From positions 124,001 to 188,000 of the forward strand of contig NZ_CP019285.1 in assembly GCF_000226975.2 (NCBI RefSeq): DNA of 64,000 nucleotides, read 5' to 3'. The notes under the pieces were generated by a model that was given only the letters and a program-made list of their open reading frames with translations, had not been told where the DNA came from and searched no databases. The position numbers were made by a program, and so were the translations under genes. The DNA is from Halobiforma lacisalsi AJ5 (lineage in GTDB: Archaea > Halobacteriota > Halobacteria > Halobacteriales > Natrialbaceae). Below are positions 1 through 64,000 of this stretch, piece by piece (positions within the stretch are counted from its first letter, which is position 1; the number at the start of each line of letters is the position of its first letter).

Positions 1-2095
1 CCCCGTGAGTCGTCAACAGGTCCGCCTCGTCGCCCGCGGCGAGGATCATCCCGTTGGACTCGACGCCGAACAGTTCGGCGGGCTCCATGTTCGCAAGCAG
101 GATGCACTTCTCGCCAGGGAGTTCGTCGAGGTCGTGGAGTTGCTTGATACCCGCGACGACCTGGCGGGTCTCGAAGCCGATGTCGACCTCGAGGCGCGCG
201 AGGTCGTCCGCTCCCTCGATGCCTTCGGCGGTCTCGATGCGGCCGACGCGCATGTCGACGTCCTGGAACTCCTCGAAGCCGATACGATCCTCGGCCAGCG
301 GCTCGAGGTCGTCTACGTCTGCCATGTCGTCGGCTTCGTCCCCGGTGGTGTCGTCGTTTTCGGTTTCCTCGTCGCCTTCGTCTTCCTCTTCCCCGTCGTC
401 CGCCGCGGCAGCCACCCGCTCCTCGAGTTTCTCGTTGAGTTCCGCGACCCGGTCGTCCTCGATCTTCTCGAAGAGTTCGCCGGGCTCCTCGAAGGTCCGC
501 GGCGGGGCCTCGAGGGCGTGCTCGAGGTGGGCGTCGGCGATTTCGCCGTCCTCGCCCAGTTGCTCCCACAGTCTCTGGGCCTTGTCGGGGGCAATGGGCT
601 CGAGGAGGACGGCGACGGCCTTGGCGATCTGGACGCAGTCGCGGATGACCTGTGCGGCCTGCTCGGGATCGTCGTCGGTGAGCTTCCAGGGCTCGTTGCG
701 CTGGATGTACTCGTTGCCGAACTGGGCCAGTTCCCTGGCCGCCGCGCCGACGCCGCGCAGCGAGTAGTCGTTGACCGCCTCGCGGACGTCCTCGATCGCG
801 CCGTTGATCCGGTTCTCGACGTCCTCGGAGACGTCCGCTTTGGGCGTCCCCTCGTAGTTGCGGTAGGCAAAGAGCAGCGAGCGGTACCAGAAGTTGCCGA
901 CGGTCCCCACGAGCTCGCCGTTGACCTTCTCCTGGAAGGCGTCCCAGGAGAAGTCGACGTCCTGCTGGAGGCCGCCGGTCGTGGTGAGGTAGTACCGCAG
1001 CAGGTCGGGGTGGAACCCTTCCTCGAGGTACTCCCTGGCCCAGACCGCACGATTCCGGCTGGTCGAGAGGCCCTTGCCGTTGATAGTGATGAAACCGGTC
1101 GCGGCGACGCCCCGCGGTTTGTTGTAACCGGCACCCTCGAGCATCGCGGGCCAGAAGATGGTGTGGTGCTGGATGATGTCGCGGCCGATGAAGTGGACGA
1201 TGTCGCCTTCCTCCCGCCAGACCTGTTCCCAGTCGTACTCGTCGCTGCCGACGCGCTCGGAGTACTGCTTGGTCGAGGAGATGTACTCGATCGGGGCGTC
1301 GACCCAGACGTAGAGGACGAGGTCCTCACCGTCTTCGCCATCGGTCCCGGGGTAGTCGATCCCCCAGTCCATGTCCCGCGTGATACACCAGTCCTGCAGG
1401 CCGTCTTCGATCCACTGTCGCGGCTGGTTGCGCGCGTTCGAGGTGCCCTCGAGGTCGTCGAGGAAGTCCGTCAGGAACTCAGCGAACTCCGAGACCTCGA
1501 AGAACTTGTGGGTTCGGTCGCGGTACTCCGCGGGGTTGCCCGTGATCGTACTGGTCGGGTCCTCGACCTCACCGGGCTCCAGGTGGCGCTGACAGCCCTC
1601 GTCGCACTCGTCGCCGCGGGCTTTCGCGCCACAGTAGGGGCAGGTCCCCTCGACGTAGCGGTCGGGGAGGTACTGGTCGGCGTCGGGGTCGTAGGCGACC
1701 TGGATCTCCTTCTCGTAGACGTACCCTTCCTCGTCGAGGGTGCGGACGATGTCCTGGGTGAGTTCGGTGTTGGTCTCGTCGTGGGTGTGTCCGTAGTTGT
1801 CGAACTCGACGTTGAACTTCGGGAACGTCTCCTCGTACTGTTCGTGCCATTCCAGCGCGAAGTCTTCGGGGTCGACGCCCTGCTGCTCGGCGTTGACGGC
1901 GACGGGCGTGCCGTGCATGTCCGAGCCGCAAACGTAGACGGATTGCTGGCCCAGGGTCCCCAGCGCGCGGTTGTAAGCGTCTGCGCCGATGTACCCCCGG
2001 AGGTGACCGATATGCAGGTCCCCGTTCGCGTACGGGAGGCCGCAGGTCACCACCGCGGGACGGTCCGTCGGAAACTCGTCGGGTCCGGTGCTCAT
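1..2095 (-). CDS. metG: Methionyl-tRNA synthetase, 3' end outside window
   Basis: Class I aminoacyl-tRNA synthetase charging tRNA-Met with methionine in the cytoplasm. About 698 codons are visible and only the last few residues are missing. The HIGH motif appears as GDLHIGHLRG near residue 25. A zinc knuckle (CPYC then CDEGC) lies near residues 145-165, and the KMSKS loop appears as KGLSTSR near residue 340. An acidic linker then leads into a C-terminal EMAP/Trbp111-like tRNA-binding domain (FQDVDMRVGRIE, later NMEPAELFGVESNGM). The start is the ATG at 2095. A TTTTA element at about 2120-2125, set inside a GGCGGG/CCCGCC inverted repeat, is placed for a leaderless transcript. Confidence 0.96.
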   Translation of the reverse strand, partial: MSTGPDEFPTDRPAVVTCGLPYANGDLHIGHLRGYIGADAYNRALGTLGQQSVYVCGSDMHGTPVAVNAEQQGVDPEDFALEWHEQYEETFPKFNVEFDNYGHTHDETNTELTQDIVRTLDEEGYVYEKEIQVAYDPDADQYLPDRYVEGTCPYCGAKARGDECDEGCQRHLEPGEVEDPTSTITGNPAEYRDRTHKFFEVSEFAEFLTDFLDDLEGTSNARNQPRQWIEDGLQDWCITRDMDWGIDYPGTDGEDGEDLVLYVWVDAPIEYISSTKQYSERVGSDEYDWEQVWREEGDIVHFIGRDIIQHHTIFWPAMLEGAGYNKPRGVAATGFITINGKGLSTSRNRAVWAREYLEEGFHPDLLRYYLTTTGGLQQDVDFSWDAFQEKVNGELVGTVGNFWYRSLLFAYRNYEGTPKADVSEDVENRINGAIEDVREAVNDYSLRGVGAAARELAQFGNEYIQRNEPWKLTDDDPEQAAQVIRDCVQIAKAVAVLLEPIAPDKAQRLWEQLGEDGEIADAHLEHALEAPPRTFEEPGELFEKIEDDRVAELNEKLEERVAAAADDGEEEDEGDEETENDDTTGDEADDMADVDDLEPLAEDRIGFEEFQDVDMRVGRIETAEGIEGADDLARLEVDIGFETRQVVAGIKQLHDLDELPGEKCILLANMEPAELFGVESNGMILAAGDEADLLTTHG

Positions 2096-2364
2096 GTACG
2101 TACTCTCTCGGTGGCGGGCGTAAAACCCGCCGGTTTTCGGTCGATTTCGCAAGCGATGCCGCTATCGGTCGGACCGCACGCGTCGGGTTTCGCGTTGCCC
2201 GCACCCGTATGATCGGGCTCGGTATCGATCCATGGCGACGCTCCCCCCGAGGACAGCGACGGCTACATCGGCATCGAGTAGAACGAGTCGACGGGCGGGA
2301 GATCCGTCATTCTCGAGTCCAGGTTACGGCCGAACGTGTATAACGGTTGCCATGCGACGGCAAC

Positions 2365-2685
2365 TCAGCGGTCAATCGTCCAGACGTCCGCCAGCACGTC
2401 GTACCGGCCGCCGAGCAACAACATCGCGCCGAGGACGCCCGTACCGACGAACGCCACCGCGAACGTCGCCGTCGGCAACTCGAGGACGACGACCGCGGCG
2501 GTCCAGACCCAGACGAACCAGCCCAGCGCCTCCCAGGGGCGGCCGCCGTACAGCCGCCACAGCGACAGCGACAGCAGAAAGCCGCCGAACGCGGCCGCAA
2601 CCAGGACGGGCTCGAGCGAGAGCGCCGCCGCGGTGGCAACGAGCACGAGGGAGCCGATGACGGCGACCGCGTCCAGTCGATCCAT
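2365..2685 (-). CDS. Small hypothetical membrane protein (106 aa)
   Basis: I do not recognise the family. The 106 residues contain four likely transmembrane segments (about residues 5-20, 25-43, 52-72 and 74-95) joined by short loops, one of which reads LYGGRPWEALGW. It ends in a short cytosolic-looking tail. The gene lies upstream of metG on the same strand and downstream of the DUF2892-like gene. The coding frame has normal haloarchaeal composition, and the reading frames opposite it look like shadows. Function unknown. Confidence 0.65.
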   Translation of the reverse strand: MDRLDAVAVIGSLVLVATAAALSLEPVLVAAAFGGFLLSLSLWRLYGGRPWEALGWFVWVWTAAVVVLELPTATFAVAFVGTGVLGAMLLLGGRYDVLADVWTIDR

Positions 2686-2783
2686 CGGGCGCTACTCCCG
2701 GCGCAGCGACAAAACGTGTATCGGTTCCGGCCGTCGATCCCGGCCGCGACTCGAGCGAACTCGGGAGTTCGAACGGCGACGGA

Positions 2784-2999
2784 TCAGTCGCCGCAGGTAT
2801 TGATTCCCAGCAGTCGGTACACCGGACAGAGCTGCGTCGCCCCCGTCCCCAGCAACACGACGCCGACGACGAGCGCGACGGCGCCGACGACGGGCGCGGT
2901 CGCCAGAACACCGCCGAGAGCGGCGATTCCGACGGCTGCGAGGACGGCACCCAGCGAGAGCCGAACGGTCCGATCGATCGAACAGACGTTCGTTTCCAT
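2784..2999 (-). CDS. DUF2892 (YgaP-like) small membrane protein
   Basis: This 71-residue protein begins METNVCSIDRTVRLSLG and ends with TGATQLCPVYRLLGINTCGD. The layout fits the DUF2892/YgaP transmembrane family: an N-terminal N-x-x-x-x-D-R-x-x-R motif, two hydrophobic helices and a C-P-x-Y-x-L-L-G-I-x-T tail. Such proteins often accompany rhodaneses, but none is adjacent here. The ATG at 2999 was chosen because the family motif begins immediately after it; a longer frame upstream has no similarity. Role unknown, probably inner-membrane associated. Confidence 0.8.
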   Translation of the reverse strand: METNVCSIDRTVRLSLGAVLAAVGIAALGGVLATAPVVGAVALVVGVVLLGTGATQLCPVYRLLGINTCGD

Positions 3000-3109
3000 A
3001 CCACACGGTTCGGCGCGACGGTCGATAATAGGTGTGGTACGATCGTCGAATACTGTACGTCGAACGCTGAACACGAACGCTACCGCCCGGCGCGAACCGA
3101 TCCGCGCCG

Positions 3110-4255
3110 TCACTCGCCGGGACTCGGAACCGCCCGCGCGGCCCGGGACTCGAGTCGATCCAGGTCCGCGAGGAACGACTCGAGCATCTCGCGGGTGACG
3201 TGGGGCATGCAGACGAACCGAACCCGCTCGTCGTCGCCGGTCCGGGAGAGACGCCACCCTTCCGCCCGGAGCGACTCGAACAGCCAAGTCGGGATCGACG
3301 CCGCGACCAGCGGCAGGACAGGCTCGACGACGTCGTACCCCCGGGACTCGAGTTGATCGGCGAGCCACTCGGCGTTGTGCTGTGAGCGGACGTACTGGTC
3401 GCGGTAGCCGTCGGGCCACAGTTCCTCCATCGCCGCGACCGCGCTGGCGACGCCCGCGCCCGATCTCGTTCCGGTGAGCGTCGCCTGCGAGGTCGACTCG
3501 AGGTAGGGCGTGTCGACGGCGAGTTCGTCGAGCAGGTCGGCCGAGCGCACGAGCAACCCACCGGCCGGGACGGCGGCCTGGCCCATCTTGTGCGGGTCGA
3601 TCGCCATCGTGTCGACCGCGGCGTGGCCGAAGTGCCACTCGCGGTCGGTAAAGGGCAGGGCGAACCCGCCCCAGGCGGCGTCGACGTGCAACAGGGCGTC
3701 GACCGACGTGGCGATTTCGCCGAGTTCGGGGATCGGATCGACCCGGCCGTACTCGGTCGACCCCGCGACGCCGACCACGGCCGCGGTATCCTCGTCGACC
3801 GCGGCGCGGACGGCGTCGAGGTCCACGCGGTGATCCGAGGCCGTGGGAACGACCTCGAGGTCGACCTGCAGGAGGTCCGCGGCCTTCCGGAAGCTGAAGT
3901 GCGCCGATTCGGGGACGACGACGGACGGGCGATCAGTGCCACGGGCGGCACGCTCGCGGGCGATTCGCACGGCCTGGACGTTCGCCTCGGTCCCGCCGCT
4001 GGTGACGTAGCCGGTCGGCCCCCCGGACCCGTCCTCGTCAGCGGCTCCGATGGCGTCGGCCGTATCGATCTCGAGGCCGACGATCTCTCCGAGCATGGCG
4101 ACGGCCCGGTCCTCGAGGGCGGCGGCGGTTTGATACGTGCCGGGGTCGCCGGGATTCGTCGCGAGGAACCGTTCTGCGGCCTCGCGGGCTGCCGGGTGCG
4201 GTTCGGTACACATCGAGGAGAGCACCCGGTCGAACGACTGTGGCTCGGCGCGCAT
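3110..4255 (-). CDS. mfnA: MfnA-type L-tyrosine/L-aspartate decarboxylase (PLP)
   Basis: Group II pyridoxal-phosphate decarboxylase of 381 residues. The PLP-binding lysine lies in DPHKMGQA (about residue 230), preceded by HVDAAWGG, which carries the cofactor-contacting Asp. An N-terminal substrate-site signature, [11 protein letters not shown], lies near residue 85. In methanogens MfnA makes tyramine for methanofuran. Haloarchaea lack methanofuran, so here the enzyme more likely makes beta-alanine from aspartate for coenzyme A (established for archaeal homologues, inferred here). It is separated by about 170 bp from ppsA, and the intervening DNA carries a short GGATTCG-like tandem repeat. Confidence 0.9.
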
Positions 4256-4364
4256 ATTATCGTAGACGGGAATCGGTCGGATATTCGTTGCGTTTCGAGA
4301 CCCTACGAAACGTCCGGAAACGGGGAGGGAGTGGTCCCAGTCCGTGGGAGCGGAGTGCGGTCGT

Positions 4365-4410
4365 GTTCGGGTCCGGGTTCGGATTCGGGTTCGGATTCGG
4401 GATCGGGTCC
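4365..4410 (+). repeat. Short imperfect tandem repeat (GGTTCG/GGATTCG)
   Basis: About seven imperfect copies of a 6-7 base unit (GGTTCG, GGATTCG, GGGATCG) lie between the mfnA start and the ppsA stop. It looks like a slippage-type microsatellite and has no recognised function. Confidence 0.6.
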
Positions 4411-4423
4411 GCTGCTCGAGATT

Positions 4424-6775
4424 TCAGCGAACCGAATCGAGCAGCAGTTTCTGCTCGACGCGCTTGACCTCGTGCTGGACGTCCCGCACCGCGTCGATGT
4501 TCGCCGAAATAGAGCTGATCCCCTCGTTGACGAGGTACTGGACCATCTCCGGTTTGGACCCGGCCTGGCCGCAGATGCTCGTGTCGACGCCGTGCTCGCG
4601 GCAGGTCTCGATGACGTCGCCGATCAGCCGCAGCACGGAGGGGTGCAACTCGTCGAACCGGTCGGCGACGTTCTCGTTGTTGCGGTCGACCGCCAGGGTG
4701 TACTGGGTCAGATCGTTCGTCCCGAAGGAGGCGAAGTCGATGCCGGCGTCGGCCATCTCCTCGACGGCCAGCGCCGAGGCCGGCGTCTCGATCATCACGC
4801 CCCACTTGCGCTTCTCGGGGTCGATACCCGCCTCCCGCATGAGCGACTTCGCGCGGTAGACGTCCTCCGCGTCGTTGACCAGCGGGAACATGATCTCGAC
4901 GTTGTCGTAGCCCATCTCGTAGAGCCGGCGGAACGCCTCGAGTTCGTGGGCGAAGACGTCCGGCCGGTCGAGCGATCGGCGGATCCCCCGATAGCCAAGC
5001 ATCGGGTTGTGCTCGTCGGGTTCGTCCTCGCCGCCCTCGAGCTGGCGGAACTCGTCGGTCGGCGCATCGAGGGTGCGCGTGCGGACTGGCCGCGGGTAGA
5101 ACTCGTCGGCGACGCCCCGGATCCCCTCGACGAGTTGCGTGATGTAGGCGTCCTCGCCCTCCTCCTCGATGAACTTCGCGGGCGTGCGGTTCAGCGAGAG
5201 GATCATATGTTCCATCCGGAGCAGGCCGACGCCGTCAGCCCCCGTCGCGGCGGCGCGTTCGGCCGCCTCGGGGATGGAGACGTTGACCTTCACCTCCGTC
5301 GCGGTCATCGGCTTGACCGGCGACTGCGGCCGGACCTCCTCGACGGGTTCGGTCTCCTCCTCGGGTTCGACGACCTCGCCCTCGAGGACCTGTCCTTTGT
5401 CGCCGTCGAGCGTGACGACCTGGCCGTCCTCGAGGACGGTCGTGGCGTTGGTCGTGCCGACGATCGCGGGCACGCCGAGTTCGCGGGAGACGATCGCGGC
5501 ATGGCTGGTCATGCCGCCCTCGTCGGTGACGATCCCCGAGGCGCGTTTCATCGCCGGCACCATGTCGGGCATCGTCATTTCGGTGACGATGACGTCGCCC
5601 TCGCCGACCCTGTCGAGGTCGTCCAACTTCTCGACGATCCGGGCGGCACCGCTGACGGTACCCGGGCTCGAGCCCAGGCCGTCGACGATGACGTCCCCGG
5701 TCTCGTCGTTGCTCGCGGCTCCGGAGTCGGCCCGGCTCTGGGCGGCTTTCGCGCCGCTGCCGTCGGTGACGCCCTTCGTCGGGTCGATGCCCGCCTCGGT
5801 CGGATCCGCGACGTCTCCGGCCCCGGTCTCGCCCTCGCTGATCGTCGTGATCGGGCGCGACTGCAGCATGTAGACCTCACCGTCGGCGATCGCCCACTCG
5901 ACGTCCTGTGGGTTGTCGTAGTGGTCCTCGACGCGCTCGCCGAGTTCGACGAGGGCGTCGATCTCGTCGTCGGCGATGACACGCGCGTTTCGCTTCCCCT
6001 CCGGCACATCGCGCTCGACGGTCTCGCCGGTCTCCTCGTCTTTGACGTGCATCACCTTCTTCTCGGCGACGGTCACTTCGAGGTCGCCGCCGTCGCGGGG
6101 AACGACGTAGTTGTCCGGCGAGACGGCCCCGGAGACGACCGCTTCGCCCAGCCCCCAGGCGGCCTCGATGATCATCGTCGGGTCGCCCGTCGAGGGGTGG
6201 CTGGTGAACATCACGCCGGATTTGTCGGCGTCGACCATCTGCTGGACGACGACGGCGATGTTCACCGCGGAGTGGTCGAACCCCTGCTCCTGGCGGTAGT
6301 AGATCGCCCGCTGCGTAAAGAGCGAGGCCCAACACTCCCGGACGCGATCGAGCAGGGCCTCCTCGGTGACGTTGAGGAACGTCTCCTGCTGGCCGGCGAA
6401 GGAGGCGTCCGGAAGGTCCTCCGCGGTCGCGGACGAGCGGACCGCGACGAACGCCTCCCCGTCACCCACCTCGTGGTAGGACTCGAGGATCTCCTCGCGA
6501 AGCTCCTCGGGGAACGGCGTCTCGAGGATCAGTTCCTGCGCGCGGTCGGCGGCGTCGGCGAGGGCGCTCGAGTCCTCGACGTCGACGTCGACGGCCGCGA
6601 ACAGCTCCTCGTCGATTCCCGCTTCCTCGATGAACGATCGGTAGGTCCCGGCCGTGACCACGAATCCGGGCGGAACGGGCAGTCCCGCACCGGTAAGCTC
6701 CCCGAGGGAGGCACCTTTGCCGCCGACCTTCTCGAGGTCGCCGGCGCTGATCTCGTCCAGCCAGAGTACAGCCAT
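4424..6775 (-). CDS. ppsA: Phosphoenolpyruvate synthase
   Basis: Pyruvate, water dikinase of 783 residues, making PEP from pyruvate and ATP for gluconeogenesis. Order of domains: N-terminal ATP-grasp (GGKGASLGELTGAGLPVPPGF, then RSSATAEDLPDASFAGQQ), central swivelling domain with the phosphorylated histidine in GGMTSHAAIVSRELGVP, and a C-terminal PEP/pyruvate TIM barrel ending with CGQAGSKPEM and the catalytic Cys. A low-complexity linker lies near residues 325-360. The ATG at 6775 was chosen over an upstream ATG because family similarity starts at MAVLWLDE and a TATA-like TTTATTC lies about 25 nt upstream on the minus strand. Confidence 0.95.
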   Translation of the reverse strand: MAVLWLDEISAGDLEKVGGKGASLGELTGAGLPVPPGFVVTAGTYRSFIEEAGIDEELFAAVDVDVEDSSALADAADRAQELILETPFPEELREEILESYHEVGDGEAFVAVRSSATAEDLPDASFAGQQETFLNVTEEALLDRVRECWASLFTQRAIYYRQEQGFDHSAVNIAVVVQQMVDADKSGVMFTSHPSTGDPTMIIEAAWGLGEAVVSGAVSPDNYVVPRDGGDLEVTVAEKKVMHVKDEETGETVERDVPEGKRNARVIADDEIDALVELGERVEDHYDNPQDVEWAIADGEVYMLQSRPITTISEGETGAGDVADPTEAGIDPTKGVTDGSGAKAAQSRADSGAASNDETGDVIVDGLGSSPGTVSGAARIVEKLDDLDRVGEGDVIVTEMTMPDMVPAMKRASGIVTDEGGMTSHAAIVSRELGVPAIVGTTNATTVLEDGQVVTLDGDKGQVLEGEVVEPEEETEPVEEVRPQSPVKPMTATEVKVNVSIPEAAERAAATGADGVGLLRMEHMILSLNRTPAKFIEEEGEDAYITQLVEGIRGVADEFYPRPVRTRTLDAPTDEFRQLEGGEDEPDEHNPMLGYRGIRRSLDRPDVFAHELEAFRRLYEMGYDNVEIMFPLVNDAEDVYRAKSLMREAGIDPEKRKWGVMIETPASALAVEEMADAGIDFASFGTNDLTQYTLAVDRNNENVADRFDELHPSVLRLIGDVIETCREHGVDTSICGQAGSKPEMVQYLVNEGISSISANIDAVRDVQHEVKRVEQKLLLDSVR

Positions 6776-7009
6776 GCTATTTGGGTGGTCAGCAGACCGA
6801 ATAAAGAAGGTTGCGAACGGTCGCCATGATTCGAAACTCGGCTTCGAATGAGTTTCTGTGCGGTCCAGCGATATTCGCCGCTCGAGACCATTACTCCACG
6901 GGGTGATCGACGCCACTACTGAACCGACGGCGTCGGAACTCTGGGTCGGTATGCGTCGCGAAAAATCGAAGCACACAGTATCGCCTGGCGGCGACAGCGG
7001 TGAGCCTGA

Positions 7010-7204
7010 TTACTGCCGAACGACGTTCGTCGCGCGGGGGCCCTTGGGGGCCTGTTCGATGTCGAATTCGATCTCGGTTCCTTCGGTCAGATCCTCGCCG
7101 CCAACGTCCTCCATGTGGAAGAACACGTCGTCGTCGGAGTCCTCAGTCTCGATGAAACCGTAACCGCCAGTGTCGTTGAAGAAGTCAACCGTACCGTTTG
7201 CCAT
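7010..7204 (-). CDS. cspA: Cold-shock-domain protein
   Basis: A 64-residue single OB-fold cold-shock protein that binds single-stranded nucleic acid. It starts MANGTVDFFNDTGGYGFIE and contains the RNP1-like segment GYGFI and the RNP2-like DVFFHMED. The ATG at 7204 gives the canonical CspA length; a longer frame upstream lacks similarity. Compared with bacterial CspA it is strongly acidic, as usual in haloarchaea. It is monocistronic in appearance, with about 220 bp of featureless DNA on either side. Confidence 0.95.
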   Translation of the reverse strand: MANGTVDFFNDTGGYGFIETEDSDDDVFFHMEDVGGEDLTEGTEIEFDIEQAPKGPRATNVVRQ

Positions 7205-7428
7205 TGCAACTATCCAAAACCCCGATACACGGTTAAGTGTTCCGCATTCGTTTTCTATTTCTCGAAACAGGGCTACGAATGTTATTTGTATTCGGTTTGA
7301 GCGGGCATTCGTCAACCAGCGGTCGACGATGCGGGGAATCCTGTCCGATCCGTCGGGTTCTCGCGAGGAGACCGCCGAGTCCCAATTTCCGCCGCCGTGA
7401 ACGGCCCGATCGCCGAATTCGTCCGGGC

Positions 7429-8343
7429 TCAGGCCTCGAGGATCTCGTCTTCCTCGTCGTCCGGGACGACCAGTGACCCTTCGAGCGCGACGACGCCGCG
7501 GCCGCCGACTCGAACGCCTTCCCCGTCCTTGTTGCCGACCCGAACCCGGACGATCCCCGGCCGGTCGACGTAGTGACCCTGCTCGAGGCGGAGTTCCTCG
7601 GGGAACTCGTCGTCGAACGCGCCGAAGCGATCGAGGTACGCGCCGACGGCCCCACTCGCGGTGCCGGTGACTGGGTCCTCGGGCACGCCCGCGCCCGGCG
7701 CGAACATCCGTCCGTGCAGCGTCGACTCCCGCTCGAGCGCGTCGAAGGTGAAGAGATAGACGCCGGCCGCGTCGACCGCGTCCGCGAGGTCCTCGACCGC
7801 GTTCATGTCGGGGTCGGCGCTTCCCAGATCCGAGAGGTACGTGATCGGGACGATCAGAAAGGGAAGCCCCGTGGAGGAGACGGCCAGCGGAATGTCGTCG
7901 CTGGCCCCCTCGAGTGCGGCCCGGTCGACGCCGAGCGCGTCGGCGACACGGTCGTAACCGACGTCGACCTCGCGAATTTGTGGGGCGTCCTGGGTCATCC
8001 AGACCGTCCCGTCCTCGGCGACCTCGATCTCGAGGACACCGACGTTCGTTTCGAGCGTCGTCGTACCGGGCTCGAGGCCCTCGCGCTCGTGGAGGTAGGC
8101 GAACGAGCCGATCGTCGCGTGGCCACAGAGGTCGACCTCCTGGGTCGGGGTAAAGTAGCGGATCCGGCGGTCGGCCGCCGCGCTCGAGCGCAGGAACGCG
8201 GTCTCGCTAACGGCCATCTCGTCGGCGATCGCTTGCATCTGCTCCGTCGAGAGGTCGTCCGCGTCCGGGACGACGCCGGCGGGGTTGCCGGCGAGCGGTT
8301 CGTCGGTGAACGCGTCGACCTGGACGATCCGAGTCGTCTCCAT
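7429..8343 (-). CDS. PhzF-family isomerase/epimerase
   Basis: A 304-residue member of the PhzF/diaminopimelate-epimerase fold. It opens with VDAFTDEPLAGNPAGVV, carries the conserved Glu in VSETAFL (about residue 48), and has DLCGHATIGSFAYL near residue 75 and GVPEDPVTGTASGAVGAYL in the second lobe, where the paired glycine/His loops shape the active site. Substrate unknown; PhzF itself isomerises a phenazine precursor, but most family members act elsewhere and no phenazine genes are nearby. The start ATG at 8343 is firm because the motif begins directly after it. Confidence 0.88.
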   Translation of the reverse strand: METTRIVQVDAFTDEPLAGNPAGVVPDADDLSTEQMQAIADEMAVSETAFLRSSAAADRRIRYFTPTQEVDLCGHATIGSFAYLHEREGLEPGTTTLETNVGVLEIEVAEDGTVWMTQDAPQIREVDVGYDRVADALGVDRAALEGASDDIPLAVSSTGLPFLIVPITYLSDLGSADPDMNAVEDLADAVDAAGVYLFTFDALERESTLHGRMFAPGAGVPEDPVTGTASGAVGAYLDRFGAFDDEFPEELRLEQGHYVDRPGIVRVRVGNKDGEGVRVGGRGVVALEGSLVVPDDEEDEILEA

Positions 8344-8410
8344 ACGACGTCGATCGGGCGACCGGCGTATGAATCCTCGGGCACTGGAGCCGTCGTCGGC
8401 CTCGAGCCCG

Positions 8411-8455
8411 GGACGGAGACGGAAGACGGCGAGACGGAGACGGAGACGGAGACAG
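8411..8455 (+). repeat. GAGACG-type hexamer repeat
   Basis: Copies of GAGACG, some interrupted, lie just downstream of the 147-residue membrane protein gene and upstream of the PhzF-like gene start. It is probably a slippage product in intergenic DNA. Confidence 0.6.
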
Positions 8456-8457
8456 TG

Positions 8458-8901
8458 TTAGACTCGAGCGTGCGTGCGCTCGGGGACGTCGGCCTTGTTG
8501 TTCGCGTAGGCGCTGTACGCCGAGAGGGCAGCCGTGAGCAGGCCGCCGGCGGCGGTGGCGGTCGCGAGTTCGCTGCTCCCCATCTCGATGACCGTCGGGG
8601 AGGCGAGCGCCCACAGCCCGAGGATGGCGGCCAGCGAGGCGACCCCGACGCTGGCCAGCCGGTCCCTGCTCAACCGGTAGAAGTTGTACCCGCCGAGCAG
8701 GAAGATCGCCGTTCCCACGAGGGTGTCGTTCCAGATCGCCGCCTCAGTGGCCTCGAACATGAACGGGTAGGCCACGAGTCCCAGCCCCGCCAGCGCGACG
8801 ATGGCGCTCACCCACTGCATCACGTCCGTGTTGAGCGTGTCGTGTCCGGTTTCGGTACCACGGGTCGTTCCGGCGTCGGTGTCGGTCGGTGTATCGCTCA
8901 T
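8458..8901 (-). CDS. SPW-repeat-like membrane protein (147 aa)
   Basis: Four hydrophobic segments (about residues 30-50, 60-78, 85-105 and 112-130) follow a soluble, Thr/Asp-rich N-terminus. The first helix region, VMQWVSAIVALAGLGLVAYPF, followed by WNDTLVGTAIFLLGGYNF, resembles the SPW-repeat fold common in haloarchaeal membrane proteins. This is a tentative family assignment. The downstream end contains a Tyr/Asn-rich loop and a basic tail. It forms no obvious operon with the PhzF-like gene, from which a hexamer repeat separates it. Function unknown. Confidence 0.65.
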   Translation of the reverse strand: MSDTPTDTDAGTTRGTETGHDTLNTDVMQWVSAIVALAGLGLVAYPFMFEATEAAIWNDTLVGTAIFLLGGYNFYRLSRDRLASVGVASLAAILGLWALASPTVIEMGSSELATATAAGGLLTAALSAYSAYANNKADVPERTHARV

Positions 8902-9097
8902 GAGAACTCACGTTACCGTCGCCCTGGAGCGGGGAAAACGACGATGCCTGCAGTTGTCGAGCGGGTGTGGCGCGGTCCGCTCGCCGGCCACGTGGCGGAA
9001 CCGTCGGTCCGGACCCGGTACGGCCCCACTCGGGCGCACAAACAGGCCCCCGATTTACCTCCCGGGTGGGTGAGGGTTGTGACTGAGTGACTCCACG

Positions 9098-10279
9098 ATG
9101 GACGGCACGATGACGGCTCTCACCTGGCACGGCGAGCAGGACGTCCGCGTCGAGGAGGTTCCCAAACCCGAGATCGTCAACCCGACGGACGCGATCGTCG
9201 AGATCACCGCCACCGCGATCTGTGGCTCCGACCTGCACCTCTACAACGGCTACATGCCCTCGATGCGGGAGGGCGACGTGCTCGGCCACGAGCCGATGGG
9301 CGAGGTGGTCGAGGTCGGCGAGGAGGTCGACCGCCTCGAGGTGGGCGACCGCGTGGTGGTCCCGTTTACGATCAGTTGCGGCGGCTGCTGGTTCTGCGAG
9401 GAGGACCTGTACTCGCTGTGTGACAACTCGAACCCGAACGCCGAACTCGCCAGCAAGATCATGGGCCAGTCCCCGGCGGGGCTGTTCGGCTTCTCGCACA
9501 TGCTCGGCGGCTACGCGGGCGGGCAGGCGGAGTACCTACGGGTTCCCTACGCCGACGTCGGCCCGGTCAAAATCGACTCCGACCTCTCGGACGAGCAGGT
9601 GTTGTTCCTCTCGGATATCTTCCCGACGGGCTACATGGCCGCCGAGAACGCGGAAATAGAGGAGAACGACACCGTCGCGGTCTGGGGCTGTGGCCCGGTC
9701 GGCCAGTTCGCCATCCAGAGCGCCCGGATGCTCGGCGCGGACCGGATCATCGCGATCGATCGGATTCCCGAGCGCCTCGAGATGGCCCGCGAACACGCCG
9801 ACGCGGAGACGATCGACTTCGAGGAGGAGGACGTCTACGACCGGCTGATGGAGATGACCGGCTCCCGCGGCCCCGACCGCTGCATCGACGCCGTCGGAAC
9901 CGAGGCCCACGGAACCGGCGTCGTCGGGGCGACCGACGAGGTCAAACAGGACGTGATGTTGCAGGACGACCGCCCGGTCGTCCTCCGGCAGGCGATCAGG
10001 TGCTGTCGGAAGGGCGGCACGCTCTCGATCCCCGGGGTGTACCTCGGCCGCTCGGACAACGTCCCGACCGGCCCGCTGATGAACAAGGCGCTGACGGTCA
10101 AGACCGGCCAGACCCACGTCCAGCGCTATCTCGACCCCCTGCTCGAGAAGATCGAGGACGGCGAGATCGACCCGTCGTTCGTCATCACCCACGAGGCGTC
10201 GCTCGAGGACGGGCCGGAGCTGTACGAGACGTTCAACGAGAAAGAGGACGGCTGCATCAAGGCCGTACTGACGCCCTGA
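9098..10279 (+). CDS. Zinc-dependent alcohol/formaldehyde-type dehydrogenase
   Basis: Medium-chain dehydrogenase of 393 residues oxidising an alcohol or aldehyde with NAD(P). Catalytic zinc ligands visible are Cys42 (AICGSD), His64-Glu65 (GHE) and an Asp in LSDIFPTGY near residue 174, the arrangement of formaldehyde dehydrogenases. Four structural-zinc cysteines lie at 94, 97, 100 and 108 ([15 protein letters not shown]). The nucleotide-binding loop is [11 protein letters not shown]. An insertion after residue 260 ([14 protein letters not shown]) is typical of the larger FDH-like proteins. It is alone on the plus strand, facing thiC. Substrate not predictable from sequence. Confidence 0.9.
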
Positions 10280-10372
10280 TCCGGTCGGCGGTCACACGGT
10301 CCGTCGTAGTTCTTTACCGATGATCGCCGTCCCGTCGGAGCGATCACCGGTAAAACGCTACAACGATCCGTA

Positions 10373-11845
10373 TCAGTCGTCGCTCGCGGTACCGGGTTCC
10401 GCGTCGCTCTCGTCTCCGAACGCCTCACAGTCCTCGATCGGCAGCAGATCGGCGGAGTCGTGGACCCCGACTGGCGGCCGATTTACCTCGGCGGCGGGCG
10501 AGGACTCGAGGTCGGTTCCGGCGTCGTCGGCCCCGGTCTCGAGTTCCTCCATCCCGCCGTCGTCAGCCCGCGCGTCTTGATCGATCCGCATCGAACAGAA
10601 CTCGACGCCACACATCGAGCAGAAGCGCGCCTCCTTGTAGTTGTCCTCGGGCAGCGTCGCGTCGTGGTACTCGCGGGCACGGTCGGGATCCAGTGCCAGA
10701 CGGAACTGTTCGCGCCAGTCGAACTCGTACCTCGCTTCGGAGACCGCGTCGTCCCAGTCTCGAGCGCCGGGCCGTTCGTTCGCCACGTCGCCCGCGTGGG
10801 CGGCGATCCGGTAGGCCGCGAGCCCGTCGCGGACGTCCTCCTCGTCGGGGAGGCCGAGGTGTTCCTTCGGCGTGACGTAACACAGCATCGCCGCGCCGGC
10901 TCGTGCGGCCGTCGCGGCCCCGATGGCGCTCGTGATGTGGTCGTACCCGGGCGCGACGTCGGTCACGAGCGGCCCGAGCACGTAGAACGGTGCGCCGTCA
11001 CAGACCTCCTGCTGGCGCTCGACGTTCTCGGCGACCCTGTGCAGCGGCACGTGGCCCGGACCCTCGACCATCACCTGCACGTCGTTGGCCCAGGCGCGGC
11101 GGGTCAACTCCCCCAGGGTGTCGAGTTCGGCGTACTGGGCCTCGTCGCAGGCGTCGGCGATCGAGCCCGGACGGAGGCTGTCGCCCAGGCTGAACGTGAC
11201 GTCGTGCTCGGCGAAGACCTCACAGATCTCGTCGTAGACCTGGAACAGCGGGTTCTGTTCGCCGTGTTCCTCCATCCATTTCGCCATGATCGAACCGCCC
11301 CGCGAGACGATGCCGGTCTTCCGGCCGTCGGTCAGCGGCAGGTGTTCGGCGAGGATCCCCGCGTGGATCGTCATGTAGTCGACGCCCTGCTTCGCCTGCT
11401 TTTCGATGACCTCGAGCAGCAGGTCCGTCGTGATCTCCTCGGGACTCCCCGCCCGCTTGACGGCCTCGTACAGCGGGACGGTCCCGATCGGAACAGGCGA
11501 GTGCTCGAGGTGCGTCTCCCGGATTTCGTCGAGTCGGCTCCCAGTACCGAGGTCCATCACGGTGTCCGCGCCGTAGTGGACCGCGGTGTGGAGTTTCTGG
11601 AGTTCGGTCTCGAGGTCGTCCGTCTCCTCGCTGTTGCCGATGTTGGCGTTGACCTTCGTGGCGAACTCGCGACCGATGATCATCGGGTCGAGTGCGTCGT
11701 GGTTCCGGTTCGCCGGAATCACGGCCTGTCCGTCGGCGACCTGCTGCCGGACGAACTCCGGCTCCCGGTTCTCGCGTTCGGCGACTCGCTTCATTTCGTC
11801 GGTAATCGTCCCCTCGCGGGCGGCTGCGATCTGGGTTTCTGCCAT
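10373..11845 (-). CDS. thiC: Phosphomethylpyrimidine synthase
   Basis: Radical SAM enzyme of 490 residues converting aminoimidazole ribotide to hydroxymethylpyrimidine phosphate in thiamine biosynthesis. The C-terminal iron-sulfur motif is CSMCGVEFC (C-x2-C-x4-C) near residue 410. Other family blocks include [36 protein letters not shown] and [10 protein letters not shown] 60-residue Asp/Glu-rich tail follows the cluster motif and is probably disordered. The start at 11845 lies about 28 nt from the TATA-like TTTATAA on the minus strand (11870-11876), implying a leaderless mRNA. A perfect palindrome lies between the two, suggesting repression. Confidence 0.95.
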
Positions 11846-11847
11846 CG

Positions 11848-11860
11848 ATAACTAGGTTAT
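11848..11860 (-). promoter_or_regulatory. thiC operator-like palindrome
   Basis: ATAAC-TAG-GTTAT is a perfect inverted repeat placed between the TATA-like element (11870-11876) and the thiC start codon (11845), ending 2 nt from it. A bound protein would cover the transcription start. Archaeal thiamine genes are often controlled by the repressor ThiR; whether this is a ThiR site is inference, as I cannot compare it with a motif. Confidence 0.5.
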
Positions 11861-12018
11861 AGTAATGAGTTATAAATCTAGGCGATAACGTGGGTTCCGT
11901 GGAGAACACCGTAGATAGCCGTCGAGAGCGCCGATGATAACCTCGAGAGCATACGTCGGCTCCGTTTCAGCCCACTTATGAGGATAGCAATCCAGTCTCC
12001 CGAACAGGTGGCCACCAG

Positions 12019-12717
12019 ATGTCCGACCTACCGGACGACTTCGACTGTACGATCACGAACTGGGAGTACATATATAGCCTCTGTCGGGACGTCAGCGACG
12101 ACGTGCGACGCGACGAGTTCGAGCCGGACGTCATCGTCGCGCTGGCGCGTGGCGGCTGGTTCGCGGGGCGATGTCTCTGTGATTTCCTCGGAATGGACGA
12201 CCTGACCAGCCTGAAGATGGAACACTACGTCGGCACCGCCGAGAAGTCCGGCGAGCCGACCGTTCGCTACCCGATGCCGGAGGGCAGCGTCGAGGGGAAA
12301 GACGTCCTCATCATCGACGACATCGCCGACACCGGCGGCTCGATCGAGCGCGCCTACGAGTACGTCGACGACCGCGACGCCGGCGAGGTCCGGACCGCTA
12401 CGCTCCAGTTGCTCGGCACCAGCGAGTACGAACCGGATTACGTCGGCGAACGGCTCGAGGACTGGACCTGGATCGTCTACCCGTGGAACTTCATCGAGGA
12501 CATGGTCGATCTCATCTCCGGCGTGATGGAGCAGGCCGACGCGGAGGCGTTCACCCAGGAGGAGATCCGCCGCTACCTCGCCGAGTTCCACGGCATCGAC
12601 CGCATCGAGATGGAGATCGCCCAGCCGGACCGCATCCCGGAGGTCCTCTCGGAGATGGAGCGTCGGGAGGTCATCGAATCGGCCGGACCCGGCGAGTGGA
12701 CCCTGCTCGAGGAGTAA
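12019..12717 (+). CDS. Phosphoribosyltransferase with C-terminal wHTH-like part
   Basis: Type I phosphoribosyltransferase of 232 residues. The PRPP-binding loop DVLIIDDIADTGGS spans residues 95-108, and an upstream PPi-loop region reads ALARGGWFAG. The fold resembles archaeal Gpt/Hpt-type purine phosphoribosyltransferases, but the base specificity is not clear. After about residue 170 there is a helical extension with QEEIRRYLAEFHGIDRIEMEIAQPDRIPEVLSEM, broken in two here for description, resembling a small DNA-binding or regulatory helix bundle. It stands alone between thiC and the P-type ATPase gene, convergent with the latter. Confidence 0.85.
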   Translation: MSDLPDDFDCTITNWEYIYSLCRDVSDDVRRDEFEPDVIVALARGGWFAGRCLCDFLGMDDLTSLKMEHYVGTAEKSGEPTVRYPMPEGSVEGKDVLIIDDIADTGGSIERAYEYVDDRDAGEVRTATLQLLGTSEYEPDYVGERLEDWTWIVYPWNFIEDMVDLISGVMEQADAEAFTQEEIRRYLAEFHGIDRIEMEIAQPDRIPEVLSEMERREVIESAGPGEWTLLEE

Positions 12718-12791
12718 CCGTCGTCCCGGTCGACCCCCGAAAACCGACCGAAACGCGTCGTTTTCACGCCCTCGAGCGACGGCACCCGGTT

Positions 12792-15596
12792 TCACTCGAG
12801 CAGCGGCCGCGCCGCGTTCCCCGCGACGAGCACGGCGGTGACGGCGACCGCGGCCGTCGTCACGAGCGGGTTCAGCACACCGAGCACGGCAGCGGGGAGG
12901 ACGACCGCGTTGTAGCAAAGTGCCAGTGCGAGCGTCCCGCGGACCCGCCGACGCGCCGCGACGGCCAGTTCGAACGCCCGTTCGACCGTCGGAAGCGTGT
13001 CCTCGACGATCGCGAGGTCCGCCGCATCGGCCGCGAGTGCGGTCGCGCCGCCGAGCGAGATCCCCAGGTCCGCCGCCGCGAGCGCCGGCGCATCGTTCGT
13101 CCCGTCGCCGACCATCGCGACCTGCCCCCGATCTTTCAGCCGGTGGATCGTCGCCGTCTTCCCGTCCGGCGGCACCCCCGCGAAGGCGTGATCGACCGCC
13201 GGGTGGGCCGCGAAGAACGCCGTCGCGGCCTCGTCGTCCCCGGTCAACACCACGACCTCGAGCTCTCGCTCCCCCAGACTCGAGAGGGCGTCGTCCCAGT
13301 CCGCTCGCGGCTCGTCGCCGACGACGACGAACCCTTGCGCGCGCCCGTCCCGGCCGACGACGACGGGAAGCCGGCCGAACCCGCGTTCCTCGCGGACCCG
13401 TTCCTCCAGGTCACTCTCGAGCGTCCACCCGCGGTCCCGGAAGAGGTCGGGGTGGCCGACCAGGATCCGGCTACCGTCGACCCGTCCCGCCACGCCGGTC
13501 TCGAGGCCGTCGAACGCCTCGACACGGGGGGAGACGGCGGCGTCGCCGCCGTCGGGGACGAACTCGCCGTCCCCTGGTTCGTCGGCCGCGAACGCATCCG
13601 CGAGCGCAACAGCGACCGGGTGGGACGCCCGCCGCTCGAGTTCACCGGCGGCCGCGAGCAGGTCCGGCGGCCCCTCGGCCTCGAGAACGCTCATCTCGCC
13701 GGTGGTCAGCGTCCCCGTCTTGTCGAAGACGACGACGTCGACATCCCGAAGCCGCTCGAGGACGGTCTCGTCGAAGACGACGATGCCGTGATCCAGGGCC
13801 TCCCGGAGCCCCGCGCCGACCGAGGCGGGCGTCGCGAACCCGAGCGCCCACGGGCTCGCGACGATGATCGACAGCATGATGGCCTCGGCGGCGTCGATAG
13901 CCGTTCCACCGCGGAAAAGGGTCGTGACGCCGACGGCGACGGCGGCGGCGACGACCAGCGGTGCGAGCACCGCGGCGACGGAGTCGGCCCGGCGCTGGAC
14001 GCCGTGGGTCGCGCTCTGGAGATTCCAGACCGCTTCCGTCAACCGGTCGATACTGCTCGTCGTCTCCGCGCCGACGTCGACGACGGCCGCTCCCGACCGA
14101 ACGACCGACCCGCCGACGACGGGATCGCCTTCGGCCTTTGATATCGGGAGCGACTCACCGGTGACGACCGCCTCGTCGACCGTACAGGCCGTCTCGAGGA
14201 CGCCGTCGACCGGGATCCGTTCGCCCTCGCGGACGAGCAGGCGTTCGCCGCCCTCGAGGTCGCCGATGGGGACGGTTCGGGTGGGTCCGGTAGCCGTCCC
14301 GTCACCGTTTCCGTTCCCCTCCTCGCGTCCGTCCTTCCCCGACGCTGTTTTCCCGTCGGAGTCCTGCCCGGATCCGTACACCCGCGCCGTATCGACCTGT
14401 GAAATCGTCAGATCGGTTAGCCGATCCCTCGCTCGGCGCTTGACCGTCGCCTCGTAGAACACCGCGCCCATCACGAGTGCGGCGACGACGATCGTCAGGT
14501 CGTAGTAGACCTCGATCCGGCCGCGGAAGATCGACAGCGTGCCGTAGGCGAAGCCGGCCAGGATCGTCAGCGCGGCCAGCAGGTGGGTGTTCGGCCGTCG
14601 CAGTTTCAGGCTGACGTAGGCCCCGCGTAACAGCGGCCCGCCGGTGAGATAGAGGACCACGCCGGACACCACGAGAAACAGCGGTAGGACCAGCAGGCCG
14701 TCGAAGCCGGCGAAGGCGTCCTCGTATCGGGCGAGCATCGGTCCGTCGACGAACGACGAGAGGTAGACCGGGTAGAGAACCGCGAAGTACGGCACGAGCA
14801 GAAACGAGCCGAACACGATGCCGACGATGTACCGGACCTCGAGCATGGTGTCCGAACGGCGCTTCCGGAGGCCGGTCATCTCCCTGGAACGGTGCGTGGA
14901 ACCGGTGTCGTCGGCGGGACCGTACTCGCCGTCCTCCTTCGCGTCCTCGGTTCCTGTCCCACGCTCGCCGTCGGTCGCTCCGTCGGGCACCGAGTCCGCC
15001 GTGGCCGCCGACCGGAGGTACGCGGTATACCCCACCGTACTCAGGGCGTCCCGAAGATCCGACGTCGAGATGCGGGCGGGGTCGTGGTCGACGCGGACCG
15101 TCTCCGTGACGTAGCTCGCAGCGGCGTCGGCGACGCCGTCGCGGCGCTGGGCGACCGAGTCGAGGAACGCCTCGCAGGTCGCCGAGTGCATGCCATCGAC
15201 CCGGAAGAACGTGCGGACCTGGGGCTCGTCGCCGTCGTTCTCGATGGGCGTGCCTTCCCCAGTACCAGCGTCGGTTCCGTTGTCTCCCCCTGCCGTACGA
15301 CCCTCGAGCGACTCCGCTCCCCCTTCTCCCGGCCCGTCTGCACCACGCTTCGAGGACGGCGACTCGAGCGTCCGATCGACGTCGCGACAGCCGGTCGAGC
15401 AGTAGCGCTCGTCCGGGTCGCCCTCTCCCTGGCCCGTGGGTCCGGCCGCGGATCCGTAAACGCTACTCGTCGGGACCGACGAGTCCCCGGGGTCGGAACC
15501 GGAGCCGGAGCCGGGCAGCGGCGCCCCACAGAGAGCACATCCTCGTTGGTCGGAGCGGCGGTCAGTCACTAGGCATCCCTCCACCGCCAACCACAT
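12792..15596 (-). CDS. P1B-type metal-translocating ATPase, non-canonical metal motif
   Basis: Predicted cation pump of about 934 residues. The N-terminus has a Cys-rich treble-clef-like module (CALCGAPLP, then YCSTGCRD) and one HMA domain whose metal loop is GMHSATC, i.e. a single Cys. Membrane helices follow, then the actuator loop (VVTGES), the phosphorylated Asp in DKTGTLT near residue 626, HP (ASHPVAVAL) and the hinge GDGTNDAP near residue 827. The sixth-helix motif, normally CPC/CPH/SPC, reads SPWALGFATP, and the last helices lack the usual MxxSS. Metal identity is therefore unclear. Start ATG at 15596 or GTG at 15569; either follows a plausible promoter. Confidence 0.88.
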   Translation of the reverse strand: MWLAVEGCLVTDRRSDQRGCALCGAPLPGSGSGSDPGDSSVPTSSVYGSAAGPTGQGEGDPDERYCSTGCRDVDRTLESPSSKRGADGPGEGGAESLEGRTAGGDNGTDAGTGEGTPIENDGDEPQVRTFFRVDGMHSATCEAFLDSVAQRRDGVADAAASYVTETVRVDHDPARISTSDLRDALSTVGYTAYLRSAATADSVPDGATDGERGTGTEDAKEDGEYGPADDTGSTHRSREMTGLRKRRSDTMLEVRYIVGIVFGSFLLVPYFAVLYPVYLSSFVDGPMLARYEDAFAGFDGLLVLPLFLVVSGVVLYLTGGPLLRGAYVSLKLRRPNTHLLAALTILAGFAYGTLSIFRGRIEVYYDLTIVVAALVMGAVFYEATVKRRARDRLTDLTISQVDTARVYGSGQDSDGKTASGKDGREEGNGNGDGTATGPTRTVPIGDLEGGERLLVREGERIPVDGVLETACTVDEAVVTGESLPISKAEGDPVVGGSVVRSGAAVVDVGAETTSSIDRLTEAVWNLQSATHGVQRRADSVAAVLAPLVVAAAVAVGVTTLFRGGTAIDAAEAIMLSIIVASPWALGFATPASVGAGLREALDHGIVVFDETVLERLRDVDVVVFDKTGTLTTGEMSVLEAEGPPDLLAAAGELERRASHPVAVALADAFAADEPGDGEFVPDGGDAAVSPRVEAFDGLETGVAGRVDGSRILVGHPDLFRDRGWTLESDLEERVREERGFGRLPVVVGRDGRAQGFVVVGDEPRADWDDALSSLGERELEVVVLTGDDEAATAFFAAHPAVDHAFAGVPPDGKTATIHRLKDRGQVAMVGDGTNDAPALAAADLGISLGGATALAADAADLAIVEDTLPTVERAFELAVAARRRVRGTLALALCYNAVVLPAAVLGVLNPLVTTAAVAVTAVLVAGNAARPLLE

Positions 15597-15690
15597 TAAC
15601 GATACCCGTAGTCCGTAGTTCGGGGGTCGACCGTCGCCGAGGATCGGTAACGGAACCGGAAACGGCCGGCTCCCGCAGCGCCAAGCGTTA

Positions 15691-16374
15691 ATGAGCGCCA
15701 TTGTGACCACTCGAGCGATGGCCGAGATGGCGACCGACGGGGTCGAACCGGACGTGAGCTTCGTCGTTCCGGCACGAAACGAGGCCGACCGATTACAGGG
15801 GGCGCTCGCGAGCATCTCGGCACTCGACACGGCCTACGAGTACGAGGTGATCGTCGTCGACGGTGACTCGACCGACGGGACGCCCGCCGTCGCCCGCGAG
15901 CACGGCGCGATCGTTGTCGACGGCAGCGCCTCGAGCATCGCTCGCGCCCGGAACCAGGGTGCGAAACGGGCTCGCGGCGAGTGGCTCGCCTTCGTCGACG
16001 CCGACACGCAGGTCCGCTCGACGTACCTGACCGAACTGCTCGGATACGCCGAGGCCAACGGGCTCGCAGCCGCGAGTTCGTACTGCCGGATGACTGGCCC
16101 CCGGCGGGCCAAGATCGTCGAGGCGACCATCAACTACCTCGTCCCGCGGCTCGAGCGCCCGATCCTCCCCGGGTTCAACGTCCTCGTCCGCGCGGAGGCC
16201 GTCGATGAGATCGGCGGCTTCCCGGACGTCCCGAACGAGGACACCGCGTTCAGCCGCCGGCTCGCGCTCGAGTACCCGACGGGCTACTGTCGACGACGCC
16301 TCGTCGAGAACTCGGGCCGTCGGATCGACCGGCTCGGCCTGACCGGGACGCTCGTCTACGATAGTAACAACTGA
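15691..16374 (+). CDS. Family 2 glycosyltransferase
   Basis: GT-A-fold glycosyltransferase of up to 227 residues, transferring a sugar from a nucleotide donor to an unknown acceptor. Visible are SFVVPARNEADRLQGALASI at the N-terminus, VDGDSTDGT, the metal-binding DxD as FVDADTQV near residue 108, and the acceptor-side FNVLVRAEAV and PNEDTAFSRRL. No transmembrane segments are evident. ATG codons at 15691, 15718 and 15727 are all possible starts; the conserved fold begins after the last. The gene is divergent from the P-type ATPase. Confidence 0.88.
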   Translation: MSAIVTTRAMAEMATDGVEPDVSFVVPARNEADRLQGALASISALDTAYEYEVIVVDGDSTDGTPAVAREHGAIVVDGSASSIARARNQGAKRARGEWLAFVDADTQVRSTYLTELLGYAEANGLAAASSYCRMTGPRRAKIVEATINYLVPRLERPILPGFNVLVRAEAVDEIGGFPDVPNEDTAFSRRLALEYPTGYCRRRLVENSGRRIDRLGLTGTLVYDSNN

Positions 16375-16383
16375 AACGATTTA

Positions 16384-16419
16384 CACACCGATCGCACAGC
16401 TGTCGTGCGATCGGGTGTG
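16384..16419 (+). repeat. Hairpin between convergent genes
   Basis: CGATCGCAC (16389-16397) and GTGCGATCG (16405-16413) form a perfect 9-bp stem with a 7-nt loop. The stem extends outward with four more pairs around a one-base bulge. Its position just after the glycosyltransferase stop and before the convergent kinase stop suggests a transcription-end or mRNA-stability element. Confidence 0.45.
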
Positions 16420-16538
16420 CATTGACTTTCAGTGGCTAAAATACCTCCAACTCGACCTCGAGCGGGTGCGGGCAACCCGCGGGTGAGTGCCGGTCCGGCC
16501 TGTGAGACTCGAGGGGGAACCGAAAAGCGGCGATTCCG

Positions 16539-18860
16539 CTACGGTTGCGAAAGCGAAATACCCGTGATCTCGAACCGGGCACCGCCCGACCGGCTCTCCG
16601 CGGCCGACAGCTCCCAGTCGTGGGCCGCCGCGATGCGCTCGACGATGCTCAGCCCGAAGCCGGTCCCGTCCTCCGCGGTCGTGAACCCGGTTTCGAAGAT
16701 CCGATCGCGCTCGTCGGCCGGAATCCCCGGGCCCGTGTCGGCGACGTAGAAGCCGCCGGCTTCGTCTGATCCGTCGTCCAGTTCGAGCGTGTCGACCGTC
16801 ACCGTCAGCCCTGCGCCGTCGTCCGTCGTGGCGTGGTCGATGGCGTTCCGAAACAGGTTCTCGAGCAACTGCTGGACCCGCTCGCGGTCCGCGTGGATCC
16901 AGCACTCGTCGGGGACCTCGAGCCCCGCCTCGCCGGTCTCGACCATCGTCCAGGCGGTCGTCGCCACCTCGGAGAGCGGGACCGGCTCGAGATCTGTCAC
17001 CGTCGATCCCTGTTCCGCGAGTGCGAGCAGGTCCTCGATGAGCCGCCCCATTCGATCGAGGGCGTGTTCGCAGTCCTGTAGCCGGGCGGTCCCGTCGACC
17101 TCGTTTCCGCCCTCCAGCGCCACCTCGAGCGCACCCCGGGCGACGTTCAGCGGGTTCCGCAGGTCGTGGCTGACGACGCTCGCGAACTCCTGGAGTCGCT
17201 CGTTCTGTCGCTCGAGGGCGGCACGGGACCGCTCGCGTTCGGTCTCGTAGCTGACCCATTTGGCCATCAGCTTGACCAGCGTACACTCGGTCTCCGTGAA
17301 CCCGCCTGCCTCGCGGGGCTCGCTCGAGGCGAAACAGAGCGTCCCCCACAGCGTCCCGTCGATCGTTACCTTCGCACCGACGTAGCTGCCGAGGTCGAAC
17401 CGATCGTAGGCTGGATCGTCGGACCAGCCTTTCCTCTCCGCGTCGGCGATCGCCAACAGCCCGTCGTCTTCGACCGTCTTCCGACAGTACGCCTGGGAGA
17501 GCGGACAGGAGTCGTCCTCCTGGAGCAGGGGGTGAGTGCCCTGTGACTGGACGATCGTCTGTGTCTCGTCTTCCGTATCGATCCGGCTGAGGAAGGCATA
17601 GGGGAGATCGAGGTACTCCCGTCCCAGTTCGAGCACGTCCGAGAGTTTCTCCTCCCGCGAGGCGTCCGTCCTGGTCGACAGATCGTACAGCGTCTGGAGG
17701 ACCGTGACGCTGGCCTCGAGGCTCTCTTCGGCGCGGATCTTCTCCGTCACGTCGGTCAGGAAGATCGACAGCCCGTCGTCGGCGGGGTACGCCCGGATCT
17801 CGAACCACTTCGCGAGCGACGGGACGAACTCGGTCACGGTCGCCGCGGTCCCGTCGGCGAACGCCGCCTCGAGACGCTCGATCGCGTCCGACTCCTCGAG
17901 GCCGGGTAGCGTCGACAACAGGGGCTCTCCGAGCAGTTCCTCGCGGGACCGATCCAGTAGTTCGACAGCCCGGTCGTTGAGATAGGTGTAGCACCACTCG
18001 TCGTCGATCGAGACGAACGCGTCGCCGATCCGCTCGAGGATCCGATCGCGCTCGCGTTCGATCTGCATCCGTGCCGAGATGTCGCGGATGACGGCGGTGA
18101 ACCGCCGGGTTCCGTCCACCGTCGTCTCCCCGAACGAGATCGCGAGCGGAACCTCGTGACCATCGGCGTGCTTGCCCGGAAGTTCGACCCAGGACCAGTC
18201 GAGGCTGCGTTCCCCGGTGTGGCGGTAGCGTTCGAAACTCTCGCGGTGGCGCTCCCGGTACTCCGGCGGGATCAACGCCGTCAACGGGCCGCCGATCACC
18301 TCGTCGGGCGAGTAGCCGAACACCGTCTCGAGGGCGTCGTTGGCGTACTGGATCCGGCCGTCCTCGGTGACGGTGAGGATCACGAACGAGGAGTTCTCGG
18401 TGAACGCGCGGAACCGGGTGTTCGCGAGTTCGAGCGCATGTCGTTCCGACGCGCGCTCGACCGCCCGTTCGATCCGTATCGCGAGCCTGCCGCTCTCGGT
18501 GACGCTCGAGCGGGGGAGACAGCCGGTCGCGCCCGCCTCGAGCGCCGCGGCCGCGGCGGATTCGTCGTGGCCGGCGGTGAGCGAGAAGATCGGTAGGGAC
18601 GGCCGACGCTCACGCAATCGTTCGACGAGGTCGAGACCGTCATCCCGGCCGAACTCGGGGCCGATCACGACGCAGTCGACTTCCCCCTCCACGACGAGTT
18701 CGACGGCGTCGTGGCCTTTCTCGATCGGTTCGACCGCGAGGCGGTCGCTCCGTTCCCGGAGCGAGTCGGCGGTGGCCGCAGGTTCGGCATCGACGTACCC
18801 CACCCGAATTTCGTCGGGGTCGAAGCCAGTTTCCGTCGGAATAACGGTCGAACTAGTCAT
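16539..18860 (-). CDS. Sensor histidine kinase: pseudo-receiver, two PAS, GAF, HisKA, HATPase
   Basis: Cytoplasmic hybrid kinase of 773 residues with no transmembrane helices. Residues about 18-135 form a receiver-like domain in which the expected phosphoacceptor Asp is absent (DCVVIGPEF) and the expected Lys is replaced (GCLPRSS). Two PAS domains follow (about 145-270 and 275-395), then a GAF domain (about 400-545). The phosphorylated His lies in VVSHDLRNPL near residue 565. The ATPase has ENLFRNAIDH, DTGPGI and GTGFGL boxes. Such soluble multi-sensor kinases are common in haloarchaea. The signal is unknown and no response regulator is adjacent. Confidence 0.9.
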   Translation of the reverse strand: MTSSTVIPTETGFDPDEIRVGYVDAEPAATADSLRERSDRLAVEPIEKGHDAVELVVEGEVDCVVIGPEFGRDDGLDLVERLRERRPSLPIFSLTAGHDESAAAAALEAGATGCLPRSSVTESGRLAIRIERAVERASERHALELANTRFRAFTENSSFVILTVTEDGRIQYANDALETVFGYSPDEVIGGPLTALIPPEYRERHRESFERYRHTGERSLDWSWVELPGKHADGHEVPLAISFGETTVDGTRRFTAVIRDISARMQIERERDRILERIGDAFVSIDDEWCYTYLNDRAVELLDRSREELLGEPLLSTLPGLEESDAIERLEAAFADGTAATVTEFVPSLAKWFEIRAYPADDGLSIFLTDVTEKIRAEESLEASVTVLQTLYDLSTRTDASREEKLSDVLELGREYLDLPYAFLSRIDTEDETQTIVQSQGTHPLLQEDDSCPLSQAYCRKTVEDDGLLAIADAERKGWSDDPAYDRFDLGSYVGAKVTIDGTLWGTLCFASSEPREAGGFTETECTLVKLMAKWVSYETERERSRAALERQNERLQEFASVVSHDLRNPLNVARGALEVALEGGNEVDGTARLQDCEHALDRMGRLIEDLLALAEQGSTVTDLEPVPLSEVATTAWTMVETGEAGLEVPDECWIHADRERVQQLLENLFRNAIDHATTDDGAGLTVTVDTLELDDGSDEAGGFYVADTGPGIPADERDRIFETGFTTAEDGTGFGLSIVERIAAAHDWELSAAESRSGGARFEITGISLSQP

Positions 18861-19043
18861 GAAGACGTGCTAATTACCCTACGGAAGGGCGAGAGAGTAA
18901 TAAAGGATCGGATAATTCTGGTTATTCGTTACGGTTAGCGAGAATTCTCGGCGTGCCGGATTCTCTCCCCGTCCGACACCCGGAGACGCGCTCACGACAT
19001 CGTCAGGGACGGCACTTTTGCACCTACCGGTGGCATCCCGGCC

Positions 19044-19505
19044 ATGGCGATCCCCCCCGAAGCGAAACGACGACTCGAGGAGGAACCCCGAGTGGCGCAC
19101 TTCGGTACCTGCGCGGACGGTCGACCACACGTCGCGCCCGTCTGGTTCCGATACGCCGGTCACGAAGAGGAAAAGGAGGTCGATGGCGACGAAATCGAGG
19201 GACACGACGGCGATAGTGAGAAACGAAACTCCACGGACGACCGCCTCGAGATCGTGACCACCGGCCGAAAACTGGAGAACGTCCGGGACAATCCCCGCGT
19301 CGCGCTCTCGATCCAGGCCGACGAGGGGGGCGAACCCCGGTGGGCGCTCACGCTACTCGGGACAGCGACCGTCGTCGACGACGAGGAGCGATCAGCCGCG
19401 GCGCGTCGACGGATCCACGAGCGCTACGACGCGGATCCCGACGCCTACGAGGAGAACGTGCTGGTCCGGATCGAGATCGGGACTGCGAACTACCGGACGT
19501 ACTGA
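19044..19505 (+). CDS. Pyridoxamine 5'-phosphate oxidase-fold protein
   Basis: Flavin-binding split-barrel protein of 153 residues. Family signatures include RVAHFGTCADGRPHVAPVWF at the N-terminus, KLENVRDNPRVALSI in the middle and WALTLLGTATVVDD on the core strand. An acidic insertion (about residues 40-65, rich in Glu, Asp and Gly) separates the first two blocks and is haloarchaea-like. FMN, F420 or haem ligands are all possible for this fold, so no reaction is assigned. It is divergent from the histidine kinase across 183 bp. Confidence 0.82.
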   Translation: MAIPPEAKRRLEEEPRVAHFGTCADGRPHVAPVWFRYAGHEEEKEVDGDEIEGHDGDSEKRNSTDDRLEIVTTGRKLENVRDNPRVALSIQADEGGEPRWALTLLGTATVVDDEERSAAARRRIHERYDADPDAYEENVLVRIEIGTANYRTY

Positions 19506-19599
19506 TCGCGGGCAGAACGGAGATCGATCGATCTGGGAGACGATACGCGATCCGGGGTGGTATCGGTTCCGAAAACGTCGCCGAGCTCGCGAGCCGGGA

Positions 19600-20880
19600 C
19601 TACCCGTCGAACACCCGCCAATCCTCGACGCGATCGGTCACGGCGTCGGTGAGATCCGTGAGGTAGGGGAGTCCCCAGAGCGCGACGACGACGCCGCCGA
19701 GCGTGTTGAACAGGAGGTCCGTTATCGTGTCGTGGAGGCCGTACTGGGACAGGGGCATCTCGAGGCCGGTCCCCGCCGCGACGGCGTCGAGGGCGAACTC
19801 GCCGATGTCCCAGAAGACGCCGAACGAGAGCACGAAAACCGCGACGACCCCCGGGACGAGTTCCAGCGGGAGGTGGACCTCGTCGCGGTGCTCGTCGAGG
19901 GTTCGAATCACGACGTAGCCGGTTCCGGCGACGAGCGTCGCCGAGAGGGGATGGGTCAGGTTGTGCCACCAGAACGACCGCTCGTAGACGTACACCGAGC
20001 CGACCGCGTGCAGGAACACGACCACAGTGATCCAGAGGACGAGGCCGCCGTCGAACGGGAGGCCGTAGCGACGCCGGAGCAGCGTCGGGAGAAACGAGAC
20101 CGCAAGCATCGCTGCCGCGTTCGTGATGGCCCCGGTGTCGAATGCGACGAGACCGTACGCGAGCATGGCAGCGATACCCAGCCGGAGCGTCAGGATCGCC
20201 AGGCGCGTTACTCGTCCGGACACGGGCAGGCGTTCCTCGAGCGACGGGTGGTCATCGAGGTCCGCCTCGACGGCAAACACCTGTTCCTCGATGCCGTCGA
20301 CGGGGGCCGAAACCAGTTCCTCGCCAGGAAACTTCCGGTAGTAGCGGTCGAAACAGACGCCGGCGACCAGTCCCGCGACCGAGGCAGCGATCAGGAGCCT
20401 CATCAGTTCCGCATTGCTCTCGAGCACGTCGGTTCCAGCGACGAGGTCCTGCGCCCAGGTGACCATCGCCCACGTGGCCGCGATCGACGCGGAGAGCATC
20501 GTTACGGCCGCGACGGCGACCCACCGCTCGAGTCGAACCTCGGTGAGACCGTGAAGCTCGAGGGTCAACGCGAGCGCGATCGTCGCCGCACCCGCATAGA
20601 GGAGGAGCTGTCGGGTCGGGAGGTCCGGCGCGATGACGGCCGCGACCAGCGGAACGACGGCGACGGTCGTCACTTCCCAGGGGAGGGCGGCGCGCGTCGT
20701 GCCGAGTTCGATCGCGGGCACGAGCGCGACGGTGACGACCGTCACGGCGAACAGGAGTTCGTGAACGCGTCCCTCGAGCGCTGCACCCGTGCCGACGATC
20801 GCAACGACGGCGATCGCCGCCCACGAGAGGTATGCGTTCGAGCGCTCGCCGTGGAACGCGCGGGTCGGTGTTCGGGACAT
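19600..20880 (-). CDS. Polytopic membrane protein, DUF2238/YjdF-like C-terminus
   Basis: A 426-residue integral membrane protein. The N-terminal half holds five or six hydrophobic helices, followed by a soluble loop (residues about 195-235, acidic). The C-terminal half resembles the DUF2238/YjdF family: WWHNLTHPLSATLVAGTGYV, then FGVFWDIGEFALD and YGLHDTITDLLFNTLGG. These polar residues inside helices (His-Asn, Asp-Glu, Asp-Asp) suggest a buried polar site or metal site. The start MSRTPTRAFHGERSNAYLSW was chosen at 20880; the upstream extension has no membrane-protein character and includes a heptamer repeat. Function unknown. Confidence 0.78.
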   Translation of the reverse strand: MSRTPTRAFHGERSNAYLSWAAIAVVAIVGTGAALEGRVHELLFAVTVVTVALVPAIELGTTRAALPWEVTTVAVVPLVAAVIAPDLPTRQLLLYAGAATIALALTLELHGLTEVRLERWVAVAAVTMLSASIAATWAMVTWAQDLVAGTDVLESNAELMRLLIAASVAGLVAGVCFDRYYRKFPGEELVSAPVDGIEEQVFAVEADLDDHPSLEERLPVSGRVTRLAILTLRLGIAAMLAYGLVAFDTGAITNAAAMLAVSFLPTLLRRRYGLPFDGGLVLWITVVVFLHAVGSVYVYERSFWWHNLTHPLSATLVAGTGYVVIRTLDEHRDEVHLPLELVPGVVAVFVLSFGVFWDIGEFALDAVAAGTGLEMPLSQYGLHDTITDLLFNTLGGVVVALWGLPYLTDLTDAVTDRVEDWRVFDG

Positions 20881-20984
20881 TTCGGGGAGACCGTCGGGTC
20901 GCCCGCTCGAGGTGCCGACGGATGGAGACGCCCTTAGCGCGTCCGGCGAGGAAAGACCGGGGCCTGCTATCGCTGGAGGGCCGT

Positions 20985-21024
20985 GACCCGAGACCCGAGA
21001 CCCGAGACCCGAGACCCGAGACCC
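20985..21024 (+). repeat. Heptamer tandem repeat GACCCGA
   Basis: About 5.7 perfect copies of the 7-base unit GACCCGA lie in the 146-bp gap between the membrane-protein and metalloprotease genes. A 7-bp unit would change frame with each copy if translated, so this is noncoding. It is likely a variable-number repeat. Confidence 0.8.
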
Positions 21025-21026
21025 AC

Positions 21027-21902
21027 TCAGTCGAGTATCGCCGCGAGATTCTCGTCCCACAGGCACGGACGAAAGAGGAAGTCGTACCCGGTACCGTCCC
21101 GGACGTTCGAGAGTCCCTCCCGCAGTTTCGCCCACTCACCGTCGGTCAGGTCGAGCCGATCCCCGGTCCCCATCACGCCGTCGTTGGCGGGATCGTCGGC
21201 GTGACAGAGCGCGAGGTGTGCAAGTTCGTGGAGGACGAGTCGTGCCTCCGCCTCCCGGTCGTCCCGGTCGGTGACGACCGCACGATTGCCGAGGCTGAAC
21301 CCGTTGACGTAGCCGTCACGGTCGAGGCCGCCCCCGATCAGGTCCATCCAGCGGCTGTAGATCCGCCCTTCGTACGGCCCCTCGTCGGTTCCCGGGACTA
21401 CGATCAACTGGAGCGCGACGTCCTCCAGCGACGGTTCGATCTCCTCCCGGTAGAAACTGTGTACGCCCCAGAGGAGGCCGCCGACGGACAGCCCGTAGCG
21501 GTCGGCGACCGTCTCGAGGTCGTACCGCCGTGGGTACTCGAGCCACTGTGCGTGGATGCCGTTGTCGCGAAACAGGTCGACGATCGTCCGCTCGGTCGCC
21601 GTCGAAATCGTCGCGTCCCCGACGTACCGAACGTCGATCAGGAGGTCCCGACGCCCCGGCTCGAGGCCCTCGAACTGGTGGCTCCCGAAGATCGACTCGA
21701 GTCGCGCGTGGAACTCCGCGGATCGTTTCCGGTGATCGGGGATGCCGTCGGCGTCGGCGTCGCTGGCGACGGTCCGGCTTCGAACGGCGCTTCCGACGCC
21801 GCCGAGGGCCGAGACGGCACCGACCGTGCCGACGGCACGGAGGAGGGTTCGCCTGGGGTGGCGCCGCCAGCGACCGTCGTCCGCGTCTCGCCGGCCACCC
21901 AT
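21027..21902 (-). CDS. Putative secreted zinc metalloprotease (Tat signal)
   Basis: Protein of 291 residues. The N-terminus has paired arginines (RWRRHPRRTLLR) followed by a hydrophobic stretch, consistent with a Tat-type export signal. The mature part contains HELAHLALCHADD near residue 225, where HExxH followed by a further His and Asp fits a zinc metalloprotease (gluzincin/metzincin-like), and a downstream GVMG that could be a Met-turn. The family is not known to me and substrate is unknown. The segment ADADGIPDHR resembles a calcium-binding thrombospondin-3-like loop. It is adjacent to the S9 peptidase gene on the same strand. Confidence 0.72.
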   Translation of the reverse strand: MGGRRDADDGRWRRHPRRTLLRAVGTVGAVSALGGVGSAVRSRTVASDADADGIPDHRKRSAEFHARLESIFGSHQFEGLEPGRRDLLIDVRYVGDATISTATERTIVDLFRDNGIHAQWLEYPRRYDLETVADRYGLSVGGLLWGVHSFYREEIEPSLEDVALQLIVVPGTDEGPYEGRIYSRWMDLIGGGLDRDGYVNGFSLGNRAVVTDRDDREAEARLVLHELAHLALCHADDPANDGVMGTGDRLDLTDGEWAKLREGLSNVRDGTGYDFLFRPCLWDENLAAILD

Positions 21903-22031
21903 AACGTGGGAAACTGATCAGCTGGGCCGACGTTGTTCTGTGCGTGTATTAATTCACGCTTTACGTGTCCGGCGGGCCGGGATGGGATCGAGGGAGAACG
22001 GCCGGCCCGGGACGCCGTCCAGTACCAGGAC

Positions 22032-23906
22032 TCAGACGTGGTCCGCGAGGAAGTCGGCGATCCGCTCGAACTGCTCGATCCGGTTCTCGAGTTTCGTGGT
22101 GTGGTGGCCCTCGTCCTCGAAGATACACGTCTCGACGGGGACGCCCTGTTCGTCGACCGCATCGGCGATCTGGCGGGCCTCGCCGACCGGGACGCGCGGA
22201 TCGTTGGCCCCGTGCTGGACGAACAGCGGACACTCGATCCGGTCGACCTCGTTGATCGGGCTGATCGACTCGAGGAACTCGCGGTCCGCTTCGAGCGAGC
22301 CGTACTCGGCCTCGCGGTGAGACTGGCGGTAGTCGCCCGTGTTCTCGAGGAAGGTGGTCCAGTCGGCGATGCCGACGAAGTCGACGGCGGCCGCCCAGAG
22401 ATCCGGGTACTCGGTGATGCTGGCGAGCACCATGAATCCGCCGTAGGACCGACCGTAACAGACGACCCGGTCGTCGTCGATCGCTGGCTGTTCGCGGAGC
22501 CACTCGACGCCTGCCGCGATGTCCCGGACCGAATCCATGCGCTTCTCGACGTCGTCGAGGGCGGCGTACTCGCGACCGTAGCCGGAGGAACCGCGGACGT
22601 TCGGTTCGAAGAACGCGTACCCCCGATCGAGGAAGTACTGGCGAACGGGCCGGTTCCGCCAGGACGGACGGCGCTGGGAGTGGGGGCCGCCGTGGATGTC
22701 GACGATCACGGGGACCTCCTCCCCCGGTCCCGGTCCCGGTCCCGGTCTCGGTCCGGTCCCCGGTTCCGCCCCCTCGGGCAGCGTGAAAAACGCCGGAATC
22801 TCCCGCCCGTCGAACGTCTCGTACCGGATCAGGTCGGGTTCGTGGTACTCCTCGAGCGGGACGCCGCCCGCGGAGGGGACCGTCCAGCGTTCGGCCTCGA
22901 GAGCGCCATCTGGTTCCTCGAGTCCCGTCAGATCGACGACGTAGATCGAGTAGTTCAGGTTCGTCGAAGAGACGGTCGCCGCCAGGCGCTCGCCCGCCGG
23001 CCCGATCGTCAGTTCGGACGCGACGCCGTCGGGGACCCCGACTTCCGATGCCGCGGCGTCGGTCGCACCCTGGAGTCGGCCGGCGTACAGTTCCGAGTAG
23101 CCGTCGACGTTCCGGGTGTACGCGAGCCGTCCGGTGTCGGCGTCGAGCGCGAACCCGTCGATGCTCCGATCGCCGCCCGAGCGAACTGTCTCGACCGCGA
23201 GCGACTCGAGGTCGATCCGGACCAGTTCGAGCGTGTCGCTGCTGGCGTCGCTCGCGCAGTAGATCGCGTCGCCGTCCGGGCCGAACGTCGGGTCCTCGTA
23301 TCGGACGTCCCCCTCGTGTGGCGTGACGTGGCGGCGCTCGCCCGTCTCGAGGTCGAGGACGGAGAGGTCGGCGTCGGAACTGGCGTGGGCCTCGAAGAGC
23401 AGCAGTCGCTCGCCCTCGGGGCCCCAGTCGGCGACCTGCAGGCGGCCGTCACCCTCGAAGACGGGGGCCGGATCCCTGGACGAGTCGGCGGACCAGTCGT
23501 CGCCCCTGATCACGTAGACGTCGAAGGCCGCGGCGCAACGTCGGTTGGCCGTGAACGCGATCCGTTCGCCGTCGGGGCTCCAGCCGCCCCACGTGTGGAT
23601 CGCGTCCGGTCGGTCGGTCAGCCGTTCGATCGCGCCGTCGTCGGGGTCGCAGACGAATAGCTGGTCGCGCTCGTTCGCCCCCGCATCCTTCCCGAAGGCG
23701 ATCCGCTGGCCGTCGGGCGACCACGAGACGAACGACACCCGCTCGTCGTAGAACGTCCGCTGGGTCGGCCAGCCGCGGGGCTCCTCGAGGGTCCAGACCT
23801 GCATTGTTCCGGTCGTGTCGGCGAGGAAGCCGAGTCGACCGTCGGGTCCGATCGTCGGCGTCGTCGTTCCCCTCGCGCTCAGATAGGATCGGAGGTCGCG
23901 CGTCAT
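22032..23906 (-). CDS. S9-family prolyl oligopeptidase/acylaminoacyl peptidase
   Basis: Serine peptidase of 624 residues. The N-terminal 350 residues form a WD40/TolB-like beta propeller (repeated SPDGERIAF-type blocks). The C-terminal alpha/beta hydrolase domain has the nucleophile in GRSYGGFM near residue 485, the Asp in GANDPRVP near 567 and the His in EGHHTTK near 601. No signal peptide is seen, so it probably acts in the cytoplasm on short peptides. A Pro-Gly repeat (about residues 385-400) is encoded by a slippage-prone GGTCCC-like tract. The ATG at 23906 was chosen because the upstream in-frame extension is low complexity. Confidence 0.9.
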   Translation of the reverse strand: MTRDLRSYLSARGTTTPTIGPDGRLGFLADTTGTMQVWTLEEPRGWPTQRTFYDERVSFVSWSPDGQRIAFGKDAGANERDQLFVCDPDDGAIERLTDRPDAIHTWGGWSPDGERIAFTANRRCAAAFDVYVIRGDDWSADSSRDPAPVFEGDGRLQVADWGPEGERLLLFEAHASSDADLSVLDLETGERRHVTPHEGDVRYEDPTFGPDGDAIYCASDASSDTLELVRIDLESLAVETVRSGGDRSIDGFALDADTGRLAYTRNVDGYSELYAGRLQGATDAAASEVGVPDGVASELTIGPAGERLAATVSSTNLNYSIYVVDLTGLEEPDGALEAERWTVPSAGGVPLEEYHEPDLIRYETFDGREIPAFFTLPEGAEPGTGPRPGPGPGPGEEVPVIVDIHGGPHSQRRPSWRNRPVRQYFLDRGYAFFEPNVRGSSGYGREYAALDDVEKRMDSVRDIAAGVEWLREQPAIDDDRVVCYGRSYGGFMVLASITEYPDLWAAAVDFVGIADWTTFLENTGDYRQSHREAEYGSLEADREFLESISPINEVDRIECPLFVQHGANDPRVPVGEARQIADAVDEQGVPVETCIFEDEGHHTTKLENRIEQFERIADFLADHV

Positions 23907-24061
23907 GCACGGGTTGGCGAACCCCACCCGTTTGAAACCCTGGGTGTCGGCTGGGGGTTCGGATTCGCCGACGGCGGGCTTCGGCGGTCGTTCCCCTGAT
24001 CGAGGTACCCTGCTCGCCAAGGAATTAGGGGATCGGTAACACCCAACAAATCAGTGGTCCG

Positions 24062-24480
24062 ATGGCGACGCACGAAAGCGGCGGAACCGACCGCGTACTC
24101 GAGACCAGTTTCGGCGAGCGCTTCGAGATCCGGGAGACCGGAGCCGAGACCGAGGGCGAACTGGTCAGGATCGACACCTGCCTCGACCCGGGCGTGCGAC
24201 GCCCGCTTCACAGCCATCCGAAACAGGACGAACGGTTCGTCGTCCGCGAGGGGATGCTCGAGGCGGGCGTGGAGGCGACGGGAAACGGCTGCTCGAGGCG
24301 GGCGAGGAAGCGACTCTGCCCGCCGGGGCGCCCCACACCTTTTGGAATCACCACGGTGGCGAACGCGAAGTGCGGTTCACGACCGATCATCGGCCGGCGC
24401 TGCGGTTCGACGAGTTCGTTCGGGTGATGATCGCGTTAGACCGCGAGGGCCGCCTCGGCGCCGGCGGCATACCGGCGTAG
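24062..24480 (+). pseudogene. Cupin-domain gene with a frameshift
   Basis: The first frame encodes MATHESGGTDRVLETSFGER, then DPGVRRPLHSHPKQDERFVV, with the cupin His-x-His. Near 24275-24285 the frame must change to read RLLEAGEEATLPAGAPHTFW, the second cupin motif with another His. A single missing G in the run ACGGGAAACGG would explain it. Downstream of the motif the shifted frame continues to a stop at 24478-24480, shorter than expected. Either a recent mutation inactivated the gene or the assembly has an error at a homopolymer. The intact product would be a small beta-barrel, metal-binding, of unknown role. Confidence 0.65.
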
Positions 24481-24608
24481 ATCACGGCGGAATCGGAAAC
24501 CCGAGTTCCGTCGCGATCGATCCAGGCCAGTTCCGCGTCGATCCCGTTGCGCGCCGCGGTGTACAGCGACTCGTTGGCAGCGGCCCACGGCAGTGAACCT
24601 GCCGGTAT
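24436..24608 (-). pseudogene. Possible remnant of a carboxylate-amine/glutamate-cysteine ligase C-terminus
   Basis: On the minus strand a 55-codon frame reads LPWAAANESLYTAARNGIDA then ELAWIDRDGTRV. A frameshift leads to RRDLRRYAAGAEAALAV and a stop. The pattern resembles the C-terminus of GCS2/YbdK-type ligases (NxWRAARYGLDAEL, then a D-G turn and a final helix), but this is from memory and tentative. There is no start and no remaining body. It overlaps the 3' end of the broken cupin gene, suggesting a recombination scar. Confidence 0.3.
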
Positions 24609-25090
24609 TCACCGCCAAGGAATGCGTACGCTCGTGGCACCGGTCCGGGAACTGGCCACCTTATATGGTATTATGAGATTATAGTCATTCCTCGCAAAGA
24701 TATATATGGGACCAAATGACAAGCGATAGCATGGCTCAAACGATGAAAGAGGTCTCGCACACACCGCCACACGGAAAAGCACCGACGGACGTCTGGAAAC
24801 GAGGGCGAGAAGAGGAGCAGTAGGACCCATCAGGTTCCGTCGCGTCGGAACCGATCTCGAGACGTCCGATGCCCGGTAGCTGCGGCACTCCCGGTCTACG
24901 AGGTCGCTTGCAGTACCCGGCCCACGGCGTAATTCGATCGAAACTGGGGCCGGTCGCTGCCGGGAACCGCGACGCCATCGGGTAAGTAGCGGCCGGAGAA
25001 TAGCGTTCTCGGGTGCGGCTGTATTGGACCTCGTCGCCCAAATTCGACTGGACGTACCGTTTTGAATCTCGGGAGCGTACGAGCCCGTAG
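24481..25090. other. Mostly noncoding stretch with AT-rich promoter
   Basis: This 610-bp stretch holds the end of the ligase remnant, an AT-rich segment at 24660-24710 with the TATA-like ATATATA at about 24701-24707, and a 30-codon ORF. From 24824 to 25090 I see no convincing gene on either strand; the long frames there are low-similarity shadows. Confidence 0.6.
24731..24823 (+). CDS. Leaderless 30-aa micro-ORF
   Basis: ATG at 24731 opens a 30-residue ORF, MAQTMKEVSHTPPHGK then APTDVWKRGREEEQ, ending in TAG. The TATA-like ATATATA is centred near 24704, 27 nt upstream, so a leaderless transcript would start at or next to this ATG. The peptide is charged, without hydrophobic segment or Cys, and ends in a strongly charged tail. 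I do not recognise it. The strong promoter is the main evidence for expression. Confidence 0.5.
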   Translation: MAQTMKEVSHTPPHGKAPTDVWKRGREEEQ

Positions 25091-25486
25091 ATGGACGCCG
25101 AACGCTGGTGGCCACCGTTCGTCGAGGTCGTGGCCATCGTCTGGATCGCGCTGTTCGTCGTCGACGTCGCGGTCACGTTCGAGGTGCTCGTCGTCTCCGA
25201 GACGGTCGCCTCGACGGTCCGTACCGTCCTGCAGTGGCTCCTCGTCGTCTTCCTCCTCGACGTCGCGCTCCTCTATCGGTGGTCGGAGAAGGGGCCGCGG
25301 GCGTTCGTCCGTGCAAACTGGTTTCTCATTCTGACCGTCGTTCCGTGGTTCCGGCCGTTCCGGCTGCTCCGGATCGGTCGGTCGATCCGCGCGCTCCGGC
25401 TGCTGACCGGCTCACGACGGGTCGGCTCGTTCCTCAACAAGGTCCGTGGGAAGTGCCACAGCCTGTGGTGCCGACTGCGCGACTGA
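25091..25486 (+). CDS. Ion-channel-like small membrane protein
   Basis: Protein of 131 residues with three to four hydrophobic segments (about 9-30, 38-60, 72-85) and an S4-like amphipathic helix near residues 82-100, WFRPFRLLRIGRSIRALRLL, in which Arg recurs about every third residue. This recalls the voltage-sensor part of archaeal cation-channel relatives, but no pore helix or TVGYG filter is present. Function unknown; it may be a sensor or regulator. Its 3' end overlaps the convergent DUF389 gene by 75 bp. The ATG at 25091 is the only good start. Confidence 0.6.
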   Translation: MDAERWWPPFVEVVAIVWIALFVVDVAVTFEVLVVSETVASTVRTVLQWLLVVFLLDVALLYRWSEKGPRAFVRANWFLILTVVPWFRPFRLLRIGRSIRALRLLTGSRRVGSFLNKVRGKCHSLWCRLRD

Positions 25487-26845
25487 ACTCCTCGCCGAGC
25501 GGGGCAGCCACTCGTCGAGCGGCCACCACGCGCTTTGCCCGTCGTCGGTGTCGATTGGCGCCGCGCGCTGGTAGTCCACGAACCGAACGTCCACGTGGAC
25601 GGCCCGGTTCGTCCGGGTATCGATCTCGGTTCGCAGATCCGCCGCCAGTTCCTCGTGCTCGAGACCGCTCGTGCGCCCCACGGTCACCGTCACCGCGACC
25701 TCGTCGCTGAACGCGCTCCCGTCGTTGTACTCGGTCTCGACGCCGACGAGTTCCAGCGTACTGTACTCGGGTTCCTCGAGCACGTCCTGCACTTCGTTGT
25801 TCACCTGCTGTTCGAAGACGAGGTGCTGGTACGTCCCGAGAACGGTCAGCGCGACGACGACCAGAAACAGGAGGACGATGAGAGCGTACGCGCCCGTACG
25901 GAGCGAGACGGCGGCGTTCTCGCGGACGTCACGGATGACCGACGAGCGGTAGCCGAGCGCGATGAGCGTGAGGTACGCGGTGAGATTGATGAACACGATG
26001 TTCATCAGGAGCAGGACGATGCCACCGGCGACGAGGAGCGGGTCACCCCAGGCCGTCCCGATGCCGGCCGCGGCGGCGGCAGGGACGATGGCCGCCGCGA
26101 CGGCGACGCCGGCGAGGGAGACGGGGAGGTCGGTCGCGAGCGCGAGCGCGCCGGCGAACCCGGCTGCGATGGCGATGACGAGCGTCAGGAGGTTCGGCGT
26201 GGCGAACGCACCCACCTGTCCGACGCGACCGACGTCCAGCGTCGGTTGAACGAACCCGGTCTGCTGTAAGAAGATGCTCATCACGACCGCGCCGACGTAC
26301 GCGACGACGAGCCCCGTCACCTGCGACGTGGCGCTGTCGACGACCATCCCGCGGTCGCTGATGACGGCGCCGGCGCTCGCGGAGAGCGTCGATCCCGCAA
26401 AGGGGGCGATCACCATGGCGCCGACGATGACGATGGCGGAGTCGAGCAGGAGACCGCCGACCGCGACGATCGCGCTCGCGATCGCGAACGCGAGGTACGT
26501 GGCGGTATCGGGCGTCAGGTCCTCAGCGCGCTCGCGGATCTCGGCGTGGGAGGCGCCCCGCTCGCCTTTCGGCCCCTCGACGTACCGGTCGGTTAACTCG
26601 TCGACGTTCGGGACGGTAGCCCGGTCCACCTCGGTGACGACGGTGTACGTGTCCTCGTCGAGTCCCGCGTCGTACAGTCGCTCGAGGACCGTATCCACGG
26701 CGCCGGACGGGACGGGAACCTCCGCCAGACTCCCGTCCCGATGATCGTCCGCATCGCTGAAGACGTATTCGACCTCCATCTCCGAGAGGGTCTCTCGCAC
26801 CGCGTCGTGATCGTCGGCGGGAACAAAAACGCGAACGAGTCGCAT
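25412..26845 (-). CDS. TIGR00341/DUF389 membrane protein, paralogue A
   Basis: Protein of 477 residues. A ferredoxin-like N-terminus (MRLVRVFVPADDHDAVRETL) precedes RAEDLTPDTATYLAFAIASA and a membrane domain of six or seven helices containing DSAIVIVGAMVIAPFAGSTL, the family signature. A C-terminal soluble domain follows (about residues 350-440), then a low-complexity tail. The role is unknown; the fold is often near transport or stress genes. A second copy lies at 33546-34865. The 3' end overlaps the convergent channel-like gene. Confidence 0.88.
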   Translation of the reverse strand: MRLVRVFVPADDHDAVRETLSEMEVEYVFSDADDHRDGSLAEVPVPSGAVDTVLERLYDAGLDEDTYTVVTEVDRATVPNVDELTDRYVEGPKGERGASHAEIRERAEDLTPDTATYLAFAIASAIVAVGGLLLDSAIVIVGAMVIAPFAGSTLSASAGAVISDRGMVVDSATSQVTGLVVAYVGAVVMSIFLQQTGFVQPTLDVGRVGQVGAFATPNLLTLVIAIAAGFAGALALATDLPVSLAGVAVAAAIVPAAAAAGIGTAWGDPLLVAGGIVLLLMNIVFINLTAYLTLIALGYRSSVIRDVRENAAVSLRTGAYALIVLLFLVVVALTVLGTYQHLVFEQQVNNEVQDVLEEPEYSTLELVGVETEYNDGSAFSDEVAVTVTVGRTSGLEHEELAADLRTEIDTRTNRAVHVDVRFVDYQRAAPIDTDDGQSAWWPLDEWLPRSARSSVAQSAPQAVALPTDLVEERADPS

Positions 26846-26965
26846 ACCGATCGATCGGCCGACACGCCATTTACTAACGGCCTACTACGGACCGTAATCG
26901 CGAGCATATGCGGCTACGCGCTCGAGGCCGACCCCCCAAATGAGCACGGAGAAACCATTATAGTA

Positions 26966-26987
26966 GCCCCCCGTGGTAGCGGGGGGC
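26966..26987 (+). promoter_or_regulatory. GC-rich hairpin at start of phosphotransferase gene
   Basis: GCCCCCCG (26966-26973) and CGGGGGGC (26980-26987) form a perfect 8-bp inverted repeat with loop TGGTAG. It lies between the TATA-like ATTATAG (about 26957-26963) and the favoured GTG start at 26988, so a protein bound here, or the hairpin itself, could affect initiation. Confidence 0.4.
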
Positions 26988-27965
26988 GTGGAAGTTCCGA
27001 CTGTCGTCTCCGCGATCGTGGAAACGGAACTCAGCTCCTACGAGATCACGGGGCACGTCCTCGAGGGCGACATCCACCGAGAGTTCGAGGTCGTCGACGA
27101 GGCGGGGGACCAGTACGTACTGAAGGTCGCCGGAGATACCGAGGAGGAGCGAGCACGGGTAAAACACGAGGCCGTCGTCGTCGGCTCGCTCCAGGAGTTC
27201 GATTTCGTCCCCGACCTGTGTGGATCCGGCGTCGTGGACTCGTATCCGTTCCTCCTGTTCGACCGCGTCGAAGCCACCGAGCAGTGGGGGACTGCCCGGT
27301 GGGAGACCACGGCGGCGAGGACGCTCGGTGAGACGCTCGCCCGAGTACATACCGACATCGAGCCGCGTGCCGAGTGGAGGACGTCGGGGGACGCCCACCC
27401 GCTCCCCGAGAGCCAGCCGCCGGCAGCGACGTTCGAGACGCTGTGTGAACTACGTACGTCGGACCGGCGGCGGCTGGCGGAGTTGCTGCCAGACGTCGCG
27501 GCCGTCCTGCAGGAGACGACTGCCGAACGGGGCGTCGTTCACGGCGACGTGACGATCGACAACGTCCGGTTCTCGTCGGACGCGAGGGAGTGTACCCTCG
27601 TCGACTGGGAGACGGCCACCGTCGCCGACGCCTACTTCGACGTCGCGATTGCGGAACTGCGGACGTTCCAGCTCTTCAGTTCGTTACTTTCCGTCCCGGA
27701 GGAGACGATCCTCTCGGAGCTGAGAGCGGCCTACGGGGTTCCCTCGTCGGCCGTCCGGCGGATACGGGCGCACAAGATCCTGCAACTGTGCCGGATGGTC
27801 CCTCGAGTCGAACGGCTCGGCCCCTACGCGAGCTGGCAGCGCCGCGTCGACGGCTCCTGTCTCGAGCAGGTCGAGAGGGTGCTCGAGCGGACGGTGCGTC
27901 GTTGCACGTTCGCGGAGCCCCTCGAGGGCCTCGGAACTCGGGGCTCCGGAGACTCCGAGGAGTGA
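26988..27965 (+). CDS. APH/kinase-fold phosphotransferase
   Basis: Protein of about 325 residues of the aminoglycoside-phosphotransferase/choline-kinase fold. The catalytic loop reads VVHGDVTIDNVRF (Asp and Asn of Brenner's motif) near residue 190, and the metal-binding Asp is in CTLVDWETA near 210. A beta-strand with YVLKVAGD supplies the ATP-contacting Lys. The acceptor is unknown: antibiotic, sugar or small alcohol are all possible. GTG at 26988 was favoured over GTG at 26973 because the TATA-like element lies about 27 nt upstream. No operon partners. Confidence 0.75.
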   Translation: MEVPTVVSAIVETELSSYEITGHVLEGDIHREFEVVDEAGDQYVLKVAGDTEEERARVKHEAVVVGSLQEFDFVPDLCGSGVVDSYPFLLFDRVEATEQWGTARWETTAARTLGETLARVHTDIEPRAEWRTSGDAHPLPESQPPAATFETLCELRTSDRRRLAELLPDVAAVLQETTAERGVVHGDVTIDNVRFSSDARECTLVDWETATVADAYFDVAIAELRTFQLFSSLLSVPEETILSELRAAYGVPSSAVRRIRAHKILQLCRMVPRVERLGPYASWQRRVDGSCLEQVERVLERTVRRCTFAEPLEGLGTRGSGDSEE

Positions 27966-28019
27966 GTCGTCACACTTCGGCCTCACGAATTACAACCGTT
28001 GGGACAGAAACGGTACAGG

Positions 28020-28154
28020 ATGACGCTCGAACTCAAGTGTGACAGTTGCGGCTTCGAGCGGACGTTCGAGGAGGACCGCGAGGGGTACGCCGCCGCACGT
28101 GATCACGAACGGGACCACCCGTCGCACTTCGTGTTCATCACCGGTGGGAGATAG
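28020..28154 (+). CDS. Small zinc-finger protein (44 aa)
   Basis: ATG at 28020 opens a 44-residue ORF starting MTLELKCDSCGFERTFEED with a Cys-x2-Cys knuckle. It continues with HERDHPSHFVF, giving His residues spaced to complete a C2H2-like zinc site. Short single-finger proteins of this kind are common in haloarchaea and may be nucleic acid or protein adaptors. It lies 54 bp after the phosphotransferase gene on the same strand and could be co-transcribed. Confidence 0.7.
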   Translation: MTLELKCDSCGFERTFEEDREGYAAARDHERDHPSHFVFITGGR

Positions 28155-28196
28155 CCTGCCCACGAAGCAGGCCGGGCCGGCCAGCTATGGAGACAG

Positions 28197-29333
<1,137 letters not shown>

Positions 29334-29336
29334 GGG

Positions 29337-30224
29337 TTATCCTTTGACCGCCCCCTCGGTGAGTCCACGAACGAAGTACCGCTGCAGCGCGACGAAGAAC
29401 GCGATGATCGGGACGATGCCGACGACGGCCGCGGCTGCGACGTTGGTCCACTGGGTGGCCAGCTGGTTGTCGAACACGTAGATCCCCATCGAGAGGGTAT
29501 AGAGGTCCTCCCCGCCGGGACTGAGCATCGTGTACGCCATCACGAACTCCGACCAGGTCAGTACGAAGTTGAAGATCGCAACTACGGCGATGCCGGGCAT
29601 GACCGGCCGCAACAGCACGTACCGGAGCGTCTGGAGCCGGTTGCAGCCGTCGATCCGGGCCGCCTTGTCCAGTTCCGTCGGGATGGTATCGAAGTAGCCT
29701 TTCAGCAGCCACAGCGAGAACGGGATCTGGAGCCCGATGTACAGCAACACGAGCCCCGCGTGGCTCTCGGTCAGCCCGAGCGTCCGCATGATGTCGTACA
29801 GCGGGAGCACGATCACGATCGGCGAGATCATCTGAAAGCCGAGCACGGCCAGCAGTAGCGACCGTCGACCGCGGAACTCGAACCGCGAGAACGCGTACGC
29901 CGCCGGCGTCGTCACGACGATGATGCCGGCGACCGTGAGCGCGGTCACGAACAGCGTGTTCCACAGCCAGCGGAGGATGCCGCTGTCGAGCACTTCCCGA
30001 TACGACCCGAGCGACGGGTCGCTCGGGATCAGTTCCAGCGAGGTGTACACAGCGCCCTCGGTCCGGAGGCTGAGCGAGAGCACCCACAGGACCGGAAACA
30101 GGAAGAAGCCGATCGCCAGGGCGTACACCAGGTAGGTGATCCCGTCGTAGCAGTACCGGCGGAGACGCGGCCAGGAAACCCTCGACCGAAGACTCCCGAA
30201 CGTGGTGTCGGTGTTTCCCGCCAT
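29337..30224 (-). CDS. ABC transporter permease, MalG/UgpE type
   Basis: Inner-membrane permease of 295 residues with six predicted helices. The EAA loop that docks on the ATPase reads ELDKAARIDGCNRLQTLRYV with the family Gly, followed by RPVMPGIAVVA. It pairs with the MalF-type permease encoded directly upstream, with its start next to that gene's stop. The N-terminus has a cytoplasmic segment of about 30 residues. Confidence 0.93.
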   Translation of the reverse strand: MAGNTDTTFGSLRSRVSWPRLRRYCYDGITYLVYALAIGFFLFPVLWVLSLSLRTEGAVYTSLELIPSDPSLGSYREVLDSGILRWLWNTLFVTALTVAGIIVVTTPAAYAFSRFEFRGRRSLLLAVLGFQMISPIVIVLPLYDIMRTLGLTESHAGLVLLYIGLQIPFSLWLLKGYFDTIPTELDKAARIDGCNRLQTLRYVLLRPVMPGIAVVAIFNFVLTWSEFVMAYTMLSPGGEDLYTLSMGIYVFDNQLATQWTNVAAAAVVGIVPIIAFFVALQRYFVRGLTEGAVKG

Positions 30225-31190
30225 CTAGATCTCCTCGCTGATGTCGAACACGTGGAAGTAGACCGCCGTGACGGCCAGCGTCACCGCGAGCAGGACCACC
30301 GCCGTCGCCGCGGCCATCCCCATCTGGTAGCTGTCGAACGCCGATTTGTACATCGACAGCGCGATGACCTCCGTCGCCCGCCCGGGGCCGCCGTTGGTCA
30401 GCGCGAAAATGAGGTCGAAGGAGTTCAGCGAGTAGATCGTCACGAGAATCGTGACGACGAACACGACCGGCTTGAGTTGCGGCAGCGTGACGTACCGGAA
30501 TCGCGCGACCGGACCCGCCCCGTCGACCTTCGCGGCCCGGTACAGTTCGTCCGGCACCCGCTTCAGGCCGGCGTAGAACATGATCATCGAGAACGCGGTC
30601 CCGCGCCAGGCCCCGGCGGCGATGACCGAGATCACCGCCATCCCCGCGTCGGAGAGGAACGGCACGACCTCGAATCCCAGCCGGCCGAGCGCATTGTTGA
30701 CGACCCCGACGTTGGTCTCGAGCAGCATGATCCGCCAGACGAGCCCGATGATGATACCCGGGACGACCCAGGCGCTGAGCACCACGACACGGGTCAGAAG
30801 CGGGCCACGAAGCCCGCGCCTGACGCCGTAATCGATGGCGAGTGCCAGGCCGAGCCCCAGGCCGAGTTGGAGGACGATGCTCCCGACCGAATAGATCGCG
30901 GTCACCCTGAGCGTCGAGTAGAACCGCTCGCTGCCGAGCAACCGGCGGTAGTTCTCCAACCACACGTACGATTCCTGGGAGCTGATGAGGCTCGTGTCGG
31001 TGAGGCTCATCCGGAAGACCTCGACCATCGGATACAGCTGGAAGACGCCGATGAACAGGAGGGCCGGTAGCAGCCAGAACAGCGGATGCGAGACGGCTCT
31101 GTCGACGAGGTCGGCGACCGTCCCGTCACCGACGGTCCGACGGAGACGCGCCCGGAGCGAGCGTTCGTCTGCCGGGGGCTCAGTCGTCAT
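30225..31190 (-). CDS. ABC transporter permease, MalF/UgpA type
   Basis: Permease of 321 residues. After a basic N-terminus, hydrophobic segments begin at FWLLPALLFIGVFQLYPM. The EAA loop reads ELYRAAKVDGAGPVARFRYV, then TLPQLKPVVFV. Its start overlaps the stop of the substrate-binding-protein gene by 11 nt, showing translational coupling. Partner of the MalG-type permease downstream. Confidence 0.93.
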   Translation of the reverse strand: MTTEPPADERSLRARLRRTVGDGTVADLVDRAVSHPLFWLLPALLFIGVFQLYPMVEVFRMSLTDTSLISSQESYVWLENYRRLLGSERFYSTLRVTAIYSVGSIVLQLGLGLGLALAIDYGVRRGLRGPLLTRVVVLSAWVVPGIIIGLVWRIMLLETNVGVVNNALGRLGFEVVPFLSDAGMAVISVIAAGAWRGTAFSMIMFYAGLKRVPDELYRAAKVDGAGPVARFRYVTLPQLKPVVFVVTILVTIYSLNSFDLIFALTNGGPGRATEVIALSMYKSAFDSYQMGMAAATAVVLLAVTLAVTAVYFHVFDISEEI

Positions 31191-32559
31191 ATTCGACGTC
31201 GCCGTCGTACGAGTCGGCGACGTTGTCGAGCATCGTCCCGACCGCTTCCTCGGGCGACGACTGCTGGGTGAACACCCGCTCTTTCGCCGTCACCCACTCC
31301 TCCGCGATGGCTTCGGAGTATATGGGGGCGCTGGGACGTGCGACGCCGTTCCGCAGGAACTCCCGGAACTGGTCCTGGAACCTGAACGTGTCGCTGCTGA
31401 AAATCTCGTCGTCGTCGAACACCGACTCCCGGGTCGGGAGCTGTGAGCCTTCCTCGCAGTATCGGCCCATCGTCGCCGGCTCGACGGCCTTGGCCGCAAA
31501 CGACTTGGCTGCTTCGGCGACGTCGCCGTCCTCGGCGTACACCCCCTCCGTCCAGCCGCCGACGCCGGTCGCGAACTGGTCGGCCTCGCGCATCGGAATC
31601 TCCGCGACGTCCCAGCGCTCGGGGTCGTCGTCGTTCGGCTCGATGCTGATCTGGTAGCGCGAGTTGCTGCCGATGAACATCGCTGACTGGCCGTTCGCAG
31701 CCTCCTCGCCGAGCTGTGCGGGATCGTCGAGCGTTCCGACACGCTGTGGGGTCACGCCCGCTTCGACGAGGTCCGCAAAGAACTCGAACGTCGACAGGAG
31801 CGCGTCGTAGTTGTCCTCGTCCCCGAGCACCGGCATGCCGTCGTCGTCGACCAATTCGCCGCCCTGTCCCCAGAAGAAGGGCAACGTATCCAGCGCGCTC
31901 ATCTGAACCGTGAACCCGTCTATCCCCTCCCAGTCGGCGATCGCTCCGCCGACCTCGAGCAGGTCGTCCCAGGTCCGCGGCGGGTCGCCGTCGCCGTACT
32001 CCTCGACAAGATCGGTCCGGTAGTAGAGACATCGGAGCCCCGTGTAGAACCAGGCGGCGAGGAGGTCGCCCCCTTCCATCGCGGTCTCCTGTACGAACGG
32101 AAAGAAGTCGTCGACGTCGTCGACGTAGTCGTTCAGCGGCTGCAGGTACTCCCTGTTGTCGGGCACCCAGACGGAGTCGAGCGTCGACGAGGCCGGTGCC
32201 TCCCCGTTGCTAGCCCGGGTGACGAGCTGGGACTCCCACTGGTCGAGGTCGGCCTGATAGACCAGGTTCGCCCGGTACTCCGGGTTCTCTTCGGCCCACT
32301 CATCGAAGCGGGCCCGCATCGCTGACGCGGCTTCGGGCTGGAGGCTCTCGTCCTCGTCTGGGCTGTAGAAGGCGCTCGTCCAGTGGTCGAACGCGACGTC
32401 GCCGGTCCCCACCCGCTCGTGAGTGACCGGCCGCTCGTCGTCGTCACCCCCACCGCCGGCACAGCCGGCAAGCGCCGCCGTCCCTATCGCACCGGTCGCG
32501 AGCAGGACGGTCCGTCTGGACCGGCCATGGTGTTCGTCGTTTGAAACGTCGGTAGGCAT
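31180..32559 (-). CDS. ABC transporter substrate-binding lipoprotein (sugar type)
   Basis: Extracellular solute-binding protein of 459 residues. The N-terminus carries a Tat motif (SRRTVLLATGAIG) followed by a lipobox LAGC, so it is exported folded and lipid-anchored. The mature part is acidic and of the SBP_bac_1 type. It has conserved blocks such as TWDDLLEVGGAIADWEG, WGQGGELVDDDG and GQSAMFIGSNSR. ATG at 32559 was preferred over GTG at 32565 because the AT-rich TATA region centred near 32585 is 26 nt upstream. First gene of the transporter operon. Confidence 0.92.
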   Translation of the reverse strand: MPTDVSNDEHHGRSRRTVLLATGAIGTAALAGCAGGGGDDDERPVTHERVGTGDVAFDHWTSAFYSPDEDESLQPEAASAMRARFDEWAEENPEYRANLVYQADLDQWESQLVTRASNGEAPASSTLDSVWVPDNREYLQPLNDYVDDVDDFFPFVQETAMEGGDLLAAWFYTGLRCLYYRTDLVEEYGDGDPPRTWDDLLEVGGAIADWEGIDGFTVQMSALDTLPFFWGQGGELVDDDGMPVLGDEDNYDALLSTFEFFADLVEAGVTPQRVGTLDDPAQLGEEAANGQSAMFIGSNSRYQISIEPNDDDPERWDVAEIPMREADQFATGVGGWTEGVYAEDGDVAEAAKSFAAKAVEPATMGRYCEEGSQLPTRESVFDDDEIFSSDTFRFQDQFREFLRNGVARPSAPIYSEAIAEEWVTAKERVFTQQSSPEEAVGTMLDNVADSYDGDVEYDD

Positions 32560-32590
32560 AGCCACTACCTATGCGCTATTTTTACAAAAA
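32556..32590 (-). promoter_or_regulatory. Promoter and operator-like inverted repeat of ABC operon
   Basis: GCATAG (32556-32561) and CTATGC (32569-32574) are a perfect inverted repeat with a 7-nt spacer, sitting over the start codon and the transcription start. A TATA-like tract (TTTTTGTAAAAA on the minus strand) lies around 32580-32590. The geometry suits repression by a sugar-responsive regulator, but no regulator is encoded nearby. Confidence 0.45.
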
Positions 32591-32845
32591 ATCATGGGGG
32601 TAAGGGGCCGTGCCGTCCCGCCGTTCCCCGCTTCCACCCCCGTCCAGGCGTCCGGTGTCGGACGGGGCAGCCTGTCCTACTGGCCGCCGCTGTGCCGTAC
32701 TCGCGAACTGTACCGTACTCCGGTGGCCGCGCGGTGATTACCCGCTTCAGTACGAGACGGAACGGCCCACCCGGTGCTGCGGGACGGGGATCCGAGTAAG
32801 ACCGATGTGGTCCGATGCCGTAGGAGCGGATCCGAGTGATCACCG

Positions 32846-33298
32846 GTGAGCGACGACCTCGAATACGACGTCGACTTCCGAGAGTCCCCCGAGGAGTACG
32901 AGATCGGGCGCGGCGAGCAGGGCGTCTTCAAGATGCAACCGTACAAGGACGAACTGTTGCCGCTCTGGTCGATCAAGAGCCTCGAGGGGGCCGAGGAGGC
33001 CGCTGCGGGCATTTACCGAAAGTTCGAGGAGTACAAGCGGGCGAACGAGTTTCCCGGGATGGATCTCGCGCGGAAGTACTTGCAGATGGGATGGACCCGT
33101 TCGCTCAGGTACGCCAAGTACCCGGGAGGGCAAAAATACGAGGAGGACGAGGACGGAAATCGCGTCGAGCGCGACCCCCAGCAGTGGTACGACGAAGAAA
33201 AGTTCGAGATAGCACAGGTGTACCGCGAGTACCTCGATCGAGTGAAAGAAGACGAGACGTACCAGCGACGGAAACGCGAGTGGCAGAACCGCGAATAG
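32846..33298 (+). CDS. DUF4385 family protein
   Basis: Protein of 150 residues with a GTG start. It begins MSDDLEYDVDFRESPEEYEIG and has the family block GEQGVFKMQPYKDELLPLW, followed by YLQMGWTRSLRYAKYPGGQ. It is soluble, highly charged and mostly helical in its second half. The function of this family is not known. It is divergent from the ABC operon across about 280 bp that contain only promoter-like DNA. Confidence 0.85.
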   Translation: MSDDLEYDVDFRESPEEYEIGRGEQGVFKMQPYKDELLPLWSIKSLEGAEEAAAGIYRKFEEYKRANEFPGMDLARKYLQMGWTRSLRYAKYPGGQKYEEDEDGNRVERDPQQWYDEEKFEIAQVYREYLDRVKEDETYQRRKREWQNRE

Positions 33299-33545
33299 GT
33301 GCGTAGCGCTCCGCCGTCACGCCGTCGGCGGAGCGACCTCCGCCGTGTCCCTCACCTCCAGTTCCAACGGACGGCCGCGTGGTTTCTCGGTTCCGTCGAA
33401 GGGTCTCGAGTCGTAGACGGGCTATCTCCGGATCCTCCCGATTCGGAGCCGATTTCGGGGACGGAGCCTCTCGGGTGGGCTGTTCCTCGCCGGTGGCGGG
33501 CAATACAGAACGAACGTTTTTCTGCAAGATCGTGGATACGGCGCT

Positions 33546-34865
33546 ATGCGGCTCGTGGAAATTCTGATTCCGAAGGAAAAGCGCGACGCCGTGGAGGCGG
33601 TGCTCGAGGACGAGGACATCGACTACACGCTCATCGAGGAGGAAGGCCGCGAAGAGCCGTCGGTGATTATTACCTTTCCCCTCCCGGCGCCTGCGGTCGA
33701 GTCCGTTCTCGACGCGATTCGAGACACGGGGATCGACGAGGACTCGTACACCGTGATCGTCGACGCGGAGACCGTCATCTCCGAGCGGTTCGACGACCTC
33801 GAGCAGCGATACGCACAGAACACGCCGCGCATCTCCCGCGAGGAGATGCAGGCCCGAGCGAAGGACCTCACGCCCCGATTCAGCACGTACCTCGTCATGA
33901 CGATCATGAGCGTCGTCGTCGCGACCGCCGGCCTCCTACTCGATTCCCCGGCGGTCGTCGTCGGCTCGATGGTGATCGCCCCGCTGATCGGCCCCGCCCT
34001 CGGCGCGAGCGTCGGGACGGTCATCAACGATCGCCCGCTGTTCCGTCGGGGGATCAAACTCCAGGCGATCGGCCTCGGTGTCGGTGCTATCACCGCTGCC
34101 GTCTTCGCGCTCGTCGTTCGAACGACCGGCCTCGTTCCACCGATGATCGACCTCCTCGAGATCTCGGAGATCGAAGGCCGCATCCGTCCCGATCTCCTCT
34201 CGCTCGTCATCGCGATCGGTGCCGGCGTCGCGGGGGCGTGGACCCTCACCGCGGGCACCTCCGCCGCGCTCGTCGGCGTGATGATCGCAGCGGCCCTCGT
34301 TCCGCCGCTGGGCGTCGTCGGTATCGGAATCGCCTGGGCCAACCCGGAGATGGCCCTCGCAGCAGGCGTCCTCGTCCTCGTCAACATCCTCGCGATCAAC
34401 GTCACCAGCCTCGCCGTCCTCTGGTACAAGGGGTATCGCCCGGAGAACTGGTTCGGCGAGGACGAGGCCCGCGTCGCCACCAGGAGACGAACCGTCGCGC
34501 TCCTCGTCGCGATACTCCTGCTCTCGAGCTTTCTCGGCGCCGTCTCGTACGACACCTACCGAACTGGAGCGTACGAAGAACGGGTCAACGAGGACGTCGC
34601 GTCGGTTCTCGAGTTGGACGAGTACGATGGACTCGAACTCGTCGACGTGAGGGTCGAGTACACCGATCCGGTACCCTTCCGGCAACCCGATCGCGTCGTG
34701 GTCACCGTCAGCCATCCGGTCGGGACCGATCCGCCGGCGATTGCCGACGCGCTTCAGCAGCGAGAGAGCGTTCGCGCAGGGTCGGCACTCCACCTGCCGA
34801 CCGGTCCACTCATCGACTCCAAGCGGGCGGACGTCGTCGTCCAGTATTCCGAACGAGATCGGTGA
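33546..34865 (+). CDS. TIGR00341/DUF389 membrane protein, paralogue B
   Basis: Protein of 439 residues with the same order as paralogue A: a soluble MRLVEILIPKEKRDAVEAVL N-terminus, RAKDLTPRFSTYLVMTIMSV, then a multi-helix membrane domain containing DSPAVVVGSMVIAPLIGPAL. The C-terminal soluble domain includes YDGLELVDVRVEYTD. It lacks the long tail of paralogue A. Two copies within 10 kb on opposite strands suggest an old duplication rather than a tandem one. Confidence 0.88.
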   Translation: MRLVEILIPKEKRDAVEAVLEDEDIDYTLIEEEGREEPSVIITFPLPAPAVESVLDAIRDTGIDEDSYTVIVDAETVISERFDDLEQRYAQNTPRISREEMQARAKDLTPRFSTYLVMTIMSVVVATAGLLLDSPAVVVGSMVIAPLIGPALGASVGTVINDRPLFRRGIKLQAIGLGVGAITAAVFALVVRTTGLVPPMIDLLEISEIEGRIRPDLLSLVIAIGAGVAGAWTLTAGTSAALVGVMIAAALVPPLGVVGIGIAWANPEMALAAGVLVLVNILAINVTSLAVLWYKGYRPENWFGEDEARVATRRRTVALLVAILLLSSFLGAVSYDTYRTGAYEERVNEDVASVLELDEYDGLELVDVRVEYTDPVPFRQPDRVVVTVSHPVGTDPPAIADALQQRESVRAGSALHLPTGPLIDSKRADVVVQYSERDR

Positions 34866-35208
34866 GGCGTCGGAGTCGCCTGTGTTCGGGTATCAGACCG
34901 GTTTCTGGCCGTTTTGATGGGTGCGTAATAGAAGACCGCGAAGACCAGTACGCGTAAATCGATGGCCTCGGCACTCATAGGGCTCGTCGTCACCGGGTGC
35001 CGAGTCCGGCTCGGAGCGGGTGCATCGTCATCGGCCAGGTGGCGCTACGGGAGCCGGATCAAAGACCGTTCCGATCGACTCGAGGATATCGATACGTCGG
35101 ACGGTATAAAAACCGATACAACGAGCCGCGGGGACTGAAATGGATTGTTCGCGGGCAGTGTCGGAAACGGAACGGCGCTTCCGCCGAGACTACCCACTCA
35201 GTCGGCCG
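34866..35208. other. Noncoding gap with an outward TATA-like element
   Basis: No gene is seen in these 343 bp. A strong TATA-like TATAAAAA lies at about 35104-35111 and points rightward, toward the 3' end of the split secreted-protein gene. A transcript from it would start near 35133-35140 and be antisense to that gene. An ATG at 35140 follows, but the frame behind it is a shadow of the gene. Confidence 0.4.
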
Positions 35209-36587
35209 CTAACAATGCTCCTTCGGATCGACAGTCGCCGTCGCGACTGGGTGGCCTTCGTAATACAGCGTCACCGTCGCTTCGCCGTCCGGTGCCGCGA
35301 CCCAGAAGACCTCGGCGTTGGTGAGGTCGTCGGGAATCGTAACCGTACCAGTCTCGCCGGTTTCGGCGACCCGGTAGACGAACGTCTTCTCGGCGTGGGC
35401 ACCGCTTCGCACGTAGAACCGCGCTTTCTTCGCATCGGGATCGTAGCAACGAGCGTCGAATCCGAGACGGTTCCTGGGAATACACCCCGTTTCGGTCGCA
35501 CTCCGGGCGGCGTCGACCTGTTCGCCGTCGTAGAAGATTCCGACGAGTGCTTCACCGTCCGGTGCGGGAACTTCGAAGTAAGTCGTGCTCGTCGGTTTGA
35601 CGGTGACCTGACCCGTAATACTGGTATCGTCGACCCCGTAAATCACGGTAATCGGCTTCTCGTTGCCGTTTTCGACCCGGAACCGAGCCATATCCGTTTC
35701 CGCATCGACGCAGACGGGAATTAGGGAAACCTTCCCGAGGTCGACTTCTCCATCCTTGTCGTAATCGTGCCCCTTCGATGGTTTCGATCCGCAGTCGTTC
35801 GGGTTGTCGAACGTCTTCCCGTTAGCGGTCACCGAGAGGATTTTATCTCCAGCTCCGAGTGGCGAATCGTAGAACTGGAAGACGTTGAACGTCCACGCGT
35901 ATGCGATACTCCCCTCGGATTTTTGATAGACCCGCAAGTCGTCCGCGGTGACCGTTTTCTGTACGGTCTCGATTCGGCCCCGTGTGGCGTTGTAGGTTCG
36001 CACCCGGATGCGCTTCAGATAGTCGTCGGTTCTGCGGACGAGTTGTGCCGGAACGAAACCGCCTTCGTCATCGTGCACGGGAAACGTCGCCATCCCGTCG
36101 TCGACGGGGATCTTGATCGACTTCGCCTTCTTCCCCACTGCGGGGAGTTTCATGTATCCACCGTCCTCGAGCGGGATCTTGTAGTACGAACCGTCTTTCA
36201 GCTTGTACGGGACCGTGATCGCATCCTCCGTCTTGCCTTCGACGGGAATCTTGATAGATCGCGTACTGTCGTCGTCGTTTTGAACGACGAGTTCGAGGTA
36301 GTCCTCGTCCAGACGGAGGGTCGGAATCGCCAGGTAGGTGTTCCCGCCCTCGGTGGGTAACAGGATAGCGTTGTCCGTCGTGCCGGCTAACGAGATCGTG
36401 AGGGAGCCGTCCTTCGCCGTGATCGGGACTTCCACGTATCCGTCAGCGGCTGGTGTGACGAACTCCTCGTCGAAGTAAACCGTAGTCGAGTAACACTCGT
36501 TAAATTCGACCTTCGTGATGCCGTCTTCGTCGCCGGTTTCGTGTCCGTCTTTCTTTTCACCAGCGCTCACTGTGTTTGTTCCGAAAC
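35209..36587 (-). pseudogene. Secreted two-repeat protein, 3' part of IS-split gene
   Basis: The open frame covers 453 codons after a GTG at 36570, but in-frame codons continue upstream to the insertion sequence at 36588. The product is acidic with a beta-rich look and no recognised family. Two similar 90-residue units lie at the C-terminus: MARFRVENGNEKPITVIYG to EVPAPDGEALVGIFYDGEQV, and KARFYVRSGAHAEKTFVY to WVAAPDGEATVTLYYEGHPV. Residues further upstream hold repeats such as SIKIPVEGKTEDAITVPY and SIKIPVDDGM. The signal-peptide codons are 1.6 kb away beyond the element (38212-38300). GTG 36570 could in theory start a cytosolic product. Confidence 0.75.
36578..36587 (+). repeat. Target-site duplication, left copy
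   Basis: GTTCCGAAAC, repeated at 38212-38221 directly outside the other end of the insertion sequence. Ten-base duplications fit ISH8-type IS4-family elements. Confidence 0.9.
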
Positions 36588-36636
36588 CATTCGTTCTAGT
36601 TTAGCAGAGTGTAGCGCCGTCTGACTAGATATCGTT

Positions 36637-37995
36637 GTGACTACCAGTCAGAGAAATCCGGTGGATAGTGTGACCTACTCCCCACCGGATTCAGTGATTG
36701 TTGATCGGATTCAAAGAGCGTTTCCCTCCGATGAGTTGCGCGAGCGCGCTCGCGCAACGAATCTCGTAGAGCGTGAACGGAAATTCGACGCTGTTGCGCT
36801 GTTCTACACGCTTTCACTCGGCTTCGCTGCTGGATCAGACCGATCTATTCAGGCCTTTCTCGAACGATTCGTCGAGATGGCTGACTGTGACGAACTCTCC
36901 TATGCAACCTTCCACGGGTGGTTCTCTCCACCGTTCGTTGCACTCCTTCGAGAGATTCTCGATGACGCCATCGAGAATCTCGATACCAGAAGTGCCGACC
37001 TTAGCGGACGTCTCGAACGGTTTCGAGACGTCCTCATCGTCGATGGGAGCATTGTGTCTCTCTATCAAGATGCTGCAGATGTGTACGCTGCAACCGGTGA
37101 CGATCAGGCTGGTCTGAAACTTCACCTAACAGAATCACTCTCAACTGGCCTTCCGGCACGGTACCAGACAACTGACGCTAAAACCCAAGAACGGAGCCAG
37201 CTACCCACCGGCGAGTGGGTAGCTGGCGCACTTATCCTGCTTGATCTCGGCTTCTACGACTTCTGGTTGTTCGACCGCATTGACCAGAATAACGGCTGGT
37301 TCGTCTCCCGTGTGAAGGACGACGCAAACTTCGAGATCGTCGAAGAGCTCCGGACGTGGCGGGGCAACAGTATCCCGCTCGAAGGAGAGTCGCTGCAGGA
37401 CGTCCTTGACGACCTGCAGCGACAGGAAATCGATGTTCGCATTACCCTCTCGTTCGAGCGAAAGCGAGGGTCGTCCACCAGCCCGCCCCGAACGTTCCGG
37501 TTGGTTGGTGTTTGGAACGAGGACACTGAGGAGTACCACCTCTATCTGACGAATCTCTCGAAAGACGACTATAGCGCGCCCGATATCGCACAGCTCTATC
37601 GGGCGCGCTGGGAGATCGAATTGCTATTCAAGGAACTGAAATCGCGCTTCGGACTTGACGAGATCAACACGACCGATCCGTACATCATCGAGGCGCTGGT
37701 CATCATGGCCGCGATCTCACTGCTGATGAGCCGTGTTATCGTCGATGAACTCCAGAAACTAGACAGAAAACAACAGGAAAGCGCCGACGACGCCGCAGCG
37801 TCGTCGCCGCAACTCCCTCGTCGGCGATGTTCTCACGCTGTCGAACGCCACGCACACCTGATCCAGTTGTATGTGATGCTCGATTTAGGGTACGAACTCC
37901 CGGATTTAGATGAGTTGTTGTTATGGGCGTCACGTGATCCAAATCCGCATCGTCCGAGATTACGTGATCAGGTTAAGTCAGGCGAGTTCTGGTAA
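36637..37995 (+). CDS. IS4-family (ISH8-type) transposase
   Basis: DDE transposase of 452 residues with a GTG start. The catalytic residues are probably Asp in DVLIVDGSIV (about 136), Asp in LILLDLGFYDFW (about 203-207) and Glu in YRARWEIELLFKELKS (about 330), the YREK-like box of IS4. The N-terminal third includes a helical DNA-binding region (RATNLVERERKFDAVALFY). It appears intact. Several codon choices in it create perfect hairpins, with one stem spanning the stop codon. Confidence 0.93.
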   Translation: MTTSQRNPVDSVTYSPPDSVIVDRIQRAFPSDELRERARATNLVERERKFDAVALFYTLSLGFAAGSDRSIQAFLERFVEMADCDELSYATFHGWFSPPFVALLREILDDAIENLDTRSADLSGRLERFRDVLIVDGSIVSLYQDAADVYAATGDDQAGLKLHLTESLSTGLPARYQTTDAKTQERSQLPTGEWVAGALILLDLGFYDFWLFDRIDQNNGWFVSRVKDDANFEIVEELRTWRGNSIPLEGESLQDVLDDLQRQEIDVRITLSFERKRGSSTSPPRTFRLVGVWNEDTEEYHLYLTNLSKDDYSAPDIAQLYRARWEIELLFKELKSRFGLDEINTTDPYIIEALVIMAAISLLMSRVIVDELQKLDRKQQESADDAAASSPQLPRRRCSHAVERHAHLIQLYVMLDLGYELPDLDELLLWASRDPNPHRPRLRDQVKSGEFW

Positions 37996-38082
37996 CGAAC
38001 TCGCCTGACGACCGGGGAACCCCCTGTCTCAATAGCGGCAGCTCTGGAACGGCGACGCACTCACAGCCGTGAGTGCGCCGCC
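36655..38082 (+). repeat. Series of ten inverted repeats inside the insertion sequence
   Basis: Arms, all perfect unless noted: 36655-36664/36682-36691 (10 bp); 36735-36758 (24-bp palindrome without loop); 36952-36964/36969-36981 (13 bp, 4-nt loop); 37006-37017/37022-37033 (12 bp, 4-nt loop); 37196-37208/37215-37227 (13 bp); 37389-37399/37413-37423 (11 bp); 37573-37585/37597-37609 (13 bp); 37785-37793/37798-37806 (9 bp); 37977-37989/37997-38009 (13 bp, loop holds the stop codon); 38051-38064/38069-38082 (14 bp, one mismatch). Arm sequences differ from each other, so they are not copies of one unit. Confidence 0.85.
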
Positions 38083-38211
38083 TCAAAGGTATCACACGAC
38101 GAATCCGTGACTGCCTGTTCCAGCGACCCACTCTCCTGAGCCAGTCCACTCCAATTTGGTATAGTCTCTGCTGAGATCCTGCTTCACCCCGTCGCTAAAC
38201 TAGAACAGATG

Positions 38212-38221
38212 GTTCCGAAAC
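38212..38221 (+). repeat. Target-site duplication, right copy
   Basis: GTTCCGAAAC, identical to 36578-36587 on the other side of the element. Confidence 0.9.
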
Positions 38222-38300
38222 CGACGCCGCCGACGAGGGCGCCCGTTGCTGCGATACCTTTGAGACTCCGCCGCCTGGAAATGCGATGTTCGTCTGTCAT
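38212..38300 (-). pseudogene. Tat signal peptide, 5' part of IS-split gene
   Basis: ATG at 38300 begins MTDEHRISRRRSLKGIAATG then ALVGGVGFGT, a clear twin-arginine signal (SRRRSLKG) with a hydrophobic core. The frame runs into the element after GFGT. Joined across one copy of the duplication it continues with NTVSAGEKKDG, the start of the downstream half, giving an intact precursor of about 485 residues. The export signal is now cut off from the mature protein, so the gene is probably non-functional. Confidence 0.85.
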
Positions 38301-38845
38301 AGGTGCTTTTCCGGCCACCGACGGGGAAACCATCGGGCCGGCGCTACCGACATCTCCACCAAACGGACGTTTTGTAATCAGTGAACTACCGCTTTGAACG
38401 ACAGTCCTAACCGTCGAACCCTCCCCGGGAGAACGAGCGTAACGAGAGAAAGATTGTCTCCTCAATCAAATTTCTCGCGGCCGGAAAATTCAGCTTACTA
38501 ACACGGTACGGGAGTACGTGCCGGATCTATTCGATGGGTGAAAATAGCTGAAGAACGGCCCTACTATCCACAACGACTGAAATACTGCTTTCAGGGACTG
38601 AATTTGGCCGTGAAGGCAGTCCTTTCGAGGAGAAGTCGCCACCATCTCGAGATCGAATCGCACGGTAGGCCATCGTAACTCTGTTCATCACTGCGTGATG
38701 CAGTTGTGGCCTGAAGCCGGTATCTCGGATGGTAACCGACGAGTACCGGACCGCGGATCGACCGTACGAACGATGGATCTCGTTTACCCGATCTCCGCGT
38801 CGAGGTAGAGAGAAGGACGGATACGAAAGCAATCGAAGTGCTCGA
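38301..38845. other. Intergenic stretch without a convincing gene
   Basis: These 545 bp lie upstream of the split secreted-protein gene. Frames on both strands (for example 38527-38832 minus) have unusual composition, no recognisable motif and no good start context. The stretch is somewhat AT-richer than the surroundings near 38440-38540. I see no repeat or RNA gene. Confidence 0.5.
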
Positions 38846-39118
38846 TCAGTCGTCGTCTGCTCCGTCCGGATCCGTGCCCTTGGTGTCCGCGTCCGATTCC
38901 AGGAATGCCGAGTTCCACTCGTCGATGAGGTTCTCGAGTCGACGCGTTCTTCCCTTCGAGAAGGTTTGGGGAGCCAGTTCGGACGCGGACGTCCGAGGTG
39001 CCGACTGGTGATCGGAGCCCGTCTTCGGGGTTTCGTTCCTCGTCCCAGACGTCGTTGACGAGGCGGTTCGTTGATTCGTCGGTGCTGCGGTCTCGGTTCG
39101 GTAGTTGCGTGTACTCAT
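38846..39118 (-). CDS. Hypothetical acidic protein (90 aa)
   Basis: Starts MSTRNYRTETAAPTNQRTAS and is Thr/Ser-rich for 55 residues, probably disordered. A short helical segment RRLENLIDEWNSAFLESDAD and an Asp-rich end follow. The helical segment looks like a genuine protein feature rather than a shadow. I do not recognise it and it has no partner gene. It is upstream of and divergent from mtnP. Confidence 0.45.
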   Translation of the reverse strand: MSTRNYRTETAAPTNQRTASSTTSGTRNETPKTGSDHQSAPRTSASELAPQTFSKGRTRRLENLIDEWNSAFLESDADTKGTDPDGADDD

Positions 39119-39415
39119 GTCGGTCGGGTTCGGTGAGGTCGTCGCGCGGTGCGTCGTGGTTCGACTCGAGGGGTTAGAAACGAGATACTGCTACGGGTAC
39201 GACCGACGCGTGGTGCATGTACCATGGGCTACGAACCACTTATACATAAAAGTTAATGATAGATAATGCGATGGCCGGATCCCATCGAAACCGATCGGCG
39301 ACGCTGACGGGAGACGAGAGAAAACCTGCCGCCGTTCCGCGTTCGTCGACGGACCGGGGGTCGGGGCGTGACGGGAACCCGACTGTTTACGGTACTCCCG
39401 GTCCGACGGGAGGGT

Positions 39416-40273
39416 ATGACCATCGGCGTCATCGGCGGTAGCGGTATCTACGAGGCACTGCCACTCGAGAACACCCGCAAAGAGGAGGTTTCGACGCCCT
39501 ACGGCGAACCCAGTGAGGCCGTCACGCTGGGCGAACTCGCCGGTAAGGACGTCGCCTTTCTTCCCCGGCACGGCGAGGACCACCAGCACACGCCGACCGA
39601 CGCCCAGTACCGGGCGAACATCTACGCGCTCAAGTCGGTCGGCGTCGACCGCGTGATCGCGACCAACGCGGTCGGCAGCCTCCGCGAGGATCTGCCGCCG
39701 CGGACGCTGGTCGTGCCGGATCAGATCTTCGACCGCACGAAACACCGCCAGCCCTCGTTCTTCGGCGACGGGATGGTCGTCCACATGGGCTTTGCCGACC
39801 CCTACTGCCCCGAGATGGTCGATCACCTCGCGACCGCGGCGGAGGAGGCCACCGAGGACACGAAGACCGAAGCGGGCGGCACTTACGTCTGCATCGAGGG
39901 CCCACAGTACTCCACCCGCGCCGAAAGCGAGTTCTACCGCGATCAGGGCTGGGACATCGTCGGTATGACGGCGATCCCGGAGGCCAAACTCGCCCGTGAG
40001 GCCGAACTGAGCTACGCGACCGTGGCCGGCGTCACCGACTACGACGTCTGGAAGGCGGACAACGAGGTCACCCTGGAGGAGGTCCTCGAGAACGCCGAAG
40101 CGAACCAGGAGGCGATCAACCGGGTCGTCGAACACGCGATCCGGACCATGCCGGAGGACTTCGAGAGCGACGCCTGGTCGGCGCTCGAGGGGACGATCAA
40201 CACGCCCGCCGACGCGATCCCCGAGGAGACGCGCGAGCGTGTCGACCTGCTGGCCGGCAAGTACCTCGAGTAA
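39416..40273 (+). CDS. mtnP: S-methyl-5'-thioadenosine phosphorylase
   Basis: Purine nucleoside phosphorylase family enzyme of 285 residues, cleaving methylthioadenosine (or a related nucleoside) with phosphate for methionine or purine salvage. Family blocks: GVIGGSGIYEAL at the N-terminus, FLPRHGEDHQHTPTDAQYRAN, ATNAVGSLRE, CIEGPQYSTRAES and GMTAIPEAKLAREAELSYAT. ATG at 39416 was chosen over the longer frame from 39368 because similarity starts with MTIGVIGG. A TATA-like GTTTACG lies about 30 nt upstream. Convergent with scpA, with one base between the stops. Confidence 0.94.
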   Translation: MTIGVIGGSGIYEALPLENTRKEEVSTPYGEPSEAVTLGELAGKDVAFLPRHGEDHQHTPTDAQYRANIYALKSVGVDRVIATNAVGSLREDLPPRTLVVPDQIFDRTKHRQPSFFGDGMVVHMGFADPYCPEMVDHLATAAEEATEDTKTEAGGTYVCIEGPQYSTRAESEFYRDQGWDIVGMTAIPEAKLAREAELSYATVAGVTDYDVWKADNEVTLEEVLENAEANQEAINRVVEHAIRTMPEDFESDAWSALEGTINTPADAIPEETRERVDLLAGKYLE

Positions 40274-40274
40274 C

Positions 40275-41342
40275 TCAATCCGCGATCGCTTCTTCCGGTT
40301 CGGCCTCGACCGACACCCGCTGGATCCAGAGGTCGCCGAACAGGTCGTCCTGCTCGAGCGTCACCCGGCCCCGGTGGGCGAGAAAGAGCAGGGCCAGGTA
40401 CGTCATTACGCGCGAACCGCCCGCATCGTCGATCTCGGCGTACAGCACCTCGTCGCGACCCTGGTCGTAGTGGACGGCGAGTTCGTCCTCGACGTCGTCG
40501 ATGACGTCCTCGATGTCCTCCTCGTGAGTCGTATGGGTTACGTCGTCGCTGGTCGGCTCGTCGCCGGCGCGCATGTCGTCGGCCCCGCGGTAGCTCAGTT
40601 CCTGCACGCCACGGTCGTACCCGCTTGGCGAATCGCTCGTGTCGTAGCTTCGGGACTCCTTCCACCGGCTGTCACGTTCGGCGCTGCGGAGTTCCCGGAC
40701 GAGTTCGTCCAGCGTCTCGGGCTTGCCGCGGGCGTGTTTGCGCTCGAGGCGGCGTTCCATCTCGGCCTCGAGGTTCTCGACGGGGTCAAACCCGGGCGGA
40801 CGATCCTCGTCGGCGTCGCCGGCCATCGCCCCGTCGTCGGCGAAGGGGGCCTCCCAGGGAGGGAGTTCCTCCTCCTCGTCGGGTTCCTCGGCGGCGAACA
40901 GTTCGTCGCTTTTCATCCGCAAGAGGACGCTGGCGTAGAACAGCGCGCGGCCGGACGTCCGGAGATCGACCTCGTCCAGGGCGTCGAGAAACCGGTCGGT
41001 GACGTGGACGATGTCGATGTCCCAGGGGTCGATTTCCCCGTTTTCGGCGAGCTGCACGAGGAGTTCGACGGGTTCGACCGTTTCGTCGTCTCCGTCTCCA
41101 TTTCCGTCTCCGTCTTCACCGCCGTCCCCGTCCACACCCCCGTCGTAATCGGCCGAACCGGACGCCTCGAGCGCCTCGTCCTCCGAGAACTCGAGGACGG
41201 AGTCCCCATCGTCGTCGGCCGACTCCCCCGGTCGCTCGCGGTCCTCGTGCCCGGCGATGTTCAGCGGGATCTCGTCACCGCCGTCCGTGTAGAACTCGTC
41301 GCGATCGGCTCGACCGTCGGTGTCGGAGTCGCGCTCAGTCAC
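40275..41342 (-). CDS. scpA: Segregation and condensation protein A
   Basis: Kleisin subunit of 355 residues that bridges the two Smc heads. The N-terminal helical block is VELLVQLAENGEIDPWDIDI, then VTDRFLDALDEVDLRTSGRAL. The C-terminal winged helix contains VMTYLALLFLAHRGRVTLEQ and DLFGDLWIQRVSVE. A Gly/Asp-rich insertion (about residues 65-85) and an extended acidic middle are haloarchaea-specific. Its ATG overlaps the smc stop by 8 nt, so the pair is translationally coupled. No ScpB gene is seen in the window. Confidence 0.93.
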   Translation of the reverse strand: MTERDSDTDGRADRDEFYTDGGDEIPLNIAGHEDRERPGESADDDGDSVLEFSEDEALEASGSADYDGGVDGDGGEDGDGNGDGDDETVEPVELLVQLAENGEIDPWDIDIVHVTDRFLDALDEVDLRTSGRALFYASVLLRMKSDELFAAEEPDEEEELPPWEAPFADDGAMAGDADEDRPPGFDPVENLEAEMERRLERKHARGKPETLDELVRELRSAERDSRWKESRSYDTSDSPSGYDRGVQELSYRGADDMRAGDEPTSDDVTHTTHEEDIEDVIDDVEDELAVHYDQGRDEVLYAEIDDAGGSRVMTYLALLFLAHRGRVTLEQDDLFGDLWIQRVSVEAEPEEAIAD

Positions 41343-44300
41343 TGACAGGCACCTCCTCGGGATCGCTGTCGCCGCTCAGGTCGATCCCCGTCACGGCGCT
41401 TACGTTGTCCTGTTGCATCGTGACCCCGATCGCGCGCTCGGAGCGATCGAGCATCGCCGAGCGATGGGAGACGACGACGAACTGCGCCTCCGCGGCGAGT
41501 TCCTCGACCATCTGTCCGACGCGCTCTGCGTTGACGGCGTCGAGGAAGGCGTCGATCTCGTCCAGGGCGTAGAACGGGGCCGGGTTGTGCCGCTGGATCG
41601 CGAAAATGAAGGCCAGCGCGGTCAGGGATTTCTCCCCGCCGGACATCGCATCGAGGCGCTGGACCGGCTTGTCACCCGGCTGGGCCTTCATCGTCAGCCC
41701 GCCGTCGAAGGGGTCCGCCTCGTCCTCGAGGTGCAACGAACCGGTCCCCTCCGAGAGTCGTTCGAAGATCTCCGTAAAGTGCTCCGAGATGGCCTCGTAG
41801 GCCTCCATGAACGTCGCCTTCTTCTGGGTCTCGTACTGTTCGATCCGGTCGCGGATGCCCTCGGCCTCCTCGACCAGCGTCGCCTTCCCCTCCTCGAGTT
41901 CCTCGAGGTCCTCGCGGACCTCGTCGTACTCGTCGATCGCGAGCATGTTCACCGGCTCCATCGCTTCCATGTCCGACTCGAGCAGGTCGATCATCTCGAG
42001 GACCGTATCGTGGTCGGGGACGTCCTCGGGGTCGTAATCGCCGACTTCCGCTTCCAGCGACTCGATTTCCCACTCGAGGTCGCCGGCCCGCTCGCGTTCG
42101 CCCTCGAGTTTGCTCTCGACCGTATCCACGCGGTTCTGCTGCTCGTCGCGCTTCTTGCGAGCCTCGGTGAGTTCCTCCTTGAGGTCGGTGCGCTCTTCTT
42201 TGAGTTCCGCGAGTTCCTCCTCGAGTTCCTCGACGGCCGCGCGTTTGGCCTCGAGTTCGTCGCGTTTCTCCTCGATCGTCGCCTCACACTCCTCGATGCG
42301 CTCCTCGTGTTCGGCCTTGCGGTTCTGGGCCGACTCGATGTCGTCGTGGAGGTCCTCGATCGCGTCCTCGGCGTACTCCTTCTCGAGGCTCAGTTCGTTG
42401 ATCTTCCCGTCGAGGTCGTCGATCCGGTCCTCACGCTCGTCGATCTCGGCCTCGAGCTCCTCGATCTGCTCCGTGAGTTCGGGGATCTTCGAGTCCTCGA
42501 GTTCGGCCTCGAGTTCCTCGATGTCGGCCTCGATCTCCTCGATCTCGGCCGTTCGCTCGTCGATCTCCGCCGAGATCTCGTTCATCCGCTCGTCGACTGA
42601 GTCACGCTCCTCGCGCAGATCCTCGAGATCCGTCTCGAGGTTCTCGATCTCCCCTTCGATCGCTTCGCGTTCGTCCTCGAGGTCCTCGATCTTCCCTTCG
42701 ATCGAGCGGACCTCGTCGGCGGCGTCGGTCTTGCGGTCGCGGGCGTCGTCGAGCCGTTCCTCGACGTCCCGTAGCTCCTCGCGCAGCGAATCGCGTTTCT
42801 CCTGGAGTTCGGTGATCCGCTTGGCGACGCGCTCGAGTTGCCCCTCGCCGCCGCCGGTGAAGGAGTACCGCGAGCCGCCGCCGGAACCGCCGGTCATCGC
42901 GCCGCTTTTCTCGACCAGGTCGCCGTCCAGGGTGACCATCCGATAGTCGCCCATGTACGAGCGGGCGGTCTCGATGTCCTCGACGACGAGCGTGTCCCCG
43001 AGCACGTACGAGAAGACGCCCGCGTACTGGTCGTCGAAGTCCACGAGATTGTACGCGAAGTCGACGACCCCCGGGTCGCTGGGCGCGTTGGGGAGCCGAC
43101 GCTGGCTCATGTCCGTCAGCGGGAGGAAGGTGGCCCGGCCGGCGTTCCGGGATTTGAGGTGTTCGATACACTGCTGGCCGACTACGTCGTCGTCGACGAC
43201 CACGTTCGCGAGCCGGCCGCCGGCCGCGGTCTCGCAGGCCACTGCGTACTCGCCCGCGACGTTCCCCAGTTGGGCCACCGCGCCGTGGACGCCGTCGATC
43301 CCCGAGTTGAGGATCGTCGTCACCGCGCGGCCGAACGACGAGTCGCCGCTCTCGCCGGCTTTCGCCTCGAGTTCGGCGTACTCCTGCTGTTTGGCCTGGA
43401 TCTCGTCGTCGACCTCGTCGACGTCGGACTGGAGACGTCGCTTCTCGGCCTTGAGGTCGTCGACGACGCTCGCGATGTTCGCGCGGTTCGTCTCGGCCTT
43501 CTCGAGTTCGCGCTCGAGGTCGCTTCGCCGGTCCTCGAGTTCGGGGATCCGCTCGCGTTTCTCCTCGATGGCCGCCTCCTTCTCGTCGATCGCGTTCGAG
43601 CGCCGGCGGGCCTCGTCCAGCAGGCGGTCCTGCTCGCGCTGGAGGTCGTTCTTCTCGGTCTTGGCCGCCTCGAGGTCGTCCTTGCGCTCGGCGAGTTCGG
43701 CCTTGAGTTCGTCGAACTCGGTGTCGACGGCCTCGATCTCGGCCTCGAGTCGCTCCTTTTCCTGCTCGCGCTCCTGGATCTCGGTCTTGATCGAGGCCTT
43801 CTCGAGTTTGTGTTCGCGGGTTTCGTCCTCGAGTTCCCCGATCTCCTCCTGCTTGCGGTCGATCTGGACGAAGGCCTCGCGGCGATCCGACTCGGCCTCC
43901 TCGATCGCCTCCTCGCTGGCCTCGATCTTGTCCTCGAGTCGGGAGATGTCGCCTTTGATCTCCTCGATTTCGCTTTTGATCCGGAGCTGTTCCTCCTCGC
44001 CTTTCCGCTCGATCTCCGCGTTTAGGTCCTCGAGGTCCTCCTGCAGGCGGACGACGCGACCTTCTCGCTCGTCGAGTTCTCGCTTTCGGTCCGCGAGTTC
44101 GTCCTCGAGGTCGTCGATCTTCGCCTCGGTCGCCTCGAGTTCCTCGCGTTTCTCCTCGAGTTCGCTCGCTTTCTTGTACCCCTCGTACTCCTCTTTCTCG
44201 CGGCGCAGCCGGCGGTACCGCATCGCCGTTCGGCGCTCGTCCTCGAGTTGCTCGAGGCGCCCGCGTTTCTCCTCGATGCGCAGTTGTGCTTCGTCGATCC

Positions 44301-44919
44301 GTTCCTCGACGGTCTCGAGTTCCTCGAAGGCGTCTTCCTTCTTGGCGTCGAACTCGGCGACGCCCGCGATCTCGTCGATGATCTCCCGGCGGGCGCCCGG
44401 CGTCATGTTGATGATTTCGGTGACGTCGCCCTGCATGACGACGTTGTACCCCTCCGGCGTAACCCCCGCCTGGGCCAGCAGTTCCTGAATGTCCGAGAGG
44501 TTGACCGAGCGGTCGTTGAGGTAGTAGTAGGAGTAGTAGTTATCCTCGGTCTCCTTGACCCGCCGGCGGATGCGGATCTCGTCGACGTCGCCGACGTCCT
44601 CGCTGCCGGCGGCGTTGACCACCTGCGAGCGGGTGAGGGTGTCGTCGCTGTTGTCGAGGATGACCTCGACGACGGCCTCGCGAGGGCCGCTGGAACTCGA
44701 GCCGTCATCGTGACCGGGGTTGTAAATGAGGTCGGTCAGTTTCTCCGCGCGGATCCCGCGGGTGCGGGCCAACCCGAGCGCGAAGAGGACGGCGTCGATG
44801 ATGTTCGACTTGCCGGAGCCGTTGGGCCCGGTGATCACCGTGAAGTCCTCGTAGAACGGAATCTTCGTCTTCCGACCGAAGCTCTTGAAATTGTCCAGAA
44901 CGACTGCCTTGATGTACAT
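41335..44919 (-). CDS. smc: Chromosome segregation ATPase Smc
   Basis: Protein of 1,194 residues. The N-terminal head starts MYIKAVVLDNFKSFGRKTKI with Walker A GPNGSGKSN near residue 33. Two long coiled coils (about 170-500 and 680-1010) flank a hinge (about 520-670: GVHGAVAQLGNVAGEYAVAC, GGSGGGSRYSF). The C-terminal head has the signature MSGGEKSLTALAFIF and Walker B YALDEIDAFLD. Charged Glu/Asp/Arg heptads are typical. ATG at 44919 starts at the family's first residue; longer frames do not. Operon: coiled-coil gene, smc, scpA. Confidence 0.96.
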   Translation of the reverse strand: MYIKAVVLDNFKSFGRKTKIPFYEDFTVITGPNGSGKSNIIDAVLFALGLARTRGIRAEKLTDLIYNPGHDDGSSSSGPREAVVEVILDNSDDTLTRSQVVNAAGSEDVGDVDEIRIRRRVKETEDNYYSYYYLNDRSVNLSDIQELLAQAGVTPEGYNVVMQGDVTEIINMTPGARREIIDEIAGVAEFDAKKEDAFEELETVEERIDEAQLRIEEKRGRLEQLEDERRTAMRYRRLRREKEEYEGYKKASELEEKREELEATEAKIDDLEDELADRKRELDEREGRVVRLQEDLEDLNAEIERKGEEEQLRIKSEIEEIKGDISRLEDKIEASEEAIEEAESDRREAFVQIDRKQEEIGELEDETREHKLEKASIKTEIQEREQEKERLEAEIEAVDTEFDELKAELAERKDDLEAAKTEKNDLQREQDRLLDEARRRSNAIDEKEAAIEEKRERIPELEDRRSDLERELEKAETNRANIASVVDDLKAEKRRLQSDVDEVDDEIQAKQQEYAELEAKAGESGDSSFGRAVTTILNSGIDGVHGAVAQLGNVAGEYAVACETAAGGRLANVVVDDDVVGQQCIEHLKSRNAGRATFLPLTDMSQRRLPNAPSDPGVVDFAYNLVDFDDQYAGVFSYVLGDTLVVEDIETARSYMGDYRMVTLDGDLVEKSGAMTGGSGGGSRYSFTGGGEGQLERVAKRITELQEKRDSLREELRDVEERLDDARDRKTDAADEVRSIEGKIEDLEDEREAIEGEIENLETDLEDLREERDSVDERMNEISAEIDERTAEIEEIEADIEELEAELEDSKIPELTEQIEELEAEIDEREDRIDDLDGKINELSLEKEYAEDAIEDLHDDIESAQNRKAEHEERIEECEATIEEKRDELEAKRAAVEELEEELAELKEERTDLKEELTEARKKRDEQQNRVDTVESKLEGERERAGDLEWEIESLEAEVGDYDPEDVPDHDTVLEMIDLLESDMEAMEPVNMLAIDEYDEVREDLEELEEGKATLVEEAEGIRDRIEQYETQKKATFMEAYEAISEHFTEIFERLSEGTGSLHLEDEADPFDGGLTMKAQPGDKPVQRLDAMSGGEKSLTALAFIFAIQRHNPAPFYALDEIDAFLDAVNAERVGQMVEELAAEAQFVVVSHRSAMLDRSERAIGVTMQQDNVSAVTGIDLSGDSDPEEVPVSD

Positions 44920-45058
44920 GCTCTTCTCTCCGTGACGCGGGCGCAGACCGGCGGGATCGCGGGGTGCCGTTTGTGGGCGGCGAACGGCCGGCGGTCGAAC
45001 GCGTCGAACGCCGGCACCGGAATCCTCGATCGTACGCGGTCCCGCGGTCGCCGTGCAG

Positions 45059-45379
45059 TTATGCGACGATAATGTCGTCGCTACCTGAGTCTTCCGCTTC
45101 GTCACTGTCACCGTCGTCGCCGTCGACGTCCGCCTCCGCGTTGGCGGCCGCCTCGGCGACGTCGTCCGGTTTCGCCTCCGCAGTTAGCGCGTCCTCGCCG
45201 GGCTCTCCCCCCTCCTCGGCCCGGCGCTCCGGGACGCGCGTCGGCGTCTCGGTGTCGAGCTCGGCCTCGAGGACGCGGATTCGCTCTTTCGCTTCGATGA
45301 GTTCGTCCGTCAGTCCCTCTACGGTCGACTCGAGTTCCGCGACCGTCGATTCGAGTTGCTCGACGCGGTTGTTCGACAT
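45059..45379 (-). CDS. Small coiled-coil protein upstream of smc
   Basis: Protein of 106 residues: MSNNRVEQLESTVAELESTV opens a coiled coil of about 45 residues, followed by an Ala/Asp/Glu-rich disordered tail ending SDDIIVA. It resembles the DUF7518-type proteins next to haloarchaeal smc (from memory). ATG at 45379 preferred over GTG at 45385, because a TATA-like TTTATGTAAG lies about 26 nt upstream. Its position suggests a role with the condensin, but that is inference. Confidence 0.7.
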   Translation of the reverse strand: MSNNRVEQLESTVAELESTVEGLTDELIEAKERIRVLEAELDTETPTRVPERRAEEGGEPGEDALTAEAKPDDVAEAAANAEADVDGDDGDSDEAEDSGSDDIIVA

Positions 45380-45385
45380 ATCCAC

Positions 45386-45808
45386 TAGGCCCGTTCCCTC
45401 TTACATAAACGTACGTCAGACACAGCTAGACGTTCTGGTACTTGACATCGCCGGACACCGCGCCGACAGGGCCCCACGAACGGAACCGCGGCGGCTTCGG
45501 CGTCGGGTCGACCTGGGAGGAAGCGGTCTCCGTATTAGACCGCCCCGACCGCGCCGACCGCTATCCCCGCCGTCAGCGCGCCGTACGACCGCTGGAGGCG
45601 CGGCTGGAGGAACCCCCATCGGTCGGGTTCCTCGCCGCCGGTCAGCAGCAGGGCGATGGGAAACGTCCGAACCGGACCGCGAGTCGCCGCTCGAGCGACC
45701 CGCCGACTCTCCCTTGGCGATCAGTCGGATCTCGAGTTTCTGGGAGCGCCAGTTGCTATGTTAACACACGCTTTTACCCTCTGTTCGTCGTCGATACGAC
45801 ATACGAGC
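45386..45808. other. Intergenic region with promoter and an orphan frame
   Basis: These 423 bp contain the leaderless-type promoter of the smc operon near 45400-45412. They also hold an open minus-strand frame (45535-45720) without a start codon, reading GPVRTFPIALLLTGGEEPDR and LQRSYGALTAGIAVGAVGAV. It looks protein-like but has no ATG or GTG and may be a gene remnant or a gene with a sequencing problem. Confidence 0.35.
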
Positions 45809-46666
45809 ATGCCTCAACAACAGGTGACGCCGCCGTCCGTTTCGCGCGACGACATCCACACGATCCCCGACGACTCGTTTACCGGCCGGAACGTCTGTCT
45901 CGTTACCGGCGCGGGGTCGGGAATCGGGCGCGCGACCGCGCTCGCGGCCGCGGGGAACGGCCTGACCGTCGCCGCCACCGACGTCGACGAGGCGGGCCTC
46001 GAGGGGACCGTCGACCGGGCCGAAGAACTGGGGCTCGAGGGCGACGTCGAACCCATCGCGGGCGACCTCACCGTCGACGACGATATCGAGCGGATCGTCG
46101 ATCGGGCCGCCGAACTGGGCGACATCAAGTACCTCGCGAACGTCGCGGGGGTGCAACACATCGACGCGATCGAGGACTTCCCGATGGACACCTACAACCG
46201 AATGCACGGGGTGATGCTCCGGGCACCGCTGTACCTCTCGAAGCTCTGTCTCCCGCACTTCCGGGAGACCGAGGACGGCGAGGGCTGCGTCGGGAACATG
46301 GCCTCCGTCCACGGCCACTACGTGACGAGCGACAAAGTCGGCTACAACGTCTCGAAGTTCGGCCTCCGGGGGCTGACCCAGTCGATCGCCGCGGAGGGGG
46401 AGGGCGCGATCCGCTCGTTCTCGATCAGCACCGGCTACGTGAAGACGCCCCTCGTGACGGCCCAACTCGAGGAGACGGCCGAACAGCGCGGCATCTCGGT
46501 CCAGGAGGTGATCGAGGACGTCATGCTCGGCCAGGCCCGCACGACGGAGATGATGGAACCGATCGACGTCGGCAACCTCTTCCTGATCGGGTTCTCCGAC
46601 CTCGGGCGACACCTCAACGGCGGTGACCTGTTGTTTGATGGGGGTATGACGTTAACGTACGAGTGA
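45809..46666 (+). CDS. SDR oxidoreductase, 3-hydroxybutyrate dehydrogenase-like
   Basis: Short-chain dehydrogenase of 285 residues, NAD(P)-dependent. The cofactor loop is TGAGSGIG (about residue 33-40). The catalytic residues are Ser in NMASVHGHYV and Tyr-x3-Lys in GYNVSKFG. The C-terminal SISTGYVKTPLV block and QARTTEMMEP are of the kind seen in 3-hydroxybutyrate dehydrogenases (tentative). ATG at 45809 chosen; the longer frame adds an unrelated leader. It is followed after 3 nt by an acyl-CoA synthetase gene, so the two probably act in one route, for example 3-hydroxybutyrate to an acetoacetyl-CoA-type thioester. Confidence 0.82.
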   Translation: MPQQQVTPPSVSRDDIHTIPDDSFTGRNVCLVTGAGSGIGRATALAAAGNGLTVAATDVDEAGLEGTVDRAEELGLEGDVEPIAGDLTVDDDIERIVDRAAELGDIKYLANVAGVQHIDAIEDFPMDTYNRMHGVMLRAPLYLSKLCLPHFRETEDGEGCVGNMASVHGHYVTSDKVGYNVSKFGLRGLTQSIAAEGEGAIRSFSISTGYVKTPLVTAQLEETAEQRGISVQEVIEDVMLGQARTTEMMEPIDVGNLFLIGFSDLGRHLNGGDLLFDGGMTLTYE

Positions 46667-46669
46667 ACC

Positions 46670-48688
46670 ATGACAGGCGACACCGCACTCGAGGACGTCG
46701 ACGAGATCGTCCACGAGCCGAGCGACGAGTTCGTCGAGTCGACGAACGTCTACGAGTTCATGCAGGAGTACGGGATCGACGGCTACGACGAACTTATCGA
46801 GCGGACGACGACGGACCTCGAGGGCGTCGAGGAGTCGGGCGTCGACTGGTTCTGGGACGAGATCGTCGACTACCTCGACATCGAGTTCTACGAGGAGTAC
46901 GACGAGGTTCGAGACGACAGCGACGGACCGCAGTTCACCGACTGGTACCCCGGCGGCGAACTCAACCTCGCGCACAACGTCCTCGATCGTCACGCCGCGG
47001 TCGACGAGGAACGGCGCAACAAGGTCGCGACGATCTGGGAGAGCGAGGACGGGGACGTCCGGGAGGTGACGTACCACGAACTCCACCGACAGTCGAACAA
47101 AGTCGCGAACGCCCTCGAGGAGCGCGGCATCGGGACGGGCGACACCGTCGGCCTCTACATGCCGATGGTGCCGGAGGTCGTCTCGATCCTCTACGGCTGT
47201 TTCAAGGTCGGCGCGATCGCCGTCCCCATCTTCTCCGGGTTCGGCGTCGACGCGGCCGCGACCCGGATCGAGGACTCGGAGTGTTCGGTGCTGTTTACCG
47301 GCGACGGCTTCCTCCGGCGGGGCGATCCGGTCTTTTTGAAGAGTTCCGCCGACGAGGCGATCGAACAGGCCGGCCACGTCGAGCACACGATCGTCTTCGA
47401 CCGGCTCGGCTCGAGCGACAAACGGAACGAACACGAGATTCCCTGGACCGACGACCGCGACGAGTGGTGGGGCGAGGCCGTCGAGTCAGCCGACGACGAC
47501 TACGAGACGAAGGCCGTGGACTCGAGTCAGGAGTCGATGCTGCTGTACTCCTCGGGGACCACGGGCAAGCCGAAGGGGATCGTTCACACCCACGCGGGCG
47601 TCCAGGTCCAGTGTGCCAAGGAACTGTACTTCGGGTTCGACCTGAAGCCCGCCGATCGGTTCTTCTGGGTCTCGGACATCGGCTGGATGATGGGCCCGTG
47701 GACGCTGATCGGGACCCACACCTTCGGCGGCACGGTCTTCATGTACGAGGGCGCGCCGGACCATCCCCAGCCGGACCGGTTCTGGGAGATGATCGACCGG
47801 CACAAGCTGACCCAGTTCGGCATCTCCCCCACGGCGATCCGCGCGCTGCGAAAGCACGGGGACGAGTGGCTCGAGGGCCACGACCTCTCCTCGCTGCGCC
47901 TGCTCGGGTCGACGGGGGAACCCTGGGACCCCGAGTCCTGGAAGTGGTTCTACGAGAACGTCGGCAACGGGGAAGCGCCGATCATCAACATCTCCGGGGG
48001 AACCGAAATCTGTGGCTGTTTCCTGATGCCGATGCCGACGGAGCCGCTGAAACCCTGTACGCTCGGCGGGCCGGGGCTCGGCATGGACATCGACATCGTC
48101 GACCGCGACGGCGAGTCGATCAAAGAGGGTAACGAGCGAGGCTACCTGGTCGCGCGTGACTCCTGTCCGTCGATGACCAAGTCGCTGTGGTCGGGCGATC
48201 AGCGGTATCTCAACGAGTACTGGTCCACCTGGGAGGACGTCTGGGACCACGGCGACTGGGCACAGGAGGACGAGGACGGGTTCTGGTTCCTCCACGGCCG
48301 GGCCGACGACGCCCTGAACGTCGCCGGCCGCAAGGTCGGTCCCGCCGAAGTCGAAGGGGCGCTGATCGATCACGACGCCGTCAACCAGGCCGCAGCCATC
48401 GGCGCGCCGGACGACACGACCGGCACCGCCGTCGTCACCTACGTCATCCTCGGTGAGGACTACGAACCGACGGACGACCTGCGCGAGGAACTTCGCGCCC
48501 AGGTCGGCGAGGAACTGGGCAAGCCGTTCCGCCCGCGCGAGGTGCTGTTCGTCGACGAGTTCCCGAAGACCCAGTCCGGCAAGATCATCCGCCGCGCCAT
48601 CGAGGCCACCTACGTCGGCGAGAACCTGGGGGACATGAGCAGCATCGAGAACCCCGAGGCGCTGGAAAAACTCGAGAACCCGCAGTAA
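46670..48688 (+). CDS. Acyl-CoA synthetase (AMP-forming, Acs-like)
   Basis: Adenylate-forming ligase of 672 residues activating a carboxylic acid to its CoA thioester. The ATP loop is YSSGTTGKPKGI, with further core motifs GSTGEPWDPESWKWF and NISGGTEICGCF. The hinge is HGRADDALNVAGRKVGPAE and the catalytic Lys lies in KTQSGKIIRRA near the end. The N-terminal 90 residues are acidic. Substrate could be acetate, propionate or acetoacetate; the SDR partner favours a ketone-body route. Confidence 0.9.
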   Translation: MTGDTALEDVDEIVHEPSDEFVESTNVYEFMQEYGIDGYDELIERTTTDLEGVEESGVDWFWDEIVDYLDIEFYEEYDEVRDDSDGPQFTDWYPGGELNLAHNVLDRHAAVDEERRNKVATIWESEDGDVREVTYHELHRQSNKVANALEERGIGTGDTVGLYMPMVPEVVSILYGCFKVGAIAVPIFSGFGVDAAATRIEDSECSVLFTGDGFLRRGDPVFLKSSADEAIEQAGHVEHTIVFDRLGSSDKRNEHEIPWTDDRDEWWGEAVESADDDYETKAVDSSQESMLLYSSGTTGKPKGIVHTHAGVQVQCAKELYFGFDLKPADRFFWVSDIGWMMGPWTLIGTHTFGGTVFMYEGAPDHPQPDRFWEMIDRHKLTQFGISPTAIRALRKHGDEWLEGHDLSSLRLLGSTGEPWDPESWKWFYENVGNGEAPIINISGGTEICGCFLMPMPTEPLKPCTLGGPGLGMDIDIVDRDGESIKEGNERGYLVARDSCPSMTKSLWSGDQRYLNEYWSTWEDVWDHGDWAQEDEDGFWFLHGRADDALNVAGRKVGPAEVEGALIDHDAVNQAAAIGAPDDTTGTAVVTYVILGEDYEPTDDLREELRAQVGEELGKPFRPREVLFVDEFPKTQSGKIIRRAIEATYVGENLGDMSSIENPEALEKLENPQ

Positions 48689-48924
48689 GCGGCGTCGACG
48701 GCCGACTGGAGGACGGCCGATCCCTTTTGTACCGCATGCCCCAGACGAGGTGACCGGCAATTTTCACCCACGCTCGAGACGGGACCTGACCCTGCCAAAC
48801 CCCACCAGTTGCCGCTCCCTGCCGCGCTGGTGGCCGATACACCCTCGAGCCCGCGTCATCGACGACGGAGAAGGGTACTACTATTGACATAGTTATACGT
48901 GAGGGGGTCGTATGATGGTCCTGT

Positions 48925-49815
48925 ATGACGGCACACGACACCGACGCGCTCGTCACGGCGGACTGGGTCGAGGACCACCTGGACGAGTTCCAGTCCGACG
49001 ACCCCGACTACCGACTGCTCGAGGTAAACAACCCGACGGTGACCGACGACTCGGAGTACACGCCGTACGAGGACGGCCACGTTCCGGGCGCGATCTTCTT
49101 TCACTGGGAGGAGGACCTGAGCGACCCGGTCACACGCGACATCCTCGACAAGGAGGCGTTCGAGAAACTGAACGCCGAGGCGGGAATCACCGAGGACTCG
49201 ACGGTCGTCCTCTACGGTGGCGGTCGGGTTCCCAACTGGTTCGCGCTCTTTGCCTACTGGCAGTACAAGTATTACGGCCACGAGGACGTCCGCGTCATCG
49301 ACGGCGGGAAGCCCTACTGGGTCGAAAACGACTACCCGCTGACGACCGACGAACCGGAGTTCACGGCCGGGGAGTACGACGCCCGCGGGCCGTTCGAGAG
49401 CATCCGTGCGTACAAAAGCGACGTCGAGCAGGCGATCGAGTCGGGCGTCCCGCTCGTCGACGTCCGCTCGCCGGAGGAGTTCACCGGTGAGGTCATCGCG
49501 CCCGAAGGACTGCAGGAAACCGCCCAACGTGGCGGCCACATCCCCGGGGCACAGAACGTGCCGACGACGTCGGTGCTGAACGACGACGACGGGACGTTCA
49601 AGGACCCCGAAGAACTCGAGGAACTGTACGAGGACGTCGGGATCGACGAGGACCAGTCGGTCGTCACGTACTGCCGCGTCGGTGAACGCTCCTCGATCGA
49701 GTGGTACGTGCTCCACGAACTGCTCGGGTTCGACGACGTCGAGAACTACGACGGCTCCTGGACCGAGTGGGGCAACCTCATCCGCGCGCCGATCGAGACC
49801 GGCGACGCGGAGTAA
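48925..49815 (+). CDS. Two-domain rhodanese sulfurtransferase
   Basis: Thiosulfate or 3-mercaptopyruvate sulfurtransferase of 296 residues, two rhodanese domains. The N-terminal domain (about 1-140) lacks the active-site Cys (VVLYGGGRVPNWFALF). The C-terminal domain carries it near residue 250 in VVTYCRVGERSSIEW, the six-residue CRVGER loop. Other blocks are YTPYEDGHVPGAIFFHW and VPLVDVRSPEEFTGE. Domain order and Cys placement are as in bacterial rhodaneses. It may supply or detoxify sulfur. Its stop lies about 45 bp before the AT-rich island begins. Confidence 0.92.
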   Translation: MTAHDTDALVTADWVEDHLDEFQSDDPDYRLLEVNNPTVTDDSEYTPYEDGHVPGAIFFHWEEDLSDPVTRDILDKEAFEKLNAEAGITEDSTVVLYGGGRVPNWFALFAYWQYKYYGHEDVRVIDGGKPYWVENDYPLTTDEPEFTAGEYDARGPFESIRAYKSDVEQAIESGVPLVDVRSPEEFTGEVIAPEGLQETAQRGGHIPGAQNVPTTSVLNDDDGTFKDPEELEELYEDVGIDEDQSVVTYCRVGERSSIEWYVLHELLGFDDVENYDGSWTEWGNLIRAPIETGDAE

Positions 49816-50154
49816 TCGCGCCGGCCCGTCGCTCCGCGCGACGTCTCCGGTTGATACTGGTGAATTGCCAGAGCCCTTGACACCGGCCCGAATGGTGATG
49901 GAGCCAGATGATTGGTTGTCTCCAGAAAATTCTGTCACTCATCAGGATTCAGACACCATGGAGCGTTCCGACGAACCTCTTACAATATTATCTGAACTTC
50001 TCCAGCTTAACTCCCAACACCGACGATTAGTTCAGAATTTTAATCCAAACTAAGCCAATAATAGTATAAATATCCAAATGTGAATAATTTTATATGGGGA
50101 AGAATCCTCATGAAAGTAAAGATTGAAATGGTGACTTATGGTAATGTCTTTTGG
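49816..50154. other. Left boundary of AT-rich island
   Basis: Base composition falls from GC-rich to AT-rich within this gap, at about 49860-49920. It holds the small ORF at 49892-50053 and TATA-like elements near 50058-50066 (AGTATAAATA) and 50088-50095 that would drive the following gene. No terminal repeat matching the other end of the island was found by eye. Confidence 0.5.
49892..50053 (+). CDS. Small orphan ORF (53 aa) at island edge
   Basis: ATG at 49892 gives a 53-residue acidic protein beginning MVMEPDDWLSPENS and ending LLQLNSQHRRLVQNFNPN. Composition is AT-rich like the island. There is a predicted helix near the C-terminus and no Cys or membrane segment. I do not recognise it. 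Supported only by the uninterrupted frame and natural-looking composition; could also be chance. Confidence 0.3.
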   Translation: MVMEPDDWLSPENSVTHQDSDTMERSDEPLTILSELLQLNSQHRRLVQNFNPN

Positions 50155-51129
50155 ATGCGAGACAAAATTAATCGAAGGAAGCTATTGACGATGGTGCCTG
50201 GATCGGTTGCTACTACTGGTATAGCAGGTATCGCTACTGCCTCAGACGACAGGTTTTGTGAACCAGACTGGGCTGACGATGGTGATGAAGATGAATTTAG
50301 TGACGAAGATACTGAGGACTCGGCATCGAAAGTAGTGGTAAGTCGTAATGAGACCGTTCGAATTAATTCAGAAATCCATATTAATAACGTTTTTATTGGT
50401 AGCGGCGATTTTTTCTTTGACATTGGAGTTGGTGGATATATTGAGTCAGCCCCTAATCCAGACAAACCTTCACCAGACTGTGATAGGCAAGCTATTAAAA
50501 CGCATGGGCTCAGTTTAAATATTAGCGAAGCGTCCCTGTTCTCTACTGGACACTCTGACCAAATACTTGTTGCACCCGATGCAGCCGCTGGTGATTCTGA
50601 ATCTGATGTCTCCGATCTTGGTTTTACGATATTATCTGGTGCAATAGGACTCGCAAATACCAAGGCAAGTGCAGCAGTGACTGCTGCAGAAGCCGTATCT
50701 ACCGGGTTAGATGTCATTGGAGAGGAAGAGGAAGATGGAGATAATTATGTCGAATACTTATGGAATGATGATAATCCCTCACCATCAGACTTCAGTGCTA
50801 TTTCACACTATGCTCGTGCAGTCGTGATATCTCATAGTGATACTGAGATCCCGTATGAGTTCACACTTGAGCTAAATCAGATAGGAATTACTAATAGATG
50901 CTCAGAGGGATTAGAAGATTGTTCCGATTTTTACCCCCGTTCAGCGGCGGAGTTAGACAAAGAGTATGAAATACATGGTTTTAATAAAGACGGAGATGTG
51001 AGGCCACAGTCCTACTCAAAAACAAAGTTGTCCGAAGCGGAAGTTAGAGAGAAAAACTTGCCAGAAGAATTACTAGATGAAGGACCACTATACAAAATAG
51101 ACAGTGATCCCTTGGTAAAAGAAATCTGA
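50155..51129 (+). CDS. Tat-exported hypothetical protein
   Basis: Protein of 324 residues from ATG 50155. The N-terminus MRDKINRRKLLTMVPGSVAT carries paired Arg and a hydrophobic core, a Tat-type signal. The mature part is very acidic (DDGDEDEFSDEDTEDS) with few Cys and no recognised domain. Upstream ATGs at 50080, 50110 and 50128 extend it but weaken the signal peptide. Codon usage is AT-rich compared with core genes, a sign of transfer. It is the largest gene in the island, with no match I can name. Confidence 0.6.
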   Translation: MRDKINRRKLLTMVPGSVATTGIAGIATASDDRFCEPDWADDGDEDEFSDEDTEDSASKVVVSRNETVRINSEIHINNVFIGSGDFFFDIGVGGYIESAPNPDKPSPDCDRQAIKTHGLSLNISEASLFSTGHSDQILVAPDAAAGDSESDVSDLGFTILSGAIGLANTKASAAVTAAEAVSTGLDVIGEEEEDGDNYVEYLWNDDNPSPSDFSAISHYARAVVISHSDTEIPYEFTLELNQIGITNRCSEGLEDCSDFYPRSAAELDKEYEIHGFNKDGDVRPQSYSKTKLSEAEVREKNLPEELLDEGPLYKIDSDPLVKEI

Positions 51130-51567
51130 TCCAGCACCCATTGTCACACCCAATAGATCACTCAGTAAGCCTGTCTTTGGTGAGACCGTGCTCTTAATCG
51201 GTCTTGAGCACGTTGACGAGGTCAGCGAGCAGTCTCGGGAGTGGGACTACAATGGTGAGTAGCGACCGACCTGAGAATGAGATGCAGTGCTGTCAAGAGA
51301 TTTAATGGGTATCAGCGTAGGGGTTCGTAGGTTCTTACAAGCAAAACAGCATACTGAGAAACCGTACGACGAGAAAATTATATAAACTAGAAGGGTCATC
51401 AGAAATGATTATTCGCCCTTGGAAGCGAAAGTTGATCAAGAGCGGGATCGATTGCTCTGTTGAATAGCGGCGCTCAAGTCTAGCCTCCATTTCAAGTAGA
51501 CTGGTCATGACCACCTTCCGTTGATCCTCAGTTCGTTTTTACGGAAGTCGCCCTCAACGGCTGCGCT

Positions 51568-51663
51568 TCAACAAAGCGGTTGTATCGGTTTCTTTCCTTC
51601 CACGTTGTCGAAAACGTTTTGCAATTTTTCGATAGAGATTTCGTCGAAATGATCCACTACGTC
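51568..51663 (-). pseudogene. IS630-type transposase N-terminal remnant
   Basis: A minus-strand frame reads VVDHFDEISIEKLQNVFDNV then EGKKPIQPLC and a stop. It resembles the N-terminal helix-turn-helix region of haloarchaeal IS630-type transposases (DHLDEIS, LDNVEGKKPTQRL, from memory). Only about 32 codons remain. Confidence 0.45.
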
Positions 51664-51699
51664 TATTAATCTGAACAGAAAGTTCTAACGACTACTATA

Positions 51700-51940
51700 G
51701 ATGAAAACGACGCATTCAGCCGCGAATATATCGTGCACGATGATGGTGAGTACGTTGATAGAGACGCTCACGTTAACACCTGCGAGAGCCATGGATCGCT
51801 GGCACGATTCTGGCTCTTGCCCCACCGTGGCGTCTCCAAGGACAAGCTTACGTCATACCTTAGAGCGTTCCAACTCCGCCGTCAAGTTTATCAAAACCAG
51901 GGAGAGGGGCACTGAAAACAGCCTCAAAACTGCGCTATGA
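51700..51940 (+). pseudogene. IS1595-type transposase C-terminal remnant
   Basis: The plus strand reads DENDAFSREYIVHDDGEYVD, then HVNTCESHGSLARFWLLPHR and GVSKDKLTSYLRAFQLRRQ. This matches the end of IS1595-family transposases (VNTCESHGSL, PHRGxSKDKL, YLRAFQLRR). The reading frame breaks near 51900, where the last residues must be read in another frame. The N-terminal two-thirds is missing. Confidence 0.75.
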
Positions 51941-52003
51941 CTCGCCAATAATCTTCACAAGAACGAACAAAGAATATTTGATTACATAGAACTAGCTGTT
52001 GAT

Positions 52004-52432
52004 ATGGATCGGCGCGAGTTCATCGGTTGTGCTGCAAGTGCTGGGATCAGTTCAACGGCAGGGTGTTTGTTTACTGACGCCGAAGAGTATGCGACGGTAC
52101 AGGGCGTGGTTATTCTTAACACCCTTACCAGTCCTGTAACGGTGGAATTCAGTATCGAGAGCGAAAACACTGGAGACATATTGCATATAGGGGAGCATGA
52201 AATCCCCCCAGAGACGGACTGGCGTCCCGATTGTGTCTGGCCAGATGAACCAATTACGCTGGTCGTAGATCACAGTAGTGGCAACGGACAGAATAGTTTC
52301 ACCTCGTCAGATGAAGACGGTTGTGTGCGTGTATTATTTCAAGTCGAGGGACATCGACCTTTACTATTCGTTCAGAACTCTCCCGAGTGTACTATCGACT
52401 CGCCACGGTGCCATACGGGTACCGAGGAATAG
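52004..52432 (+). CDS. Tat-type lipoprotein, hypothetical
   Basis: Protein of 142 residues beginning MDRREFIGCAASAGISSTAG with a twin-arginine motif and a lipobox (STAGC). It is therefore probably exported folded and lipid-anchored on the outer face of the membrane. The mature part is acidic with Cys pairs near the end (DSPRCH) that could form a disulfide. No domain is recognised. The gene lies in the AT-rich island just after the transposase remnants. Confidence 0.65.
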   Translation: MDRREFIGCAASAGISSTAGCLFTDAEEYATVQGVVILNTLTSPVTVEFSIESENTGDILHIGEHEIPPETDWRPDCVWPDEPITLVVDHSSGNGQNSFTSSDEDGCVRVLFQVEGHRPLLFVQNSPECTIDSPRCHTGTEE

Positions 52433-52545
52433 TACAAGGCACGAGAGGTAACTTCTGATTATTAGTCTATCAACTGTTGGTGGCATACTTTGCCTACGTG
52501 GCCTGTCCTGACCAGTAACTACCCTCACAAATCGAGACAAATCGC

Positions 52546-53388
52546 GTGCGACATTCGCGCCCTGTACTCAGCACGCCGCGGAGAACATCTCTGGGACCTG
52601 GTAGAGTCACTAGCTATCAAAATCCAAACTCGAGTGAACAGCCGTTCAGCCAGTTCTATGAATACCGAAAACTCCCTCAACAACTGTTATGTTCTTCTGA
52701 TAACCTGGTCCGCACATGGAGACGTATCTCCCTCGAGTACGCACACGACGACGAGTTACCGTCGGGACACACCGACGAGGTTCGAACGCCGAACGCGCTG
52801 GTCGAACGCTTCCTGAAAGCGTACACGGAACCCGGGGACAAGGTAATCGACGTCTTCGCGGGGTACGGGACGACGCTCAAAGTGGCCGACCGACTCGATC
52901 GCGTCCCGTACGGCCTCGAGTTCGAATTCGACCGTGCCGCCCACGTTCGTGAGGAGATCTCGACCCCGGACCACGTCCGGCAGGGGGACGTACTCGAGTT
53001 GGACCCGTCGTGGTTCCCGGCCTGTGACTGTTGTTTCACGTCTCCACCGTTCATGGAGCGGACGGACGATCGGAACCCGTTCCGGAACTACTCGGGCGAG
53101 AGCACCTACGAGGACTACCTCGACGACGTCGAAACCGCGTTCGCGCGCCTCGATTCGGTGCTGGCACCCGGCGGACACGTCGTCGTCGACGTCGCGAACA
53201 TGAAATACGAGGGACGAGTGACGCCGCTGGCCTGGGACGTCGCGGAACGGCTCTCGAACGTCTTCCGCTTCGACGGCGAGACCGTCGTCACGTGGGAGGG
53301 CGACGGGAGTCCCGACGAAAGGGAAGGGCGCTTTGGGTACGGCTACGACCACTCGTACTGTCTCGTGTTCACGAAGGATTCGGACTGA
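52546..53388 (+). CDS. DNA methyltransferase-like gene with doubtful 5' end
   Basis: Beta-class amino-methyltransferase. The SAM motif is KVIDVFAGYGTTL near residue 100 and the catalytic TSPPF lies near residue 165; TSPPF is typical of N4-cytosine or N6-adenine methylases. Residues after about 60 (LEYAHDDELPSGHTDEVRTP onward) look like the family. The first 57 codons from the only start (GTG 52546) are unrelated and belong to AT-rich DNA, so the true 5' end has probably been replaced. Without a cognate restriction gene, an orphan-methylase role is likeliest. May be inactive. Confidence 0.72.
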   Translation: MRHSRPVLSTPRRTSLGPGRVTSYQNPNSSEQPFSQFYEYRKLPQQLLCSSDNLVRTWRRISLEYAHDDELPSGHTDEVRTPNALVERFLKAYTEPGDKVIDVFAGYGTTLKVADRLDRVPYGLEFEFDRAAHVREEISTPDHVRQGDVLELDPSWFPACDCCFTSPPFMERTDDRNPFRNYSGESTYEDYLDDVETAFARLDSVLAPGGHVVVDVANMKYEGRVTPLAWDVAERLSNVFRFDGETVVTWEGDGSPDEREGRFGYGYDHSYCLVFTKDSD

Positions 53389-53419
53389 CAGGGCGGACGC
53401 GTCGGTTTGATTTTGAACC

Positions 53420-55648
53420 TCAGTGATACTCCGAGCGCGGATCCAGCACCTCGACCGGGTGGACCGCCTCGCGCGCGAGGAGGTCCTCGAGTTGGTCCTC
53501 GCAGGAGGTCCCGCTCGCCACGACGAGCCGATCGTTCGTCTCGGGCGTCGTGAACTGGTCAGCCAGTCGGTCGCCGACGTCCATGCTCAGTTCGTAGTAC
53601 TGCTCCTTGTAGCCGAACGAACCCGCCATCCCGCAACACTCCACGTCGCTCTCGAGGACGTCGTACTCGAGGTCTTCGAGGACGGCCCGGGTGTACCGAT
53701 CCAGTCCCAGCGTCCGCTGCTGGCAGTGGGAGTGGTAGGCGATCTCCGGGGCCCGCTCGCCGCCGCCGTCCCGCAGTCGGTCGGCGTCGGCACCGTTCTC
53801 GAGCAGGCCGTAGACGTACTCGAGGACCTCGTAGCTGCCGTCCCGCAGGCGCTCGTAGGACGCCTCGGGGAGGAACTTCTCGTACTCGCTGCGGAACATC
53901 GCGAGGTCGCTGGGCTCGATCACGACGACGTCGCGGTCGGCGTCGAGATGTTCGGCGAGGGTGGCGTAGACGCGGCTGGCCTTCTCGTCGGCCGTGCCGA
54001 TCATCCCCTGGGAGAGCGGCGCGCGACCGCTGCCGGGCGCCGACGGGATCCGGACGTGAACGTCGAGCGCCTCGAGGACGCGGACGGCGGCCTTCCCGCG
54101 GTCGACGTCGATGTAGTTGGTGTAGACGTCGGGGTAGAGGACGACCTCGCGGTCGGCGTCGGCGGCGGAGACGCGGGGGCCGCGGTCCGCGAACCAGTCG
54201 ACGAGCGTCGTCCGTTCGAACTCGGGGAGCGGCCGACGAGAATCGACCCCGACCGTCTTCTCCATTAGCGTGCGCACGGGGCCGAGTTTCGTCGTCCAGT
54301 TCGAGACGGGAGCCGTCGCGGACCCGAGTTTCGCCAGCGTCTCGTAGTTGCCGAACAGCCGCTTCTGGAGGTCGACGCCGCCGGGTTCCTCGTCGGGCGT
54401 AAGCCCCTCGACGAGGAAGTCGAACTGGCCCGGTTCCTCGCGGTTGATCCGGTCGCGGACGACGGTGTTGATCCACGGGATGTCGATCTTTACCGGACAG
54501 GCCTCGACGCAGCGCGAGCAGCCGGTACAGAGGTCGTTGAACTCCGCCGCGGCGTCCTGGCCGTGGACCCCGGCCTCCCAGCCGGTTGCGATCCCGCCCG
54601 AATAGGTCTCGCCGCCGAACGCGTGGCCGCCCACGGACTGGAAGTTCGCGCAGGTGTTGGCACAGGCCGAACACCGGATGCAGTACAGCGTCTCGCGGAG
54701 GTGGTCGTCCTCGCGCATCGCCATGCGGCCGTTGTCGATCAACACGAGGTGGAACTCGCGGTCGTCGTCGCGTTCGGCGAACTCGAGGTCGGGGTCGTCG
54801 AAGTCGACGACGGGCGAGTCCACCGGCGGCGTCAGCAGGGAGACGTAGGAGGTGATGTCCTGGCCCGTCCCGGAGCGGCCGATCAGTTCGATGAAGGGCG
54901 CGAGGTCCTCGACCGACGGAACGACCTTCTCGACGCCCGCGACGGCGACGTGGGTGTCGGGGACGACGGCCGTCTTCCGGGCGTTGCCCTCGCTCGTGAC
55001 CAGCATGATCGAGCCCGAGTCTGCCGTGATGAAATTCGCACCCGTCATCCCGACGTCCGCGTCGGCGATCAGTTCGCCCAGCCGCTCGCGGGCGAACATC
55101 GTCAGCTCCTCGGCCGTCTCGAGGGGCTCGTCGGGGTCGAACTGCTCGTTGAACAGCTCGGCGATCTCGGCTTCGGACTTGTGGATCGCCGGCGCGACGA
55201 TGTGGGAGGGAGCCTCGTCGGCCACCTGCAGTACCCACTCGCCGAGGTCGGTCTCGACCACGTCGACGCCGTCGGCCTCGAGGGCCTCGTTGACCTCCAG
55301 TTCCTCGCTGGTCATCGACTTCGACTTGACGACGCGGTCGGCGTCGTTCTCGCCGGCGACCTCGCGGATGTACCGGTTGGCGTCGGCGGCGTCGTCGGCG
55401 AGGTAGAGCGTGCCGCCGTTTTCCTCGACAGCCTCGCGCAACTGTTCGATCAGTTCCGGCAGACGCTCGATCGCGTCCTCCTTGATCTCGCGGGCCCGCT
55501 CCTTCAGCCCTTCGTACTCCTCGAGGTCGGCGACCGACTCGTATCGGCCCTCGTTGAAGCCGAGGGTGTTCTCCTCGACGGCCTCACCCTCGGTCTCGAG
55601 GAGGTGTCGGATCCGTTCGGCCTTCCGTTCGCGGGTGTCGGTGCTCAT
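53420..55648 (-). CDS. LutB/LutA-type fused iron-sulfur lactate utilisation protein
   Basis: Protein of 742 residues. Residues about 70-310 form an LUD domain (GMTGANFITADSGSIMLVTS). Two [4Fe-4S] motifs follow (CIRCSACANTC and CTGCSRCVEACP, about 328-405). A CCG domain fills the C-terminus (YHSHCQQRTLG and ECCGMAGSFG). This equals bacterial LutB with an added LutA-like part. It probably passes electrons from lactate oxidation to the membrane. Its start overlaps lutC by 4 nt (ATGA), so the two are coupled. Confidence 0.88.
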   Translation of the reverse strand: MSTDTRERKAERIRHLLETEGEAVEENTLGFNEGRYESVADLEEYEGLKERAREIKEDAIERLPELIEQLREAVEENGGTLYLADDAADANRYIREVAGENDADRVVKSKSMTSEELEVNEALEADGVDVVETDLGEWVLQVADEAPSHIVAPAIHKSEAEIAELFNEQFDPDEPLETAEELTMFARERLGELIADADVGMTGANFITADSGSIMLVTSEGNARKTAVVPDTHVAVAGVEKVVPSVEDLAPFIELIGRSGTGQDITSYVSLLTPPVDSPVVDFDDPDLEFAERDDDREFHLVLIDNGRMAMREDDHLRETLYCIRCSACANTCANFQSVGGHAFGGETYSGGIATGWEAGVHGQDAAAEFNDLCTGCSRCVEACPVKIDIPWINTVVRDRINREEPGQFDFLVEGLTPDEEPGGVDLQKRLFGNYETLAKLGSATAPVSNWTTKLGPVRTLMEKTVGVDSRRPLPEFERTTLVDWFADRGPRVSAADADREVVLYPDVYTNYIDVDRGKAAVRVLEALDVHVRIPSAPGSGRAPLSQGMIGTADEKASRVYATLAEHLDADRDVVVIEPSDLAMFRSEYEKFLPEASYERLRDGSYEVLEYVYGLLENGADADRLRDGGGERAPEIAYHSHCQQRTLGLDRYTRAVLEDLEYDVLESDVECCGMAGSFGYKEQYYELSMDVGDRLADQFTTPETNDRLVVASGTSCEDQLEDLLAREAVHPVEVLDPRSEYH

Positions 55649-56169
55649 GGTTCACCCCCGTCGGCGTCCTCCGCGTCCGTAATCAACACCACCCGAACCT
55701 CCTTCGGCCCGTGTGCACCCTTCACGAGCGCCCCCATGTCGGCGGTCGCGCTCGGCCCCGTCGCGATCACGGCGCTGCCGCCGTCGCGTAGTTCGGGCCC
55801 GAGCCGTTCGATCGCCGTCGGCATATCGGCGACGAGGTCCCGTTCCCGGAGGACCGCCACGTGCCGTTCCGGAAAGAGGCTCACCGGTTCACTCCCCCCG
55901 GGCGTCGACGGGAGCACCACGCTCCCGTAGTCGGCGACCCCCAGCGAGGCCGCGGTGACGCCCGTCTGCGCGGCTTCGAGGGCCCCGGGCGTCGGTTCGT
56001 CGTCGACCCACGCCGGGAGCGACACCCCCTCGAACGGGAGCGGCGTCCCCACGACGGGGTCGCGGGCGACGCCTTTGAGAGTCTCGTCGAACGTGGCCGG
56101 CGTCGTGCGGCTCACCGGCACCTCGAGGTCCTCGAGAGCGGTCTCGAACCGCTCGACGGTAGTGGTCAT
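55645..56169 (-). CDS. lutC: LutC-like LUD-domain protein
   Basis: Protein of 174 residues. It has the LUD fold, with TAASLGVADYGSVVLPSTPG, then EPVSLFPERHVAVL and TGPSATADMGALVKGAHGPK, which resembles LutC. It works with the LutB/LutA fusion in L-lactate oxidation in bacteria; the exact role of LutC is unclear. First gene of the two-gene operon. ATG at 56169; a TATA-like element is not obvious. Confidence 0.85.
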   Translation of the reverse strand: MTTTVERFETALEDLEVPVSRTTPATFDETLKGVARDPVVGTPLPFEGVSLPAWVDDEPTPGALEAAQTGVTAASLGVADYGSVVLPSTPGGSEPVSLFPERHVAVLRERDLVADMPTAIERLGPELRDGGSAVIATGPSATADMGALVKGAHGPKEVRVVLITDAEDADGGEP

Positions 56170-56684
56170 ACGTTGATGCTACGCGCGCGCCCATTTCACT
56201 GTTCTGTTAGTTCACCCTTCCCGGAGGCGCGGACATCCACCAGCGATTGCGTCATCGAGTTTCCACTTGGCGTTCGTCGGAATCTAGGCGCGCGCGAGGT
56301 CGACGACCCGCCCGAACGCCCGTTCACTCGAATGAAGTGGCCTCTCCACACGACTGTATCCACTGTGCAGTCGTGTGTACTGGCAAAACGTAACGGTCGA
56401 TCACGAGTGTTCTGGAACTCCCTCCCATACCATGCTACCATCTACCACCGGACACTGATTATGAAACCGCAGCACTTGACCGTGACAGACGACTGAACAG
56501 GTCGAGGACGATTCCGAACCCAGGGTTATACGTCAGTTATTCACACGCCACGAGACCCGAGAGGACGAATATCGGCGATTCACCGATCGAAAGTCGCCCG
56601 ATAGACGACATACGACGGGGATTTCCTTCGACAGTCCGCTGAACCGTCGAAATTTATATATAGGGGATCGGTGGTGTCCCAACC
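56170..56684. other. Divergent promoter region between lutC and lctP1
   Basis: This 515-bp stretch has no convincing gene. It contains a long perfect inverted repeat (56347-56377) and, near its right end, the TATA-like TTTATATATA at 56653-56662 for the micro-ORF/lctP1 transcript. The frame at 55861-56496 crossing the left part is the shadow of lutC. Confidence 0.6.
56347..56377 (+). promoter_or_regulatory. Operator-like inverted repeat in lutC-lctP1 gap
   Basis: CACACGACTG (56347-56356) and CAGTCGTGTG (56368-56377) form a perfect 10-bp inverted repeat with an 11-nt spacer. It is 180 bp from the lutC start and about 300 bp from the micro-ORF start. A related half (CAGTCGAGTG) occurs upstream of lctP2, near 59200. 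It could bind a lactate regulator. Confidence 0.4.
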
Positions 56685-56777
56685 ATGCCAGACGGAATCC
56701 ACCGTGGCATAAACAGTACGGACGGGAGACCGGCTCCGGAGAGCAACCTCGCGCTCGAGCACGGGGGTGGGTCGTAA
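56685..56777 (+). CDS. Leaderless micro-ORF upstream of lctP1 (30 aa)
   Basis: ATG at 56685 lies 27 nt from the middle of the TATA-like TTTATATATA, so a leaderless transcript begins here. The ORF encodes MPDGIHRGINSTDGR then PAPESNLALEHGGGS and ends in TAATG, its stop sharing one base with the lctP1 start. Ribosomes could load on the micro-ORF and pass to lctP1. The peptide itself has no recognised function. Confidence 0.6.
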   Translation: MPDGIHRGINSTDGRPAPESNLALEHGGGS

Positions 56778-58543
56778 TGGTCAGCACGGGAGAGATCCTG
56801 CTGGCCGCGGTCCCGCTGGTGCTCGCCGGCGTATTGCTCGTCGGCTTCCTGTGGCCCGCGACGCGGGCGATGCCCCTCGCCTGGATCGCCGCCGTCCTGA
56901 TCGGGTTGTTCGTGTGGGGGATGCCGCTCGAGTACGTGATGGCGGCCTCGATCGCCGGCGCGATGACGGCGATCCAGATCCTCTGGATCGTCTTCGGCGC
57001 GTTGCTCCTCCTGTACACGCTGATGCAGGCGGGGGCGTTCGATCGGATCAACGAAGGGTTCGCGACGATCAGCGGGGATCGCCGCGTGCAGATCGTCCTG
57101 CTCGGCTTCTTCCTTGCGGCGTTCATCGAGGGCGCTGCTGGCTTCGGGACGCCGGCAGCGGTCGTCGCGCCGTTGCTGCTGGCGCTTGGCTTCCCCGCGC
57201 TCGCGGCGGTGATCGCGGCCCTGATCGGTCACGTCCTCGCCGTCACCTACGGTGCGGTGGGAACGCCGATCATCGTCGGCATCGAGAACCCGCTCGCGTC
57301 GACGGCGGCGACCGAGAGCGCGATCACGGACGCCGGCTTCACCATCCAGGCGTACTCGGTCGAAGTCGCGGTCTGGGCGGCGACCTATCACGCGCTCGTG
57401 GGCTTCGTCATGCCCCTGTTCGCCGTCGCGATGGTCGTCTACTTCTTCGGTGACACCGAGGAGCGGAGCCTCGAGCCGGCCTGGGAGGTCGCGCCGCTGT
57501 GTCTGTTCTCGGGGATCGCGTTCGTCGTCCCCTACTGGGCGTCGGCACAGATCAGCGCGGAGTTCCCGTCGCTTCTCGGCGCGATGGTCGGCGGCGCGGT
57601 CGTCGTCGGCGCGCTCAAGGCGGGCTACTTCGTCCCCGACGAGGAGTGGGATTTCCCGGAGCGCGAGACGTGGCCCGATCACTGGGTCGGCACGATCGAA
57701 CCCGGCCAGTCCAGCGGCTCCGCCGTCCCCGACGGCATCGACGACGGTGCTACGGTCGCCGACGGCGGCAACCAGCGGATGTCGCTGCTCCGTGCGTGGA
57801 CGCCGTACATCCTGCTGGTCGCGCTGCTCGTGATCACGCGCGTCATCGACCCGCTGCCCGAACTCCTCCAGGAGAACGTACTCGAGGTCGCCGGCTACCC
57901 GATCCTGTTCAACACGCAGTGGCCGGAGATCCTCGGGACGGGAATCAGCGAAAGCATTTCCTGGGTGTACGTGCCCGGGTTCTGGCTCGTCCTCTGTGCG
58001 CTGATCGCGATCCCGCTGTACGGCATGCGTGGAGCGCAGGTGAAGGCTGCCTGGGCCGAGACGGGACAGAAGCTCGTCTCGCCGCTGATCGCGCTGGTGT
58101 TCGTTATCGCAATGGTCCAGATCATGCTGCAGTCGGGCGCCCACGCCGAGAGCGCCGAGAGCATGATCTTCGTCCTCGCGCAGGCGACCGCCGACGCCGT
58201 CGGCCCTGCCTACCCGTTCATCTCCGCGCTCATCGGCGCGCTCGGGGCGGCGATGGCCGGCTCGAACACCGTGTCGAACATCACGTTCGGCGGCTTCCAG
58301 TTCGAGGCCGCGAGCGAACTCGGCCTGCCGACCCAGCTCATCGTCGGCGCACAGGCCGTCGGCGGCGCGATCGGCAACCTCGTGGCGATCCACAACGTCG
58401 TCGCCGCGCTGGCGACCGTCGGCCTCGTCGGCGAGGAGGGCCGCGTGATGCGCCTCAACCTGATCCCGCTCGTCTACTACGCGCTCGGGGTCGGGATCCT
58501 CACGGCACTGTTCAGCTACGTCCTCTTCCCGGGACTGTTCTGA
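56777..58543 (+). CDS. lctP: L-lactate/glycolate permease, paralogue 1
   Basis: Membrane transporter of the LctP family (TC 2.A.14), 588 residues with 12-14 hydrophobic helices. The family signature is [20 protein letters not shown] (about 114-133), followed by [18 protein letters not shown]. The C-terminal half ends with GSNTVSNITFGGFQFEAA and VGAQAVGGAIGNLVAIHNVV. A soluble loop near residue 295 is acidic. It would import lactate with protons. Two more copies follow at 59453 and 61485. Confidence 0.95.
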   Translation: MVSTGEILLAAVPLVLAGVLLVGFLWPATRAMPLAWIAAVLIGLFVWGMPLEYVMAASIAGAMTAIQILWIVFGALLLLYTLMQAGAFDRINEGFATISGDRRVQIVLLGFFLAAFIEGAAGFGTPAAVVAPLLLALGFPALAAVIAALIGHVLAVTYGAVGTPIIVGIENPLASTAATESAITDAGFTIQAYSVEVAVWAATYHALVGFVMPLFAVAMVVYFFGDTEERSLEPAWEVAPLCLFSGIAFVVPYWASAQISAEFPSLLGAMVGGAVVVGALKAGYFVPDEEWDFPERETWPDHWVGTIEPGQSSGSAVPDGIDDGATVADGGNQRMSLLRAWTPYILLVALLVITRVIDPLPELLQENVLEVAGYPILFNTQWPEILGTGISESISWVYVPGFWLVLCALIAIPLYGMRGAQVKAAWAETGQKLVSPLIALVFVIAMVQIMLQSGAHAESAESMIFVLAQATADAVGPAYPFISALIGALGAAMAGSNTVSNITFGGFQFEAASELGLPTQLIVGAQAVGGAIGNLVAIHNVVAALATVGLVGEEGRVMRLNLIPLVYYALGVGILTALFSYVLFPGLF

Positions 58544-58574
58544 ACCGGCGTCCCTCGTTTTCGAGTCGGCCGGC

Positions 58575-59183
58575 TCAGCCCAGTGTCGGGGTAAACCGGT
58601 CGTCCCCGAGGAAGCTCCAGATGTGGCCCCGCTCCTCCGGTGAGTCGACCGCCGGTAGCTCCTTCAGGGCGGGCTGGATCGCGTTCCACCAGCCCTCGGG
58701 CGTCTCGAAGTCGGCGGGGTGCTCCGGGTAGACGTGCTCGACGAAGTCCGACTTCGTCGCGCTCGGATGGTCGACGATGTACTCGTAGGCCGCCCGGAGC
58801 GCCTCACGGCGCGCCTCGAGCGTTTCCCCCGATCCCGGCAGGTCCGCGCCCCGGATCGCCTCCTCGATCGCGGCAGGCGATTCGTCCCCGGAGTCCGCCC
58901 GTGGAGTCGCCGCGTCGCCGGCCCGTTCCGGCGGCGTCTCGATCGGCACCCACCAGACCCGGCCGCGGGCGCCGACCTTGCGCGTCTCGAGTTCCCCGCG
59001 CTCGACGAGGTCGTTCAGCTTGTTGTGCGCCGTCCGACGGGAACACCCGAGCGCGTCCATGACGTCGGCTGCGGTCAGCGGCCGACCGTAGTCGTCCCGT
59101 TCCTCGAACGCCTCGAGGGCGGCCTCCGGCGGGATTCGGTCGGCGTACTGGCCGTGTTCGTTTCGCTCTCGGTCGGCGCTCAT
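58575..59183 (-). CDS. Winged-helix transcriptional regulator
   Basis: Protein of 202 residues. The N-terminal winged helix (about 20-75) includes RPLTAADVMDALGCSRRTAH (helix-turn-helix) and LVERGELETRKVGARGRVWW (wing). The C-terminal part, from about 95, reads EALRAAYEYIVDHPSATKSD and GWWNAIQPALKELP. It sits between lctP1 (convergent) and lctP2 (divergent), the position expected for a local regulator of lactate genes, but its ligand is unknown. The start ATG at 59183 precedes the DNA-binding domain. Confidence 0.8.
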   Translation of the reverse strand: MSADRERNEHGQYADRIPPEAALEAFEERDDYGRPLTAADVMDALGCSRRTAHNKLNDLVERGELETRKVGARGRVWWVPIETPPERAGDAATPRADSGDESPAAIEEAIRGADLPGSGETLEARREALRAAYEYIVDHPSATKSDFVEHVYPEHPADFETPEGWWNAIQPALKELPAVDSPEERGHIWSFLGDDRFTPTLG

Positions 59184-59343
59184 GTGCGCTACCAGTACAG
59201 TCGAGTGTAAATGTCTTTGGCCGCTTACCCCGTGACGGCCCCGGATTCCCCGGCCGGTCGATCGCCGGCACGGAGCTGGAATCGTAACGCGGAGCCGGGA
59301 CTCCGAACCCTCCACGTTAGCAACGCGGTGAATCTTCCGACAA

Positions 59344-59362
59344 CTATAATTAGTACATGTAC
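59344..59362 (+). promoter_or_regulatory. TATA-like box and palindrome for lctP2 transcript
   Basis: CTATAATT (59344-59351) is followed at once by the palindrome GTACATGTAC (59353-59362). The expected leaderless start falls at about 59375-59379, on the micro-ORF ATG. The palindrome would place an operator between TATA and start. Confidence 0.5.
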
Positions 59363-59378
59363 ACAGGTACCTTACAAC

Positions 59379-59447
59379 ATGATTTCGCGGGCGCGACGAC
59401 GGGAGGACTCTCGGGGAACCGGCCGAGGATTCGTCACGACGGGCTGA
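59379..59447 (+). CDS. Leaderless micro-ORF upstream of lctP2 (22 aa)
   Basis: ATG at 59379 is about 31 nt from the centre of CTATAATT. The 22-residue ORF reads MISRARRREDSRGTG then RGFVTTG. It stops 5 nt before the lctP2 ATG. It is Arg-rich, unlike the other two. A longer in-frame start for lctP2 at 59357 exists, but lies upstream of the expected transcript start. Confidence 0.5.
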   Translation: MISRARRREDSRGTGRGFVTTG

Positions 59448-59452
59448 CGAGT

Positions 59453-61231
59453 ATGGTCTCGGGAACAGAGGTGCTGTTCGCCGCGGTGCCGCTGATCGTG
59501 GTCGGGGTACTCCTCGTCGGGTTGCTCTGGCCGGCGACGCGGGCGATGCCCATCGCCTGGCTCTCGGCGGTTGTCGTCGCGGCCGCGGTCTGGGGAATGC
59601 CGCCGTCGTGGCTCGCCGCGGCGACCGTCGAAGGGATCATCACCGCGATCCAGATCCTCTGGATCGTCTTCGGCGCGCTCGTCCTGCTGTACACGATGAT
59701 GATCGCGGGGGCGTTCGACGCGCTCAACCGGAGCTTCGCGACCGTCAGCGAGGACCGCCGCGTCCAGATCGTGCTGGTGGCGTTCTTCCTCGCGACGTTC
59801 CTCGAGGGGGTCGCCGGCTTCGGGACGCCGGCGGCGGTCGTCGCGCCGCTGCTGCTTGGACTCGGCTTCCCCGCGCTCGCGGCCGTCGTCGCGGCCCTGA
59901 TCGGGCACATCATCGCCGTCACCTACGGCGCGGTCGGGACGCCGATCATCGTCGGGATCCGTGAGCCGATAGACAGCGTCTTCCTCATCCGCACGACGCT
60001 CGAGGCCGAGGGCGTAACCCCGGCCGAGTTCGCGGTCAACGTCGCGGCGTGGGCGGCGACCTACCACCTGCTGGTCGGCGTGTTGATGCCGTTCATCGCG
60101 GTCGCGATGGTCGTCTACTTCTTCGGCGAGCGCCGCTCGATCAGACCCGCGCTCGAGGTGGCACCGCTGTGTTTGTTCGCGGGCGTGGCGTTCGGCCTCC
60201 CCTACTGGTTCGCGGCGTGGTACGTCACGCCGGAGTTTCCCAGCCTGATCGGCTCGATGGTCGGTGCGACGGTCGTCGTCGGGACGCTCCGGGCGGGCTA
60301 CCTCCTGCCGGACGAGGAGTGGACGTTCCCCGACCAGTCGGAGTGGCCCGACCACTGGCTGGGCGAGATCCAGCCCGGCGACCGGGGGTCGGTACTCCCG
60401 AGCGAGCCGCGGACCACCCTCTATCGCGCGTGGACGCCGTACCTGCTATTGCTCGTCCTGCTCGTCGCCACCCGGCTGATAGAGCCGCTGTCCGCGCTGT
60501 TGCAGGGGGAGACGGTGATGGCGTTCGGGCGGGAACTGTCGCTGACGCTCGCGACGATCAGCACCGGGATCGGCAGGTTCACGGTCGGCCTGCTCTCGCT
60601 CCAGTGGGTCGACATCTTCGGGACGACCCTCGAGAACGACATCGACCTCGGCTACGTCCCCGGGATGTGGCTGCTGGTCAGTGCGGTCGCGGCCGGCGTG
60701 CTGTTCGACATCGACCGTTCGGAGGCGGCGACCGCCGTCCTCGAGGCAGCCCGGAAGCTCGTGACGCCGCTGATCGCGCTCGTGTTCGTCCTCGCGATGG
60801 CGCACGTGATGCTCCAGTCGGCGGCCCACCCCGGCGCGCCCGACCAGAGCATGATCGTCGTCCTCGCGGTGGCAACCGCGAACGTCTTCGGGCCCGCGTA
60901 CCCGTTCGTCGCGGCGCTGATCGGTGCGTTCGGGGCCGCGCTCGTCGGCTCGAACACCGTCTCGAACATCACGTTCGGTCCGCTCCAGTTCGTCGCCGCC
61001 GAGAACCTCGCGATCTCGCGGGAACTCACCGTCGGCGCCCAGGCCGTCGGCGGTGCGATCGGCAACCTCGTGGCGATCCACAACGTCGTCGCCGCGCTGG
61101 CGACCGTCGGCCTCGGCGGTGAAGAGGGGCGCGTGATCCGCCTGAACCTGATTCCCCTGGTGTACTACACCGTTTTCGTCGGCTTCTGGACCGTGGTGTT
61201 CGTCTACGTCCTCTTCCCCGACGTCTTCTGA
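59453..61231 (+). CDS. lctP: L-lactate/glycolate permease, paralogue 2
   Basis: LctP-family transporter of 592 residues. It contains [20 protein letters not shown] and [19 protein letters not shown] and ends with FGPLQFVAAENLAISREL and VGAQAVGGAIGNLVAIHNVV. It differs from paralogue 1 by a longer loop near residues 350-390 and by several substrate-side residues, so its preference may differ. Follows its own micro-ORF by 5 nt. Confidence 0.94.
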   Translation: MVSGTEVLFAAVPLIVVGVLLVGLLWPATRAMPIAWLSAVVVAAAVWGMPPSWLAAATVEGIITAIQILWIVFGALVLLYTMMIAGAFDALNRSFATVSEDRRVQIVLVAFFLATFLEGVAGFGTPAAVVAPLLLGLGFPALAAVVAALIGHIIAVTYGAVGTPIIVGIREPIDSVFLIRTTLEAEGVTPAEFAVNVAAWAATYHLLVGVLMPFIAVAMVVYFFGERRSIRPALEVAPLCLFAGVAFGLPYWFAAWYVTPEFPSLIGSMVGATVVVGTLRAGYLLPDEEWTFPDQSEWPDHWLGEIQPGDRGSVLPSEPRTTLYRAWTPYLLLLVLLVATRLIEPLSALLQGETVMAFGRELSLTLATISTGIGRFTVGLLSLQWVDIFGTTLENDIDLGYVPGMWLLVSAVAAGVLFDIDRSEAATAVLEAARKLVTPLIALVFVLAMAHVMLQSAAHPGAPDQSMIVVLAVATANVFGPAYPFVAALIGAFGAALVGSNTVSNITFGPLQFVAAENLAISRELTVGAQAVGGAIGNLVAIHNVVAALATVGLGGEEGRVIRLNLIPLVYYTVFVGFWTVVFVYVLFPDVF

Positions 61232-61332
61232 AGGGGCCGCCGGCGGAGCGTTCGCGTTCGGCAACGCCTCTCCCGACCTGCTCACCACGTAGGGTGACGG
61301 GACCCCACGAATGCCCAGATATATCCCGAACG

Positions 61333-61348
61333 TCCATTATATAATGGA
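61333..61348 (+). promoter_or_regulatory. 16-bp perfect palindrome upstream of lctP3
   Basis: TCCATTATATAATGGA reads identically on both strands. It lies 30 bp upstream of the TATA-like TAAATATAC (61376-61384). It could be an operator or, given its TATATA core, a symmetric promoter element. Confidence 0.4.
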
Positions 61349-61410
61349 TAATCGTCCAGTCCTCGAGAATTCCGGTAAATATACATGGTGGTCGTCGGGA
61401 GTCTCGAACG

Positions 61411-61488
61411 ATGAGGATTACTCACACGCAGTTACGTGACGAACGGGTGAGGGAGCGGGCTGCTGTGGCGAGGGTCGTGCGACGATGA
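61411..61488 (+). CDS. Leaderless micro-ORF upstream of lctP3 (25 aa)
   Basis: ATG at 61411 is 31 nt from the centre of TAAATATAC. The ORF reads [14 protein letters not shown] then [11 protein letters not shown] and ends in a TGA that overlaps the lctP3 ATG (ATGA, 4-nt overlap). Third example of the arrangement. Confidence 0.55.
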
Positions 61489-63257
61489 CCGACCTTATCG
61501 CAGTCGGGGCCGCGTTCGCCCCGCTCGTCGTCGTCGCCGTCCTGCTCGTCGCCTTTCTCTGGCCGGCCGAGCGGTCGATGCCGGTGGCGTGGCTCGTCGC
61601 CGCGATCGTCGGCGTCGCCGTCTGGGAGATGCCGGCGTCGTGGGTTGCCGCGGCGACTGTCAGGGGCGGACTCGCGGCGCTCGAGATCCTCTGGATCGTT
61701 TTCGGGGCGCTCGTGTTGCTCTATACCCTGATGCGGTCCGGCGCGGTCGACCGGATCAACGAGGGGTTCGCCTCGATCAGCGAGGACCGACGCGTCCAGG
61801 TCGTCCTGCTCGGGTTCTTCCTCGCGACGTTCATCGAGGGGGTCGCCGGTTTCGGGACCCCCGCGGCGGTCGTCGCACCGCTGTTGCTCGCGCTCGGATT
61901 CCCGGCGCTCGCGGCCGTTGTCGCGGCGCTGATCGGCCACGCCGTTGCGACCGTCTTCGGCGCGGTCGGCACGCCGATCATCGTCGGCTACGAACAGCCA
62001 CTCGAGAGCGTCGAGCCGACGATCGCGGCCGAAGGCCTGTCGGTCGGGACGTACTCCGCGTCCGCAGGCGCCTGGGCCGCGGTGTTCAACGGCGTCCTCG
62101 GTGTCCTGATGCCGCTTTTCGCCGTCGGCATGGTCGTCTACTTCTTCGGCGATCGAACCGAGCGATCGCTCGCCCCGATCCAGGGCGTCGTCCCGCTGTG
62201 TCTGTTCTCCGGCGTCGCGTTCGCCGTTCCGTACGCGCTGACCGCGTGGTTCATCGGCCCCGAACTCCCCTCGCTGATCGCCGCGATGGTCGGCGGAGCG
62301 GTCGTCGTCACCGCGCTCAGGGCCGGCTACCTCGAGCCCGACGACACCTGGGAGTTCCCGCCCCGCGAGGAGTGGCCCGACCACTGGGTCGGCAGCATCG
62401 AACCGGGGCAGAACGAGACGGACGCCTCGAGCGACGCGGGACAGTCGAACTCGATGTCGCTGCTTCGCGCCTGGTCGCCGTACCTGCTCCTCGTCGTCCT
62501 GCTCATCGGTACCCGCGTGATCGAGCCCGTCGCGGCGGCCCTGCAGGGCGACGCCGTCGCGTCGGTCGAGACCGGCGTCGGGACGCTGGGAATCGGCCCG
62601 AGCCTCGAGTGGGCGGCGATCTTCGGAACCGAACTCGGCGGCTCGATCGGCTGGGCGTACGTTCCCGGCACCTGGCTCGTCGTGAGCGCGCTGCTGGCGA
62701 TCCCCCTGTTCGGGATGGACCGCGAGCAGGTGGCTGGCGCGTGGCGCGAAGCCGGCGGCAAGATCGTCTCGCCGCTGATCGCGCTCGTGTTCGTCATCGC
62801 GATGGTCGAGATCATGCTCACCGACGCCCACCTCGAGGCCGCAGGCGTCACAGCGGCGGCCGCGCCCGATGGCAACATGATCTTTGTCCTCGCGGACGCG
62901 ACTGCGGGGGTGCTCGGCTCGGCGTACCCGATGATCGCACCTGCGGTCGGCGCACTCGGCGCGTTCATCGCGGGCTCGATCACGGTCAGCAACATCACGT
63001 TCAGCGCGTTCCAGTTCGAGGTCGCCCAGAACCTGGGGCTGCCGACCCAGTTGCTGGTCGGCGCCCAGTCGATCGGCGGTGCGATCGGGAACGTCATCGC
63101 GATCCACAACGTGATCGCCGCGCTGGCGACCGTCGGCCTCGTCGGGAAGACCGGCCGCGTCGTCCGGCTCAACCTGATCCCGGTCGCGTACTACCTGATC
63201 GTGGGCGGGCTCCTGACGACGCTTTTCGTCTACGTCCTGTTCCCGGCGGTGGTCTGA
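61485..63257 (+). CDS. lctP: L-lactate/glycolate permease, paralogue 3
   Basis: LctP-family transporter of 590 residues with [20 protein letters not shown] and [19 protein letters not shown]. It ends with [18 protein letters not shown] and [20 protein letters not shown]. Several positions conserved in paralogues 1 and 2 differ here (for example VTYG to VFG, SNT to SIT, NLVAIHN to NVIAIHN), suggesting divergence in substrate or regulation. Confidence 0.94.
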
Positions 63258-63321
63258 CGAACACTGGCCGCCACCGATACGTTCACCCCTGCTTCGACCA
63301 ACCACACAGTATCCGACTGAT

Positions 63322-64000
63322 ATGACGATCACACCACCGACCCGAGATCCGGCAGAGGACCCGAACGCGAACTACGACTACCAAAGCGACAACGTCGAGC
63401 GACCGGACCTGCTCGCGGACCTCGAGCGGCGCGTCACCGGCGACGTCCGCTTCGATTCCTACTCGCGACAGCTGTACGCGACCGATGCGAGCATCTACGA
63501 GGTGACGCCGATCGGCGTCGTCTTCCCGCAGTCGACCGCGGACGTCGCCCGCGTCGTCGAGTACTGCGCCGACCGGGAGATTCCCGTCCTCCCGCGGGGC
63601 GGCGGGACGAGCCTCGCGGGCCAGACGGTCAACGAGGCCGTCGTCCTCGATTTCACGACGTACATGGACGACGTCGTCGAGATCGATCCGGACGAGCGCC
63701 TGGCGACCGCCCAGACGGGGGTCTACCTCGAGTCGCTCAACGAGGAACTCGCGCCCCACGACCTGAAGTTCGCGCCCGACCCCGCCTGGGGTGACAAGAG
63801 CGCGCTGGGCGGCGCGATCGGCAACAACTCGACGGGTGCACACTCCCTGCAGTACGGGAAGACCGACGCCTACGTCGAGGAGGTCGAGGTCGTCCTCGCG
63901 GACGGTACCGTCACTACCTTCGGCGAGGTCGACGTCGACGACCTGCCCGACCTGGCCGAAGGCGACGACCTCGAATCGGCGATCTACGCCGAGGTCGCGC
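63322..64000 (+). CDS. FAD-binding D-lactate/glycolate oxidase-like protein, 5' part
   Basis: ATG at 63322 begins MTITPPTRDPAEDPNANYDY. The FAD-binding domain (PCMH type) has IPVLPRGGGTSLAGQTVNEA and SALGGAIGNNSTGAHSLQYG. The frame is open to the window end (226 codons). In haloarchaea such proteins are often about 1,000 residues with a C-terminal Fe-S part; that part would lie outside. It probably oxidises D-lactate or glycolate, linking it to the permeases upstream. Distance from lctP3 is 64 bp. Confidence 0.9.
   Translation, partial: MTITPPTRDPAEDPNANYDYQSDNVERPDLLADLERRVTGDVRFDSYSRQLYATDASIYEVTPIGVVFPQSTADVARVVEYCADREIPVLPRGGGTSLAGQTVNEAVVLDFTTYMDDVVEIDPDERLATAQTGVYLESLNEELAPHDLKFAPDPAWGDKSALGGAIGNNSTGAHSLQYGKTDAYVEEVEVVLADGTVTTFGEVDVDDLPDLAEGDDLESAIYAEVA

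Follow-up and report, generated by a model that had tools for sequence, protein, structure and literature searches.

What does a P1B-type ATPase move when the motif from which the substrate of such pumps is commonly read contains no cysteine? The question is raised by a gene in the analysed stretch of Halobiforma lacisalsi AJ5 (64,000 nucleotides, here called the window), which belongs to a group of proteins, termed xPW below, where the sulphur ligands of the membrane copper path are gone and the catalytic engine is kept. The gene lies on the minus strand, as do all features given below, at 12792–15569, and its open frame is unbroken. The length of 925 residues plus stop rests on our preference for a probable GTG start at 15569 (VTDRR...) over an ATG at 15596, V[ST]D starts being common among the relatives. 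In the sixth transmembrane helix (TM6, corresponding to M4; VASPWALGFATP), Ser-Pro-Trp replaces Cys-Pro-Cys at a predicted helix break (13848–13856). A metal-binding CPx/xPC motif is absent, and the list of usual TM6 motifs in the sequence-only reading of the window (CPC, CPH, SPC) does not apply. That reading had noted the SPW together with an HMA loop with a single Cys (GMHSATC, 15174–15194), the absence of MxxSS from the last helix (VAVTA, 12834–12848) and intact catalytic motifs, and all of these were confirmed, the last as TGES, DKTGTLT, HP and GDGTNDAP. The Cu(I) P1B-1 signature (CPC/YN/MxxSS) has only its YN left, and with Trp at the third place the protein does not match the motifs of P1B-4 (SPC) and P1B-5 (TPC), both of which keep the second Cys.

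The protein passed TIGR01525, the NCBIfam model for heavy-metal P-type ATPases (367.4 bits, cut-off 346.25), and missed the models for Cu (TIGR01511; 306.9 against a cut-off of 397, with CPC paralogues at 433–445) and Cd (TIGR01512; 260.7 against 313.5). Both of the latter cut-offs were missed by all six xPW proteins tested and passed by four out of four CPC paralogues; similarity alone is insufficient to annotate xPW genes as copper or heavy-metal exporters. In a structure model of moderate confidence (pLDDT 75), the four best matches were all P1B pumps (Z 27–30). With CopA (Archaeoglobus fulgidus, Legionella; PDB 3rfu, 4bbj, 7r0g) the protein shares the fold and the catalytic residues (model against 3rfu: Z 28.9, rmsd 4.6, 621 aligned), but it has no equivalents of M158, C380, C382, M711 and S714/S715. 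The overall fold is likewise that of ZntA (P1B-2; PDB 4umv; Z 29.5, rmsd 4.8, 588 aligned), but CPC is lacking and the score is below the curated Cd-family cut-off. CcoI/FixI (CopA2-type) pumps, among them the CPC paralogues L002–L005 (38–47% identity), have the same CxxC...C-x2-GC module, a single HMA domain and the same P1B core with HP and the catalytic motifs, whereas the SPW protein lacks CPC, MxxSS and the entry Met, has a degenerate HMA CxxC and FCS for FCC, has gained a Cys in the actuator (A) domain, and has no oxidase neighbours.

Relatives, tree and distribution

Unbiased figures come from 69 loci chosen by protein similarity and not by motif, where 65 have P-W, four have CPC and all have DKTGT. 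They supply 56 rows of a non-redundant set of 89 xPW proteins, which was defined by P-W and an open reading frame with DKTGT, so that both counts are built into it; 13 proteins of the CPC type formed the comparison set. Near-copies above 90% identity had been dropped (212 to 134 rows), and for the tree the rows above ~76% identity, the VPE-type ATPase of L044 and one gappy row were also removed, leaving 93. A clade with S, C or T as first motif residue contains all xPW rows and no other row (52 of 93) with a support of 100/100, and it was recovered in 200 of 200 bootstrap trees of a 50-row set from which about half of the SPW rows had been dropped. The haloarchaeal clade with conserved SPW that the sequence-only reading had envisaged thus exists. 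CPC homologues, which that reading had weighed against it, are confined to relatives that fall outside the clade, namely the paralogues L002–L005 and others of CPC type, including the four exceptions among the 69, and the loss of the catalytic Asp in relatives was not seen among these loci. The clade nests inside a haloarchaeal CPC family of CcoI/FixI-like architecture, where "CcoI-like" refers to the architecture of the haloarchaeal CPC rows, experimentally characterised CcoI not being among the tree rows. Judged by these trees, the window protein belongs to a haloarchaeal offshoot of the CcoI/FixI-like (CopA2) P1B ATPases that arose once and for which our literature search found no description.

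A local mutation, a sequencing error or a decaying pseudogene was rejected as extremely unlikely, as P-W is shared by 65 of the 69 similarity-picked relatives, dN/dS to the nearest relative is 0.25 and the frame is open. Elsewhere, a small number of copies seem damaged or truncated (L132/L178, excluded from the 89-row set, is out of frame after GDGTN, and L122/L172 and L198 have short open frames), but none of this holds for the window gene.

The xPW type is present in most sampled Natrialbaceae genomes and plasmid-borne in other haloarchaeal families. A strict xPW DNA pattern occurred in none of 241 Halobacteriota genomes outside Halobacteriales and in none of the 49 genomes of the named-scan loci (mostly bacteria, with some other archaea); these zeros hold for the pattern only, as it is strict and overlooked 20 Natrialbaceae genomes that do have xPW. 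The named-genome scan itself (VFDKTGTL, GDGTNDAP) was swamped by generic P-type ATPases, and the TM6 stretches listed for L042–L121 contained no xPW.

Metal path and catalytic core

By alignment, the sulphur ligands of the Cu(I) path are gone or mostly gone, and the catalytic residues are under purifying selection. The position of the copper-entry Met (AfCopA M158; PMC9433437) is taken by Thr328 (14586–14588), and Met is found there in one of the 89 xPW proteins as against 12 of the 13 of CPC type. The entry Met of AfCopA is dispensable for Cu-stimulated ATPase activity in vitro (PMC9433437), and its loss alone therefore says little. The first residue of the TM6 motif is Ser or Thr in 78/89, CPW members also occurring, and the M6 Met is found in none of the 89 xPW but in 13/13 CPC-type proteins, with the Ser-Ser of M6 also lost. 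The YN of M5 is kept (residues 886–887; 12909–12926), with Leu882 replacing a Trp four residues earlier (Leu in 83/89 xPW, Trp in 13/13 CPC type), and across the set YN, D357, E373 and D529 are mostly kept. No replacement metal ligands stood out among the membrane residues, hydroxyls apart, and no new charged membrane residue that would mark a hard-cation site was found among the xPW positions compared. A basic segment before TM1 (RSREMTGLRKRR; 14856–14891) is conserved in the xPW clade but not in the CPC paralogues.

The N-terminal Cys module (C-x2-C ... FCS-x-GC, residues 11–61; 15387–15539) reads FCC-x-GC in the CPC paralogues; PF12156 was detected, below cut-off only, in these paralogues and in plasmid CPW copies. 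That this module might select the ion, as had been suggested, is not supported: it is common to the CPC family too, and the xPW clade is mostly without its fifth Cys (kept in 8/89, compared with 13/13 of CPC type). The HMA domain (PF00403; residues 122–181; 15027–15206) has a degenerate loop, the first Cys being kept in 6/89 xPW as against 13/13 CPC-type proteins and the second in 84/89 xPW, and some CPW copies retain every cytosolic Cys ligand. From the tree, the membrane ligands would have changed on the stem of the clade and the cytosolic Cys ligands would have decayed later.

The catalytic motifs and the P1B-specific HP motif are kept across the clade: TGES for dephosphorylation (14151–14162; TGE in 87/89, with one TGD and one gap), DKTGT for phosphorylation (13710–13724), HP in the nucleotide-binding domain (13617–13622; 89/89) and the GDGTND hinge (13092–13109; 89/89). 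Values of dN/dS of 0.11–0.28 indicate purifying selection on xPW genes. Eight residues before TGES, the actuator domain carries Cys462 (14184–14186), which is Cys in 88 of 88 non-gap members of the clade and Ala in 13/13 CPC-type proteins.

Genomic setting

Seven recurring metal-gene clusters were found at none of 32 Natrialbaceae loci and at 15 of 24 loci elsewhere, the latter partly near-copies; a Fisher value for these counts is no true probability, as several of the 24 are copies of one island. The counts cover recurring annotated clusters only, with genes called by an in-house script and single neighbours unannotated, and L205, a plasmid copy scored as zero among the 32, has metal and SCO-type genes by annotation. 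Natrialbaceae copies recur in two contexts, one with thiC and a phosphoribosyltransferase and the other with a sulfatase and a YCF48/BNR-like protein, and no operon partner common to all Natrialbaceae xPW loci was found among the contexts compared. The window gene has no adjoining oxidase gene; the four CPC paralogues of the same genome have oxidase or biogenesis neighbours, three being near COX genes and one adjoining a DsbD_2 gene. Two of ten plasmid records (Halocatena, Halolamina) are of the CPC type. Among the eight of xPW type, six are embedded in islands of metal or cuproprotein genes, a count that covers the surroundings of the xPW genes alone; for the other two, one HMA protein ~4 kb off is recorded in Halosolutus and none in Halomontanus.

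Possible functions

The protein has most likely stayed active as a P-type ATPase while giving up Cu(I) transport along the known route, and the unusual cargo proposed in the sequence-only reading is plausible. We tentatively favour, at a little short of an even chance, a pump that still cycles and carries a cargo other than Cu(I), most likely harder and non-thiophilic. The ATP-driven P-type cycle would be retained, but hydroxyls (T328, S/T572, T335, S583) and a wall formed by Trp would have taken the place of the sulphur ligands in the transport site, hence the different cargo; within cuproprotein islands, mobile copies would do the same job. We count for a non-Cu(I) role that Ala changes of the M4–M6 ligands abolish the function of AfCopA (PMC9433437), and that a CcoI CPC double mutant does not move Cu(I) and retains ~70% of its ATPase activity (PMC8475189). 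The absence of a new charged membrane residue counts against a hard cation. Also against this reading are the retention of YN, D357, E373 and D529 and the signs of a link to copper, namely the frequent copper islands around copies outside Natrialbaceae and the full cytosolic Cys sets of some CPW copies. A bolder proposal, possible but doubtful, would make xPW a P1B subgroup of its own that lost its membrane metal site on the stem branch. Its cycle would then run with no transition-metal cargo, a Trp would plug the CPx kink, the gained A-domain Cys might act as a thiol switch, and intermediates with CPW and the full cytosolic Cys set would preserve the order of losses. For the question of how pumps come to change or lose what they carry, the clade offers a natural series.

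It is rather unlikely that the ATPase transports nothing and that its phosphorylation cycle powers a step of regulation or assembly, as in cuproenzyme or thiol-redox maturation, although the membrane has no visible replacement ligand set, an invariant A-domain Cys was gained, plasmid copies occur with DsbB, a thioredoxin-domain protein, CtaA, cupredoxins and a multicopper oxidase, and the CcoI mutant hydrolyses ATP without Cu(I) movement (PMC8475189). The conserved membrane domain (YN, acidic path residues) and catalytic groups exceed the needs of a scaffold, and the Natrialbaceae contexts share no partner gene. That the protein pumps some other transition metal such as Zn(II) or Co(II), in the manner of P1B-4 and P1B-5, is very unlikely: the Ser or Thr that opens the motif in 78/89 recalls SPC and TPC, and the structure model ties between 4umv and the Cu pump 3rfu, but the second Cys of those groups is missing, the xPW proteins tested are below the Cd-family cut-off and the clade lies inside a CPC, CcoI-like family. 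Continued transport of Cu(I) or Ag(I), with the indole of Trp574 making a cation-pi contact instead of the second Cys, as in CusF/SilF, is clearly unlikely. Copies outside Natrialbaceae are often in copper islands, with metal-gene clusters that are not all independent, and CPW members retain the first Cys and in some cases every N-terminal Cys ligand, which suits a role linked to copper; in SilF a Trp forms a cap over Ag(I), and in CusF it lies near Cu(I) (PMC10656224). Yet in SilF with Cu(I) water holds the Trp away from the metal (PMC10656224), M6 has lost its Met and Ser-Ser, the first Cys is absent from 78/89, Ala at the M4–M6 ligands abolishes AfCopA function (PMC9433437), and CPC-type relatives persist, a strict SCPC pattern being present in 111 of 121 Natrialbaceae genomes.

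A bacterial parallel, likened by description and not by sequence, is the putative P1B ATPase Rcc01042 from Rhodobacter capsulatus, in which the usual transmembrane metal motifs are likewise missing. In the sections of PMC7558416 that deal with it no clade is described, and its absence leaves copper resistance and cbb3 oxidase assembly unaffected.

The altered membrane site

The window gene lies on the minus strand at 12792–15569 and encodes a P1B-type ATPase of 925 residues, with Pfam matches to the E1-E2 ATPase, HAD hydrolase and HMA domains. The sequence-only reading had described SPW in place of CPC in the sixth transmembrane helix (TM6), an HMA loop reading GMHSATC and the absence of MxxSS, all of which were borne out, and the catalytic motifs are a complete set, as it had stated. 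The ATG start that it proposed (15596) is not favoured; we prefer the GTG at 15569, 27 bases inward, as many relatives show comparable V[ST]D starts. A whole-genome search identified four more P-type ATPases of this architecture (L002–L005), 38–47% identical to the window protein, each with an SCPC motif in TM6 and MxxSS in its final helix.

Sites were counted in 89 non-redundant proteins with S, C or T followed by PW at the CPC position (xPW, a set defined by this motif) and in 13 haloarchaeal CPC-type proteins; numbers for Archaeoglobus fulgidus CopA (AfCopA) come from a profile alignment to 3j09 (offset 14), and residue roles from excerpts of PMC9433437. Position 572 is S in 70, C in 11 and T in 8 of the xPW proteins, and position 574 is W by definition of the set, whereas both are C in 13/13 of the CPC type. 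M908 (AfCopA M711) is Met in 0/89 vs 13/13, the serines at 911 and 912 (AfCopA S714/S715) are present in 21/89 and 6/89 vs 13/13 each, and the entry Met (AfCopA M158; T328 in the window protein) is Met in 1/89 and Thr in 76/89, compared with Met in 12/13 of the CPC type. Among the cytosolic ligands, HMA Cys1 occurs in 6/89, HMA Cys2 in 84/89 and the fifth N-terminal Cys in 8/89, each against 13/13. Position 882 in M5 is Leu in 83/89 but Trp in 13/13, and the A-domain Cys462 is Cys in 88/88 non-gap xPW proteins but Ala in 13/13. Retained in the xPW set are YN (Y 87/89, N 88/89), D357 (88/89), E373 (87/89), D529 (79/89), HP and a complete GDGTND (89/89) and TGE (87/89, the remainder being one TGD and one gap). 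Two SPW members (L038, L041) have neither HMA cysteine (GMQSAIDE).

All ten proteins tested pass the heavy-metal family TIGR01525. The families for copper (TIGR01511, cut-off 397) and cadmium (TIGR01512, cut-off 313.5) are each passed by all four CPC paralogues and missed by all six xPW proteins. A structure predicted for residues 118–925 from a 25-sequence alignment (mean pLDDT 75, pTM 0.68) places the SPW triplet at a break between two helices, as is the CPC kink of known pumps. The nearest solved structures, in a comparison that also used Foldseek, are P1B pumps (4umv, Z 29.5; 3rfu, Z 28.9; 7qbz, Z 27.9).

Origin and spread of the xPW clade

All 52 xPW rows of a 93-row tree, built with the motif columns taken out, form one clade with no other row inside (SH-aLRT 100), and a careful 50-row tree with 32 xPW rows gave 100/100 support and the same clade in 200/200 bootstrap trees. 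The clade is nested within the haloarchaeal CPC family, for which the name CcoI is based on architecture and the gene neighbourhood of the paralogues, as the tree rows included no characterised CcoI. The fairer measure of P-W conservation comes from 69 loci chosen by protein similarity and not by motif (SPW 55, CPW 5, TPW 5, CPC 4), all with DKTGT; the four CPC loci fall outside the xPW clade. The first motif residue has changed at least five times on the 93-row tree.

The earliest-branching xPW rows of the 50-row tree are L239, L171 and L208. The fifth N-terminal Cys is retained in the latter two and HMA Cys1 in L171; L239 is not among the rows keeping cytosolic ligands, and several plasmid CPW members keep them all. 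These early rows and plasmid members have W574 and Cys462 and lack M908, a pattern that, judged from the sequences, would most simply reflect a change of the membrane path on the stem followed by later decay of the cytosolic ligands, the alternative being repeated loss. Other altered TM6 motifs occur in two grouped bacterial P1B relatives (L100, L115) with YPC (GYPCALG; SH-aLRT 99), and in two grouped haloarchaeal P-type ATPases (L007, L190) with CPG (IGCPGALVIGPP).

Matches with E up to 1e-100 occur in 120 of 121 Natrialbaceae genomes, a count that includes CPC paralogues. Of 392 Halobacteriales genomes, 93 carry a DNA pattern encoding [S/C/T]PW[A/V] (59/96 in Natrialbaceae, 34/296 outside this family). 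This pattern is strict, and 20 of the 37 Natrialbaceae genomes that it missed carry xPW in their read sequences, so that, taking the 59 hits at face value, xPW is present in at least 79 of 96. The same strict pattern gave no hit in 241 genomes from other orders of the phylum, nor in 49 further, mostly bacterial genomes. Some CPW copies outside Natrialbaceae, on small contigs, have identical motif DNA across four families (f4, f5, f12, f17), and one such CPW protein has matches of 93–100% identity on plasmids including Haloarcula marismortui pNG600 and those of Halobaculum roseum and Halobacterium hubeiense. In a few xPW genes beyond this family the reading frame is broken after GDGTN (L132/L178) or stays open over a short length only (L122/L172, L198), and thus some mobile copies may be decaying.

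Transport or hydrolysis

Of several possible explanations, we tentatively favour, from residue conservation, an active pump whose cargo may have changed to a less thiophilic one. With the ligands of M4 and M6 naturally lost, it is unlikely that Cu(I) is transported by the known route; in AfCopA, according to excerpts of PMC9433437, changing the M4–M6 ligands to alanine abolished function, and a change of the entry Met left in vitro ATPase activity unaltered. ATP hydrolysis is likely, as the catalytic residues are retained. In five pairs dN/dS (own Nei-Gojobori script) was 0.16–0.28 for the whole gene and 0.11–0.27 for the core. A serious rival, if a somewhat improbable one, is an ATPase that transports nothing: Rhodobacter CcoI with both CPC cysteines changed showed no Cu(I) transport and kept about 70% of its ATPase activity (PMC8475189, in part). 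Less probable again, and still to be taken seriously, is a Cu(I)/Ag(I) pump using the tryptophan, for which SilF and CusF offer precedent, although water separates the SilF Trp from Cu(I) (excerpts of PMC10656224).

No paper among the matches listed from the open literature concerns an SPW/xPW motif or a haloarchaeal P1B clade without CPx, and the sections seen of PMC3600143, PMC9240420, PMC10654040 and PMC12029414 do not mention the xPW clade. An excerpted review (PMC7558416) cites Rcc01042, a putative bacterial P1B ATPase without typical transmembrane metal motifs, and PMC9240420 (in part) describes a P1B ATPase on a Haloferax mediterranei plasmid for which Pfam and InterPro indicate no copper-binding site.

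Gene surroundings

Three of the four CPC paralogues lie within about 5 kb of matches to COX1 plus COX2, COX3 or (in one case) SCO1, one COX2 match being slightly below its cut-off, and the fourth adjoins a DsbD_2 membrane protein gene; these are the surroundings expected of CcoI-like copper suppliers. For xPW copies, genes were called at 56 loci with our own script and only recurring clusters were annotated. Seven recurring metal-gene clusters (cupredoxin, multicopper oxidase, CopZ-like HMA, two CDF, ZIP, NicO) are present at 15 of 24 loci outside Natrialbaceae, several of them copies of one island, vs 0 of 32 within it, although a plasmid copy in this family (L205) does have metal genes nearby by annotation. 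Six of eight annotated plasmid xPW records are set in islands of metal or cuproprotein genes (Haloarcula marismortui, Halobaculum magnesiiphilum, Natronorubrum daqingense, Halovenus salina, Halorubrum sp. CBA1229, Halorubrum salinarum). On the Halosolutus gelatinilyticus plasmid just one HMA protein is encoded nearby, about 4 kb off, and the record annotation for Halomontanus rarus has no metal or cuproprotein genes nearby. Both Halorubrum islands carry coxB and cbb3-type oxidase subunit I within about 9 kb of the xPW gene, with coxB within 2 kb in one.

At 11 of the 32 Natrialbaceae loci (L156–L158, L160, L162, L163, L169, L206, L207, L210, L211) the SPW gene is preceded, on its own strand, by a gene for a membrane-anchored protein that has a YCF48/BNR-like part; in seven the two genes are directly adjacent, and they possibly form an operon. 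A sulfatase is found near the SPW gene at 10 of the 32. In L179 (stretch 76001–93000 of a haloarchaeal contig) an SPW gene and a gene for a canonical CPC ATPase form an adjoining pair on one strand. Neighbours of the window gene are thiC and genes for a phosphoribosyltransferase, a glycosyltransferase and a histidine kinase. Elsewhere in the window, the GC content of 50000–52000 is 0.44, against about 0.66 across most of the window; this part contains a secreted-looking 349-aa ORF (50080–51129), after which an ORF at 52546–53388 resembles, by eye, a DNA methyltransferase.

Follow-up and report, generated by a model that had tools for sequence, protein, structure and literature searches.

Short upstream open reading frames at haloarchaeal lactate permease genes: conserved frame and stop position, variable peptide, and a probable role in ribosome delivery

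Three full-length lactate permease genes (lctP; PF02652) lie in tandem in the window, the 64,000-nucleotide stretch of haloarchaeal DNA analysed here, and each of them is preceded by a short open reading frame that ends at the permease start (Table 1). What are these micro-ORFs for, and is their placement more than an accident of the sequence? The host is a haloarchaeon of the Natrialbaceae, and an lctP of Halobiforma haloterrestris is 98% identical to the window copy. Divergent from the lctP block, on the minus strand at 53420-56169, is a pair of LUD/iron-sulfur genes for lactate utilisation; an FAD-binding dehydrogenase gene (63322) lies downstream of the block. The interval between lctP1 and lctP2 encodes, on the minus strand at 58580-59183, a helix-turn-helix-like protein (sub-threshold AbiEi_4), which is a possible local regulator. 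The original prediction described three TATA-anchored micro-ORFs of 30, 22 and 25 codons ending at the permease starts, and their coordinates proved correct; the distance of 27-31 nt that it gave from TATA box to ATG fits the values in Table 1 if it is counted from inside the box. An in-frame N-terminal extension of lctP2 from an ATG at 59357 was considered and rejected, as this codon lies only 12 nt past the start of the TATA box and is therefore outside the predicted message.

Table 1. Features of the lctP block and of the upstream open reading frames (positions in the window).
Feature	Position	Strand	Remarks
TATA-like box TTTATATA, lctP1 micro-ORF promoter	56653..56660	+	32 nt 5' of micro-ORF ATG; equivalent box in homologues
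Micro-ORF 1, 30 codons	56685..56777	+	TAA and lctP1 ATG overlap by 1 nt (TAATG)
Inverted repeat ATGCCA-N14-TGGCAT	56685..56710	.	First base is that of micro-ORF 1 ATG; putative operator, alternatively a hairpin at the 5' end
lctP1, lactate permease, 588 aa	56777..58543	+	PF02652 E 1e-101; codon-usage caller gives same start
TATA-like box TATAATTA, lctP2 micro-ORF promoter	59345..59352	+	34 nt 5' of micro-ORF ATG
Micro-ORF 2, 22 codons, TGA	59379..59447	+	5-nt gap before lctP2 ATG at 59453
lctP2, lactate permease, 592 aa	59453..61231	+	PF02652 E 8e-98; codon-usage caller gives same start
TATA-like box TAAATATA, lctP3 micro-ORF promoter	61376..61383	+	35 nt 5' of micro-ORF ATG
Micro-ORF 3, 25 codons	61411..61488	+	TGA and lctP3 ATG at 61485 overlap by 4 nt (ATGA)
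lctP3, lactate permease, 590 aa	61485..63257	+	PF02652 E 2e-92; codon-usage caller gives same start

By itself, the window makes this pattern only moderately unlikely, and it is suggestive only. In dinucleotide shuffles with the ATG held fixed, the first stop fell within -10 to +13 of the lctP start with P of 0.12, 0.02 and 0.50 for the three genes (product 0.001), and the ATGA at lctP3 arises easily by chance because its TGA sits within lctP's own ATGAcc. A sharper contrast came from 451 other leading genes having at least 80 nt free upstream in 864 kb of the same genome. At matched criteria, and with starts predicted by a home-made codon-usage gene caller in this one genome, only 2 of the 451 have the arrangement (2 and 1 in shifted frames), against three of three in the window (Fisher P 6e-7). 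No excess over the other frames was found among these control genes at any TATA threshold, relaxed ones included, and for this genome the idea of a general haloarchaeal gene feature was rejected on that ground. Since the control count is no higher than that in shifted frames, the arrangement is a mark of lctP and not of haloarchaeal genes generally, and it is apparently restricted to lctP as far as one genome tells.

The evidence from the window goes barely beyond chance, and the upstream regions of lctP homologues were therefore gathered, 122 of them across Halobacteria, with 80 from Natrialbaceae and 40 more across the class. Gene starts were assigned via homology to the three window proteins with no use of the micro-ORF, one ATG per homologue was chosen on TATA score and distance alone, and phylogenetic dependence was reduced by taking one sequence per upstream-similarity cluster. 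Within the family, the first in-frame stop lies within -10 to +13 nt of the lctP start in 56 of 65 members, compared with 4 and 19 in frames +1 and +2; outside the family, a stop is found at the lctP start in 19 of 23, compared with 4 in each of the other two frames. In the non-redundant set, 48 of 58 cluster representatives have a stop in this interval when read from the TATA-anchored ATG; the other two frames give 6 and 11 (binomial P about 1e-25 at p 0.19). In this comparison the frame control partly offsets the bias of a TATA matrix fixed after examples had been seen. This result is unchanged across TATA thresholds from 7 to 13. Stop-start spacing in relatives is thus not random, in agreement with what the original prediction led one to expect.

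The arrangement is not universal. The TATA box or the ATG is weak or missing in 32 of 123 homologues, a few members of the class have no trace of it, and two distant lctP-like genes (L189 and L190) lack the arrangement. Operon membership was rejected for the homologues with no clear micro-ORF, as no upstream gene abuts them. A GTG replaces the micro-ORF ATG in L091 and L102 with the remainder intact, and in some clades the ATG lies ~40 nt past the TATA box, which implies a short leader. Two further observations concern the copies themselves. Natronorubrum bangense (G101) carries the three-lctP block with identical match scores on its chromosome (C1:247972-254608) and on a plasmid (C2:103278-109914), which suggests a recent inter-replicon transfer. 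In another genome (G073; L073 and L079, C2:778200-780928) a second lctP is a decaying paralogue, fragmented, with a frameshift and an in-frame TGA, and with its TATA/ATG region retained.

The exact form of the junction between micro-ORF and permease varies. Among 109 assigned micro-ORFs, stops lie most often at +8 (43), +4 (19), +7 (14) and +1 (11), that is, at overlaps of 8, 4, 7 and 1 nt, and the overlap type switches between clades. The spacings in the window (-1, +5 and -4) fall within the range of about -8 to +10 for coupled pairs. Close counterparts of all three micro-ORFs exist: in Halobiforma haloterrestris, micro-ORF 1 has its stop in the same position, with TAA changed to TGA and two amino-acid changes; L061 and L067 likewise have 22 codons and a 5-nt gap with a peptide other than that of micro-ORF 2, and L051 has a 12-nt gap at this place; L062 and L068 retain the length and the ATGA of micro-ORF 3 with another peptide. 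As a separate observation, L157, L161 and L172 carry an extra GTG micro-ORF of 5-7 codons, about 28-34 nt past the TATA box, whose TGA shares bases with the ATG opening the short ORF that follows (ATGA), in the manner of two chained couplings; a similar chained arrangement can be seen by eye in L105 and L109-L114.

The permease genes themselves bear traces of this junction. Codon 2 ends in T in 35 of 87 lctP genes (40%), as opposed to 51 of 451 controls (11%). Permeases beginning M[AV]S are coded NNT-AGN in 16 of 21 clusters, which yields TAG in the overlapping frame; in the genome, a third-position T occurs in only about 5% of Ala/Val codons, and AGN makes up about 31% of Ser codons. The micro-ORF frame is the one that reads this TAG in 17 of the 18 genes that have it. 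Judging from these codon frequencies, codon 2 of lctP is bent toward providing the stop of the micro-ORF. In the lctP1 gene of the window the common TAG at codons 2-3 is absent (GTC AGC), and a TAA is present directly upstream instead.

Genes of the lctP1 type have an inverted repeat at the beginning of the micro-ORF. The N14 spacing between its arms is constant in nearly all homologues that carry it; in two Natronomonas-type homologues (L165 and L167) both arms are altered with the centre unchanged, giving ATGACAG-N12-CTGTCAT, and L183 has a shorter loop (N7). Half-sites ~20 bp apart at constant spacing favour a putative protein-binding site, and a hairpin enclosing the 5' AUG is a conceivable alternative, with a modest structure predicted at the start of the lctP1 leader (-10.4 kcal/mol, z -1.8). 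Located over the predicted message start, the repeat is likely a control point of lctP1-type genes. Elsewhere in the genome it has only two exact matches, both in unrelated contexts, and no second functional-looking copy; a regulon was rejected for this reason. A riboswitch or structured leader was also rejected, as none of the three leaders matches an Rfam family at threshold and whole-leader folding is unremarkable (z-scores of -1.0, 0.6 and 0.1).

This repeat might lead one to think that the ATG and its neighbouring bases are kept as promoter or operator DNA, and that the open frame is accidental. The position of the repeat across the predicted lctP1-type message start agrees with such a reading, as do the scarcity of stops in G+C-rich DNA and the ease with which shuffled sequence reproduces the lctP3 case. 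However, frame and stop are also kept in the lctP2 and lctP3 types, which lack the repeat and retain the coupling arrangement; the pattern is absent from the other frames and from other genes of equal composition; and the coupling persists while the stop shifts between overlap types. We regard a by-product of DNA-level constraint as improbable.

Another reading leaves the micro-ORF untranslated and has lctP translated independently of it, via a 5'-UTR or a promoter of its own. The good Shine-Dalgarno (SD)-like stretches before many lctP starts would be in keeping with it: a match of at least 5 nt to GGAGGTGATC is found at 62% of lctP starts, as against 9% among leading genes and 55% among those that abut a gene upstream (the matches at lctP1, lctP2 and lctP3 of the window are weak, 4, 3 and 4 nt). 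These genes are first by position, but the SD signature at their starts is that of second genes. In Haloferax volcanii, in which 72% of messages are leaderless (PMC4983044), the SD is inactive at 5'-UTRs, where it gives no de novo initiation, and it serves reinitiation, being common before reinitiated genes (PMC6728339). Moreover, an own TATA box is rare in lctP (5 of 87 genes, with 82 lacking it), lctP1 of the window has none (score 0.5), and the conservation of the micro-ORF frame would be left unexplained. Independent translation thus has very little to recommend it.

The peptides encoded by the micro-ORFs provide a further line of evidence. In 20 related pairs, substitutions at codon positions 1, 2 and 3 number 52, 68 and 69, changed codons are nonsynonymous in 107 cases versus 39 synonymous ones, and the three gaps, of 3, 6 and 9 nt, are all multiples of three. 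Frame, stop and a length of mostly 16-35 codons are kept, and the peptides vary between clades and paralogues, those of lctP1, lctP2 and lctP3 appearing unrelated. As far as aligned sequences can reveal it, this pattern shows selection to preserve frame, length and stop position of the micro-ORF, and not its peptide. Together with the frame survey, it strengthens the earlier proposal that the architecture is conserved and the peptide is not.

This pattern also bears on the idea of a leader peptide or attenuator, in which ribosome speed on certain codons, or the nascent peptide, would sense a metabolite and control lctP. The position of the micro-ORF is like that of attenuator leaders, mycobacterial leaderless polycysteine ORFs act in this way according to their citation in PMC9031893, and Asp is 1.9 times as frequent as in shuffled ORFs. 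Against this stand the equal change at all codon positions, the differing peptides of clades and paralogues, the lack of a conserved codon run common to the homologue micro-ORFs, and the ordinary leaders with no Rfam riboswitch. Attenuation is accordingly very improbable, and so is the suggestion in the original prediction that the micro-ORF senses something through its codons. A small functional protein encoded 5' of each permease is scarcely credible, as the MPD.IPHGIG stretch common to lctP1-type peptides of several genera falls on the site of the DNA inverted repeat, and nonsynonymous changes and the seemingly unrelated peptides of the three types oppose it.

The explanation that we consider quite probable is leaderless entry at the micro-ORF, throw-away translation of it, and then termination-reinitiation at lctP. 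In this account each short message would have two cistrons, of which lctP is the second. Transcription is predicted to start at the micro-ORF ATG or a few nt from it, about 30 nt past the TATA box, on the basis of the 32-35 nt that separate this ATG from the start of the TATA-like 8-mer in the window. A ribosome would load at the 5'-terminal ATG by leaderless initiation, which is how haloarchaea mainly initiate, read 15-35 codons whose sequence is of no importance, stop at the lctP start and reinitiate there, probably aided in most homologues by an SD-like stretch within the micro-ORF. Conservation of frame, stop and SD is what the comparison shows, and we infer the transcription start, the translation of the micro-ORF and the reinitiation. 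Because the position of the micro-ORF is kept and its peptide is not, it is probably only a carrier of ribosomes, present solely for their delivery to the permease start codon. The original reading of a leaderless entry ORF coupled to the permease is in this respect the best-supported one, with start and translation predicted. More tentatively, and with considerable doubt, one may envisage a class-wide archaeal module for control of one transporter family, in which a leaderless entry codon, placed in the lctP1 type inside a 5' hairpin or an operator, would be followed by a delivery ORF of free sequence. Reinitiation would then be obligatory, control of one 5'-terminal AUG would set permease output, and two ORFs would be chained in some clades.

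The proposed mechanism has several relatives. Overlapping gene pairs of Haloferax are strictly coupled in translation, and reporters demonstrated the dependence of the downstream gene (PMC6728339); the commonest spacings are given as -4, -1 and -8, and coupling in Haloferax fades over a gap of 13-22 nt (Huber 2023; PMC10666635). In gene pairs of E. coli, the final 15 nt of the first gene sufficed (Huber et al. 2019, 2023; PMC6728339, PMC10666635). The lctP micro-ORFs resemble the termination-reinitiation pairs of Haloferax volcanii in stop-start spacing and SD use (PMC6728339, PMC10666635). However, the upstream partner in those pairs is a real gene, often for a subunit of the same complex, whereas in lctP it would be a throw-away ORF of 15-35 codons.

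The closest logic is that of the mycobacterial leaderless small ORFs, whose coupling is conserved and whose peptide is not, and for which ribosome delivery was proposed (Shell et al. 2015, PMC4633059; reviewed in PMC12548453). They share with the lctP micro-ORFs a position at the very start of the message (predicted in the case of lctP), a stop overlapping the start of the next gene and an unconserved peptide. They differ in being bacterial, in preceding many genes with an RTGA overlap and in having RNA-seq and Ribo-seq support, whereas the lctP micro-ORFs are archaeal, belong to one gene family over several haloarchaeal families, have overlaps of 8, 7, 4 and 1 nt with the SD inside the micro-ORF, and are predicted from sequence. 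In H. volcanii, uORFs of 15-31 codons likewise occupy the stretch that separates the transcription start from the main gene (Babski et al. 2016, PMC4983044); that study covered only leaders of 150-250 nt, and coupling was not its point. Its peptides have a low isoelectric point, unlike those of lctP, in which Arg+Lys (310) exceed Asp+Glu (232). The mycobacterial polycysteine attenuators (Canestrari et al. 2020, via PMC9031893) are similar in that a leaderless short ORF controls a downstream gene, but as described there they depend on a codon run, of which none was found in the lctP micro-ORFs. Among the papers searched, there was no haloarchaeal leaderless delivery ORF and none tied to one gene family class-wide. 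The delivery logic is already known in mycobacteria; what is new is that the setting is archaeal, that only one family appears to be concerned and that conservation runs so deep.

Overall, these results provide comparative evidence, the first in archaea as far as is known, for a short upstream ORF that is kept for being translated and for its stop site, not for its product. A lineage with leaderless starts and no use of the SD in de novo initiation can nonetheless put a translated leader before a gene. This raises the question of why the lactate permease in particular needs a delivery ORF. With more than 100 natural variants available in a group that is amenable to genetics, the idea of ribosome delivery becomes sharply testable.
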